From contig OX359247.1 of the NCBI GenBank assembly GCA_947179485.1, positions 52,983,131 through 53,047,130 of the forward strand: 64,000 nucleotides of DNA, read 5' to 3'. The notes under the pieces are model-generated. The model was not told where the DNA came from, did no database searches, and saw only the letters and a program-made list of their open reading frames with translations. Shown here in pieces: positions 1-64,000 of the stretch (positions are counted from its first letter, which is position 1; each line of letters opens with the position of its first letter). The stretch comes from Allacma fusca. Taxonomy: Eukaryota; Arthropoda; Collembola; Symphypleona; Sminthuridae. The position numbers and the translations under genes are program-made.

Positions 1-845
1 ATGTGAAGAACAACTTAAAAATAGCAGGAGTCAAAGCATGTCACGAGACTCCATAGACTTCTTAAACACTTTAAATGTAATGAAGAGCCAAGGACCGGAG
101 ACATCAGCAGGGCGGGTGGAACGCTAGTAGTACATGCTTTGAGGATTTCTGAAGCAGTATTTTGAAATATTGTATTTAAAAATGTGTATTTTGAGACTAC
201 AGAGTAGTTTATATTTTCAGCTTCTCAACCACTCAACATGTATTTTGAACGTCGTATTTTTTAATTTACTTCAAAAGTTGATTTAATTTACGTGAAATGA
301 AAGCATTAGGATTGTATATGTGCACGTGGAACAGCTTCAAATTTTGTGTAAAAATTCTAAAAAGATTTAGAAATTCAAATGTTGTTATTGATGAAGTTGT
401 GGGAATAGTGTTAAAAAGATGTGCTTTAATATGTAATAAACATTTATACAGAAATTCGTAACATATTATACTATCAAATGGGATATAATGCACTAGGAAA
501 TAGTATACCGAGTTAATGTATGGCTACTTCTGTTGAGAAGCAGTGCCAATAAAGTCTTTACATATGTACATATGTATATTCGACTGAATGTCATTTAATG
601 TGTTTGGAATAAAGTACTTTGCTCAAAACACTTTTCACGTGAGTGATTACAACTATCAAACTGTCAGCACAAAAAATGGAGCAACATTTATAGAATGTTG
701 ATTTGAGTAAAAGTATCTGCACTTAAAATACAGAATTTTGTACTTGTATTTTGGATTGCTCAATATTGTATGTACTGTACTTTTATTTGAATTTTGATCA
801 AATATTCCGAGATATTTTACTTCGTAAATTCGTGTTCGGATATAA

Positions 846-915
846 TTATTCCCTCCGAATAATTTCCCTCCGGAAATTATCCCTCCAACAAATCCCCTCC
901 GAATATATTCCCTTC
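846..915. repeat. Short degenerate tandem repeat, ~15-16 bp unit
   Basis: Five imperfect copies of a unit close to ATTCCCTCCGAATA follow one another. The shared core is CCCTCCGAA or CCCTCCAAC, separated by AT-rich spacers. No coding frame is associated. Confidence 0.6.
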
Positions 916-1559
916 TTAAGAGGAGATATTCCGTCGGACTGTTTGCATAATTAAATTAAATTTGCATTTTTAAAAATAACCTACACGAAATGAAATTAAG
1001 CTCACTATGGCAACAAAATTAAACAACAACCCATATGTAATTAAGTACGATAGGAATTACCCGAATACCATGTTAAAAAGAAGCTGAGAGTGATAAATGA
1101 TTGTTTTTGCGGGTTTAGGAGTTATTTATGTGAACCATTTTATTAGTTCTAATAATTATTATAATTACCCAACAGTAGAAGCAATAATTCAGTTACAAAA
1201 GGAAATAGTATGTAAAAAATTTCAGCCATAATACTGTATATCTACAAGTATAGCTACATAATTACTCTTGAATGAAATAATGAAGCCAATATTGAATGGC
1301 TTTTAGAAACTCAGTGTGGTTGTTATTAACCTGTGCTTCGGGATTCTGCCTAATATTTCGCAGCCTAGAATCAATGGAGTTACTTTTCTTCTTCCTTCAG
1401 GGAACAAAGCCTCCCATAATTTTTTGGCATTCCATGTAGTAATGTTTTTCTTCCATTCGCAACATTTGTATGCTGGTGTTCATAGAAGCCTGAGCTCAAA
1501 TTTTAAAAAAGTTATAAGCAATTTAATAAATTCAATCTCCACTCTTTCCGCTTTTAAAC

Positions 1560-1630
1560 GGGATTTTAATTTAATAATTAATTTTAATTTTAAATTAATT
1601 AAATTTTTTAGTTTAATTAATTTTAGTATT
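1560..1630. repeat. AT-only low-complexity tract
   Basis: This is an almost pure TTAATTTTAA-type run. It explains the paired overlapping open frames on both strands here, which translate to lysine/leucine/isoleucine-rich and phenylalanine/asparagine-rich nonsense. Confidence 0.7.
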
Positions 1631-3545
1631 TTCCTTTTTAGCGAAATGTATTTTATTTTGCATTTTGACAACGCAGCCCAAGTATTTTCCAATTTGCATA
1701 GTTTTGGAGTAGATTAACATGCAGGGCATATCAAATAGAACTAATTGCTTAAAAGTGTTTGTGCGTGTACTGTATTTTAATTTTGCATGCATGTTCGTAT
1801 CAAGGGATACCATTTTCCTTACTCGCAAGAAAGTCGTATCACTTCCTAATCACCTTGTGTCAGTTCTGGACAACTTGAAGTACTGAAACATTTCATGCAA
1901 TATTGAATGGATATCTACATGATTTTCTGTCAATAGTAACCTAAATATTTTCATATGAATTTATCGGAAACTGGATTCGGTAGTGTGTATTTAAAATTTA
2001 AAAATCAGTGCGGACAAAGCTGATGTTGGGCTACAAAGATGATTAAACATATTACAAGATTAAACTGGAATGAAATAACTATAAGTTATTCGATACCTGG
2101 GTAAACAGAAATTAGGAATTCACGTTGGCATGATTCATGAGATTTCAAATTATGTAACAAACTTTTCTGGGTACTTTTTTGTTACTCTTTTGCAGAAGTG
2201 ATTATGGTGCTTCCAAACGCGCATGCAATGTTTAACTTCTGGTTTTTGGAAATTTGAGTGCAGATTTTATGAACTTATTATCATTGACCTGGGAAAAAGC
2301 GTCTACGGAATAGTAAGTTGTGCAAAGCAGAAAATTCTTTAGAAATAAAAGTAGCTTCAAATTTTTTACTTAAGCTTGGATATCTGAAGATCCGTATTTA
2401 AAAATGCACACTCTAAGAACTCACATGGGACGATATACCAAAATAGGGAGAAAAACATCAAGTTCAGGAGTGAAATCGAGGAAGATCAAAGTAGCCACGC
2501 TACATGTAAAAATACTGAAACACAAATTGTAGCAATTCCCTGGCAATTAGTTCAAGTCATATTTTATTTCAAGTATTTTTTAACTATACAACAAAATATT
2601 GTTATATTGCTATTGAATGTTCTCATATTAAAGTCTACATTTTCGAGCTACAGCATTATATTCCCGGGGGTTAAAACCTGTGATTGAGCTCCTGAAAAGA
2701 TCAATTTTTATTTGTAATGACCTCATGTATCATGGCCATTATTCGAGCTTTTACGGGCCCAGACCTTAATCCTTAGCTTTAAATTGTTAGATGAATATCA
2801 ACAATCGATTAATGTAGAAAACAAATATACGAGAGATTCAGACAGTGAATGTCTGTTTGCAATGAATCCACGTGGATTCGATGTCAGTAGAACGTTCTTT
2901 CATGTCAAATTTGATGCACTAGTCGTAAGAGTAAAAAAAACAAAACATTATTGTGTCTTGTGTCCAGGGCCGCAAAAAATGTTTGCAAATGTATAATGAT
3001 CAAAGTATCAAAAAAGGTTAAATGTCATTGAATAAAGGCGTCCTTGTCTCAAGATACCAACCCCAGTCATGTTAAAATATGACTATAAATTATCCAGCCC
3101 TATAGTTGTAGAGACATCGTCATACATAATGTATGTAAATCCCCTCGACAGAAACCGCACTCCGGATAGCCCATCAATCACAACATCGCATCCTTTAAAC
3201 TGATCAGATTTCTAAAAAGCACGAAATTCCTCGCTCGACATATCAGCAGTCACTTAAATTCCCAGCTCTCTTCATGAGGGAAAAAGTCTCTTCACAGTTT
3301 ATATTTGTCTCCACAAGAACTTGTTTTGACAGTGTGATGGATCCAAAGCCTGTAAATTGTCAAAATGTAATCTGTCAAGACCCCAGAAATAATGACTTTC
3401 CAGAATCGGTGACAAGGAAGTCATCATGTTAAGTCACTGCAAACATGAACCTTGGCCCTAGGAGATTTGTACGGAGCTCTGACAATCAGCATATAGCAAT
3501 TTCTTCGAGGGATAATAAATGTTAACCAAAATAGCAGTTTCTTGA

Positions 3546-3672
3546 GTTGTTTCTTTATTTTAAAGTCAAACTGAGTGTTGTTTCTTTATTTTCCAATCAC
3601 AGTGAGCGTGTTTCTTTATTTTCAAAGCATAGTAAGCGTGTTTCTTTATTTTAAAGTCCCTGTGAGTGTTGT
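3546..3672 (+). repeat. Tandem repeat, ~31 bp unit, four copies plus a partial
   Basis: Copies start at 3546, 3577, 3608 and 3638. All share GTTTCTTTATTTT followed by a variable AAAGTC/CAATCA segment and a CTGTGAGY/AGTGAGC end. A degraded fifth copy (GTTGTTCCTTG) starts near 3669. Unit lengths are 31, 31, 30 and about 31 bp. I see no coding role. Confidence 0.8.
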
Positions 3673-4703
3673 TCCTTGCCACAGGCATCAGTGTGTATAA
3701 AAACTTAAGAAGTCAAAAAAAAAAACCATAGACACAGGCAAAATCGAAGGCATTAGACCAGGTCAATAATATAAAGGTGAAGGGCTTTGACAGTAATGCT
3801 TCTCCTACGATTTAACTACACCCTTCACGCACCAACCGTATAATAAATAACCTCACTCGAGTTTTCCTTGTACGAGCCAGACCGTCCATAGACAACACGC
3901 TAGGAACATACGTACTAAGTGACCATACTAAAACCACCTGTGAGGTGTACATAAGTGGTCGTGATACATACAAGTTGGAACAAACTAAACTTGCACTACA
4001 AGTCAATCGGATTCGGCGAGATGCGTAACTGCTCATAATTAATCCCATAGCTCGGAAAGCTTTCCAATAAAATCATGAGGAAGCTGACAGAAACACAAGT
4101 TTTAAGGAGTTGAAAAAATTACTCATTCCTATGTATTCTATGTATGTACATGTATGATTGTAGGTATTACATCCCCTCGAACTTCCCCAACAACCCCATA
4201 GCATTTTCAATGGATAATGCTTCAAGACTACAAATTATTTTAATTACTTATTCACAAGTCAGCAGCGGAGAGGCAACTCCAACAAACTACGAGATATATA
4301 CTAAAACATCAAACTGGGAAAACTAAAATAACTTGCTTCAAACCTCTATTGTTAATTGTAGCTTGTACTGTAAAAAAATCCTTATTTTGACACGTACTTA
4401 CCATGCCTGATAACAAGTTTAAGATAGGGATTTGAACAGCATACTCCCTCACTCCCCCAAGGAGTTGAGGTTGTTAATTATACCAATTGTCCACAAGTGG
4501 ACACTATGATAATCTTCCCTAATTTCCCCCTGACTTTTCAATCATTTCATTTTCTTCTCAGTAATAATATAGAATCTCAAGGAAAGTTTTTTCCCAGCAA
4601 TAAATAATTGTTTGTGTACGCAGTCCGGTTACTTTGGAAAATATTTTGTGAGCTTGTACAAAAAAGCTTAGTAATCTCTTTGGAGGTTGACTATAGACTT
4701 TGT

Positions 4704-4886
<183 letters not shown>

Positions 4887-7800
4887 ATCAAAAGACTATA
4901 CTGTTTTGTAGGATTTTATATGTCGTTCACAATTAAACGTTCCCATGTTAGAGATTGGATAAAATAATTTAACATATGTAGATATACGTAGAAAACTCAT
5001 ACCTTTAAATTTGAGCTGGTTTTTAAACTGATGAAAGCTTTTTAATGAAGTGATTAATGTTCCGAAGAACTGGTTCTCAATTCCACACATTTTCACCTGG
5101 TATAATCTTCTTCCTTCCTCTTTTGCTCTATAATCGCCCCTGCTAAATGCAATTAAGTAACAAAAATCAAAATCTAGTTTTTATTACCCTTCTCTACTAC
5201 ATATAAGCATTTATACAATCCCCTGATCAAGTTTATCCATTCAAATTATTTTTTTCCTTCACAACTATTTACTACTTCAACATTCCCGAGCAAAATGTAC
5301 AGGAGGATCTCTTTGTAACGGAATTACAATAGGGATGGTGAGTTTTGATGTCGGCATAAACATACAAAATGTAAGCAATAGTCTAATAGTAATTATTGTT
5401 TAAAAAAAAAAAAAATTTGTAACATTTCACGGGGGGCGAAGGAACGTGTTCGGTATGTGAATAAATTGAGCTTCGAATTCCGTCCGTTGTAATGAGATTT
5501 CCCTGTAATGTCTTCAAGACTGATGTGCTCCTCACTCTGTTGTGAGTTTTTTCATCTCATTGTTCTGGGTTAGTCTGCCTGAGCAGAGGAAAAAATGCAG
5601 ATTGGTAACTTGTTGGGAGCCGATGGTTGCAAATTGTGCTGATTGATTGTCACTTTTATATCCCTTTGTGAAATCCCGCAGCAACATTTCTCCAAGTTCC
5701 TACAGAGCAGTACAGTATATATGCTCCTGGGGATCTCTAAATATTCATTGCTAAAATATCTCACTTCCACCAATATTTAGCTCTGTAAGATTTATGTGCT
5801 TATTGTATATCTATGTACATATGAAGGAATCCCTATGTACTAGGAACTCTACACAGTTTAAGTATTTGTACAGCTGCAGACATTTTCATATCCAATATTC
5901 CACCTCAATGTTCAATGTATCATAATTTTAGTGTGGGATGTGAGGAGTTATAAGGGAGAAAAAAAACATCGAACTTCAAGATCATTATTGAGCCAGTAGG
6001 GATTACTTAGTGCTACCAAAGCCTCGCCCATCAATTCATGCAAATCAAGGGAATATGCTGAATCTCGTCCGTGTGTACAAAGATAACCATCCGTATCATA
6101 CCTTGAATTTTTTTTTTCTCATTGAATTTCAATGCAGTTTTACGACGGTGCAAAGGCGGGTGAGTTGTATATAGAATCTGGCAACTTGTAAATTTTCTCT
6201 CGAGGCCTGACACTTCACTTGAGATCCCCTGAGCCCATAGGGAAGAGCCTGACTACCCGTCACCTAAATCAAATGTCTTTATTGATTTTGCGTGAGATAT
6301 AATAAAAGCGGAGGGACAGAAACAGATATGGAGCGGCTCAAGAGCTAGATCGTGTGCGTCAGGTGGTATAATTTAGATGAGATGGGAGATTAGTCTAATA
6401 TCTATATACGCCTAGTCATTGATTACAGTTAAGTTAAAATTTCCAAGACAGGAAATAAAAATACGAATGAGGACTGCAGTTCCGCTAGGTAAGCAGCTGA
6501 TGTCTGTGTTTCCAAGCACATTTATATGTACACACCTCAAAATTGTAGACAGGACGGCGAGGGTTTTGTCAAACCAGAATTTTACTTTTTTCCTCCAACT
6601 TTTGGAAAACTACAGAAGGCTGTGTATACAGTAGTGCTTGGGTTTCCAAAGTCCCAGTCTGTATGCAATAACCCATTAGGGGTAGGAAAAAAGTTCATGG
6701 ATATATGCATGCCCGTAAATGGGAATCGTCAAGCATATACATTGCTCCTGCTTTGTGTATATAAAATCTATCCACTCACACATTATATGTTAATGGTATT
6801 GAAGTAATCTCCAAGGATAGTCTGTTGAAATGTATATACCTCTCACAGTCTCCATGCAGATTTTTTTGTGTGCACATGGTGGAGTGCAGTAGTACCGTAA
6901 AACATTTTAGCATTCGTTTCAAATCATAAATAAAGTCATCAACTTGGTGGCCATACAATTACGCTTCACAATAAACTGCACTTCCCTTTTCATTAAACGA
7001 GCTTTTCTGCTCTTGGTCTTTTTAGGGTGCAGTTACTAACTTTGGAGGGAGATTCATTTGCATTGAAGTGTCATCCCCCGCCGGTAGCCCTAGTCCATAC
7101 ATTTTCGTTAATACTTTCAACGACGAGCAAAATCAAAAACTTTATTTCACGCTTATTAACCATTTGATGGGGAACAACGGTAGCCCATTTCCCTGTACAC
7201 GTCTTCATTTTCTCCACATTTACTTTTTTTTTTTCACAGTCAATTCCAACCACACACAACAAGTCTCAAACAATTTGTTCATTGTATTTTTAAACATGCA
7301 GTCAGTCAGCAGCATGTACCTTTTTCTCATTTGAAGCATGCACAAGGCACAGGTACAGAGGGAAGAATGTGTCAGTTAACATTCGGTAGCATATATCTAT
7401 CTATCTATAGGTATACAACCTACACAAAAATATACATGGTTGATTATAGTAGGATGTACTTCGCACCACACGTACACACACAACAGTACTATTTCCCATC
7501 CAAACTCGAAACATTAAGGCCTTAACAGCCAAGTCATTAAAGCCCTTAAATGGTACTTTGAAACTTACAGCACAAAATTCAATTTAACAGCGATACGTGC
7601 ACAATATATAGTTATTTCCCTCAGAGAATTACGTCAGGCTATATAGCCATAAAAACAGATTTTTTTTTTCGTAGTTCCTTGCATAAAATTATTATTCGTT
7701 TCTGCTCCAAGCCTCATACTCATTACAGCTTCATAAAATGAAATAATTACCGGGGAAGCTCCCCGGCATGAATTATGGCACAGCTCTGAACAAAAGCCAA

Positions 7801-8286
7801 ATGGAGAAGAGGTTACATTTTCCCATCAGGACAATTAGATAAACATATCAGGACATTAAAACTTACATATACCTTCACATGGGACAAGTTATTTACAATT
7901 CTTGTTAGGACATAATCCCACCAAGAGGATACTATTAGCGAGCACTCAAGTCAGGGAGGAAGAGTTTTTGTAACAATTAGTCCTCATTAAAGAAACTCTC
8001 TGTTTTAAAATCTCTGACTCAAGGAATCCAATTTCCGGTAAAAATAAATAAAAAATAAAAATCTTACATCTATGTTTGTAAGGGACTGTGAGGAAAAGCG
8101 AGAAGGAAAAAAAAAGTAAATAATAAATTGGATAAAACAAGGAAATTGTAACATGTGACTGTTCCTGTGTAAATATCCACCTAATATTATTCAGGAAAAG
8201 GGAATGTTGTGACAAGTTCTTCTGTATGTTACATATATAGCGCTCTCATTTATGTCGGCATATCTATACATATACAAAAATGTAGA

Positions 8287-8311
8287 GACACACACACACA
8301 CACACACACAC
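8287..8311. repeat. (CA)n microsatellite
   Basis: About twelve uninterrupted CA units flanked by unique sequence. Confidence 0.9.
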
Positions 8312-11300
8312 GCAAATGAGAATAAAACCCAGCCTGCACCTTTGGCAAAAGAAACTAAGCAAATGAGGAGCCCAGGTGACTCCAAGGAATGGCACAGGAG
8401 AAGGAGACCCATGTAATAAGATCTATTTACCCCCATATAAGTACATATGACAAAAATTAATATGGCTTCATAGGGAGCTAGTATATAGGGAGTATAGTAT
8501 CTACCTACTATATGTACATGTTAAATAGTAATTATGTATGCTCAGGTGGCAGATCTACGGATGCCCAGAGCCCTGTTGTTATAGGTGGTAGGGAAACATG
8601 AGATTAAGTAAATGCAATATCTACTTAGTTGTTGAATGTTCTGTCTCAATTAGCAAACCCTTGAGTGCAGAGGAGGAACAGCAACAAAGACTCTGACTCA
8701 AGCCAGGCAGTGTCAACAGAAACAAACGTTGTTCCCTGCAAAAATGTAACCAGTCAGTCCTTGCTCGGCAAGCTGTGCACACACGTCTCTGTGGCAGCGT
8801 CTCCCCTTCTTCATCCCTTCTACTAGTAGATATCTCCTTGTGTGAGTAGTGAAACTATAAGCAGCTGAGAGGAGTCAAGTCATCATATGCAAATACTATT
8901 TCGAGTCTCAGAGAAGAGACCAGACCTTATATACGAGGCGTTAAAAAATTAATTAATTTTGTGATCGTGTCCTGCTTCGTAGCTCTCCTCCTAAACATCC
9001 ACATAGGATTATATGCACAGAAGCAACCAGTTAGGAGGAATCCTGAATGGAAAGTGTCAGTGATCAACACCGGACGAGGAAGAAAAACCTACAAATAGTG
9101 TGTTGTTATTTATCATCGTACATATTGTATATAATATAGATACTTCTATACATATATAGATATTTACAAACGTGAGGAGAGGCAGAAGTGACAATTAGCA
9201 AGGATCTAGATACTGATCTGAATTTGATGGGTTTTATATATACTAATGATTAGGGCTGAATGACTTTGTGGGACTATAAGGAACCATGTGTTTTGTTCGG
9301 TTGTAAAAAGGCTGATTGAGACATGGCTGGCGAATCGAGCATTATTACTTGCCTTTGTACACATGGAGTAAGTGCCACTTGAGACTTGGACCATTGTGAG
9401 GATGATTACCTGGGCTGCAGCACTGCAATAAAGTTCAATAATATAGACTATAAAAGCACTGCGGGCTTGAGAGTCGGAAGAAGGTAGAGGGACTCAAAGG
9501 AGCATACATATACATAGAGTCATACACATGTATGTATGTATGTATGTTCTTGTGTGAAAAGTAGATCTAGGCCTGATTCCCTTTCTAAGTCTGCCCCGGG
9601 CCACCATTTAAGCTGACCAGCTGAAAAATCCTCGTAAATTTTTATCTCGCAGCAAGTTTCCATTTAACCAAAGTGTTCTCTTCTTGGGCTTTTAACTAGG
9701 TGAGCTGTTTATTATTCATCCACTCATTGATTTATGTTGATCAACGACAGACACAAAAATCCTCAGTTGGTATGTGTCTATGGGAAGCTTCACTGTGAGT
9801 GTCTGTAGTCAAGTAGTAACCCCTTCCTCCTTTTTGCACAATTGTCTTACGGACGGCACTACTACATTATACACACTGGACTCATATATATACTCTCCGT
9901 AATGATCACTGTCTCCCTCCTTAATCCGTGCTCATTATATTTTCACTACTTTTGTAAGTATCTATACGGGTCTAGGATAGGAGCATAGGGATAGATACAT
10001 ATAGATACATAGATATGTAAGTATGGTCCTTATACCTAAATTACCCCTTGTAGGATAATCAGTCCTTGTACATATGCAAGGAGGTTCTGCAAGGACAGTA
10101 AAGTCAGTAGTTAGTTAGAAACAAATATTTCCATCATCTGACCCTTTGTATTTTTTCTCAGAGTAAATACTCATTTGGGATGTCAACGGTCCATAAAATT
10201 TGACTTAAACTACCGCATGGAAATCTCACTGACCCAGTGCTAACGGCAAAATGCTTGTTTTGCTAGACTTCCCAAGTCTTTTGTATCATTGACAGTATCT
10301 CGGCAATTGTGACTCGGTATTGGTATTAGACATTATTGTCGAGGGCTCATAAACAAATTCACAGCAGCTGTCTTTCACATTCACATAAAATTAAACAGGC
10401 CAAAAAAGCTTGTTAAGGGTAAAGGGTTTGAGACTCAGGGATATAAGGTGTATTGTAATTATGTATCTATGTATATCTAATTACAGATAGTGTACTCCCA
10501 ACTCTCACACTCACTCCGTAAGACAAGTCTTCACGCTGGAAATACGATGATCTCTTCCGAATTGCATTTCCATACGTCGTCATATCACTGCTGGGCTCCC
10601 ATCAACCACTTTTTATTCCAATTTTTTCCCTGCATTTTTCTCCCAGTTTTTTTTTCCTCTCTCCTTTCCCATCATATACTACTAGCAGATACTAATACTA
10701 CAGCAGCAGCAGCAGCATACAGTACACCCATATAGTTTTTCGCTTCCGTAAATAGAACCCAGGGGATATTTCATTGGGAGACAGATGCGAAGCTCTGTGA
10801 ACACTTCATTTTACTAAGCTCTTTGGAGTAAGTCAAGACTCAGGCTTTTTAGCTTGAATGACAGCCACTTCTCCTTTTGCATCCTCTTATTGGTTTCTTC
10901 CACTGTCTGTATACAGGAGAACTGACTGGTAGAGTCAGAGTAAATATCTACATATGTAGTACAGTATTGTATGTAAATGGAGAGAGGAATGCAGAAATGC
11001 TTAAGGGAAGGTGAACAATAAATTGAGGAGGCAGACACGCGTGTCTTTTGCTGGTTGTGTGTGGTGTGGGTCCAAAATTAGCCTCTCTTATATGGAACCG
11101 CGTCGAGTTTCATAAAAACCAAAGGAGATTCCAACTCTTGAGATGTTGTGATCCAGCCAGAATCACAGTTCCAGGAGAGTGCGAGGAGCATTTATGAGCT
11201 TATTGGGAGACAAGGGTGGAAGCGATCCCGTTACTTATTACCATCATCAATCCTCAAAAGTCTTTAAAGTATTTATCATTAAAATTAGATATTCCTTGAG

Positions 11301-12540
11301 ATTTTATATATCCATTATATTTTTAGAACCTTCGTAGGAGCTGAAAATGAATGGGAAATCCTTTGAAGCTTATAAGATTATTAATACGATGTATGTACGT
11401 ATGTATGTATATAGTGTCATATTTTTGCATATGTATGTAGGGAAGTGCTAGTTTCCCCCAAGTCTCGGAATTTATTTGCTATTAATTTAGTGTATACTTT
11501 ATATCTCATTTCTGACTCACTACCCCTTCATTTAATACTAATCGGATTGAGCATACGGCCCTGGGAAGTTAGGCCTTTATGGTTAAATGGCTCAGCCGAC
11601 CAATAAATGTGGAGAGCAAACAATGCCATATAATTGTATGCATGTACATGGGACGTCAATGGAACTCAAATTAGTAACACTAAAAGTGATCAGACTCGGC
11701 AGGATTACCTGAGTTTGTCTTTGACCTATTAACCAAAAGGAGGAAGCTGTTTGGAACTTTTGGGGAATTTGGATTTTTGTAATTGTTCATTCAAGCTGAA
11801 CCCCTCTATGTATGTACGGAGGCATGAGAAAACCTTGGAGATTTGTCGGTCGATGGGAATAATAGTCATTAATTCATGTATTGGTCAGTAGCAGGGCTCA
11901 CCACAATGGCTCGTACGACGGCGGAGCCAACATCAACATAACTGTTCCTCCTTAAGGACTTTAACTTGGAGTTTTTTTTTTATGCAGATATATTATTTTG
12001 TGCTTCAGACACAAAAGTAAGTCTACGGCTCTCTCGTAACGCGGACATATAGATAGCCCAGCAGTGCTCAGTGAGAAAATCCTCCATTCTTACGTCTTTT
12101 TGAGCCGATTATTTACACATGCAATTGAACTTAACGCTTGAGAGGATGAGTCAATTAACACTGTTCTGGCTATTTGGCAAAGTTAAGCCTTGGCCGGAGA
12201 GGAGTACTGTAGTGACTACTGTGAATATAGAGAATACAATGGGAAAGTCCATAAATGATTGTTTGTAGTAAGTCAACTCAGTGGATGTTTACGGAGAGTC
12301 AGATGAACTCTAAAACCATTTACTACCTCTACACTAACAGTAGTACATTTCCCCACACACGGCCTACCTTCCCATCCTGAGGACAGAGTGGACGGAAAGT
12401 AAAAATATGAATTTAGTTAATCCTGTTACTCCTTCCTTACATCCTTTATCAACTTTTATGCCCAATTCACGAAGATGTTGTTATAGTAGTTAGCACATAA
12501 AATTAGAAACTTTAAAACAAATAGAGGGACAGACATAGAG

Positions 12541-12562
12541 GGAGAGAGAGAGAGAGAGAGAA
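12541..12562. repeat. (GA)n microsatellite
   Basis: About ten GA units within a purine-rich stretch. Confidence 0.85.
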
Positions 12563-14988
12563 AAGATAGAAATGCGGACACAAGGAAAATGATTTTCTGC
12601 GTAGGTTCATGTATGGGAAAATGTAATTTATTTAACGTGTTTTCGTTCAGATCTCCACGGGATTTCAGCCGTTCTTACTTTACGAGTTAGGATTGTTTCT
12701 CCTTGGAAGACTTAGCATTTTTAGCTTCACACGACAAGGACAAATATGGGATTGAACAAGATTTACTTGCTGATTGGATTGCTTAAATTGATTTTATAAT
12801 TACCCTTCTCTTGGTAAAAATTTCAATTTCTTGTGTGTGGTTGATGGTGTTGATAGGTACATGGGTCTAAGTGCTTATTAGATATGTAGTGTGTCATGCT
12901 GGGGCTGACGGAGGGGAATATTTATTGACTGTTGAAGGGTAGTGGAGTACTAGACAGGGATGGAGAGAAATGGGAGTGATTTAATGATGATGATGATGAT
13001 GAGGAAGCCATATGAGTATCTATCTAGTATGAGGAGGTTTACTTATAAAATGCCAAGAGAAGAGATTTTCGAGGAAAATGATACAAATGAAAATGAGACT
13101 TGTGGGAATGCGTGATTTGAGGCGGAAATGGTAATGATGAGGGAGCGTTTTGTTACATAGGAGAGTAGCTCTTTACAGCATATTGTACTATCCAAGACAA
13201 GGGATATATATCTAATGTGAGGAGTCAACGCAAGCCTCAGGAAAATCCTCAGTCTAATTGAGACTTTTCCACCGATCCAACTTTAATATGACTGTTTGTG
13301 GGCTGGTTTTTGTCAATTATCCATTTTATGAGTTGTCAACTCTGACCTGCATATATAAACACAAAGAGACAATTTAACCACAAGAGTTCACATATCTTGA
13401 GGGGAGTTGACCCTTTGGAAGTTGACCTGGAAGTGTACACATACTAAGTAGATAAAAAGCAAACAATGCAAGGATTATTAGACTATCTGTAGGATCTGAT
13501 AGTTGTACAAATATTCAGAGTTCTCATAGCATCAAGGAGAGTAATATTTGAGGACGCATTGGCTTATCTACAGGATGACATACATATACATATGAGTTTA
13601 CGAATGTATGCACACCCCATGTAAGGCTATTAGTAAACTGAATCAACTGCATTGTATTTTTAAAAACAAAAACTTTCACGTGCTATTATAAATTGAACGC
13701 AAAACCAAAGAGGACATGATGGACAGACTTTCTGTTTCTATTGTGAAGGTACAAAACACATGAATTCATTTCTCATAAAAATATCACGAGAATGTTGCAC
13801 TATCTGTCAAAGACATAGATAGGAGGACTCATGCAAAAGTCCTTATAAATTATCGGCCCTGCACAAGGCACAAGAGAGCTGAGGCATTCCCAGCCCGAGT
13901 CACATTCTCACATTTCATAGTTACAGTCATACCTGTCTCAATTCCCTATCTCTGTTTTTATGACCCAGACTCACATTCCTCCATGTTAACAAGATTTTGG
14001 CAGATATATCTGTTATATTATTATTACAATCAAGAACAACATGAATAATTGTAGAGGGGGGGGGGGAAGACTTTGATAAATGTCATGAAATGTTTTGACC
14101 TTGGAAGTCTTCGCAAAAATTCAATGAGACAGCTAACATTACCTGTTTTTTGAGAATATTAGTTTTCTTTCCCAACCGTCCTCCTGTCCACCTCACCTGA
14201 CAATCAACATGGAAATTTCATACCGTACGATTTTTTTTACTCCCTCAGCAAAACATAATGTTATCGAGTTTCGGTATCAATTCCATTCTCTTCCAAATCT
14301 TCTGTATCTTTCTCACAAATCTAATTTCAATGAGTACTTCTTATTCTTTGACTTTCAATTCACAAAAAAAAAAAAAACTTGGAAGAAAAATTGGTCGTTG
14401 TCGTTTTCATGTAATTTATCTTGAGGGGTAAAAAAAATCCTTGTATCTTTGAATCTCCTATGTACTCAATTGGGAAGAGTCTTCTACAGTAAGAGTGTAA
14501 AATAAGAGGAGATGGGAAAATGGGTTTGAGTGAATTAAATCATTCTGTTAGTACACACCGAGTATGGAGATTCTGTCATTATACTTTCACTATACAATAA
14601 AATACGGGACTGTGAACGATACTGGGTCTCCATGTGTTATAATTGCAATATTGTGTGTGGATCCAATTTAATGTAATGGAGTCATTGAATGGATGGGAGA
14701 ACTTCTGTAGAGCATATTGTACAGTCCACATTCGAATCTCTACGTATGGAACTAATGGGTGAATATATACTGTATGGATCGTAAAATGCATGTTTTATTC
14801 TCTATGTTATCTAATATGTGGGTATAGATATATATGCAATTTTTTCTATTGGATTTATATGGGTCCATATGAATTTATTGTAACGTATCGAGAGTGTGTG
14901 AGCACATGCCTCAATTAGAGGTTTGAAGGTATCTATTTGTAACATATTATTTTTGTTATTCATAGAGATTTATTTTTCCAAGGAAAAA

Positions 14989-15285
14989 ATGGGACCATCT
15001 TGCACAAGGAAGCCTAATATGACCGAGACACTCACTCATCCCAGTAATATCCGCAAGTACGTGGTGCTGTTGCAGGACTGCATTGCCGTCAAATTTGTCG
15101 CCCACGTTGATACCTCATTGTCACCGTCCTCGTCATCATTGTTGTCTGAGGAGAAAAAATGCGGGAAAAAAACCGATGACAGCTACAATAATAAGTTTTC
15201 TTTGTATGGCAGCAACAGCAGTAATAACCACAACAGTGACAAGTTGCCTCAACCAAATCCTAATCAAGGTGTCCACTTATTTCAT
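14989..15285 (+). CDS. stox1: stox1 coding exon 1 (aa 1-99)
   Basis: The exon runs from ATG 14989 to the donor CAT|GTGAGT, phase 0. It encodes MGPSCTRKPNM..., then YVVLLQDCIAVKF, a serine-rich stretch, and ends VHLFH. The next residues, AFRDANHKC, come from exon 2, so the best-conserved block is cut by the 3.2-kb intron 1. The middle (serine/asparagine-rich) is probably poorly conserved. An upstream noncoding exon is possible. Confidence 0.85.
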
Positions 15286-18200
15286 GTGAGTTTTCCATGT
15301 AACTTTTTTTTTATATTTTCAATTGTCACTCCTCTTCGTTGTCACCCATTGACATTCTTGTTTGACCCATATCAGGATCGTCATGCCGCAAAAACAATTG
15401 TCAAAAGCTTCTCCCATATATTGCTAAATTACTTCCAAACACTTTTGAGGCTTGTTTCACAACTAACAGTACTCATCATTCATCTCTATGCAAAACACTT
15501 GTATAATGAGTATACTATTGAGCCTTGAGCTCTTGAGTCTAACTTCACTTGAGTCGCTGTTAATTCACTCAGCGGAAATGTTGGCACATTAATTCAAGAC
15601 TATCAGCATCTTCGATGGTACAATAAACAGCATTAGTCTTCACTTCATATGTTATCACGCGGAACGAGCCGTGTCTCAAACCCATGTATTATAATGTAGG
15701 GCATTAGTCTTACATGTCCTCTAGTGAAGGAAGATAGGAGTCAGCCTTGGTTGCATTTCACAATTCAAAGGACAGGTCTCTCATATATGTTATAATACGG
15801 AGTGAATTGGTCTTTCGTGTTATAATTTAGAACATCATCTTAATATGTTACGGATCATCGGGTCTCAAATAGTATAGAGTTTGCCCTTCCCAAAACAAGA
15901 TTACTAAACACCTCTGTGTATGTATTTTAAGGCTAATCCCTATCAATTTACTTTCCTATCAACTCAATCCAATTAGATTTGTATTAGTTCCATCGGATCA
16001 AATGGTTTCAGGGAATTTCAAGTGAAAATGCTTATAAAGTGGGCATTAAATGTAATACAAATGTTTCACGAATTTCTCAGAGATTTTTTCAAGGATTGAT
16101 CTTGCGACGACGTATTTTCAAGGGCAAGGATTGGCCGAGGTGTGTGGAGCCATTCCGACTTGAATTGATTCTCTTTCCTTATTAATTTGACCCAGGACCA
16201 TTCACATCCCAATGAGATCATTAAAAAGAGATGAAGAGCGGGAGTAATGACGGGGAATTAACATTGAGATGGCTTTAATAGTAGGAATCAATGTTGATTT
16301 GTCTTTTATTTTATGGGGAAAATAATGTGTGGGCTTTCATCGCTCCCAATAGATGTATGTATCTACATACAATAGCATTCTTCAGATAGTCGTGGAGAGT
16401 CATAAGATTGAATTAAAATATCGTTGGTGAGTAGGAATGGGAACTGGAATTGTAACAATGGATTAAGTAGCTTAATGAGAGCAATTAGCATTGATTTGGA
16501 TGGGTTGGACAGGTATAAAGCACCAGAGGGACGGGTTACACAGAGAACAGGATAAGTGATTTACATTTTCCTTTCCTTATCATATAAATGCTTGTAAAAT
16601 GTAAAAGGCGGAATAATGCCAGAAATCTGTTTCCTCAGATCAATGCATTTAAAAACATGAATCCTTTTGTTTGTTGATGGTTTCCATTTGTTATTTTTTT
16701 CCCCCATTCAAAGAAAGATCCACACTCGAGGGAAGGGACAGTATCTACATACATAATAAAAGCAAGCTTGCATGAGGGAAATAATTATTGGTTACATGCC
16801 ATATGTATGTAGATACTCCAATCCATCCCCACTCCGACAGTTGTTCCACTGCTACGTGTCTTGTTGATATTATTATTACTAATAAAATTCTACGAGGAAT
16901 TTGTTTTTTTACTCCTTGATAATAGTTTTATTTGAAGTAATCCTTACCTTCAAGAGGGACTAGTATGACGTCCTGGCTATGGCTGTATGTATGAACCTAC
17001 ACTTCCACCTTGTATACTGTAATGGAAAGAACTCTCTGGTGAAAATTGAAAGTTTTAATTGGTTAGTGTGGTTGGAGTAGGAAAGATTATTTTGTTCACG
17101 CAATATCTATTTAATTTGAGTGTGTGCGTCTCGTCTCAAAAGTCCGATGATTGCCCCAGCCCCGTGTCATTTGTTTAACCAAGAATTGTATGGGATTTAA
17201 TGCTGAAACGCACAGAGGCCAAGCGTCCACAACCACGTCGGGCCTAATAATGTACGTACATATGTATACATACAGTCATACAGACATTCAAATGATTCAG
17301 AGACTTTGAGGCCAACACTGTCCAAATAGTACATACACCCATAAAAGTTATTATTAAGAGGGGATCAAGGAGTGACCTCAATTCTATAATTATTTCATCT
17401 TTTTTTCCCGTATAGTCAGTCATTCCCTGAACCAGAGTAGATAGTTTTAGTGTGTTTACTAATAATGCTGTGCCTCTTTCCTCACCACTTACAAGGTTGA
17501 AGTAAATTAGGATTGTCAGCGGGTTGTTAGACTTTTCAATATACAAATGTGAATACATGCATATAAGTTTGGATATCTTTTTACTCCCAACCTCAACCTG
17601 TCTCACTGGTGTCTGTCGAAGCTATTCGAGGATGGATGTATGTATGTATATTTATACTTCTGTGATCCTGTGTATATAATTATATATATATATATGATGA
17701 CAGTGAGATTTACTACTTGACTCATGACTGATGTGCTCAGGCTCATTGTAAGAGGGAAGAGAGGTAGGAATAATGGGAAAAATAATAAGTCTTAGGTGAT
17801 AACAATTATTTGGGCGAGAAATGAGTCTCCGTCTTGGGTGGTGATCGCGATAGAATTGCTACCATTTAATACAAGTATAAAAAAAAATAATTCAAGAAAT
17901 TACTCGAGGTAACCCGAGACGGAAACATGAGATTAAATTATCCAACCAAAAACAGACATTGTTTGTAGGTAGGCCTTCATGGATTGTATATGTGCATATA
18001 CTTCAAATCATTTTCTTTCTGGGATACTTCTTTCAGCTGTAGTGTGACTACATCTTGTCGCAATTGCATCCTGCATCAATGCAAAAAAAAAAAACTTCCT
18101 ACGTTGAATTAATACGATTCTCTTAACTTTGCTCAAGTATTTTACTACAGGAGCCTTATTTATATATATACTTATATGCTCGGACATGATTTCTGGTAAA

Positions 18201-21200
18201 AATCCCTCCGTCGATGGATGATCTCAAGTTTCTGCGGTAATGTTCCTGTTGATGAAGGTAGCTCCAAAATATAGAAAAGGGCAATGGTGCGTAAGTCATG
18301 TGGGTTTGGGTTGGAATGGCACGAAAAGCACGAACAATAGAAAACCAGACGAAATCATGACTCGCTCCGTGCACAAATGAAAGTGGTTACTGAGTAAATC
18401 ACAATTATTCAATGACTTTTCTCTCCCCCCAATGTTTACAGCCCTACACATTTACAGCCCTCTTTGGTTCTTGTTGTTGTTGTTAGTAATGTTCATTTTT
18501 CCATGGGAAAATTCTAGGCTTTCCGCGACGCTAATCACAAGTGTTACTGGAATGCTGCCATTGCCGAGACTTTTAATCAGATTGAGTACCGCGGCTTCAT
18601 CCTGCCTTCCACAATCTTTATCTCATCCCAGAGGAAATTCCTTCATGTGATGCGAGCCGCCTGGGCCCGTCAGATGCTGAGGAGTCCTCAGGGATATCGA
18701 ATAGAATTTATTGGTAAATGTCAGCTAATTAATGAGATTGTTTGTTCTTTATTGATACCTTTCACTCCATTATGTGCCGTATGGTTTTTTTTTTTGGGGT
18801 GGACTCCCCTTCAAAATATATTAATATATTTAAAACTAATCAAAGTGGATTTGTAATGGGACGAGTGACCTCACATATTGATTTATCTCATTTGAATTTC
18901 GTAGGTGACACGGAGGAGATTTTATGCGAGCCCATTCAACAAAGTCATTTCAGCCCTTTGTCGGACTCACTCTGTTGGACCATTCTTGACATGACCTCCA
19001 GGGGTTAGACCTGTCCTAATTTAATTTTGATTTTAATATGTAAATGTGTCTTTTTTGTTTTCAGGGAAAACTATGTATGTACAGAATTCTAATTAGTCTC
19101 AAATCAAGCACCCAGCAAGGGATTGATTTTCCTGCATACTGTACAACAGTACTACACTGTCAAAATCTTACATGCTTTCACAAATTTAGCTATTCCCAAT
19201 TTATGAGTCAAACTTTAAGACGCAGGGAGCAACTCTGGCCTTAATCCTTTTTAAATAAGGTAAAAGGAAAGGTTTTAATTTTGATTCGCTCATCAGGTCA
19301 TGTTGCGTCAAAATTAGACAGTAAATCACATTCTATTTAGAGTAGGGGAATTCTACACTCTGTACGTAGTACAGACGTACATAGTACAAAGATACTGATG
19401 CTGAGGCAAAGCAAGCCCAAGCATATTATATGTATTTGCAGTGGTTTTGAGTAAAGGACAGGATAGAGTTACAGCAATATTGCAGGTCAGTATCCTCCTG
19501 TGGAGCCGCAATGGAGTGTGGTGTAGAAAGAAGGTTTGATTTTTAATTTTAATAATGATATGCAGTCCTTAATTTTTCGAGTGTACATTCTCGGCTTTTA
19601 TAAGTACAAGTGAATGTCAGAGCGGACCGTTGGCCATGTTTTATTCAAATGCGAAACAACAACACAGTGCTAATTGTTTACTTGAGGAGAGTCAGAGAGT
19701 ATAAGTATCTATCTACAACAACATGCACGTGTAAAAGTAGACTAGCCGATGCGGAGAGTTCAAAGTTAGAAATAACCTTCTTTTCTCTTTAATTCGTAAC
19801 GAACGACTGAACAAACTAACAGAGGGGTAATATTGCATAACTCTGTCGGCATGTTTCACAATAATGGTAATGCGTACCCCAAGTGCAGGTACTTAAGACA
19901 ATTTCCTATGAATTATGATTACGTATTGAACATTTTAACTTATTGCTGCAAATGGAAAGAATTAGATAGACCCTAATCGTCGGTGCGGTTTCTACTTCTT
20001 TCGCATTTTGCCTCAAAAGGGCAGTCGGATTTCTAAATGGTCATACAATCTCACAAAATAAGTACGAGCATTGCCCAATCTCATTTTTCCGTGTAATGGA
20101 TAACAGTGACATGAATATTAACTTTGTTTTGGTTTTCTTTTCGATCCATTTCTGGCAAGAGGTGCTTTACCGCACGATGAATCATGCTCATATGATATCC
20201 CTGCATAACTCAAAATTATCAGTGTATCTATGACTTACACAAGCACGTCCCAATTAGGAAGACATTGTTGGCTGAGAGGCAAAAATGATCATCTGCCAAA
20301 TGTTTAAAAATGCTCCGCTCAAGATCTGTAGTATTTTAATGTCCCAAAATAATGAACCCTACCACTTGGAGTCACAAAACACATGGATTTCTCACACAGA
20401 CACAGACATAAACTTCCGTACAATTTTGTAGGAACAATTTTTTTACTCTTGCTTTTAATGTTTCTGCAGTCATTTGATTTTGCTCCTTACCCAACAACTA
20501 CGAACAAGCTTGGAAGTACAGTACTAGCTAGGAGTAAATATCCTTACCTCTTTAGTGTGGGTATGTACGAAAAATAATTTACCATTTTTGACACTATTTT
20601 TCCTACGGCGACGGCTAAAAAAAAAAATATAGGGATGGGATAATAACACTATGTATTGTCAAGAAAACTACGGTAATTTGCATTACATTATGAACTCCGC
20701 TCAGGCCCTCACTCATTGTTCACGGCTGAGTATCACATATGAATGAGTTTGCTTACTCTCATAACTATAATCGGAATACTTAAAACTATTTATCTGAGGA
20801 TAATAGAGTGATTAATGAATTCCATTAAAGGGTATACACACTCTATGTTCTTCTGACGTGACAAGTGAGCAAAGGTGATAATAATTTCTCCGTTTTTGTC
20901 CCATACCCCTTCCCATGACATGTTTATGGTGAAGATGCACTTAGTTAATGTACAAGGACTGTTATGAGCATTGCAATTATAAATATATGTATATATGTAT
21001 ATAGATATGTACAAACCTTGTACATGTAATGGATACAAATAAAATGTTGGCCAGTACTGATAATGAGCAATGCTATTCTTGGACCTAAACTGATTCCTTG
21101 GGACACTTTCTGTTTTGATGGCGGTGCCATATTTAGGTGAAGAAGCGTTCGTTGAAACGATTTGTTTAGCCCTGGGACAATCATTTCCTGGAATGGTGAA

Positions 21201-23194
21201 GCCCAGCTGTGAGTTGGTGTATCAAACACTGGAGAAACTCATACGGGATCGGAAAGTGTACCAAACGTCTCGTGGCTACTTTGTAGTGACACCAGACACA
21301 TTTCGTTACATGACAGCTGCAAGAGAGACTCCGAGTTCTTTCTCGACACATTCACTCGCCCTCGATGCTCTTCTGAGCTGTCACTATCAGCAGCAAGGTA
21401 ATTGATGACATTGATCGACCTGCTCAACCAGTCCCTTTCTTAATCACACTCTACACGGTTGTTGTTTCTCAAAGGAACCTTTTTTTGTATCTGCTTGTCT
21501 TTCTTTTACTTTTCCTTCTCTCTCTCTCTCTCTCTCTCTCCCCCCCTATCAAATTGCAGTACTTGTGTTTATACGGAGATTATAACTGCAATAAAGCCTC
21601 AACTTATGAGCAATTCACGACTCAATGTTAGTTTGCCTGTGGCTTATTGTCAGTGTCAGAGTATATGACAAGTCCGCCGGAGTATATAGCCCAAAAATTC
21701 CTACAGTATCTACTGTTAATAAACCTATATGTTTAATAATCCATTTCATTTGACATCAGATGATAGGCTTAGCTATTCCCGTCACTCTTGGGACTCTGCC
21801 GCATCAGCGGACAATTGCTTATTTACACCACCGCACGCCAACAACAGCAGCAGCAACAGCAACAACAACAACAACAGTCCCTCTACCAACAAGAGCAATG
21901 CAATGAGCAAGAATTATAGAAACTCGGCTGGTTTGAAACGGCATAACTCTTTGAAACTCTTCCGACGAAAAGATAATCCGGTAATCTTTCTCAAAACTTT
22001 CCCTTGTAAAATTAATCTTGCACCTTTATCAAAAAAAAAAGTATCAACTCGCTCATCTTTTTAGTGTGTGCTCTCTCAAACAAACCTGTATGTTACTTCC
22101 ACGGAAGGATCGTATGCCTCTGAGCTAATATATATTTACATGAAAGTATAATGTGATTGCTTCTTCTCTCTCTCTCTCCCCCTCTCACAACAAGGAATTG
22201 CTCGGGGCCAAGAGTCTTTCCTTTAGATTATCCAAGTCTAAGCCGTTTATGTTCGACGTCAATCATGATGACACCAACAAGTCTTCCGAAGCTCAGCATC
22301 CAACTCTTGTAATGGAACCACAACCTAGTAAATCTGAGAAAAATCCTCAGAAAAAAGGTATCCACCCTTGATCCTCTTGTCAGCTTTGTTCCCTCTCGCC
22401 TCAATATCTCATCCCAAGAGTCAATTTAGTGTAGCATGCTCAACTCTTTTTTTGTGAGGGTTAATCCGAACAATGAAGTTTTTCTTCAAATTTTTTCTTG
22501 TAAATCCCACCATTTATTCTGTATACATTGATTTCTTGTGTGGCAATTTCATATTGATATCATGCCCAGGCACAGAGCAATCAAATTGATAAACTTTTCC
22601 ATATTTCTTGTCTTGATGTATCTACAGATTTAATGTATTTTTTTTTATATATTTAATTACCTACATCCAAAGGGAAAGGACTTTTCAGTAAGATTTTTGG
22701 CTTCCGTCGGTCAAGCCGCTCAAAGCGAAAGCAGAGTGATGCTGAGGAATCCCAGAAGCCAGAAAGTGTCACCGTGGACTACAACAGCAGGAGCGCCAAT
22801 GGGCTCCTTGATGACTCGGAATCTGGATGTTTCACATTGGATCGAGAGAATCATTATGACTTTGCTGGGATATCAACACCAAAATGGAATTCCTTGCCGA
22901 AGCGTAGCTATAGGACTAACAGTCGGAGATCTATTTTTGGCATGGTGGATGACAATAATGCTCTCTATGCTACTCCAGCCTCAACATTGTCCACTGAGCC
23001 AATTACGGGCTCTTCATTTGTCCGAGCTCAGTCCTCACGGTCATCCACGCTGAGTCATGGCACGAGCTTAGGTTATGGGAGTCAAGGTCCAAATAGTTTC
23101 CTCACGAGCCAGAGCCCCTGCCCGTCAATGAGTGCTGCCAGTGGTACTTATGCTACCATTGGTAACAACAGCAGTAGCAGCCACAGCCACAGCC

Positions 23195-23233
<39 letters not shown>

Positions 23234-23889
23234 ACAACAACAACAACCCCAACAACAGTAGCAATGAAGGGAGCAAGGCTACCAAAGAGAATTACAAAAG
23301 TTATTATGAGCTATACAGAAGACGCTACCCCAGTAGCCGGATTTATGGGAGGAGGTCCTCAAGCCCCATGCTGTCCACGTTTCAGTCCAAACCAGTGTAC
23401 GAGACCATTGACCATAACAAAAGGAAGGATGTGGAGACCAGCAGCAGTGGCAGCACTACCACAACGACCCTAACGCAGAATATTAAATCCAAGAAGAACT
23501 TGGCAATGGAACTAAACGTCCCAAATGTCAAAGGGGGGCAGGAGACTAGTAGCTCTAAGGAAGATACCATCAATGTCAGGATTGGGGACGGTAGCAGTGG
23601 CATTGTGACAGGTATTGGTGACACTCAAGTCAAGACGATTGTCAACGCTAATGGACAGATTGAAACTCATTTCGATTGTCGACATGGGGGAGTCAAGTCC
23701 ACCATTGAGATTAAGGCAAGTAATGGGAAGAGCGAGTGTGACAATTGTGCTGGTGAACCGGAGGTGAAGAGAGAATGTTCTGTTGTCAGCAATAGTAGTG
23801 GAACGACCACCGACGTCAAGTCCAAGATTAACCTAGCCACAAAATTCTTCTCCAATGTTAACTTTGCTACGAAACTTCTGAGCGAGTGA
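14989..23889 (+). CDS. stox1: Storkhead-box winged-helix protein (STOX1 / knockout / HAM-1 family)
   Basis: Seven coding exons, 14989-15285, 18518-18713, 18905-19003, 21137-21397, 21760-21980, 22195-22357 and 22673-23889, all have GT/AG borders and matching phases. They sum to 2454 nt, or 817 residues plus TGA. Residues ~95-197 (VHLFHAFRDANHKCYWN ... QSHFSPLSDSLCWTILDM) match the N-terminal storkhead region of human STOX1 as I remember it (FRRANARCFWN ... [18 protein letters not shown]). Residues ~198-250 are the winged helix, ending RKVYQTSRGYFVVTP against human RKIYHTGEGYFIVTP; the spacing from DM to the PG in this domain is identical (22 residues). A basic stretch (~411-433, FRRSSRSKRK) may be a nuclear signal. 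The C-terminal half is serine/asparagine-rich with a His-Ser/Asn run. The ATG at 14989 is the first in frame after a TGA at 14899 and has A at -3 and G at +4. Family members are nuclear DNA-binding regulators: ko acts in fly motor-axon targeting and HAM-1 in asymmetric neuroblast division. Human STOX1 is longer (989 aa). Confidence 0.93.
15286..18517 (+). other. stox1 intron 1
   Basis: The 3.2-kb intron runs from GTGAGT to ...AATTCTAG. I see no gene inside. Short open frames near 17244-17606 (- strand) and 18156-18374 (- strand) look like chance. There is a TA run at 17678-17694. Confidence 0.8.
18518..18713 (+). CDS. stox1: stox1 coding exon 2 (aa 100-165)
   Basis: The exon starts after ATTCTAG and ends ATTG|GTAAAT, phase 1. 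It encodes AFRDANHKCYWNAAIAETF and continues to LRSPQGYRIEFIG. This parallels human RANARCFWNARLARA ... RPPRGFRIRAVG, the N-terminal conserved block specific to storkhead proteins. Confidence 0.93.
18905..19003 (+). CDS. stox1: stox1 coding exon 3 (aa 165-198)
   Basis: This 99-nt exon lies between TTTCGTAG and AGGG|GTTAGA, phase 1 to phase 1. It encodes DTEEILCEPIQQSHFSPLSD and ends with LDMTSR, aligned to human [23 protein letters not shown]. Because both ends share phase 1, skipping would keep the frame. Confidence 0.92.
19004..21136 (+). other. stox1 intron 3
   Basis: The 2.1-kb intron contains a strong unused-looking acceptor (TTTTTTGTTTTCAG at 19051-19064; see findings). No independent gene is seen. 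Open frames at 19610-19792, 20383-20577 and 20790-21229 have no recognisable product. Confidence 0.75.
21137..21397 (+). CDS. stox1: stox1 coding exon 4: winged-helix DNA-binding domain (aa 198-285)
   Basis: The exon runs from CCATATTTAG|GTGAAG to CAAG|GTAATT. The helix-rich part, EEAFVETICLALGQSFPGM then YQTLEKLIRDRK, is followed by the wing VYQTSRGYFVVTP. The Y-x-T-x-x-GYF-VTP signature is the clearest family marker in the window. The PS before helix 3 (MVKPSCELV) matches AIPSEDIL in human. Confidence 0.96.
21516..21546. repeat. (CT)n microsatellite in stox1 intron 4
   Basis: A TC run of about twelve units ends in six C bases. It lies between exons 4 and 5 and is a potentially length-variable pyrimidine tract. 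Confidence 0.85.
21760..21980 (+). CDS. stox1: stox1 coding exon 5 (aa 285-358)
   Basis: The exon starts after GACATCAG and ends AATCCG|GTAATC, phase 0. It encodes DDRLSYSRHSWDSAAS, a CAG/CAA-repeat-encoded serine/asparagine tract (21838-21880), then GLKRHNSLKLFRRKDNP, a basic stretch with an R/K-x-x-S-type potential phosphorylation site (RHNSL). No remembered vertebrate counterpart for the middle part. Confidence 0.85.
22195..22357 (+). CDS. stox1: stox1 coding exon 6 (aa 359-413)
   Basis: The exon is preceded by a CT-rich tract and CACAACAAG, and ends AAAAAAG|GTATCC, phase 1. It encodes ELLGAKSLSFRLSKSKPF, then a polar stretch ending EKNPQKK, which runs into the basic cluster of exon 7. 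Confidence 0.82.
22673..23889 (+). CDS. stox1: stox1 terminal coding exon 7 (aa 413-817)
   Basis: The acceptor is CATCCAAAG and the phase is 1. It begins GKGLFSKIFGFRRSSRSKRK, resembling the KGKKFGFSLLWRSLSRKEK segment of human STOX1. NGLLDDSESGCFTLDREN and a long serine/threonine-rich stretch follow. A His-Ser, Asn-Ser and poly-Asn tract is encoded by CAGCCA/CAGCAA repeats at ~23165-23265. The distal part (~23460-23889) is rich in G/S/T/V/K and ends in two similar halves, KSKINLATKFFSNVNFATKLL. The stop is TGA 23887-23889. Confidence 0.88.
23165..23265 (+). repeat. Coding CAG/CAA/CCA trinucleotide-hexanucleotide repeat in stox1 exon 7
   Basis: Repeated AGCCAC, then AGCAAC, then AAC units encode (Ser-His)n, (Ser-Asn)n and poly-Asn. 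It is low-complexity and likely to vary in length between individuals. The same repeat gives a spurious alanine-threonine frame on the same strand. Confidence 0.9.
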
Positions 23890-24112
23890 GGATATACATA
23901 TATCTACAGATACATTGTCCAAGCCCATGCATGCAGTGGATCATTATATATACGTTTTCTTGACGCATTAATTTTATTTCTTTTTACTAAACTGTAACAC
24001 ATTGTAGGAATTTCCATACATTAAAAATGCAAGTGGATGATTCGTGTGTAGGAGATGTGTAATGTTGTTCTGTGTAAACTTTTGTGCCAAAAGTAAAATG
24101 GTTTGAAAGGGT

Positions 24113-24118
24113 AATAAA
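24113..24118 (+). promoter_or_regulatory. Poly(A) signal of stox1
   Basis: AATAAA lies about 225 bases after the stox1 stop, followed by a T-rich stretch (TTTTTTCTTATTTTA) within 25 bases. This is the first canonical hexamer downstream of the stop, so it probably sets the 3' end of the transcript. Confidence 0.65.
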
Positions 24119-27100
24119 AAGGAAGATGCTTTGAATTTTTTCTTATTTTATGATTCCCTCGGTGTTGGATTATTTGTAATTTAGAGATAGGACTTTACAA
24201 CTCCAATGTGTGTAGACTCCTAATTTACGAGGCAATTAACGGAAGAATGCCAGAGAATTGCAAACTTTAATCAGGAACGCTTGTTCCAATGTTTGTATTT
24301 TTTCGGTAACCCCCGTTGTAACAAGATATATATACAGAATTATTCAAATGGCTCTATATTCTAGAAGAAAAAAATATTACGGAGGGGATGAGAGCATGTT
24401 TAAAATGTATACAAAATGCCACGGAGTCAGGTTAACTTAATGGCAGCAATAGCCAAACACTTTGATGCAATCAGAAGAAGCAGGGTTATGATATAGCTGG
24501 GGAGATAGTTACAAGTTTTTTCACTCTGTGAAGAAAAAAAACTGGCTGTAGTCGTCAACCACCTTGTAATAAATAATTTGCTCATTTGCATCTTGTCTTG
24601 AGGTCTCAAGCCACAAAAGTAATGTAATTATGTGCATAAGTAAACATGAACGATGGGGTTGTAAACTTCAAGAAAAGGAAGACACGGAATGGTACCTAAC
24701 ATGGCGATTTCCCGTTTTTAATCGTAATTAAAAATGACCCTTACCCTTTCCCAATTCACATTCAAGTTCAAAACTATAAATTGTCTTCGAGTCCATACAA
24801 ATGCTCGTCTTCAAGGATTTTCTAAATTCCGAATCATGGGGTTTACTATCCACTCAGTCAGCAATTAACACCAATTGACCAAACTTGGCTCAAGGTGAGT
24901 CTCCCTATAACGGCCCTCAGCCCTTTAGCAACACACGGATTGTGAGATGATTCTCCCGTAAGAATTTGTGTACATCCTCAACCATTTCTGGTATATTTAC
25001 CTATGTATGTATGTGCACAGATACACATACATCCTTCTCGTACCAGCAGATATGGACATATCCACTGAAAAAGGAATATGTATCATGCGTGACTAAAGAC
25101 ATGACAATCAAAATGTAATTATATTAGTGCCATGTCTGGCAATTCCACTTCATTTTATATTCCATTATCAAAATCAGGCACTTGGCAATTTTTACACCTC
25201 ACAGCCAATGGCCACACATAGTACTGTATAGTAGTGTATAAACGCAAAAACCAGACAGTTGAACAACTTAAAGGGAGTAGCTGTAATTTTCCGTTGTAAA
25301 CTCTTCATTGGGCTTCAATTCAAGCAGGGTTCATATATGCGATTAGAAATACTTAAACTCGATTTTGAACCACTTCCGCATCAAAGTTTCACTTTGCATC
25401 GGGTACTCTAATTAACAATTAAGGGCGATGATACCATTGTTTGCACTACTGATTGTAGTAATTACATGAGACCTATGTATACAGGACTGTAATTGAATCA
25501 AAAGGATAATTTTGTTTAATTAGTAAATCTTAATTTTTAAATCCTTGATGTTCTGTTGCAACTTCTAGAGATACAATAAGGAAAGAAAAATTTCACATGC
25601 TTTAACGGGCAGGAGATGTGGAATTGGTTGGGAGGATTTATTAATTTCATGCATATATCTGTACTTATATCCCTGTGCAGTGCATACAGTATTCTTACAA
25701 TAGTTACAATTAAGCAATGTTGTTAATTATTCCAGGTTTGAATTTACCAGTCATTTGCCTAAGCATGCTCAAGTATGTATTTCCAAGCTTCAGGAATTTA
25801 TTTTGAAGCATCAGCTTATTGTTAGGATAATTGGCACGATAAAATGAAATTGTTGATATCCCTAGTCATAGGCTGTAGATGCATTAAGCAATAAATGTCA
25901 TCCTTTGAACGAGAAGCTGCTGATTTATTGTTAGTACACAATATGCAATTACTTTGATGCAGAATTTTTTCCAGTCCTGGTCGATTAATAATTAGTAATG
26001 CATTTATATGGTAATTTTTATTTAATAAAATCGAAGCATTTGCTCAAAGAGGCATAGGAAAGCTGTTAATCTGTGTGCATGCGTGTTAAGGCATGAACAT
26101 ACACATGTAAATATTTTATAAACTTATAACATGGCGTTCAAAAATTGGAATTATTGTAACCTGAAGCGCACCCTTAAATATGTATGTACATATATACTTC
26201 GTTCTCGTGTTACAGCTTGCCTACGATCGTGCATTTAATATCCCTATAATAATCTCCCTAATACAAGTGTGTATTCGTACCTTATAATATGTTATCATTT
26301 TGTTGTACTGTATCATTGATTATTTTTTCACCATGTCCCACATATCCCTTTTGGAACACTTCAAAATTTGGGGGTTTGTATGATTCGTCCCTGCAAATAC
26401 ACTTGAATGTAAGAGAGGCATCCCAAGATCATTATCACTGCTGCGGCATAAATCCATTGTTAGATGCATTCTCACTTAATTACCGCCACGTTGAATTTTC
26501 TGAATAATAATTGCTTATGATGCCGTAAACCATCAGTTCATAAGATTATACAGGTGGATAAAATGACCCCTTTGGAAGAGTATGAACCTTTGAATGGCTA
26601 ATTCTGATTGTGAGTGAGCTAAATTTTTGAACTGTCGTAGAATTAAGCACCTGATTTACAATTCACAATGCATAATTTTGATAATCCCTACCTTTGTCTT
26701 GACTTGAATTTTGTAAGGAAGGAACAAGTAGTATTTAAACCACCGGAACTGGAGCTTTTGACCGATAAGCAAGCTGAGTTGGAGCACCGTTCTTCAAAAT
26801 TTGCATACGTTGTGGAGCTCCACACGACATATACCTGACACGACACTGTAGTGATTGCAATCTCGTGCAAATATCTACACACGCTAATTTTTAGCGAGTA
26901 ACAATGGCAAGGATCAAGAGAAATGACAAGATAACGCTAATTAGTTGCATAGCAGTAGCCGTTGAAAAAACTGGATGCAATTAAGTTAGAGTTAATGACA
27001 CTTTCAACTCCCAGCAACGCAAGTACAAATTAATGCAATTAATCATAAAGTGAACACTTGCCGTGCACGGAATCATTTAGATAGATCTTACGTACAACTC

Positions 27101-27482
27101 GCTCTTTAGCAGTTGTGAAGTTACAGCGGAGTCAGCGGACGCAGGTGTTTATTATTTATCATATTACGAGTCTTGGGTCTTGGGTTTAAAGAGATGGGAA
27201 ACAACTCACAAACGAGTGGCTGTAGTTGTCAAATTAATTCAAAAGGGAAATGTAAGGTAATGCACATAACGATTATGAAGATTTAACAGCTACTAAAATA
27301 TAAACATTTTTATGAAGATGATTTTACTTTGATTAGCCACTTTTTAATTTTCAATTTTTTAAAGAGTTTGCGAAGCAAAAAAATCACTCATCTTTGAACT
27401 TACCAGACCCTTCAAACGGATGGATAACTACAGAACGCCTAAACAGACTGGGATAATTCAAAGTAAAATGTCCATGCGAAAC
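24119..27482. other. Intergenic, nothing supported
   Basis: AT-rich sequence downstream of stox1. Short open frames on both strands have no recognisable product, and no repeats of note were seen. Confidence 0.6.
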
Positions 27483-28375
27483 AAGTGCAGTTTAGTAGCC
27501 CTTCTCCGACTTTCGTGAAACTTGGTAAACAGGGTAAATTGATTGCGTAGATCAGGGATATGAAAGAATTTTGGTGATCTCTCATGTATTTTCGGAGGTA
27601 TGGAAGGCCAATGGCTACCTATCCACAAGTACAGATACTATGATACAGTAGATCTGTATAATCCGGGTATGAAATATCTTTCAAAGTGGCAACGAACTAC
27701 AATTGGCACGATTTGGCAAATTTTTTCCCAGTTTGGTAAAAACGTTATTGGGCTAATTTTTCCCCAGTTTGGCAACCACCAAGGGATAAATTGATTTCAA
27801 AATTAACACATTTCCTCCCAGTTTGGCAACTACCTAGGGATACAACTCTTTCAAAATTAGCGATTTTCTTCCCAGTTTCGTAACTACTTGGGTACCAAAA
27901 TTGTTTCTAAATTGCCAAATTTTGCCTTGTTTGGTAACTGGGTACCAACAATTTTCCGAATTGGATTTATTTTTAATTTTTGCAACTACCAAGTGATAAA
28001 ATGTTTTTAAAATAGGAAATTTTTTTCCTATTCGGCAACAACCTGGGCTTCAAAAATTTTCCGGATTGACAAAAATCTGCCGATGGCAAATTGGGGAAAT
28101 TGTTTTATCAACGGACCGGGTTCGCGGATTCGCAAAGATTTTCATTACCTGGTCTAACCTAATCAAAAATAAGAGAAATTCGAAGCGATTTAATCATTAA
28201 AAGGGCATTAACGAATAAAGTTGTTATCAGTGCTCTGAAATCGAAAATCTAACCTAAAATCTCCGAAAGTACATGTGAATGTCCAAAAATTCTTTTAGGT
28301 TCGTGATATTCGCACACAAATTACCTTGTTCACCAAGTTTCATGAAAATCGGAGAAGGGTTATTAAACAACACTT
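27483..28375. mobile_element. Foldback-like element with internal tandem array
   Basis: The arm at 27483-27599 and the arm at 28261-28375 are diverged inverted copies, read on opposite strands. Shared blocks include CCCTTCTCCGA, TTTC[GA]TGAAACTTGGT, AAAGAATTTT and CATGTA[TC]TTTCGGAG, roughly 70% alike by eye. Between them is a tandem array (see next entry). No coding capacity is seen. A structure with long inverted arms around tandem repeats fits a foldback or non-autonomous element. No clear target duplication could be found, so it is old or the boundaries are off. Confidence 0.6.
27690..28100 (+). repeat. Degenerate tandem array, ~53 bp unit, about seven copies
   Basis: The core CAGTTTGGCAACTACC or a variant recurs at about 27730, 27765, 27820, 27873, 27926, 27978 and 28029. 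It is usually followed by [TA]GGGATA or TGGGTACC and an AT-rich spacer ending in TTTCAAAATT. The spacing is 51-55 bp except for the first 35-bp step. Copies have diverged considerably. Confidence 0.75.
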
Positions 28376-29014
28376 ATACCGTCAATGAGAGACCAAACTA
28401 CATTGACATTATTTTTTTAACCCACTCCACCCAACACATCAATATATGTATGAGTTATAATCAACATCTTTTTTTTTGATGTTGCTAATAAAAGCTTCCA
28501 TAGCTAACAAGAAGCTACTATTCAGAATAAAATGGAAAAGTTGCCTCCGTGTTCCCACTTCCCACCCATTGATTTTTTTTTTAATTTGCATGAAAGTCTA
28601 AGGACTACTGTAAAGACTGCAGGCAAAACCAAACACTCGAATAGAAATACATTTGAGTAGATGAAGAAACAGCCAACGACGGCAAGTACTTGCTCAGTTG
28701 TTTTTCTGAATAGAAATAGAACTATTCAAGTAGACGCTGATTTATTGAAATATTAGAATGGAGCGAGATTATCGAAAATTTGGTCCCGTTTTGTATTTGC
28801 AACCAGAATTCATCAGACTTTCATCCTCGCCAGAAATTTAAGACCATTTAGAAACCCGGGAAGGATCAAGATAAGTTGGTCAACTTTTAACGTGACTGAA
28901 TATAGAGGCTTCAGAAACCAAAACTATATGTTTTCTGCCTAGTTACGACCACAGGCTACCTCTTTGGTAACTTACTTTTGAGTTTTCACGGGGGATAATT
29001 TGGATCCATAAAGG

Positions 29015-29051
29015 TGTCCAGTACAGTGTTATATTAACACTGTACTGGACA
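29015..29051. repeat. Perfect palindrome, 17-bp arms, 3-bp loop
   Basis: TGTCCAGTACAGTGTTA, then TAT, then the exact reverse complement of the first arm. It lies alone in AT-rich DNA. Two abutting inverted transposon ends or a tiny MITE are possible explanations. Confidence 0.9.
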
Positions 29052-29360
29052 TAATGAGTACTAGCTCCTTGGAAGTTACATTATACAAAACAGAATGTCT
29101 AAAAACATAAACTCGTAAGTTTATGCCTGACGATTTAGGTTGGGGTACAGTTTTTAAAATTACCTTTTAATGCCACGAAAATGATGACAAAATTCTAATT
29201 GTAAGTGTCCCGGGTGGCCCACATAATCTGGTGGGGAGCCAGTTTACTGTACCATCTCCACATGGTTTTTGGTAAACATTGACGAAGATGCATTATTTGT
29301 GAAACAGATTAAGCTAATGAAAGAATTTTTGTCAGCACAGTTTACTTCCCGAGATATGAG

Positions 29361-29373
29361 AGGTCAAAGGTCA
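29361..29373 (+). promoter_or_regulatory. DR1-type nuclear-receptor half-site repeat
   Basis: AGGTCAAAGGTCA is a perfect direct repeat of AGGTCA with 1-base spacing, the classic RXR/USP- or HNF4-type DR1 site. No gene is close (stox1 ends 5.5 kb away), so a regulatory role is only a possibility. Confidence 0.3.
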
Positions 29374-31553
29374 CGTTCAGTACTTTTGTAAATTTCAGGA
29401 TTTAGCTTGGCACTTCGTATAGTACATGTAACCTGATTACCAAGTATAGAAAACTAACATGGTGTGCTCAATGATATAAAACTGAAGACCTAACTAAAAA
29501 TAGGAAAATATCGGAGTGATTTATGCCAGGGTTCGGATTTTTATCGGAAGACAGGAAGATTCTTCCCAGGGAAAAAATATTTCTGACGGAAAATCTCAAA
29601 GGGAAGGGTTTCTTTTTTGTATGTATGTATGTGCATGTATTTATTGGGCTTATGAGAAAGGTCATACACAAGTTGTACAGATCATAAGTATTACATAATA
29701 TAGATCCGGTTCTGTACAAAAAGAAAAAAGTTCTGTTTTTAATTTGCAGAGGCATTATATATTAGCATATATATTATACCCTAAAAACATTTAAATTCCT
29801 TACGCTGAGTAAGGATTTATCACTATCAAGTTTAATGTATTATTACACTGACGATAGTTTTACATAATTTAAGGAAAACATCATAAATATTATTTAAAGA
29901 GTGTAATCTGATGTGCATAGCAATTCTTCAAAAGCTTTAGCTGGATTTCGGTTACCTATTAGAAATCCAAGAATTTGTTGTCTGGGCTCTTGCAGATATA
30001 GGTACACATTCCATAAATAAGTGCATCAGTGATTGGTTAGGTCCACCAAATAAAAATATGGTTTATTAAATATTAACATACTTATTAAATAAAAATGTAG
30101 GTCTGAGGTTAACTAAAGTGGGTAAACTGTATCTCTAAGTAGGAACTTATACATAGGATTTTGTTTCGATAACATTATTTCATCTATATAGTTCGTATAG
30201 GAGTGTAGTCTACTTGTTTCAATTCAACTATTAATTCGAAATTCTTTTAAACAACTGCTGGTTAGTTCATCTCAAGATATACTAAAACGTAATAATTCGA
30301 TTTTATTGTTAATAACATAATCCAATTCCATGCTGGTGGGTAAAAGATGTGCTATGCTATTTCAATCATTTTTGTAAGCACCATTTTTGGGTACCATTGT
30401 TACAGGTCATAGTATTTTGTATAAATACATGAGAGACGGTTTTGTAATTGTACAACTAATCTTACATCGTCCAGTCTCGATTCTAATAGAGTAATTTAAA
30501 GTGCTTGGAGACAGATTTAAAACCTTTCTGATGAAGGTAGTCTACACCGACTCTAATACCCCCGCCAACCCCCTTGGCTCACACCGCTGCGCAGTGTAAC
30601 ATATTTGATGCATATTATGATTATAACTTACAAATAGCTTTCTAGGAGTTACATCGAGACATTTTAAGAATCCTTATCACCTCGTGCATAGCTACTACCT
30701 CTTTCTGTTTGAAAAGCACTATAAGTAAATATAAACGACCCCTTGGAATGAAAAGGGACTCCAAGATACACACATACCTTCACTAATTAGCCAGGTAAAC
30801 TTTAATTACATTAAGAATCAAAGATGGTTACTAATTAGAGTACTGTAGTTGATTTAAAAATCATGCAGTTTTAGGATTTATTATTCACAAAATGTCGACA
30901 TTCTGTGGGAGTAGTAATTTGTTTGCTTAATTCTATTAATTTTCACCACCGGATAATGATTCAAAGTTTCAATTGTTACGATTTCGAATTTTATCTGAGA
31001 CCAGGTTGGGGCTGGTTGCGCAGAAATATATCGCTTTAGCGGAATTGTGCCCGATAAAAGTAAAAATTTCCATTTTGTTTTCTGTGGTCCTTCCATTTAA
31101 ACAGTTAGACAACCTTCATCAAGGGTACTCAGCATCATTCCCACTTATGTATTTATTCGAGTATCCCTGGGAATTCGATATAATGTTACGTGTGCGTTTA
31201 AAACTCCCTCCAGGAGAACAATGTCCTTGCGCCTATGTGACAATTAAAATCTCTACCTATAATTTATTATATTCAGGTTGGGCTCATTAGAAATATTCGT
31301 TAAGCAAGATTTAAATGTTTATAAGCAACTTTCCATTCCATTTTATTTTCAAAAAACTCACATTACCAATAACAAAATGTTGAATTTCTGTTGCTTTGCA
31401 TTTAATTTTAATTATTACAAAATATTTATTCGCTTCAATCATTTGAACAAGCTTGAATTTCAAATTATACAGAATCCCGTTTTTCACTTCTCTTAAACCA
31501 GGCGTATGCACACAATTATGTCAAAATATATAAAAATGTGATCAGGCTCAAAT

Positions 31554-32126
31554 ATGTCCAAATGTTTGCTACAAAGAATTCTGGACGAGCTGTGTGAACG
31601 CAAGTATCCGCTAAGCAAGATAGTTAGTTTTAAGTAGTGAAAGAAATTTAAATTTGATAGATGAGTGGCAAAAGGTGTTTTAATTTCGGTGACACTAGTC
31701 ACACATAGATTGTGCCCTAAAAGTAACGCGTTGAAGAGGACCTTCAAAACGGCGAAAATAGAATTTTTTGAAGCCAATAAACAATCATATTCTGTAACCG
31801 TAGATAGGAGCGGAGAAAAGCGAGAAATGAAGACGTTTGGCCAAAGTGTACATGTAATAATGTGGATTTTATTTTCTAGTGTCATTTAATATTTGGACAT
31901 ATTAAAAAATATTGTCGAATTTGTAATATAGTTTATTACACTTTTTAAGTTATTATATTAGTTGTGATTAATTTTTGTTACGATTTTCCTTATCGAAACG
32001 AGTTAACGACTTTATCGAAATCCAGCAAGCGTGGGTGGAGATTGAATATCCAAAATTCTCCAGGACTGACATTTTTTCAAGAACAAGCAGATTGACGAAA
32101 TGCTCCGCAAGTCCGGGATTTAAATA
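31554..32126 (+). pseudogene. Possible upstream exon remnants of the RING pseudogene
   Basis: Two stretches read like protein more than the surroundings. One is 31554-31886, with LLQRILDELCERKYPLSKIV, then stops, then KTAKIEFFEANKQ and SVTVDRSGEKREMKTFG in the same frame. The other is 31981-32126, with KRVNDFIEIQQAWVEIEYPK followed by a TAA. They lie just upstream of, and on the same strand as, the RING-finger remnant. Joining them to it is an inference; no clear splice signals link them and I do not recognise the product. The overlapping 130-codon - strand frame (31493-31885) is probably their shadow. Confidence 0.25.
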
Positions 32127-32227
32127 ATGCAGCACATTGTGCAAGTGACTATGAATAGAAATGGATTGTAATAATATTGTTTTCATGGTTTGAGGCAGCA
32201 TGCATTTTTTGTGATTTTTTTCTCTAG

Positions 32228-33308
32228 TAAAAATTCGGGGATTAAATTGGACAGAGCCATCCTGCTAGGTGATGCAGAACGTTTGAGGAGCTTGAGAGAT
32301 GAGTGCATCGGCATTATCCTCCCGGCTCTTGCTGAGGCTGTCACTGTAGAACAGTACGCTATGTTCATACATATGAGATGCGATATGAGGAGCAAGCATT
32401 GTTTCTAGAGGATTATTATGGAATTATAGTGTCGACCCGAAATATGTGATCTCCAACAAATCCAACGTATGTTTGACCAAAAAGTCGTAGTTGTGCTGAA
32501 GGTTCAAGAAACTTCTCGTGCCATTGAAAATTCGAGGAGACGGATTCATGGAGCTGCTTTTCATGTTAAAACGACTGGTCGAGATTTGGACGAAATGAAG
32601 AATATGATTTGGCTTGCGATGGAGGATAATATATCCAGAAGAATAGAGTCAGGAATATCCACGGTAGACGGCAAAGTAAGTTTCACTGTGTAATATTACC
32701 AAATATCATTAATAACATCAATTTTGTATTTAGTTTAACTGCAAAATATGCATTGACAATTCAATAACGCATGTTTTTCCAAACTGTGGCCATGCGACTT
32801 GTAGTATTTGCCTACCGTTTTTGGATCGGTGTCATTTAGGCCGGAGTACAGTTAGCAAGCAAAGCAACCTTTATTGTCTTTCAGTACACAGACTATAACA
32901 ATATTACATTCAGTTTTTACATTGCATGTTAATATGGTTTGGGACGCAGCCCGTTTAATCTTAACCTAATTTGCTTAATCTATGGAGGAGAGAGAGCAAG
33001 GTAACATAGAAGGAGATAATATCCCACGACGAACTGAGGGTGCACTGTAGCTATGACAGAGGCACTCCTATCCCGAATCGCTCAGTAAATACACTCACAC
33101 TGAAGTGAGCGTTGGGTGCATGCTAACTAGCAGTACATCCCACAGAACCCAACATCTATCTCTCTCTTTCTCTCACCTCCGCGACTGCAGGGGCACTGGG
33201 CTTTGAAGCCATTCCTCAACGATGGTAGTTGAGTACGTTCAGTGCTGGACTACTCCTGCAGTCCTGGGCCGGAGTACAGTTAAAGGGGCCATTAAAATTT
33301 ATAATTAA
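32228..33308 (+). pseudogene. Degenerate C3HC4 RING-finger protein gene, interrupted by an insertion
   Basis: One frame runs from an acceptor-like TTTTCTCTAG (exon from 32228) through LDRAILLGDAERLRSLRDEC, two in-frame TAG codons (32406-32408 and 32433-32435), then IENSRRRIHGAAFHVKT, to a donor AAA|GTAAGT at 32675. After a 58-bp intron, the exon at 32734 encodes FNCKICIDNSITHVF then NCGHATCSICL and RCHLG: C-x2-C-x11-C-x-H-x2-C-x2-C-x6-C-x2, but the eighth ligand is glycine (GGC) instead of cysteine. The frame is broken at 32854 by a 412-bp insertion and resumes after it as STVKGAIKIYN and a TAA. RING fingers of this type are usually E3 ubiquitin ligases, often C-terminal as in IAP-like proteins. 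Two stops, a lost zinc ligand and an insertion argue for a dead gene. The N-terminal part is not recognised. Confidence 0.6.
32839..33282 (-). mobile_element. 412-bp retroposed insertion with 16-bp target-site duplication
   Basis: GGCCGGAGTACAGTTA occurs at 32839-32854 and exactly again at 33267-33282; the bases outside the repeat continue the RING reading frame. The inserted 32855-33266, read on the - strand, ends with AATAAA (32875-32870) and a tail GGTTGCTTTGCTTGC. Long variable target duplications are typical of LINE-mediated insertion, so this is a SINE, a 5'-truncated LINE or a retrocopied transcript. Inside, a purine tract (33180 down to 33155) is followed at once by TGTTGGG, as at the edge of a copia-type 3' LTR. 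No poly(A) tail is present. Confidence 0.7.
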
Positions 33309-34160
33309 ATTGTGTCGAAACCAATCATTGTATTTTTATGAATTAATATTTTGCCCTTTGATTTCTGCAGTAACAATTGTTAATTTAGACGTGTAATTTA
33401 ATGTAAAAATAGGTCACGATTTTACAAATGAATAATTATTTGACTTAGAAGAGCAATACGAAAGATTAAGCTGTGTTTATCATATGGCGAGTAATGAATG
33501 GATTTAATTAAAGAATTCCCCGTTCTCACCATCAAGTCCTTTCCCCATTGAAGAAGCGATTTGTTTCCATGCAGCCGATGCAGCGTAGCACCAAAATACG
33601 TGTAAGATTTGATTTTCCTATGATGTCATTCCATCTTTGAACATAAGTCACTTTTCTTGCATTGACTTTTATTCAGTTTTTATAAATATCTGCCATCATA
33701 GTAGTTTGCCAGGCGCTCAGTCTCAACAGTCTCACTCTTCAGTCTTGCCATTAACGTTTCCGGAGTTTAAGATGCTGCTGTTAAATATTGTGAGATGCCT
33801 CGCGCGCTCCTGGGATTCCGCGGTCGGGTTTGTGTTTTTCAAAGCGGACAGCGACGAAAGTCACTTTTTTTAACAATATTTTCGTATAAGTACTTCAATA
33901 CAGAGCGATGTGAAAACAAAATTGTACATAAAATTTGTTTTTGTAAAACCGAGTTTGAAGGTCAAAAAACCGAAAAAGCCCGAAAACTAAAGTAATTTTT
34001 TAAGCCCATAATTTAATATTCAGAGACAAGCTGCCTATCTTAAATTTTGTTTCGCAAAGGAAGGTCACCTCACGATTTTTTCAGCATCAAGGCATTAATA
34101 TTTCGGTTTTTTCAGAAACATTATAATGTAAATTTGTACACATTCGAGATTTTTTTCACT
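33309..34160. other. Intergenic, nothing supported
   Basis: AT-rich sequence with a short GC-richer patch near 33795-33850. The 78-codon frame there has no recognisable product. Confidence 0.5.
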
Positions 34161-34263
34161 ACGGGCCCACTCTAATGTGATCATTTTTAGAAGCTTAAAC
34201 GACAAGACTGCATTGGTATCACAATTTAAAATTTAAAAATGTGTCACATTAGAGTGGGCCCGT
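34161..34263. mobile_element. MITE-like element, 103 bp, perfect 20-bp terminal inverted repeats
   Basis: The left end is ACGGGCCCACTCTAATGTGA and the right end is its exact reverse complement. The interior is AT-rich and noncoding. The flanks give only a possible 2-bp CT duplication. Outside the perfect arms, both sides carry a TTTCGGTTTTT motif in inverted orientation, so a larger, more diverged element may surround it. Confidence 0.65.
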
Positions 34264-34510
34264 CTTCAAAATCGAGAAAAACCGAAACGGGTAATTCATA
34301 TACACATACACATAAGGGGCTATGCAAGTGTATTTATACGTACACACGCAGGATTGTCTTGTGGAGGTGAGAGGCGCGCTGTGGTGCAGCGTAATTAGTA
34401 CGTAGCCCTTACATGTACACAAACAACCGCATGGCGCAGCTCCGCGTTCGTTCTTCCGTCACGCCAAATAGTCCCACTTATTTCTTATTATGTTTTACAT
34501 GATTGTTCCT

Positions 34511-34530
34511 ACACCAATCAAAATTGGTGT
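34511..34530. repeat. Small hairpin, 8-bp arms
   Basis: ACACCAAT, loop CAAA, ATTGGTGT. No associated gene. Confidence 0.6.
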
Positions 34531-34969
34531 GAGGGTTGACGACGGCATTCGAAATATATTTATGTACATTACATGTACTTTACATTAAAAATGTTCAACC
34601 TTGCACTGTCCACTTTGAAAAGACAAACCCGGTCATCAATATCAAATATCTCCCAATCATCTTTATTCCTTCTTTCTTACTACTCCATTCTATGAAAATG
34701 GACTGAATAACGGTCTTGGATGGGATACTGACCTACATTCTCTTCTATCCTCTCTGACCGAGCAGACTTCTAAGCGCTGCGCTTGAGACTCTAGGTTTTA
34801 TCCCCTTTTGTGGTTTTCCATCTCTATTTTGCTAATAGTAATTAATTATACTTTAAAAAGATTTAGCTCGTGTCTCAATTCTTCTCTTAATTTTACTTTG
34901 CTAAATAACAAGAGTCAGTTGTTAGGCTCGAAGAAATAATTCCGACAGTTAAAACATAATTTTTAACAT

Positions 34970-35480
34970 TTACTCATCCAACGGAATTCTTTCGAGAAGT
35001 CTTCCTTGCAAGCCACCATCACCCTCCTCGTTCGTCAATATGTCCACGGTTTTTTGAAGGCTAAATATTCGGCAGGTAAACTAGATACAACCCTGTTTAC
35101 AAGTGAAGCATCTGACACCAGATTCTTCATTTCCCCAAGCATTCTGGCTAATGCTTGCACTTCCAGCATTGCTGTTACCGGTGATTGGTCCTTTTGCATT
35201 GGATAGTTCAAAAACGTCGTCATTGTGTGCTGAAGGTTCCGGATTCTGCAGTCCGAGTCGAGTTCCCGTAGCTTATCGAGAATCTCCTTCGACGTAGAAC
35301 TATAGATGTGGTCTTGATAAAAGAACGTGGATTTATTAACCAAGTTCAGAAAGTGTTCGGGAGATACTTCAACAGTGTAACGGTGTAGGATAGAATTGAC
35401 AATAAACGCAAAGAATGCTCGGTCTTGTATAGGTACAAAAGAGAGTAAGAAAGGAGAAGAGAAGCTCCAGTCATTTCACT
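34970..35480 (-). pseudogene. Ty1/copia-type gag fragment
   Basis: The - strand frame is open from about 35480 to a stop at 35035. It reads IQDRAFFAFIVNSILHRY, then HIYSSTSKEILDKLRELDSD, FLNYPMQKDQSPVTAMLEVQ, and MGEMKNLVSDASL ending in VVSSLPAEYLAF. This follows the UBN2 gag layout of copia elements: TSKEIWDKL, a RxxxLxxxF.NYKM block, the ALxxMG...SxxxLVxxxxxSLPxEY block. After KKPWT the frame shifts and continues as ILTNEEGDGGLQGRLLERIP before a TAA at 34972. No protease, integrase or reverse transcriptase follows and no LTR was found, so this is a decayed fragment. Confidence 0.65.
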
Positions 35481-35964
35481 CCCACCATGACATGCATTCA
35501 AAATATATTTCTTTAGTGGAATTAAATTAAATTGGGATTGTCATTTCCTATAATAATTACGTGTTCTGTGGGTCATACACCTTTGCTCACAGTAATGGGT
35601 AATGCCAATAATTCCAATCGTATAAAACCTGTTACAGCTCCCTGGAAATTCAATTTCCTACAAATAAGGGTCAACGATATTTGTGATAATATGTTGCCCC
35701 TAACAATTAGTGGTTGTCTTCACCGCTCACAAAATTATGACTTTGCATCCCGTTTTTGACCATTATGAAAGCAATTCTTGTTTCTGTTCAATAAAATAAA
35801 TTTAAAACAAATAATAATTGGCTCCCAAAGTGGGGATTTCCACACTTCCCCTCATCATCCAGTATATATAGCCTAGGAAGGCGGGCCTTCCTATTTAGAG
35901 CACTTATATCGGCGATAAATATCTGCCGATTTTTTAAATGATAACCAATCTTTGTAGCAATTGG
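35481..35964. other. Intergenic, nothing supported
   Basis: AT-rich spacer between the gag fragment and the 177-codon open frame. It includes an imperfect palindrome AAGTGGGGATTTCCACACTT near 35828. Confidence 0.5.
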
Positions 35965-36498
35965 TCACAAGAAGAATTTTGAAGATTCGTTGACGTTGCT
36001 AAAAATGGCGAGCATTGAACGATTCCACATACTGCGAAGTTTTTTCCTCTCTCCATCTTGTGACCGCGGGCGCTTCAGGAAGATCTTCTGTTTGAGAAAG
36101 ACATGCCCGAAAAAGTCCATGTGGCTTGCATCCGAATACTTTATGGGTGTTTGGCTCTCGGTAAAAAAATTTACCACCACTAATTTCCGAATCTGCTCTG
36201 CATACGAGTGGAATTGCTTTGTAGTGTCGGGCGATGGGGCGTTGTTATGCGGAGTCATCTTCGACATCTCACCTGGGTAAACTTTCGGAGGAAATCTCTC
36301 CATATAGTACTCTAAATTCCCATCTACTTTTTTTGGGACTTTGTTGAGAGGTGGGGTACTTATTACACATAACCCGCCAATCACCATGAAGGTGATAAAA
36401 AAGTGTTCGGGGTCCACTATCCATTCATCAGGATTTTTTCCTGCTTTCTTAATATAGCAATATAATATTTTCCCGTTGGTATTGTGGACCTCAAACAT
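35965..36498 (-). CDS. Unrecognised 177-residue open frame
   Basis: The frame is uninterrupted from an ATG at 36498, with an in-frame TAA two codons upstream, to a stop at 35965. The product starts MFEVHNTNGKILYCYIKK and has a hydrophobic patch, HFFITFMVIGGLCVI (~residues 32-46). A proline-rich central part (STPPLNKVPKK, ERFPPKVYPGE) follows, then a basic C-terminal part (KQKIFLKRPRSQDGERKK). The length is well above what chance allows in DNA this AT-rich, and the composition is protein-like, with a 96-codon shadow on the other strand. I do not recognise the family. It could be an exon, a transposon gene or a recently inserted foreign gene. No flanking terminal repeats were found. Confidence 0.4.
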   Translation of the reverse strand: MFEVHNTNGKILYCYIKKAGKNPDEWIVDPEHFFITFMVIGGLCVISTPPLNKVPKKVDGNLEYYMERFPPKVYPGEMSKMTPHNNAPSPDTTKQFHSYAEQIRKLVVVNFFTESQTPIKYSDASHMDFFGHVFLKQKIFLKRPRSQDGERKKLRSMWNRSMLAIFSNVNESSKFFL

Positions 36499-39400
36499 TG
36501 CTTAATCTAATGTGGCCACTAATTCTTGTTTTACACACGGCAGGAAGTGCTCACAAAACTATCTATGATTAGTATTCCGGATCTGATTGCGCTCCGGGGA
36601 CAACTTGTGAACGCGGGTTTCTTACCGAAATATACGGAATTTTTAAATAATTCTCCGTACAGTTATTTTACTAATTTTGACCTTCGGGCAACTTCACTTT
36701 GACTTGGTGGATTTGCCTTGGAAGTCTGGGAATTAATTTTTCCCCGGATTGTCGGAATCACTACACTTTATGGTTGATACTTAATCAACGACGGAAATCC
36801 AATCGCTTTGGAAATCCGACTTTTTTCTTTGCAAATATTTAAATGAAGCACACACGGTTTATAAAAACTCATATTCTATATTTTTAGTTTACGCACTAAG
36901 GAAATTTAGAACATTCCAGCTCTGCAAAGTCCAAAGCGAGTCCTTCAACTTTGGGATCAGTTTTGTTGGTCATAATATTGGAGGAAATGAATGAAACTTT
37001 TTTGACATGTTCAACAGCATCTAGCGACTAATTATTACTTTCCCGCTAATTTATTCGCGCCTTAGCTTCGTTGAAATTAATGACATTGAGTGGTCTAAAT
37101 AGGATGGCCCGCCCCTGTAGAGGATATGAAACCCCGTACATCCATTCTTTTTCAAACTTATTGTGCCACTTTGGCGGACACTGTACAATAGTTGGCTATA
37201 ATATTTAAATGTACCTCCTTTTTGCCGCGAGAATAAATTGAGTGATCAGTGTTGTGACCACCCCGAGTTGTAGCAAATTCTCTTCCATATTTTTCTAAAC
37301 TTATTGTTAGTTAATTACTTTCACTTGAAAAAATATTCCTACACAGCGTATCATAATTCACTTCCTTGCGTGTTCGAATGTCGGGAACAGTATCACAGCC
37401 AACCATGCACTTTCTCCTAGTTTTTCTGCGATTCTGTTTACTTTTGTGTCAAGAACCCGGTTATTTTTGACACTTTTGTCGTATGACGTCACCTTTGCAT
37501 TAACCACAACCTATCACTGTGTCACCGAAATCATAATTTCGCCCAACCACCTACCCTCTAATTCCGTGACGTAATTTGTGAACGATCTCTTGTACTATGA
37601 ACCAGTGGGGACGCAACGAAAGGAACTCGCTATATCTGCAATGAAACATCCAAATGTTTTAATGACAATCATTGACTATAGATGTCACTGGCACCTTAGC
37701 AATATTTCCTTAAAGTGGCCTGGCTCTAGCTGGAGATAATCGTGTGGTTATGGTAAAGTATTAAAAGCTATCAAAGACAATCTAACTCGAACTTTATATG
37801 CTTGTTTTTGTAGCTGAGTTCCACATGTACATTCTCAGATCAATCTATTGACTCTACATGTATCCATAACTTCATTATTACCCTGGCAAGAAAAAAGCTA
37901 ATATTATTTGTACTTTTATGTTTAGAAAACAAATATCAAGAAATATGCATTAGGAGTAAACCATTGGGGATTCTAATAAATACTGCGGCCCAACAATACG
38001 TCACGAGTAAGAAAAGGTGTTAATCCACCCGTGTGGTTGACGGTTGGATTGGATGAAAATTCAGATCACTTTGAATTTTACATCCCAATTGTTCCATCTC
38101 CCACAGGCGCCTTCCCCAGTTGAACAAGCTCCGAACCTTGGCTGTAATCGTTTAAAAGTTTTCTGATAGATGGTAGGTCTTGCACAATATCTCTTTCCGC
38201 TCATTCTGTATTTCCGTCCATGGAATTCCAAATCCCTTGTTCTGTCAATTAATGTAAATCTACATAGAGCAACTCACAATCCCGTACTAATTCTAGGGAA
38301 ATAAATAATGGTTACTTTCACTGCGTTTTGTACTTTCGCATCTCTTTGCACTACGCGAAGTTATTTGAATTGAACTTCAAGAAGTTCATGAAGAGTCTGT
38401 GCCTTATTATTAGTGATTTGTGACCGTATAATTATGTACATACATATTAACAATAACTACATATACACGCCATGCTAGGTGTGAATTTTTGTTAACTCTC
38501 ACGGTTGTCGCTTTGTTAGCTGTACAACGATGAGGATTTTTCCCAGCTGTAAGTTAATTTGATTCTGGTCACTGCAAAACGTAGATTGAATAAGTTTGAA
38601 TTGTTAGTTGTAATTGTAATTGAAATATTGTCTGTACAACAAAAGAGATTTTTTTTGCATATTTAAATTCAATAAAGGAGCAGAATTGGAGTATATCTAA
38701 TATCCAAGGCTTGTTCAACAAAAATACCCCCAAGCCTGTTAATATTAATACAAGTTAGACAAATGGACGTGTAGACACAAGGAAATAATAAACTAAGTGT
38801 TTGTCCTCAAGTATCTTGCGGCGTTATTTTCTGTCCCCAATAGAGTCGGTACTGACAACAGCACTCACGACTGTCATTTTCTTCCTGCTCTCACTCCGCA
38901 TCTCCCTCCAGTAGGTACCTATGTACGTCTCTTGAGCTTATGTCTCATCATCCACTCGGATCCTACACACTCCTCATACATATTTAATATGAAGCCTAAT
39001 ATGAAAATTTAGAACTCCAATTTTGAAGTTTACCCACCATCATCCTAGAATCTCCAATGCAGCCATTCTCACAACTGTTGTCGTTCAAGGGATCTAAATT
39101 GTTAATTAGCTCTCAAAAGTTTGGCATTCAAAACTACTATAAACTCTTGTAAGAATCGTACGAATGAATGGAAATACATGGAATTACCAGACCAAGGGAA
39201 CCAAAAACCATGGATTGTAGTCTCAAATTTAAGAAGATTCTTATGAACAAATTTGATTTCCTTGTAAGACTGATTATGCCATTGAGACAACTGAATCTTT
39301 AATTTAGAAGATATGATGAAATTCTCATTTGCTTTTTTTTTACCAGCGTATAGATCTATTAAACAATAGGAAAAGTGCATCCCCCTTTCCTTGATTAAAG

Positions 39401-42400
39401 GCACACGAGTCTCTTTGGAACAACCCATGCCTCACTACTCATTCAATAAGAAAGTGTCATTTCGGAACAATGCCAATAGCTCGAGGCTTAAAGCAATCCT
39501 TTGCCCCTTTAGTGGCAATAAACTTGGAAAACAAAATTGCTCCAACAGTATAACTACAGAGTGTGAGCATCAAGTAAAAAATATTTGCATTTGATGAGAA
39601 ATTTGCATAACACTTTTATTGTCAGATGCATAAGTACATATGCACAAAAATAATTATTATTACCAGTCCAAAGTGAACATTTACCAAACATTCAGGAAGA
39701 GACGTCGTGCCATATCTTTTACATATATGTACGTCGATATGTGCATACGTTTGCAATATTACTCTACACCTATGTACTCGCGTCCTGTACCCAATAGAAC
39801 AAATTCATCCAAAGTTTACGAAATGCTAGAAACCGTTATAGCAGGTAAAAAGTTACATTTTGCGTGGAAATCGAGTCAAACTATAGAACAGGAGGTTGAG
39901 AGACGCAGTAAACATGAGTTTACAGATATACTGGGTTGTCTCCAAGCTGAAAATGAAATAAAGTAATAAAGGTTTTCAGTGAAATGAAATTTATGTGACA
40001 GATTTCATCCCTAGGGGAAGAATCATCTAATGAACATTATTTGATTCTATTCAATAAAGAGCCTCACTTTCTGCCTCGTTGAGTCGTTTCCATTCCGCGA
40101 TAGACTTCTCGTTTTTACCCTCTCTAAACTTAAACACATCAGAGGCACAACATTATGATGCACCACAGGCGTTTACTTACTTCCATTCTACACTTTTGTA
40201 CACATATATACAACGTAGATACGCCTGTGTTGGTATTCTGTATATATAATTGCAGGCGTACATATGCAGAATATAATATGTATATATCTACATATTACAT
40301 ACAAGCAACACCTTCAGGGAAGTAACTTAAGTTTACTGCAACTCTCCTGCCAGATTAAAAATCCAATTCACACTGTATACATGTAATAAGTCACACCTTC
40401 ATATAAAAAGACTTTCGCAGAAAATTTGACTGCCCGAAAAACAAGACGAAAGAAAAGGATGGGAGAGAAAAGGATCTTTTGATTATGCTAGTTACAGTAA
40501 CATAATGTGATTTCTGCTTCCAGCACATGGTTTCTCTTCCTCTCTCCATATCCTCCTTCCGACATGAACTAACAGTAAGCATAAGAGTTTTCGACATGAG
40601 CGTCTGCACCCAATTCCCATGCTTCATTGTATAGAAAGTTCTAGTCGGATCCAGCCAACTGGAACACACTAAAGGCCGTGCTGGATTTTTTCTTTTACCA
40701 AAATAGTACACGTTCCTTTTCCTCCATCCTCCTTCCTATTCCTCTCCTTGATTTTTTGTCGATTCTTTTCTAACACTTTCAACTTTTCTCGAACACTCCT
40801 TTCATACATGTTTCTATTGACTAGTTTTTAAAAGATACGGACCAGTTTTTGTGTGACTTGCCAGAATTGCAAAAAAGGATAGTATCATTACAAGTATGGA
40901 GTAATTATCACAAATAGGAGTTACAGTAGAATAAATCATTTCTACTGAGGAAACCCAATGGAAGTACATAAGGGGAGGTTCATGTAAAGAAGGAATCCAG
41001 ACTAACTGCTCATACTTAAATGGAATGAGTTGAAGTAATTGAAACCTTTATTCAGGTTGCTATTCATCTGTGAGGACCTACATGTACATAGATAGGTATG
41101 TATGAGTGTCTATAGTAAATGTCGGAGACAAGAGTTGTACTGCCACCCATGTGGAAGTCAACATGAAATCAATGCTGGTATTCCTCCACTCCTAGGGAAA
41201 GGCAGTGTATGAATTTGTGTAAGTTGTGTATATAATTATTATACTTACATTTATAGAGGGCATATGTAGATCTATGGATATTGACGTGTAGGATGGTATG
41301 TGCGGGAACGTATGTATCCACATGTGAAAAATCCAGACTCTCTCCTTCTCGCCTCCCTACTTTGTATCTGCAAATTCAATTGTGCACACACACAGAGCAG
41401 GAGAGTTAACCATGGATGAAAGTATTAGGAAAGGAAAGGATGATTTTCTCTACTTTTTCCCTGGGTATAGACACTTCTTGAGAATACCTGGTAATACACA
41501 CAACAGCCCTAAAGTTTTAGGAGGAGCGAGAGGGACCAGGAGATAAATACACACTTGGTTGACTACAGTGACTCTAATTCGGCCGTGATTCAATAACAGT
41601 GTATCATGGGAATTTCTAAATTGATGTTCATTTCAAGCGTTGCTATTCCTCGGGAGAGGCAACTTTATTCAATCTTGTGAATCTTGTCAGTCAATCGGAA
41701 CAAATTTCACACACGGAATCACTAACAAATAGGCGGCGGATTATAACTCAACTCCGATTATGCCTCTGTTCCTCCTTATACATCAAATCAGGAGTGCTGT
41801 GGAGCTTTGTGTATATCTACAACTTACGTTGGACATATTTCCTTTCTGGTCAGACTATATGAATATTATCTCCGAACTGATGAAAGAGTCTTCATCTTTT
41901 CCAAGGTCTATTTTTTTAAATCAGGTGTTCAGGCTGCTTGCTAAATCATTACGAATGAAATGATTTCCTCTACAAATTCTTATTCTTTTCTTAAAAAACA
42001 GTTTCCAAAATTTTCCTAATCTAGATGTTCACACCAGCAGCAGCAGAAGCAGCCCTGACTTCCAATTCTCACTGCAACGTTTAGAATCCAATAAGATCAT
42101 GTATAATGGATTAGAAAACTCCATGTTTTTTTATTTTTACAAGACAAAATCATGTGAAATAATTTTTATTTTATATTTACTTCAACACATAGTTATGTAA
42201 TTATGTATATATTTTCATATGCATTCATATATTAACTATAAATTATTATTTGAAATAATTAAGTACAGTTTCTTTGAAACAAAAGGGGTTGTGGGACAGA
42301 GGGGGTTTTTAGCCCTTGCCTCATGTAATGCTGATTTATACTGTAACTTGTTTGTGTCAGGTGCTATAGTACTGGTAATAACATTTTAAAATTTAATCTC

Positions 42401-44582
42401 ACGTACAAAATATTATATGTGTAGCATGTTCCAGTAACTTCATATTACTTTATCTTTTTGACCAGTAATCAGACTGTTTCAAGATCCGATTACAGGTCGG
42501 GACAAAACCCCTTAATAGAAACCTTATCATAAAGTGTGTGCATACAGATTGTCTACTAATAAGATTGATATTGCAAAGCCAATAAATAATTCGGTAACCT
42601 TTTAATTCCTTTGAGGCAATCCGGATTTATAAATCAGGTGGATGCCTTTATTAGACTCAGAAGACACACACACATGTCCCTCCTCACGTGTAATGTAGAA
42701 TTGAAGGAACTCCATCGAGTCTATTTGTCTCTAATTCCTTTATCAAGAGCATATCTACAGTAAATGAAATCAGCTATTTGATTTTTGTCATAACGCAATA
42801 ATCCGTCAGAATGTAATTAAAATATTAGGATTTTTGAAGTATGGTAAGTTTAATTAAATTGCTACGGATTCGTTCATTTTGTATTGTAAGGTTTCTAGTT
42901 ACGTAATTTTGTCTATAAAATCTGAATTGAGGACAATTGAATTGTCGTGAGTCATGACCGTCTGTTGGCTTTTGTTTGTACACATCGTTCCTGTAGGTAT
43001 GCTCACAGGTAAAATTGATAAAATCTCAGGATAGTTCTGTTCGGGAAGCGATTTGACAAAAGTAACTTCATGGTAGGTACTGTATAGACACCCTTACCCT
43101 TCACAAGAGAGGTTTGGTTCAGGTGTGATATCAAAACCTCTCGTCAAGGTCCCACCATATGGTCATAAACTAATAAGAAAATTTATTTTACATGTGCAAA
43201 CCCTTACGGAAGGCTAATCCCAAGTTTCAACAAACCTTCGGTAAAGGTTTTGTGGAAAAATTAAATATGATATTAAATCATTAGGCTCCACACAAGGCTG
43301 TCCACAAAAGTCAAACAAACAGATGTACACGGATAGAATGAAAATCCAAGAGCGGAGGTTTCCGAGCCAAATAAGCAAGGTTTACCAACCCTTCTATAAC
43401 ACTTTCACCATTGACTCACACGTAACCTTAAGCTCCGGTAATAAAATTCGAGCATAAATCAAAGCAGATCATCATAAATGTCAACTGAGTAAACGCAAAT
43501 CTTGGGATAAAATATCAGATGACCACCAACAGTTCCCTCCGTCGGGGCTGTCAGACCAAGTCAGAGGTTCACATGTGATTTCAACAATCCGGATTTGTAA
43601 ATACATACAGGACGGACGTTTGCGGTCAGTTAAATAATGATGGTCAGTGGGGATAATATGTTGTAAGTATCTCGAGAGACTATAAGTTGAGGGGATGCGT
43701 GAGTCTCCTTTTTCCACGGACTGACTCTGAAAGGAGAAATAAATGAGGGAATTGAGGGTGGGCGTAATATTTAATCACTGCCAGCCTCCCGTTTAGCAAG
43801 GCTTTATGGAAGGACCGAGCCGAGTGCTTAAATAATTTGTTTAACAATAGGAGCGAATTCATCGACGGCTAAATTGAAGATCATTGCATGGATTTTGGGA
43901 TGGGGCTCAGAATTAATGTGAGGATTTTATCCTCTTTCATCAATCACATGTTTTGCGGGTTTCCTCCGATCATCATATCTACAATACAAGTAAATCCTCT
44001 CTTGCTAAATCCATGCTCCTTCCCTTAATCAACTTTGCGTGCTATTTCAACCAGCTTGAGTGTCATTTTGAAGAACCCTGGAGCCAGTATACATACCTCC
44101 ATTCTATATGCATGGCTCTATATTACACAAGATTTATCATCCGTATTTTTACTTCCACGTGTATGTATGTATGTGCGTTAAGTCTGAAGTTGAAAGGATA
44201 TATGAATGGAAGTAAATGTATAGATGCTCCCTTGAAACTTATACGCTGTAGTCAAGTGGGCACTAGAGTCAACTTACTATTAATCAAACTACTCTAATGT
44301 GATAACTGTATTCATGCCATACGGATAAGTGTCCAAGTAAAAAGTTTGTCCGTATATGAAGCATTTCTATTGTGGGGCCGTTCGGGCGTGTAACTCCTCG
44401 AGTGGAGGTGTTATACTCCGAACAGACTCATTCGTATTTGTAACAAGCCTCCTATTATTAGACCATGCACACACACAACACAGCACATGGCAGCTAAAGT
44501 CCCCCCGATTACATTTGATTCTTATGAAGCTCGACTGATGGAGGATCGCTTACGTCTAAATTGCTTAGTTGAATCTTACCAT
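36499..44582. other. Intergenic, no gene supported
   Basis: An 8-kb AT-rich stretch. Open frames such as 39640-39966 (+, 108 codons) and 40391-40711 (-, 106 codons) show no motif, splice context or recognisable product. TACATATATGTA-type runs are frequent, for example near 40200-40300. Confidence 0.55.
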
Positions 44583-44855
44583 TTACCAAACTCGTAACCT
44601 GTCATGTAGAATAATAAAGTTTGTCAATTGAATACAATCTCGTAAAGCTCCTCGCAACTGGTCGATAGCTTTCGCTACAGAGGACTCCACTCCATAGTCA
44701 ATCGGGATACTAAAAAGTACTAACTCTCCGGGTCCTGTATTTCCTAAGAAGGGATCACCGATTCTAATTACGTATGTGTGTATAGTCTCAAACAAAACCG
44801 TTTTTCCAGTAGATACATCCTTCTTTTCTGAAGCCTTACATGGAACAACTTTTCC
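44583..44855 (-). other. Coding-like open frame, ~90 codons, unrecognised
   Basis: Between two stops, the - strand reads KVVPCKASEKKDVSTGKTVL, then VIRIGDPFLGNTGPGELVLF and SSVAKAIDQLRGALRDCIQL. The glycine/proline/charged composition is unlike the F/I/Y/N-rich chance frames around it. There is no ATG and no convincing splice sites, so it may be a single exon or a fragment of a processed pseudogene. I cannot name the family. Confidence 0.25.
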
Positions 44856-45614
44856 CTACTTTGAAATTTGGTACCTCTTACTCAGGGCTAGACACAAATT
44901 TATTAAAATGTAATTACGGGGGGAGGGGAAGGGAAAATGTGAACAAGCTTCGAAAAAATTAGAAGTGGATATCTGAAGGATTTCAAATAGGCAAAAATGA
45001 GCATGCCCATTTATTCAGAAGAACGTTACACACTTTTATTTCCTAAACATTTGAATGGACATTTTTTATACACTTCTCAGCCAACAATACCAACTTTCTA
45101 GATTGATTTTATTTCCAATAATTTCATCCGGAGCTCACATTCTAAAAATAGCTACCTTTGACAAACTGACATTGAATTTCCCAAAATACAAGTTTTGACT
45201 TTTACTTCGAAGAGATTTAAATTTCGATTTTTGATGGGGAAAAAATTAAATTGTGACTATTAAACTTAGCTTTTAACTTAAAATGCAATGGTTTTATTGC
45301 GGAATCAATTTACTCAGTGATTGTCAGTGCCTGGACGGAATTTCCAGATGAAAAAACACTGTACGCAATAAAATGAAACTGCTCAAAGGTTACTTTTATT
45401 TGTTTGCATTTCTACTTGGTTCCTCCTTAATCTGACATTTATTGCTGTGGTTTGAGCTTCAAAGCACGGGTCAATCATTGAATACATTTGAATTGACTGG
45501 TACTATTTACAGCTCAATTAATGTGGTTTTAGAAAGTTCGTCCGTCATTATTGCGGCATAAATAGATATCTACTGATTTACACAAGTATATAGAATACTG
45601 TAGTTAGTTGTATT

Positions 45615-45636
45615 ACGCCTTACAGTAGTAAGGCGT
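45615..45636. repeat. Perfect hairpin, 9-bp arms
   Basis: ACGCCTTAC, loop AGTA, GTAAGGCGT. GC-richer than its surroundings; no associated gene. Confidence 0.7.
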
Positions 45637-48072
45637 TGTATTTAGAGTCATAATATTACGGCTACATAGCATGGTTTCTTTATAGAGCACTCCATTCGGC
45701 TTGGTTACATTTTGGTGAGCCCTTATTGAATTGTTGGGTGAAAAACGGGGGATAAATGATTTTTATGGGCTGGATACATTTAACGTAAGAAGGGATATTC
45801 CGTGGAACAATTTTGTGTAAACAGTAGTTTATAACCAAAACCGAGGGTAGGTAAAGCATAGGCTTTGGACCTTGGGGGATTAAACGTTGTGGTAGTGTAC
45901 AGTGTGGCAAAGCGAGCGTAAAATGGACCAGGTCGTACTAATACACCGTGCGATACACACACTGCAATGGAAAGCTAATGAATAGAGAGTTATCATTGTC
46001 CGCCACTATCCCATCCCTACTATGTATGTACATCCCATAGAAATTCACATCCTTCCAAAGTATATTTATAAAACTGAAAAGAACTCACCGAAAAGTTAAG
46101 CCTGAGCATACAAATGGGTATGTAATGGGTAAATAGTCAACAGTTCTAACAATGGTTATTTTCTCAACTACAAATATATTATACAGTGCGAGAGCTCAAG
46201 CCCACCTTTGTATCTTCACTCGTCGATTCAGAAAGGGCCGTATTGCCATAAAGTATTTAAGGAATACATTATTCTATTCACACTCCTTCAAATCATGAGT
46301 AAACGCTCAATCAGGGGCAGTGTGCGTGTTCTTAACAAAAATGTAATCGAGCCATTGAGCATCCAAACCGACATTTATTCTACATTTTATTTCGGATCTG
46401 TCCCACAATAAGGGACCGTTTAAAAAAGCTAAGGATCTTGAGTAATCCAGATTAAATGGATGTTTTCCTTCCAATGTCTAAAATCTGGTCATGGGTTAAG
46501 ATTTTTCGGCTATTTTATCCTGAACACATATTGTTATAGTGCAGAGGAAATTTTGACCAATAAAAACCGTCGGTAAAGACGGATACGAAATTATGGGCAT
46601 CCGATGCTTAAAAACAAGAACTTGCTTTTAGAAAAGTATTTAAAGAAATGTAGCTCAGGAGCTTGGATTTTGCTAATTTTATTTTAAACGTCAATTATCT
46701 GTAAGCATACTTTGATGTAGCGAATTTTTTCGGTCTCAACTTAAGCATCAAAGCAAATTTTAAAAGGCAAATGTCTAATCTGTGATGACCTAGAGAGTCT
46801 GGATAGGTGCATTACTGTTTTTTACCAGTACATCCATTTTTTCATTTCAATTTTGGTCAAGCCAGAAAAGGAGAATTAAGGAGGGCAGCCACAGACTCAA
46901 AGTGATCAAAAAAAGCACAAAACAGTTTTGACGTGAGAATGAACTTTAATTTCCGTTGTGACTGCACTTTTGTATTTGAGCAAGTGTAACCTTTTTGATG
47001 TTCGCTGACCGTAATTCCCTCGCCTTTTTTGTCCTCGAAAGAAACATTGAGCCTGATGTCATTGTTAATTTTTCAAAATCTACATGATTTCTAAGAACTT
47101 GAGGATAAAGAGAGCAGAGAGGGAAGCCGACAAAGCATCTTTGTAGTACTAGGCTAGTTTTCATACCTGTTTATGTAAATAAGCTTGTCAAGCCTTAACA
47201 AGTACAAAAGGCTGGGAAATAATAATTATTCTGCACTGAGGATATTATTATGATTACCACTCTGTCGGCCTTTAGCACAATGAACACACAAGTCTTAAAG
47301 AAAAGTGACCGGGATTTCGGTCGGTTGGATTTCCTTAAGATGTGTTGGCTTATTGTCAGCTTTCTCTATCATTACGAAACTTATGTATTAACATAATACA
47401 GCTTTAGTATCCATGTTTACAAATACACACACGAAGACAAGCCTGTAATTAGATCCCGAACCAGAGTATATAGGTACAGTAGTAGCAACTTGAATTCTTT
47501 CCAAGGCAGCATTATTTTATGAATGAGTACATACACAGTATATGTTGCTGTACCTTCTCGGAGAACACATACGCAGACTTGTGCCTACATGTATATTAGT
47601 CTCGTAAATAGTGTTATTACAGTGTTACTACACAGGTTCCTTACTTTACAATTACTTCAATATGACATGTGGTCTTAGGTAGCTTCAATGCTTTCAGCTC
47701 CATCAAATAGTGTCTTATCAACTGGGAGCCGCCTATATGTCCATATATACATGGGTCTTGACCAAAAAACCATCTGTGAGTACTAATAGCCTTAAGTTCT
47801 AAAAGGGGCAAAGTGATATAATGAAGTGTGACATGCTACATTGAGGCAGAATAATTATTGGCACGACCGCCAATAAGCACATGCTTTTTCAAGAAAATAT
47901 TCGAAAGTTCTTGTAAATACCGAAAACTAATCGACTGTGACATCTAGTTGATGTTACTTACAATTGCTTACAACCCACATTAGATGGAGGTATCTTGGAG
48001 GTACCGCCATCTACCAAATACTACCTCTCATATCCTCTCTATAATTGTACTCAGGGTGTTTATTGTAAAATC

Positions 48073-48529
48073 TTTTAATCTCCTGAGGTCAAACGGGTGA
48101 CCCGCTATCTTCTAAAAACAATAGGTCTCTGACTGATTAGGTAACGTATCTCTGTAGAATGTGTGAATTGTCAAGTGGCATTGGAACGGCAGCTATTGTG
48201 ATGACTGGCAAGAAGGTAACAACGATCATTACAGCTTTGGTATTCCCAATTTAAACTGCGCGTCAACTAATAGGCTCATTTGGATATGAAGGGTTTGCAC
48301 GACGTCCTTGGATGACCACTACGACAGCGAACGGTTTGCACGCCATCCTTGGATTGCCACTACAACAACGAACATAAATGTTTGTCCAGCGCGACATCTG
48401 GTAACTGCGACCCCTGGCGGCGACGTTTGCATTAGCATGTGGTTAAATGTAACCTGTTTCAACTTCCTGAGGTCAAAGGAATAACAGAATTTCTTTTAGA
48501 ATCAACAGGCTTCTGAATGATGAGGTAAC
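48073..48529 (+). repeat. Pair of diverged ~73-bp direct repeats enclosing a 41-bp tandem duplication
   Basis: Copy A is 48073-48145 and copy B is 48457-48529. Both contain TCCTGAGGTCAAA, then a [TC]TTCTAAAAACAATAGG-like block, then TGA[CT]TGATTAGGTAAC-like ends. Between them a 41-bp unit starting GGTTTGCACG is duplicated in tandem (48292-48332 and 48333-48373) with about six differences. Together this looks like the remains of a repetitive element; no coding sequence is seen. Confidence 0.65.
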
Positions 48530-51500
48530 TGGTGTCACTGTTCCAATGTTTCGGTAATTAACCTGATGAAGAAGAATCAGACACGCAGAGAATCAGACAA
48601 CCAGTCACCACCACATTCACAACCGGGACTCTCGTTTTGCTGCGCCCCTTCAAATGTGCACCCAATTATAAAATGAAGTTAAAACTAATTTCAACTTCTA
48701 AATGAGTGCCATTAAGTACAAATTGTTTTGAAAAATTACAACCATAACAAAAATTGATACTCTCGTAGTTTGGACCACATCTGTATATACTTACACATAG
48801 AAATATACCTACATACGTGTAGGTACCTAGATACCTATGTTTTCCTTGTATTCCAGCACTTCATATTTACATGCGTATGCATACCGTGTGTAGATACATG
48901 AAAGCTTCACATGACAGTTTTGTAATATTTGTACAGCTTAGGAGAAAATACAAAGTATAGGAAAAGACTTGGGAGTCCTTGCATGTAATTACTTGTTCAC
49001 AACTGTCATGACTAGTAGCACATACGTACATACATACATTAGTAAAATATATCCACAGCCAAAATATCCACAAGGACTGAGTGAGAAATTAGGTATGAGT
49101 GTCCGTATATACAGATGTATTTGTATGTATAGGAGAGTATATGTAGGTGTACCGAAACAGACGGGATATGGATGGGAAGGGTGGGGGATAATCTCAGCCT
49201 GCTACAGTCGATAGGATGTCAAGAAGTATTCAAGTGAAATTTAGCGTACAAACCTTTGAGGAAACGACGGAACTCTAATAAGGTTTTTGGAACTCATAGT
49301 AAAACTATAGCATGTACATGGCCACAACCGCATACATATGTACATACAATGCCTGTCAAGGCACGTGAGCATCTTAGAGTCCATAATATTATTCTTTGAT
49401 CATCCTCCGAGTGTACTTCCCGTTATTTATTACTGCTCACCTTAAATCCCTAACCCTTCTGGTTTGATCTTAGAATGACAATTAGTAACCATTCCGATGT
49501 TGTCAATCAACTTGATTATCCACTTATGGTAAATCTTCCCCAATGGCAGAAGCACAAGTCGCCTTGCATTTAAATTGAACATTTTTGTGCCAGTCTCCAC
49601 AGTTTAACATTCCAGCTACTGAGTTGTTGGACTTGCCCTGTCATCCCGACTTGACTTCACACTCTCGTACTTTATGGTACCATCAAAAACAAAGCAGTTG
49701 CTGTAGGATCAAGTGTCATAAAATATTCCATGCAATTATTAGACAGGTTATTATGCAGAGCTGCTCAAAAACATTGAAGTTTAGAAGGCACATCAAACGC
49801 ATTAAATTTTGTACTAAATCATATGCCAAAAAAATACACAACTCACAGCGTCACAGCACGTTCATCTCATCGAGACCATTAACCATAACATACTTTATGA
49901 AGGGCCAGTATAAAAATTAGCTAGGCCAGAGAAGGCGATCTGATTAGCATGTTAAAAATTCCATGTCCGTTCCGATGGCTCCGAAAAAAATGTATCTGTA
50001 GATGTATTAAAAATTTTAAGGTTTCTAGTGCACATGAAAGTAATTACTCCAATACGTTTTAGGTATGTATGTACGTACCCAAAATCATCCATACCTATGA
50101 CATGCATTTATGACGTCCATTGGTATAACCACTGACAATGTCTCTAGTAGGGAGGCAGTATTGATTTTAATATCTCATATAATTAATTTCCATCCCACTG
50201 TATCAACTACAGTTGTAGCAAATGCATTGATTGTGAACAAGTGTCAAGTTCCCAACTTCAACTTCCAAACTGTCCCCATTGCATGTCTTGGGAATCCTTA
50301 CACATGAAACTTCTCCGGCATGAAATGAGCCAGAAAAAATATTTTGTCCACTAATATCTCAATTTTTTTTTGAAGTAGATAACAAACTCCAATAAAAGCT
50401 TCAGTACAAGCTTAATTTTTATACAGTGATTGAGAGCATACGTGCATATTAAATTACAGGGAATAACCTTGCCCAGGTAATTACCTATGAGACTGTCACC
50501 TACCTGAATTTGAGTCAATCCTCCATATTTCCGTCAATATTTTGAGTACTTTTGCATTCTAATACAAACATATACACACACTGTACTTATCATCCCATTG
50601 GAGAGCAAAGCTGAAAACCTGAGTTAAGTTAATACCGTGAGCGTGTAATTGAGAAAACCGAGAAAGTTGAAACCAAAAGGGTAGAAATCCGAGAGGGATA
50701 TATGTATGTATCAATGGAGGTGGGGAGAGAATAGAATATCCATAGCTGTCATAATTATACATATGTACAATATCATACTGGGATATGTCAAATGAAGCTC
50801 CATATGATCCTGTTTGGGAAACGTTGACAGAGTGATATTCCTCCATAATAATATTTATTGGTCGGTGACAATTGGAATTCGATACAAAAACATGGACTTC
50901 TCTACTCCCCTGAGAAAATTATCATTCATGGTGTATCAAATAAATAAAGTAGACATAAGTTAGACAGTGATTTGACAAAGGACCCTTTGACCATATCAAA
51001 ATAATTAGTTTGCTGAGTATCGGGTTAGAAAGGGCTTGACATATTTAAATGCCAGGCATGTGCTTGTAAATAGAGGGAATTTATATGCACACACAGTTTA
51101 TTATTTATTGTAGGAAAGTTTATCCACATCAGTCCCTACCCCACCACTCGTCTCTAAACACAGACCCTTAAACTCTCAAGCGTCCCTCGGTCCTTAAATC
51201 CCATGTATATACACAAGCAGGAAACACATCCACTCTCACTCAATGGGCAAAGAGTCCATCAACCCTTGAACACCTGGAACGGCTTTTTGCTTCGTCAATT
51301 TCAAGTTTTTCGTATTCATTGAGCATGTATATGTTTTTATTGTAAAAAATATACAGAAGGATACTTATGGAGATGCACACATGAATACATACATGCATAC
51401 ATAGATGAAGAGCGAAACACAAGTTCGGCTGAAGAATAGGAGGATAAGCAACAGCCTCATGCCCATCTTGTATTCATTCAATAACAACAGTTAAATCGAG

Positions 51501-51916
51501 ATATGAACTATTCCCTCCAATCCTTCACCATTTACATATGAGAACAAATCTCCTATCAAAAGGAGTAAAGTGCTATAATATGTACTTAATTTGTCAGTGG
51601 TTTGCTCATGCTAAGCTCTTCTGGAATATGGGTCCCCATATACTGTATTTCTTTAGGAGGCACGGGCTCAATTCAAAGTCCTCCTTTTATAGAGACTCTC
51701 TGGTGTAAAATGGGATGGAGTAAATGATTCATTTTACAAGGGCCCTTTACAATTAAAATTAATTCTGGCTCAAAAACCTGAAATGATTACCTTTACTTCA
51801 AGGGTTTAGAATTCTATTGCGCCAAAATATGAGCACACGCGGGGTGTTTCAATGTTTCGGACGTTTAAAATCACCTCAAAATTAAATGACAGTTTTCTCA
51901 CTCTTCAGTACTACAC

Positions 51917-51937
51917 ATCGTCGGTGAAGAGGCAAAA
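51917..51937 (+). mobile_element. Solo terminus of the 56-60 kb transposon
   Basis: Twenty-one bases, ATCGTCGGTG then AAGAGGCAAAA, match exactly the outer end of the element at 56346-60454, in the same orientation as its left end. The similarity stops abruptly after GGCAAAA: the 32-bp-phased inner repeats are absent. A chance match of this length is negligible. It is either the stub of a deleted copy or the end of a related non-autonomous family. Confidence 0.75.
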
Positions 51938-53829
51938 ATATAATTACACATACTGTAATAAACATAACATGTACATAGATCCTCCTGTCTCTGCAGCAAC
52001 AATGTGCTGTTGGGAGATTCCAGGGTTTATATTATTCCCATAATTTTTTTATTATTTTTAAAATTAATGCGTCCAATTTGTGTAATAGCTTGCAGTAAAA
52101 TTACTCATTAATTATTAGTAATTAATTTTATTTCCTGGACTTTTCTTACATCCAACATATTTTCAATAGACAGTCACGTCATACTGTACGGTACATTCAT
52201 ACATTGAAGTAGTAGGAAAAATATAAGGGGTTATCCTTATATACAGGTTGCTTATTACATAGGCTACCCTTATGGACAATATTCTAATTCCTAGTTAATT
52301 TCAATGGGAAGAATGGTTGATAGTTTAGCGATTAAAAAATAATGCTTGAGAACCGATGTAGTCGATAAATTTGACAAGTTCAATGGTTAATTTATTCATT
52401 GTGAGGATTAACTGAATTCAATTCAGGACGTATGTACGTCCATGGCCTCAGCATATTAATCCCCACAAACCCTAAAGTGAAGGTATCAAGTTGATGAATG
52501 CCATTCGAACAGAAAAGAAAAGATCCCTAAATATCACGGATGCTTGAATTTTGATAAAGAAAGCAATTCAACATGATTAAACTTTCTGTCAGGATGTTGT
52601 TATCAAACCCCGTATAAGTCTAATTGTAAGCTTCTCATTTTGCTCGTTCTACGGTCATTGAGCAGAAGCAAAAGTGACAACATCACAAGTGTAAAAACCT
52701 AAACTTCCCCAACAATTCCTTACGGTGAGATCAATCGACCCTTGTAATCTCTATAGTTATTTTACTACATACGTATATCTATAATACGTAGCTATGCAAA
52801 ATAAGTCTTCGAAACAGTAAACTCTAAGTAATACAGAATAATTATCTACATTAACACTGCATGCACGAGTTATGTAAATCAATCTCTAAATTAATTGTCA
52901 ACGAAGGTAAATCTGTACAAAGAACCTCACTGGAACAACACAAGAGACGAATGTATGGTTCTAGATCAAATATTATGATTGAAGACCGGAGAAGAAGCCT
53001 ATCTATAGGAGGAATTACGTTATCAAAACAATCAGAATTAAAGATGGGCTCATGCATGCAAAACCCCCATATGTGGCCATACGAGATAGAAACGAGAGCT
53101 GGATTGTTTGTACATTTTCGGTTTTCTTGTATGACTCTTGTGTAGAAAAAAAACTTGTTGGGAACATACGTTTAAAAACCCCGTATGGACTTTTATCTCA
53201 ACTCTATGCTCCTCAAACAATAGGACTTTGTCGGATAAACATATCCGTCCGTGTGTGTAGTCAAACGGACCAAATTCCCTCTACCTTTGTAATTATGAGT
53301 GTACATATCTTTATGTGTGTTTATCTCTGCATATGCATATGAGGGGGCTTGCATAATAATAGAATCATCCCTCCATTAAAATGGAAACCTGTGAGCTACA
53401 CATATAGTTATGAGACTTGAGAAAAAGGAAACCAAAAGTAAAGCATACATAGTTGGTGTGTATGGTTAAGTTTAACTTTGATTATCTTCCGTCCAAAATC
53501 ACTTGTGCATGCCTTCCATGGTCTCAGGGATTACAGGACCTTATGTTCCAACCTTAACATTTGCTTTATTTGTCTCATTGATGCCCATTTTGTGAAACAT
53601 CTTCAGCGGTCCTGTGAGCTCCCGTAAAAACTTTACCCCATTTGTCTGGGATTGTTATCATTTGGGGATATAATGCATGTGTACAGTCCCTTACGACATG
53701 TGTCTTTTAGTAGGAAACCGTTCTCAAAAGAAACATGGTAGGAGATTTGATAAATAATCATGAGCTGGAAAAAGTAATAAAAAATTGTTATTAATATGGT
53801 GGTATAGAAAACTGTTCTAGAAAATACTA

Positions 53830-53879
<50 letters not shown>

Positions 53880-56347
53880 TACTACTACAAGGGAAAAAAT
53901 ATTTCCACACAAGTTCAAAGCTTGCTTACTTTGTTTCTGACAATATGGTTCTAGGATAAAAATACAATTTTTGTCTGCATAACTTGGAGGTACGGAGGAT
54001 AGGACGCAGAAGAATAATATACTCAAGGAGAAAGGCCCTGTCTCTGTGTTGGATGGAAGTAACCAACCATGGGGAAATGAAAGCGCCTAGGAAAAGTGTA
54101 ATGAAATCAAAGATATCAGGATTGATTTCGTACTTCGTAGTAATTTCACATTCATCTTGGGAGTAATGCCGCAATGATATGTACGTATGTTTACCATCTC
54201 ATTCCATTCGGATATATATCTACGACATGCACAAAAGGACGAGCCGTATTTGGAACCTACACATACACATACACAGACACTCACACACATACACACACAC
54301 GTAACTTGAAATATTCTTTTGAAATTAAATCTTTAAATGAAACCTCGCCTGGCTTCCTCTGTACATTAAACATTTACAGAGGTTTTCCTCTCTCACGCAC
54401 CCATTCATATATTACTCCTGTTCAAACAATATTCACCATCCCGACACAAACAAACATACAAAAGTAATGCAGTTGGCGGAAATAATGAGTAAAAGTGTTT
54501 CATTTAATTTGTCAAACATGGATTTAATTGCAATATTTCCAAATTTGTCAGTCAACAGCCCGTGATGGTAAACAGGCTCACTTTCCCCAGCCTTTGTTCC
54601 CCTCCGCAAAAATTGACTTGATTGCTTCATCCTCACTTGGAGTCCTCCTGGAGTGGGCTACAAATCGTTACAGGACAATGACTGTATGTATAATTAATAC
54701 TTTAAATATAGGGACTCGGATGTGTGTAAAGAGTATTTAGTGTTTCAGGACAAATACATATTTATACATGAATTTTCTAGGCATATAAGGCCGTATGCAA
54801 TTTCACACCTCAGGAACGTCCAGTCATCGAACACCACCCCATCCCCCTGTGTCTATACTGTAAGTACGCAGACAACAGATCTATGTACATCTGACTCTTG
54901 ATGAAACCGGACGATGACGCAAGACCCAAGCTTCCCTTTGCATCTCAACAGCGATATGCCATTGTGATTGTCAAGTGCCGCAAGCCGCCGCGAGCTTGTC
55001 ATAATTTCCATCGTCACCCTTGGTGGTGCGGTCGTGTGTTCTCGGATGAGGAACAGAAACCTTAAAAAGAGTTGTCCAAAAATATTGACATACGAGCTCG
55101 ACCCTGACTCTTGCTCCCAACTGCTGTCATAGGATCTACATATCTACTTACAGTATGACACTTTCTACTTGACACGTTCCTAGAAACGTACAATTCCCAA
55201 TGAACTACTCAAAAAAATGATTACTACTGCTTTCGTGAGTATGTACATACATAGCTCCATGCCTATTCATGTACCTACCTATGACCTGTATTGGTTCTTG
55301 TGTTATAGGATAAGAGTGGTGCTGGAGATGAAATTAGAATTTGATTGTAATCTAATGGTGGTCCCTTACAGTGTCGTCTTTTGATCAGTAATAAAAAATC
55401 GTCTGTATATTGAATGTATGTATATGTACGTACTAGTATATTATTTTCCACTTAAATGCAAATGTTTGTAGGGAGTGAGCATTACAAGGGCTGTATAGGT
55501 GGTAGTATTTTTGTACAAAAAGTATTGTATATTGCTCGGGATATTTGCTTACCTCACGGAAACGCTTTTGGTTTGGAGAGAGTGAGTAGACAGACTGCCC
55601 TTTTACCCATTCCCATGTTTTGCAAAGCCGGGATAATGTGTATATTTAACTGGCAGTGAGGCGTGAGAGAAGAATTCGGAGCATGTGAGCCATTTCCTTT
55701 ATGCACGTCTGAAGGAGACCAAATAAAAAAAACGGAGGGCTATATCAAACTTGGTTTTTGAATTTGATTCAGCTGCTGGTGTCTGTCCTGTAGTAGTAGT
55801 AGAGTGTAGGAGCTGAGTCCTGGAACTGGAAACTTTCTCATGTGATGATGCATCAGGATGATTATATAGAGGGAGAAATGCAAACTTTCTCTCCTCGCCC
55901 GAGCCGAATCTCTGGAATGTTTTAATATCATGCTCACTCCCAACACTCACAGACCAGTAGACAATACAACAAACAGCTCTATCACTTTTTCCACTCCCAA
56001 AGTGATTTCTATATATGATAATATTACGACTGGGAAAATACAGGCAGAAGAACTCCGGGAAATAGTACATTTACGATTTTCCGTCTCATGGTTGCACATT
56101 TCCATGTTTTCCTAGAGAGACTCGATCCTCGGATCCCAGGCGTACATGTTGGTATGTCCTCTCCCAGGGACAGTTCCACTTTCACAGTACCTTCTCTCCC
56201 TATACAAAAGAGTAGGATTCACTCCTGTGAGACTATTGTCAAGTGTGAGGAACCCACTATCAAAGTGCACACTACCAGCAGGAGAGACTATCCAGCACAC
56301 ACCTACTCCTTATGATTATATGGATACATAATTATGTTTGTATATAT
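51938..56347. other. Intergenic, no gene supported
   Basis: The frames at 52861-53145 (+, 94 codons), 54174-54467 (+) and 55699-56070 (-, 123 codons) have no recognisable domain or splice context. A (GA)n microsatellite lies at 53831-53875. Confidence 0.5.
53831..53875. repeat. (GA)n microsatellite
   Basis: About 22 GA units with one interruption (GACA). Confidence 0.9.
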
Positions 56348-56510
56348 CGTCGGTGAAGAGGCAAAATGATCTACGTGCATGATCGATTAGAATCAAAATG
56401 ATCTACATGCAGTTTCACTAAAGGCAAAATGAACTACTTGCATTGGATTTTAAAAGCAAAATGATCTAGATGCAGTTTCTCTTAAAAGCAAAATGATCTA
56501 GATGAAAATT
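56348..56510 (+). repeat. Left terminal inverted repeat with five phased motifs
   Basis: It pairs with 60290-60452 in inverted orientation. The five AAAATGA-containing motifs alternate with variable AT-rich spacers; the second motif is preceded by GAAT instead of GGC at both ends, so that difference predates the present copy. Confidence 0.88.
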
Positions 56511-57145
56511 ATAATAAAAACAATATATATAAACACATTATAATGTCAGTATATGAATATGCGAGGAATTAAAAATCTTGTATATACATAAGCATTGAAT
56601 ATGGCCATGGTATGACTACATACGTAAGTTACATTCTGCGTTTAAGTGGTATTATAAAAACGAAATAAATATTAGGAGGAAGTAAAACGCAAAATTGAAC
56701 TTTTTATGAAAAGGAATGTGATAATGATTTTTGGTAAGAAATTTAATTACATATTTATTACCTGACACATTAATAGTACTTGTGTAAGGACACTACATAC
56801 TATAATTTAATAAAAATGTTGCAATCAGTTTTTAAGAACTAGCGGAGTAACTTCCGTTTTTATAATGAAAGTACATGGAGTGTAGTTATAATCCTTTTAT
56901 GTCTAATGTTAAAAAGTAAAATTATTTGAAAAAAACCAGAAAAAATTACTTAGATTGTATTTGTGATCTGAAATTTCTATCATATATTATCTTGACCTAA
57001 ATGGTGTAAAATCAAAATGGTAGCAAAAATTTAATTCGATCTGTAATACAACTATACAACTGATTTTTTAAAGATTACTATAAATATAGCATACAACTCC
57101 GAATCTAAATCATGTAATTCACATTAGAACAATTATAACTAATAA

Positions 57146-59823
57146 TCACTTAAATGGTAAAGAATGGTAAAACAGCCGACAATCTTCCGGAATGAATTTC
57201 GCTAAATCCTGCAGATCTTTCCATTTGTTTCCAGGAAGGGGTATTTGTGTTTCATAAAGCCGAGAATATTCAAATAACGAATCCATCAATTTTGCTTTTC
57301 GGGGTAACTCGGTCCACTTATCCGAATAATCGAGTTTATAAAATATTTTCCCGTTGGGACGATATTGGAGTGACTTGACATCAATAACTTGTGGGTCGCC
57401 TGCCTTATTTCCAGGTCGGATGGAGTCATATCTCCAGAAGGACTTATCACCAAAATTCTTGAAAACGTTCACGTCAAGAAACTTTGAGCAATATGGTCCC
57501 GGATTTTTACGAGTCTCGGCAGTCACAGTCGAGTATTCGCTTGGTAAAAACATGTCCCGATGTTTTATCTTTTCCTCAATACGACTATGAACTGAATCGC
57601 ATTCCATGTATGTATGACCCTTTTCTAGGTAGCTCTGAGTAATAATTTTCTTGTTTTTTACAGAAATATTCAGAAGCGCGTTTGAAAGAATCGAATTTTT
57701 GTTTTGGTATGCACATCCGTCACTAAAAATAACGATGGGCAATCTGTCATTTAAACAGTTTTCATAAATGTAATCAACCAAACAGGATGTAATTGTTGAC
57801 GCATTGATTTCACCGTTGCACTCATGCCACCTGTAGCAGCAGCAATGTTTACTTCCAATATCAAAGACGCTGTAATTTTACAGATTTAATTTCGACTTAA
57901 AATATGCTGCTTGAACTTTCAGTCTTGGAGCTTGTTGAAGTCCTTGCACATCCACAGTTAACGCGTGTAGTTTCCCCCGTATTGCCAGTCTTTTGCACGT
58001 AGTCTTTTGTGCAAGTGATTTTATTTTATTAGAAATGTGGCAGTTAAATACCGATTGTTCAGTCGAATTGTTAGCAAACGAAATACAGATGTTGCACTGG
58101 TCCTTCTTGGGTTGATAAATGGCTAGATTTTGGATATCAAACTCGTCATTGAAAGTCCACCTGGACGCTTTCAAAAATGCCTTACCATCACAATATCGAC
58201 TGTAAATTTCAAACAAATGCTGTTTGGAATTTACGCTTGTTTCCAAATAGTTCTTAGTTGACAAGCTTTGGCAGTAATGTGAAGGTAATTTTGGAAGCTC
58301 TCCAAAAAATGACTTCACAGATTCTCGAGCCTGCCATAAGTTGGTATTTGTAGCAATGGTCATACCATGGATGTTCCTTCTCCATCGAAACACAGTTGCA
58401 CTAGACAGACTGAATGTAGAGCAAAATAGTATCTTGCAAACTCGAATCCTTTTAGAGTCTATGGAAAGATAGTACTTAAATGCGTTACAAATTCTCGACA
58501 ACGTTTCGGGAGATGTTTGTCTCGATGGTTCAACAATCTGTGTAATTAAAAAAATGTAGAAATCAGATTTTGATTTTATTTAAAATTTATTTAACGGGTG
58601 TCTTCTAATTACTAAAATTTGAGTTTTGAAATGGAAAATGGAACAACTGAAGTGTAGTTACATTTTTTCACAGATGCTAAGAGATAATTTCTGAAGGAAT
58701 TCAAACGTAATAAAAGAAAAACCAACTTAAAAACTACTCGAAAAACATGGCTACTTAACGAAACCTGAGTTCTGAAAAAATCAGAATTGCTCAGTCAGCA
58801 TAAATGCAATGTTAAATGATACAGTGTAAATACAAAAACGAATATTTCTAATAACCTTATTTTGAATCTATACCTCAACTAGAGATGTGACGTAAATCTT
58901 TCGTTCCTCCAGCACATTTGCTTCCAAAAATTAGTAAATAATGTTATACGTTGGTCTTCGGTAACTTCCGTGCACCTATATCCTTCAATTCCATCTTTTT
59001 TCGCATGCCCTGGACATCTTTCCCCGATCTGTCTTGCATTACGTGGCACATTCTGCAAGAATTGCACTTTTTCGTGGCCATTTGCTTCAACTTTTTGGGA
59101 TTTTACACCTAAGTAGTTTCCTCCGAGTTCTCGATTTGCTTTATTTTCAATTCTCTTCCATTTACTCGGGATCGGTCTCTTTCGTCTGGTTCGCTTTCTG
59201 GTTTGATTTTCCTGAAACCAGATTCAATGAACTTCAGTAATTTTGATTTTTCTCTTGGTAATACAACAACCCTTTAATGAATTATCATTGCGGTGTTATG
59301 TACAACCTCGTGATGAATCATATCCTAAAAAGATACACTTGCAAGTAAATAAAATGTATCTTAAACATTATCGTTTAACTGGGCTGTTTCGAATAATAAT
59401 TACCTTATGATCTTCGTCGTCGGATAAAGTTGGTGAACTGTCCATTTGCTCTAGCTGGCTGATGTCAATTGTAGAAAACTGCTCATTGAACCGTTGGTTG
59501 GCTACAGTAGAAAATACTAATTAAAGTTACATAATAAGTAAATTATTACCAATTTTTGATTTATTTAATTTACAAAATTCAGTTGAAAACGTGGTGGAGA
59601 GTGGAGTGAAACCATTGATCACAATTCTCAATTCGACTTATATATTTTAGTTGCTTAAATTATGACAGAGTATTTTTTAATATGGCTTTAACGTTTAATG
59701 TAAAACTGAACTACATTATATTCAAAGGTTCGAATAAAAATGCATAATAAATTAATTACTTTTAATAATTTAAAACTGTGATACAAATTACTCACCTCTC
59801 GGGGATTTCCTCAATGTTTCCAT
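57146..59823 (-). pseudogene. Spliced DDE-like transposase gene, two disabling lesions
   Basis: There are four exons on the - strand: 59823-59796 (METLRKSPR), 59501-59404 (FSTIDISQLEQMDSSPTLSD), 59211-58874 and 58537-57146, all with GT/AG borders and matching phases. A basic stretch (RKRTRRKRPIPSKWKRI) is followed by CPGHAKKDGIEGYRC (possible zinc ligands) and FTNFWKQM. A helix-turn-helix-like LSSATVFRWRRNIHG comes next, then KKDQCNIC, the first acidic site ALTVDVQGLQQAP, IVIFSDGCAYQNKN with the likely second aspartate, and KGHTYMECDSVHSRIEEK with candidate third acidic residues. This order matches a widespread animal transposase-like family usually annotated as uncharacterised. Lesions: one base is missing near 58905-58913 (frame changes between MCW and ERKIYVTSLVE), and TAA at 57880-57878 sits where the frame otherwise continues to NYSVFDIG. 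About 618 codons if unbroken. The C-terminal end is intact (PEDCRLFYHSLPFK). Confidence 0.85.
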
Positions 59824-60289
59824 TTCTTTTTGTCAGTAACATTGTAGATAAATACGTTGTAAATTATGATTTAAATTTGATAATGAGTCCCATTGTTCTG
59901 ATAGTTGTGATGATCGCCAAATATGATTTTAAGAAACTCCAGGTGGAGAATCATTTAAAGGAAAATCAATTCAATGAACACAGTAACACATGACCACAAC
60001 GTGTAAACTCTGATTTTGAATTGTCTTGCTGCTCACGATTGTAAAATAATTTAATATTGCAGTTTTCGTAGCTAAAAATGAATTAGATGCAATAAGTCAA
60101 GTCAACTATAGATGGCGGAATGATACTTAGTAATTGCAAACACTTTAGACAACATTAACCCACAACCCTTGGTGAATTACAGTTACAGCCCTTCTAATAA
60201 TTAACAATAATAATAATTAATAATAATCACAGCCCTTATAAGCTACGTGTATTTCTGGCAGAAGATATTTTTCTAACGCAAATATTTAG

Positions 60290-60452
60290 GACAGCACTTA
60301 GATCATTTTGCTTTTATGGAAATCTGTATGTAGGTCATTTTGCTTTTAAAGAGGCTTGTACCTAGTTCATTTTGCCTTTAGGGAAAAAGTTATGTAGATC
60401 ATTTTGATTCTAATCGATTATGTACGTAGATCATTTTGCCTCTTCACCGACG
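60290..60452 (-). repeat. Right terminal inverted repeat with five phased motifs
   Basis: Inverted partner of 56348-56510. Its five TCATTTTG cores are exactly 32 bp apart, against 31-32 bp at the left. Inner copies have diverged more than the outer two. Confidence 0.88.
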
Positions 60453-61300
60453 ATATATAAGACTTATATGTATATATGTAGATATTGAACCACACTGGAA
60501 GTCCTGGACGTATGAATACCATGTCTTTACATATTTATTTGGAGCTGTTGGGTCCGAGAGGAGAAAAAGAATCAGAGGCAATGCTCCTACTACAGTACTA
60601 CAGCAACGAAGGAGAGGAATTCAATCGAAACATTCTCTCGTGCATAAATAAATGACACACGCTCTCACAAATAAATACTCACACCCATTTCCCAATATAC
60701 AGCTCGAATCGGAAAGACAACCCCGTTGAGCCCACATTAAATCCCTGTAGTTTCCTTTGAGACAGTGACCCTTATAAACCATGCCTATGGACAACTTAAC
60801 TATGGTCCAGATCACCAATGACCGTCTAGGATTCTTGTCCATATATGTAATGTATAATTAATTACTCTAAGGCTGAGATCATATCCCGTGGTTTTTACAT
60901 TGATTCCGGGCTAAATATAACTTTCATACGTATTTTAAACACGTTGTTATTGAACGTTGTAGTTGTAGGGGATAGTTACTAGTAAATTAAGGTTGAAAAT
61001 CCTCATTGGAATTGCTACTCTGGGAGGCCATTGTTTTCAGGACAAAATCTAATTTCGCCACTCATCCTGCTGTTTTATGAAGCCTGGCAGAGCTTGATCA
61101 CTGAAATAGTTTATGCATACAAGCACTTGAGTTGTGGTTCTTTTGACGCGATCATATATGACGCGATCATGGGGATAAGCATTTCGAGAGTAATGTATAG
61201 CCAGGAGGGATTATTGTGTACCTACTTGTGATGCTGGCTTATTGTGAAACTTGTCAAGGTAAAAGTTTGAGAGTGATAATGAATGTATACAAGAGATGTA

Positions 61301-61302
<2 letters not shown>

Positions 61303-61336
<34 letters not shown>
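61303..61336. repeat. (GA)n microsatellite
   Basis: About 17 uninterrupted GA units. Confidence 0.9.
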
Positions 61337-61339
<3 letters not shown>

Positions 61340-62820
61340 GAGGATGTGATGCGGATAATGTTTGGTGGTTGAATTGATTCAAGTTGCTCTGATTTATGCT
61401 GCTGTGCTGTTTGGGAAAGAGGAAGAAAAAAAAAGTTTCGAGACTCTTACATGACCATGTTGTTCAAGTGGAGGGGTAAACAAGTGAGTGTGTCTGCTAT
61501 AGGCTCTTTTACTCTTGACAACGATTATATTTACATTTTACTCCATGTGTGTGAGGAGCATTTCATGCTGTGCTAAGCATTTTGTCAATTCAAGAGTGCT
61601 TACTCTCTCTGTTTTTCGCACATACATATATATAACAGGGTAGGGTATACAACCCAATGTATACTTATTGTATGGGCGTATATTTCCAGTAATTCTCCCT
61701 GGTGTTGTTCCTCTCCCTATGATGTAGGTGCATATAGCCACTGCTGGAACTATAACAGAGAATATGAGGATGCTTTCCTTGTTATACTGACTACTGTCTG
61801 TAGCCATCCTTGTGCATCAAAACACAAGGTAACCTAAATTATGATAATAATATTCCGCACACAAAATGTCAGCTAAAACTGGAAACTCTTGAGAAAGGTA
61901 ATTACTCCCGAAAAATTTACACTGCCAAAATTTCCATAACCAAATTTAGGTTGATTTTGCAAAACCAATATGATGGCTCGGAAGGCGCTGAGCTGGTAAC
62001 GGAGAAGGAATTAAATTTACAATAATTATTTCTCGGAAAAAATCTAAAACAATCCTTAAAAATAGCTGCAGGGAAAAAATCCCCCAAATTTTCAATTTTA
62101 CAGTAAAATTGCATTACAAAAAATGTAATTTTTCCCGGGACTTTGTGCGTTTATAAAAATATATCCCTTAGTAATTATTTATCGCTTCCTTCAACATTAT
62201 ATAAATGTATGAGTGGGGTTGATGGGGAGTAAATGCATCTCCTATATAGAAATCCCTGTACATACATAATTCTGACGCATTTGGAGCTTTGCACGTCCGA
62301 TCGACGAGATTGGGATTAGATAAAAGCCGAAAAAACCCGGCGTGAGATATATTATTCTTAATTTCATTTGAACACTAATGAGAAAAATAGAGCTTGCATC
62401 TCTGCGTAAAGAACCATTTGGAATGATTTATCATAAAGGATAGAATAAGTTGCAATTACGGCTAATTCAAAACATTTGAATCTCCGGTGAAAGGAAGCGG
62501 GAGTGCGCAAACAAGAGAGTTCCAAAAGCAGACACATAAGGAAGAACCGGAGTTTCCTGGAATCCATCACGTCTTCGCCAGTGAATAGAATCTGAAAGTG
62601 GAAATGAAAATGACACGGAGATATTTACCATGGAGGAAGTGTCTTTACATTGCTCTCACTATTCAAAGGAAGAATGAAATGGTTTGATGGGAAAAAGCGA
62701 GAAAATATTTGTCGTCTGGACAAGCTCCTGCATGTCACGTTCTCTCAGGGTTTTCCAGTCGAGCCACTCCTTGAATTAGTGCATGTTTGAACCCCGGAAT
62801 AAAACTTGGAGGAGATATAG

Positions 62821-62870
62821 GAAAAATCCACTAGGAAAAACCCACTAGGAAAAATCCACTAGGAAAAATC
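62821..62870 (+). repeat. 14-bp tandem repeat, three copies plus a partial
   Basis: GAAAAATCCACTAG is repeated at 62821, 62835 (one T-to-C change) and 62849, with a partial GAAAAATC at 62863. Confidence 0.9.
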
Positions 62871-63475
62871 AAGCTAACAATAGGAGCTGCTGCTTAAAGA
62901 GGCTCATAGCCCTCAATGTGAGTACTTGTCCTAGTACAAATATACAGCCTCCATGAAATAAGAACAGAGACTTCATACGGTAATAAAGAATTGATAAATA
63001 TTCTGCAGTGACTTTGTTCCTGGAATGTGAACCAGGAAAACCTACAGTGATGATGAGAGCCCTGGAAAAGCTTAATCCTCTATAGTATTCTATAATCCTG
63101 GGAGTCATTTGGAGGGAGGATATGGGCTGGACATTAATACATCTAATTCTGTTAATGTCTCATATAAAAATATACACAAGCTATGCTCACTGTTTGCTTC
63201 CTATTTCTTGTACAGACTTTCTATGTACGTAATTATGTATGTAAGTATGTCTGTGTGGAGGACATTTGGTTCAGAATACTCCTTGTGAATAAATTTAAGG
63301 CTTTGGGATATATTCTTATATATTGTACCAGGAACAATTTGAGGGGATATGATAGTTCTATAGATCCAACCGCATTTTGCTATATAGGAAGGATTCCCTC
63401 TCGAGTCTCACTCTGCTGCGTGAACTAATATGAGGGGTTCGAAATGCCTGGAATTTGAAAACTCATTCTTTCCAG

Positions 63476-63774
63476 GCACAATATTTTCATCTTCTTGCCT
63501 TTTCTCTACCCATTATTAAAGACACGCATAGTTTGCTATTCCAGTCGAGTATCATTACCAGTCCCGGGAAACCTCGTTGGAGAATACCCGACACACAAGA
63601 GTCAAGTCAAACTCACACATGATGATTTGTCCAAGGCAGTGCTTTCCACCTCTCTCTCTCTCTCCTTCTGTGGCAAGGAACGCCAAAATGGTACACATTA
63701 CATACCTACATGGAATCACACGTCAAGAATAATATACGAGTCGTTCCTGAGCACTTACTCCTCCCCAAGCTCCG
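63476..63774 (+). CDS. Possible internal exon of a gene running off the right edge
   Basis: A good acceptor (CATTCTTTCCAG) and a strong donor (TCCG|GTAAGT) bound 299 bases that stay open in one frame throughout: about 99 codons, phase 1 to phase 1. The product includes SRVSLPVPGNLVGEYPTHKS and QVKLTHDDLSKAVL, with no recognised domain. A further acceptor (CTCGTTTCAG, 63974) would join in phase to an open segment reading EMHYWNAYI at the edge. Prediction rests on splice signals and frame only. Confidence 0.3.
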
Positions 63775-64000
63775 GTAAGTTGTGTATGGAAGCGATTTTT
63801 ACAGAAATATTTTTATATACCTACGACTAAGTCCTTGAAGCATTACTCAATGTTTCGTATTGTATGCTCCAAACCTTGTTATTAATTTGTTGCAAATTCA
63901 TATGTACGTCCAACCATTTCCCTTCAATTCCTTACAGTCACAAAAAAAAAACTAAATTTAATTCTCGTTTCAGAAATGCATTATTGGAATGCATACATTG

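Follow-up and report, generated by a model that had tools for sequence, protein, structure and literature searches.

The window analyzed here, a stretch of 64,000 nucleotides, contains at 56348-60452 a DNA transposon, present as a decayed copy, with a gene that encodes DUF7869. Each end of this element holds five short motifs at steps close to 32 bp. The locus raises the question of whether this spacing is itself constrained, as expected if several transposase subunits load on each end, or whether it is a by-product of the way in which such repeats arise. The features concerned are as follows.

56344..56347, no strand: target-site duplication ATAT, left copy (flank comparison and another copy's empty site)
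56348..60452, no strand: whole element, 4105 bp, CGTCGGTGAA..TTCACCGACG (borders agree with 37 other parsed copies, point changes aside)
56348..56360, + strand: unique terminal 13 bp, left (comparison of copies)
56361..56373, + strand: left motif 1 (all ten motifs by pattern search of the window)
56393..56405, + strand: left motif 2
56424..56436, + strand: left motif 3, after a 31-bp step
56456..56468, + strand: left motif 4
56488..56500, + strand: left motif 5
57146..58537, - strand: main part of the coding sequence of the presumed transposase gene, including DUF7869 (profile match; 58537 taken as the start from a splice acceptor picked by eye)
58879..59223, - strand: open frame with an upstream coding piece of the same presumed transposase gene (by-eye comparison with relative L051)
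60299..60311, - strand: right motif 5
60331..60343, - strand: right motif 4
60363..60375, - strand: right motif 3
60395..60407, - strand: right motif 2
60427..60439, - strand: right motif 1
60440..60452, - strand: unique terminal 13 bp, right (comparison of copies)
60453..60456, no strand: target-site duplication ATAT, right copy (flank comparison and another copy's empty site)

The window element and its copies

The terminal 13 bp at each end of the element are CGTCGGTGAAGAG. The two ends are 97% complementary across 68 bp (7 flank bases included) and 81% complementary for another 88 bp beyond. The left motifs start at 56361, 56393, 56424, 56456 and 56488 on the plus strand, giving steps of 32, 31, 32 and 32 bp. 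Counted inward from 60452, those of the right end start at 60439, 60407, 60375, 60343 and 60311 on the minus strand, with 32 bp at all four steps. These positions confirm to the base the original prediction of five motifs per end at 31-32 bp steps, exactly 32 bp throughout the right end. The pattern GCAAAATGATCTA, with up to two mismatches, has 11 matches in the 64-kb window, 10 of them inside the two ends of the element, while 100 shuffles of the whole window gave a mean of 3.64 and a maximum of 7. Tandem Repeats Finder reports a period of 32 at both ends independently of the motif search.

The repeat is longer than the motif of 12-13 bp originally described. In 66 distinct 32-bp units, 17 positions carry at least 1.4 bits: 1-8 (GCAAAATG), 12-13 (TA), 16, 18-19, 28-29 and 31-32, the last two pairs belonging to the TAAAA that precedes the next motif. 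The loosely constrained positions are mainly 14-15 and 20-27. Similarly, five motifs per end describes the window's family, whereas other ends carry from 3 to 12.

A genome search with the left end (392.7 Mb in 91 contigs) yielded 40 scored matches from 1641 first-look candidates. We took 39 loci besides the window, left out three with one terminus each (L033, L034 and L035) and parsed one (L047) as two elements, which with the window gives 38 parsed elements. Two of these, of 4105 and 4138 bp, are full-length; another two measure 1524 and 2581 bp, and the remaining 34 are 656-857 bp long and have no gene. ATAT is found on both sides of 35 of the 38. The next base outward, read on the outward strand, is a purine in 65 of 76 flanks, so that the wider target is palindromic, YATATR.

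Three spanning alignments were counted as empty sites. The flanks of L045, joined with one ATAT, align gap-free to L034 over 292 bp (94.9%), and the flanks of L030 match both L046 and L032 with gaps elsewhere and none at the junction. Because these alignments are gap-free at the junction, insertion adds the element and 4 bp. Alignments at 66-77% (L014/L029, L021/L020, L026/L054, L026/L036 and a second L045 match) were left uncounted; in the L014 and L026 alignments there is also a small gap close to the junction. Spanning alignments of L017, where two related elements adjoin with a single ATAT between them, match element ends. As ATAT is self-complementary, it could equally reflect a TA duplication and longer ends. 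However, a relative, L070, is flanked by ACAG on both sides, a duplication of 4 bp that is not AT-rich. The duplication is thereby set at 4 bp, with ends at 5'-CGT, and the doubt over TA is removed. The window's family is shown to have been mobile in the past.

Motif spacing in the family and in remoter clans

Steps of 32, 31, 32 and 32 bp occur at 37 of the 38 left ends of the window's family, a figure biased towards agreement because the copies were picked by left-end similarity. Right ends played no part in this choice, and 32 of 38 have 32 bp at all four steps. Of the six deviant right ends, one opens with 33, two contain a step of 34 and one a step of 31; another is limited to three steps, and that of L041 is broken. 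In comparison with the window's ends, motifs have fewer differences per site than spacers (0.018 versus 0.051, and 0.030 versus 0.098). The innermost motif (unit 5) is about as conserved among window-family copies as the outermost (unit 1), and unit 4 is the loosest. Indels and substitutions in young copies number 3 to 70 in the ends, about 4 to 95 in inner sequence outside low-complexity stretches (summed from a table) and 29 to 151 in the whole inner part. Spacing within the family is weak evidence, since young copies cannot separate constraint from recent descent. The comparison of phase with spacer conservation, proposed with the original prediction, is therefore uninformative in the window's family but informative between families.

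A sister family, represented by L074 and L048 (overlapping stretches of one contig), has a core 74% identical to that of the window element. It has 32 bp at all four steps on the N-terminal side of the gene and 32, 31, 32 and 32 bp on the other side, as in the window. Its spacers differ from those of the window at 16 of 75 and 20 of 76 positions (21-26%), and its motifs at 1 of 32 and 2 of 32. The 31-bp step lies at the same place in nine ends. Among 9 + 9 ends with canonical steps, a choice that makes this a measure of substitutions and not of indels, the number of changes per site is 0.09 and 0.19 in the 8-bp motif, as against 0.69 and 0.42 in the spacers. No two of these ends differ by more than 32% in their spacers.

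In the window's clan (clan 1) as a whole, one small indel between motifs was seen, of 3 bp in the damaged L056. Given about 107 changes outside motifs and a ratio of indels to substitutions of about 0.04 to 0.19 inside deleted copies, approximately 4 to 20 indels would be expected. A constraint on spacing within clan 1 is likely, though not proved by this shortage alone. The survey of steps in the clan covered 118, weak inner matches included. Whole units have been gained or lost in L053, L054, L055, L065 and L066.

Two remoter clans have different motifs. Clan 2 (L049, L070 and L071; core 43-49% identical) has termini of CGTTGGCTAAATTAC or near and the motif GTACCAT, exact or with one mismatch. 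Its motifs lie at +20, +52 and +85 in all three ends on the C-terminal side and at +20, +52 and +91 in both ends on the N-terminal side. The first step is thus 32 bp in 5/5 ends and the second 33 bp on the C-terminal side (3/3) and 39 bp on the N-terminal side (2/2). One member, L049, also holds TTAGG-like repeats. Clan 3 (L075 with L081, and L076; identity 34-51% over pieces) has termini of CGTCGGCTAAACTT or near and the motif CCGGCCATAA. Positions there are +19, +51 and +84 at two ends and +19, +51 and +90 at two others, so the first step is 32 bp in 5/5 ends and the second is 33 twice, 39 twice and 32 in L076, where ten sites at exact 32-bp steps (nine in a row) are followed by one at 33. 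In three of the ends the middle motif matches with at most one mismatch and the third motif with at most two. The C-terminal side is certain for one end with steps of 32 and 33 that adjoins a coding piece, and the ends with 32 and 39 are on the N-terminal side. The outer pair of ends in this clan may belong to a nested element. In L075, two units 32 bp apart have a common motif and little common spacer.

Taken together, clans 2 and 3 have an exact 32-bp first step in 10 of 10 ends examined. In a lag test on the first 118-120 bp of 12 ends from the three clans, the best or equal-best lag was 32 at 10, the other two, the N-terminal ends of clan 2, favouring 39. Out of 2000 shuffles per end, 0, 0, 4, 2, 3, 28, 40, 8, 12, 6, 64 and 0 had an exact self-match at lag 32 at least as long as the one observed; the 12 ends are not independent trials because the ends of one element and the members of a clan are related. 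The remoter clans provide the strongest evidence for conservation of spacing. Sequence comparison shows a spacing conserved while the motif sequence turns over, and the earlier claim that spacers have diverged while the spacing has been kept is supported by the sister family and by the clans with other motifs. In this respect the transposon ends constitute a natural experiment in which motif sequence and motif spacing evolve separately.

Ends were not found for the families at 26% identity (L072 and L077-L080), and inverted ends were looked for in L050 without success. Among the former, L077 and L078 have 4.5 kb in common without difference, and L079 and L080 have 5.5 kb in common at 98%, with other repeats.

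B-DNA has 10.5 bp per turn. Relative to three turns, a step of 31 bp deviates by -17 degrees, 32 by +17 and 33 by +51, whereas a step of 39 bp is 3.7 turns and about 100 degrees off. Such a second step occurs at 4 of 10 ends of clans 2 and 3, on the N-terminal side wherever the side is known. The original proposal that all motifs face one side of the helix holds in the ends examined for the outer two sites, which are three turns apart, but a strict rule fails because of the 39-bp steps in these two clans. A fixed, end-specific geometry is general in the ends examined and the one-face rule is not. A further exception to phase is a 38-bp array in L057, a damaged relative with no recognizable terminus. 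Steps of 29, 33, 34 and 35 occur in further copies, among them pairs at 29 and 35 in L059 and L062. Genome-wide on both strands, pairs of GCAAAATG with a gap of 9-39 bases number 2862, compared with 27 for the reversed pattern. The step is 32 in 81 of the 100 pairs listed and, by locus, in 34 of 43, all within the first 14.7 Mb of one contig. A 20-bp satellite is among the nine listed loci that have no 32 step.

The DUF7869 gene and known transposons

The copy of the gene in the window is decayed, as it has an in-frame stop at 57878-57880 inside the main coding part and, near its 3' end, the upstream piece departs in frame from the relative L051 (by eye). The read-through protein P0001 scores 36.2 bits against DUF7869 (PF25273), above the curated cut-off of 26, and is thereby assigned to this family; the downstream piece alone scores 30.9. 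The PF25273 profile matches three of five aligned members at E up to 1. Acidic residues D196, D273, E312 and D314 of P0001 are conserved, and a DUF7869-like core lies between two array-bearing ends in the window element and in L009, L048, L070 and L071. Based on this position and the acidic residues, the DUF7869 protein is probably the transposase. DUF7869, a domain of unknown function, is thereby placed in the gene of a mobile element that has defined ends and duplicates 4 bp of its target.

Sequence searches of solved structures found no relative of one protein piece at E up to 1, and two chance-level matches only (E 1.2) with an alignment query. In viral contigs no relative was confirmed, as three pattern-matching stretches failed in tblastn, and a degenerate pattern matched no relatives there. 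Among open-licence papers we found none with the word DUF7869, alone or with transposon, and none on Sola2 with tandem binding sites.

Membership of the piggyBac/Kolobok, MULE and IS3EU groups fails because of the duplication. Elements of the piggyBac/Kolobok type have a TTAA target, whereas the target here is ATAT or ACAG. The hAT elements, compared below for the structure of their ends, have 8-bp target duplications. In MULEs the duplication is 8-9 bp, compared with 4 bp here (PMC5225508, from the available part), and IS3EU elements have TA..TA termini and a duplication that is usually 6 bp, compared with CG..CG termini and 4 bp (PMC10045372, likewise). Sola2 elements have 4-bp AT-rich duplications (AWWT, ATAT included), a likeness seen in the ATAT of 35/38 copies. 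However, the TIRs of those described are 12-21 bp and arrays are not mentioned in the available part of the source (PMC3627910). The likeness is one of duplication, and we do not file the window element under Sola2 although its duplication fits.

Transposon ends with arrays of sites are already known from Mu, Tn7, IS21 and Muta1, described here from the accessible parts of the papers cited. The nearest in look is Muta1, a MULE of Aedes aegypti, whose 145-bp TIR consists of a short unique terminus and a subterminal array of nine 12-bp repeats with 3-4 bp spacers. It has over 300 putative non-autonomous derivatives, comparable to the gene-less copies here, and excises in a yeast assay. Muta1 differs in its MULE transposase, its 8-9 bp target duplication and its period of about 15-16 bp (PMC5225508). 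IS21 resembles the window element, as do Tn7 and Mu, in having several direct repeats at each end. The repeats are bound by HTH domains of different IstA subunits, two are required for integration, assembly is cooperative, and the spacing, compared with Mu and Tn7, is proposed to shape the path of the DNA. IS21 is bacterial, with 5-bp duplications and repeats 23 bp apart, and the likeness is one of architecture (PMC10122671). Multiple transposase binding sites beside TIRs are frequent; the hAT element Herves shares with the window element short repeated subterminal motifs, bound by its transposase, and unequal left and right ends, and differs in its hAT transposase (PMC3143072).

The arrays as putative subunit binding sites

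We consider it probable (about 0.7) that the element is a DUF7869 transposon with unique termini and arrays of subunit binding sites in an end-specific geometry, on which subunits load side by side. The unique 13-bp terminus would be the site of cutting and joining, and the array behind it would hold putative binding sites for several transposase subunits. These would be placed at 0, 32, 63, 95 and 127 on the C-terminal side of the gene and at 0, 32, 64, 96 and 128 on the N-terminal side in the window's family, and at 0, 32, 65 and 0, 32, 71 in the two remoter clans. Transposase subunits would load side by side on each end, the loaded ends would pair, the element would leave, and it would then join a target with a 4-bp stagger, preferably ATAT. 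We infer that the DUF7869 protein both catalyses transposition and binds the motifs, and that it loads cooperatively. Sites for several subunits in a fixed geometry fit the retention of arrays in gene-less copies and the conservation of the inner motifs and spacing. That clans with different site sequences have the same first spacing suggests that spacing itself matters for assembly of the enzyme. More tentatively, and with somewhat less than even odds, the geometry of the ends may be more conserved than the motif recognized, as the motifs of the three clans, all of one transposase group, differ while the outer 32 bp are exact. As the two ends have different fixed geometries (32,33 versus 32,39 in two clans and 32,31 versus 32,32 in the third), the identity of an end would then be written in its spacing.

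The spacing could instead be a by-product of tandem duplication, in which a 32-bp unit was multiplied by slippage or unequal exchange and spacing is unconstrained. Growth of arrays in whole units is indeed seen, up to 12 motifs in L055, 8 in L013 and 11 in L076; like units are repeated in L066 and in L053, which has amplified a 31-bp unit; and the indels in the ends of young copies are, relative to substitutions, no rarer than those in the inner sequence. We nevertheless find this explanation unlikely, as clans with different motif sequences all open with 32, the two units in L075 hardly have spacer in common, and both the 31-bp step and the patterns 32/33 and 32/39 are found again in other families at ends of the same type. 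Growth by units shows that duplication makes sites, which selection need only keep, and the two explanations are therefore compatible. The loading of several transposase molecules at a set spacing is the best explanation for the arrays.

Tandem sites that serve anti-silencing proteins are known in plant transposons, and the right array lies upstream of the gene, so the arrays might serve in control instead of transposition, bound by a repressor, a promoter factor or an anti-silencing protein. This is improbable given that arrays are retained at both ends of the 34 short copies without a gene, save for a broken end in L041, and that the array on the far side of the gene shows no less conservation. 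Least probable by a wide margin is selection for DNA curvature by phased A-tracts instead of protein spacing. A-runs do occur at fixed places in each unit, but an AA-wedge model (a crude one) makes both ends straighter than most shuffles, with 220 and 266 of 300 shuffles equalling or exceeding them in bend.

A pair of long open frames at L050

C10:51583800-51589100 (L050), open frame 1813-4551, with a second copy at C10:51592531

Two long open frames, of 912 and 869 aa, lie side by side at this locus. Both contain a DUF7869-like core with 43% identity to that of the window's transposon. In the first frame the 'RVCKPFFLSTF..GKQMV..W' module appears to be duplicated, and there is also a proline-rich tail. 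A search for inverted ends at L050 found none. The locus is possibly a host gene derived from a transposase.

Variant arrays and insertion sites of relatives

C1:14060850-14061450 (L057), motif array with 38-bp steps
C12:17709400-17714500 (L049), clan 2 element

The array at L057 consists of four consecutive copies of the window-family motif, and belongs to a damaged element related to the window's that is without a recognisable terminus. L036, one of the deleted copies from the family in the window, has left-type steps (32, 31, 32 and 32 bp) at both its ends.

Two elements of different families, L013 and L067, occupy the same ATAT within a repeated sequence. The right flank of L013 and the left flank of L067 are 98% identical over 115 bp; on the opposite side no match was seen. 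The element at L049, a remoter relative, is surrounded by long repeats (TTAGG-like, 52-bp and 13-bp), a setting that might occur close to an insect telomere.

Minor matches and possible very small elements

Window 35035-35475 (-), open frame
L016 20-240, short stretch directly adjoining a window-family copy
L017 3740-3815, short stretch directly adjoining a window-family copy

Judged by eye, the open frame reads like a copia-type gag fragment. A weak NinD match (E 2e-4) at window 58879-59067 (-), within the upstream coding piece of the transposon gene, scores 21.8 bits, below the cut-off of 35, and is probably due to chance. The stretches at L016 and L017, which have GGTCTA-type ends, look like very small related elements.
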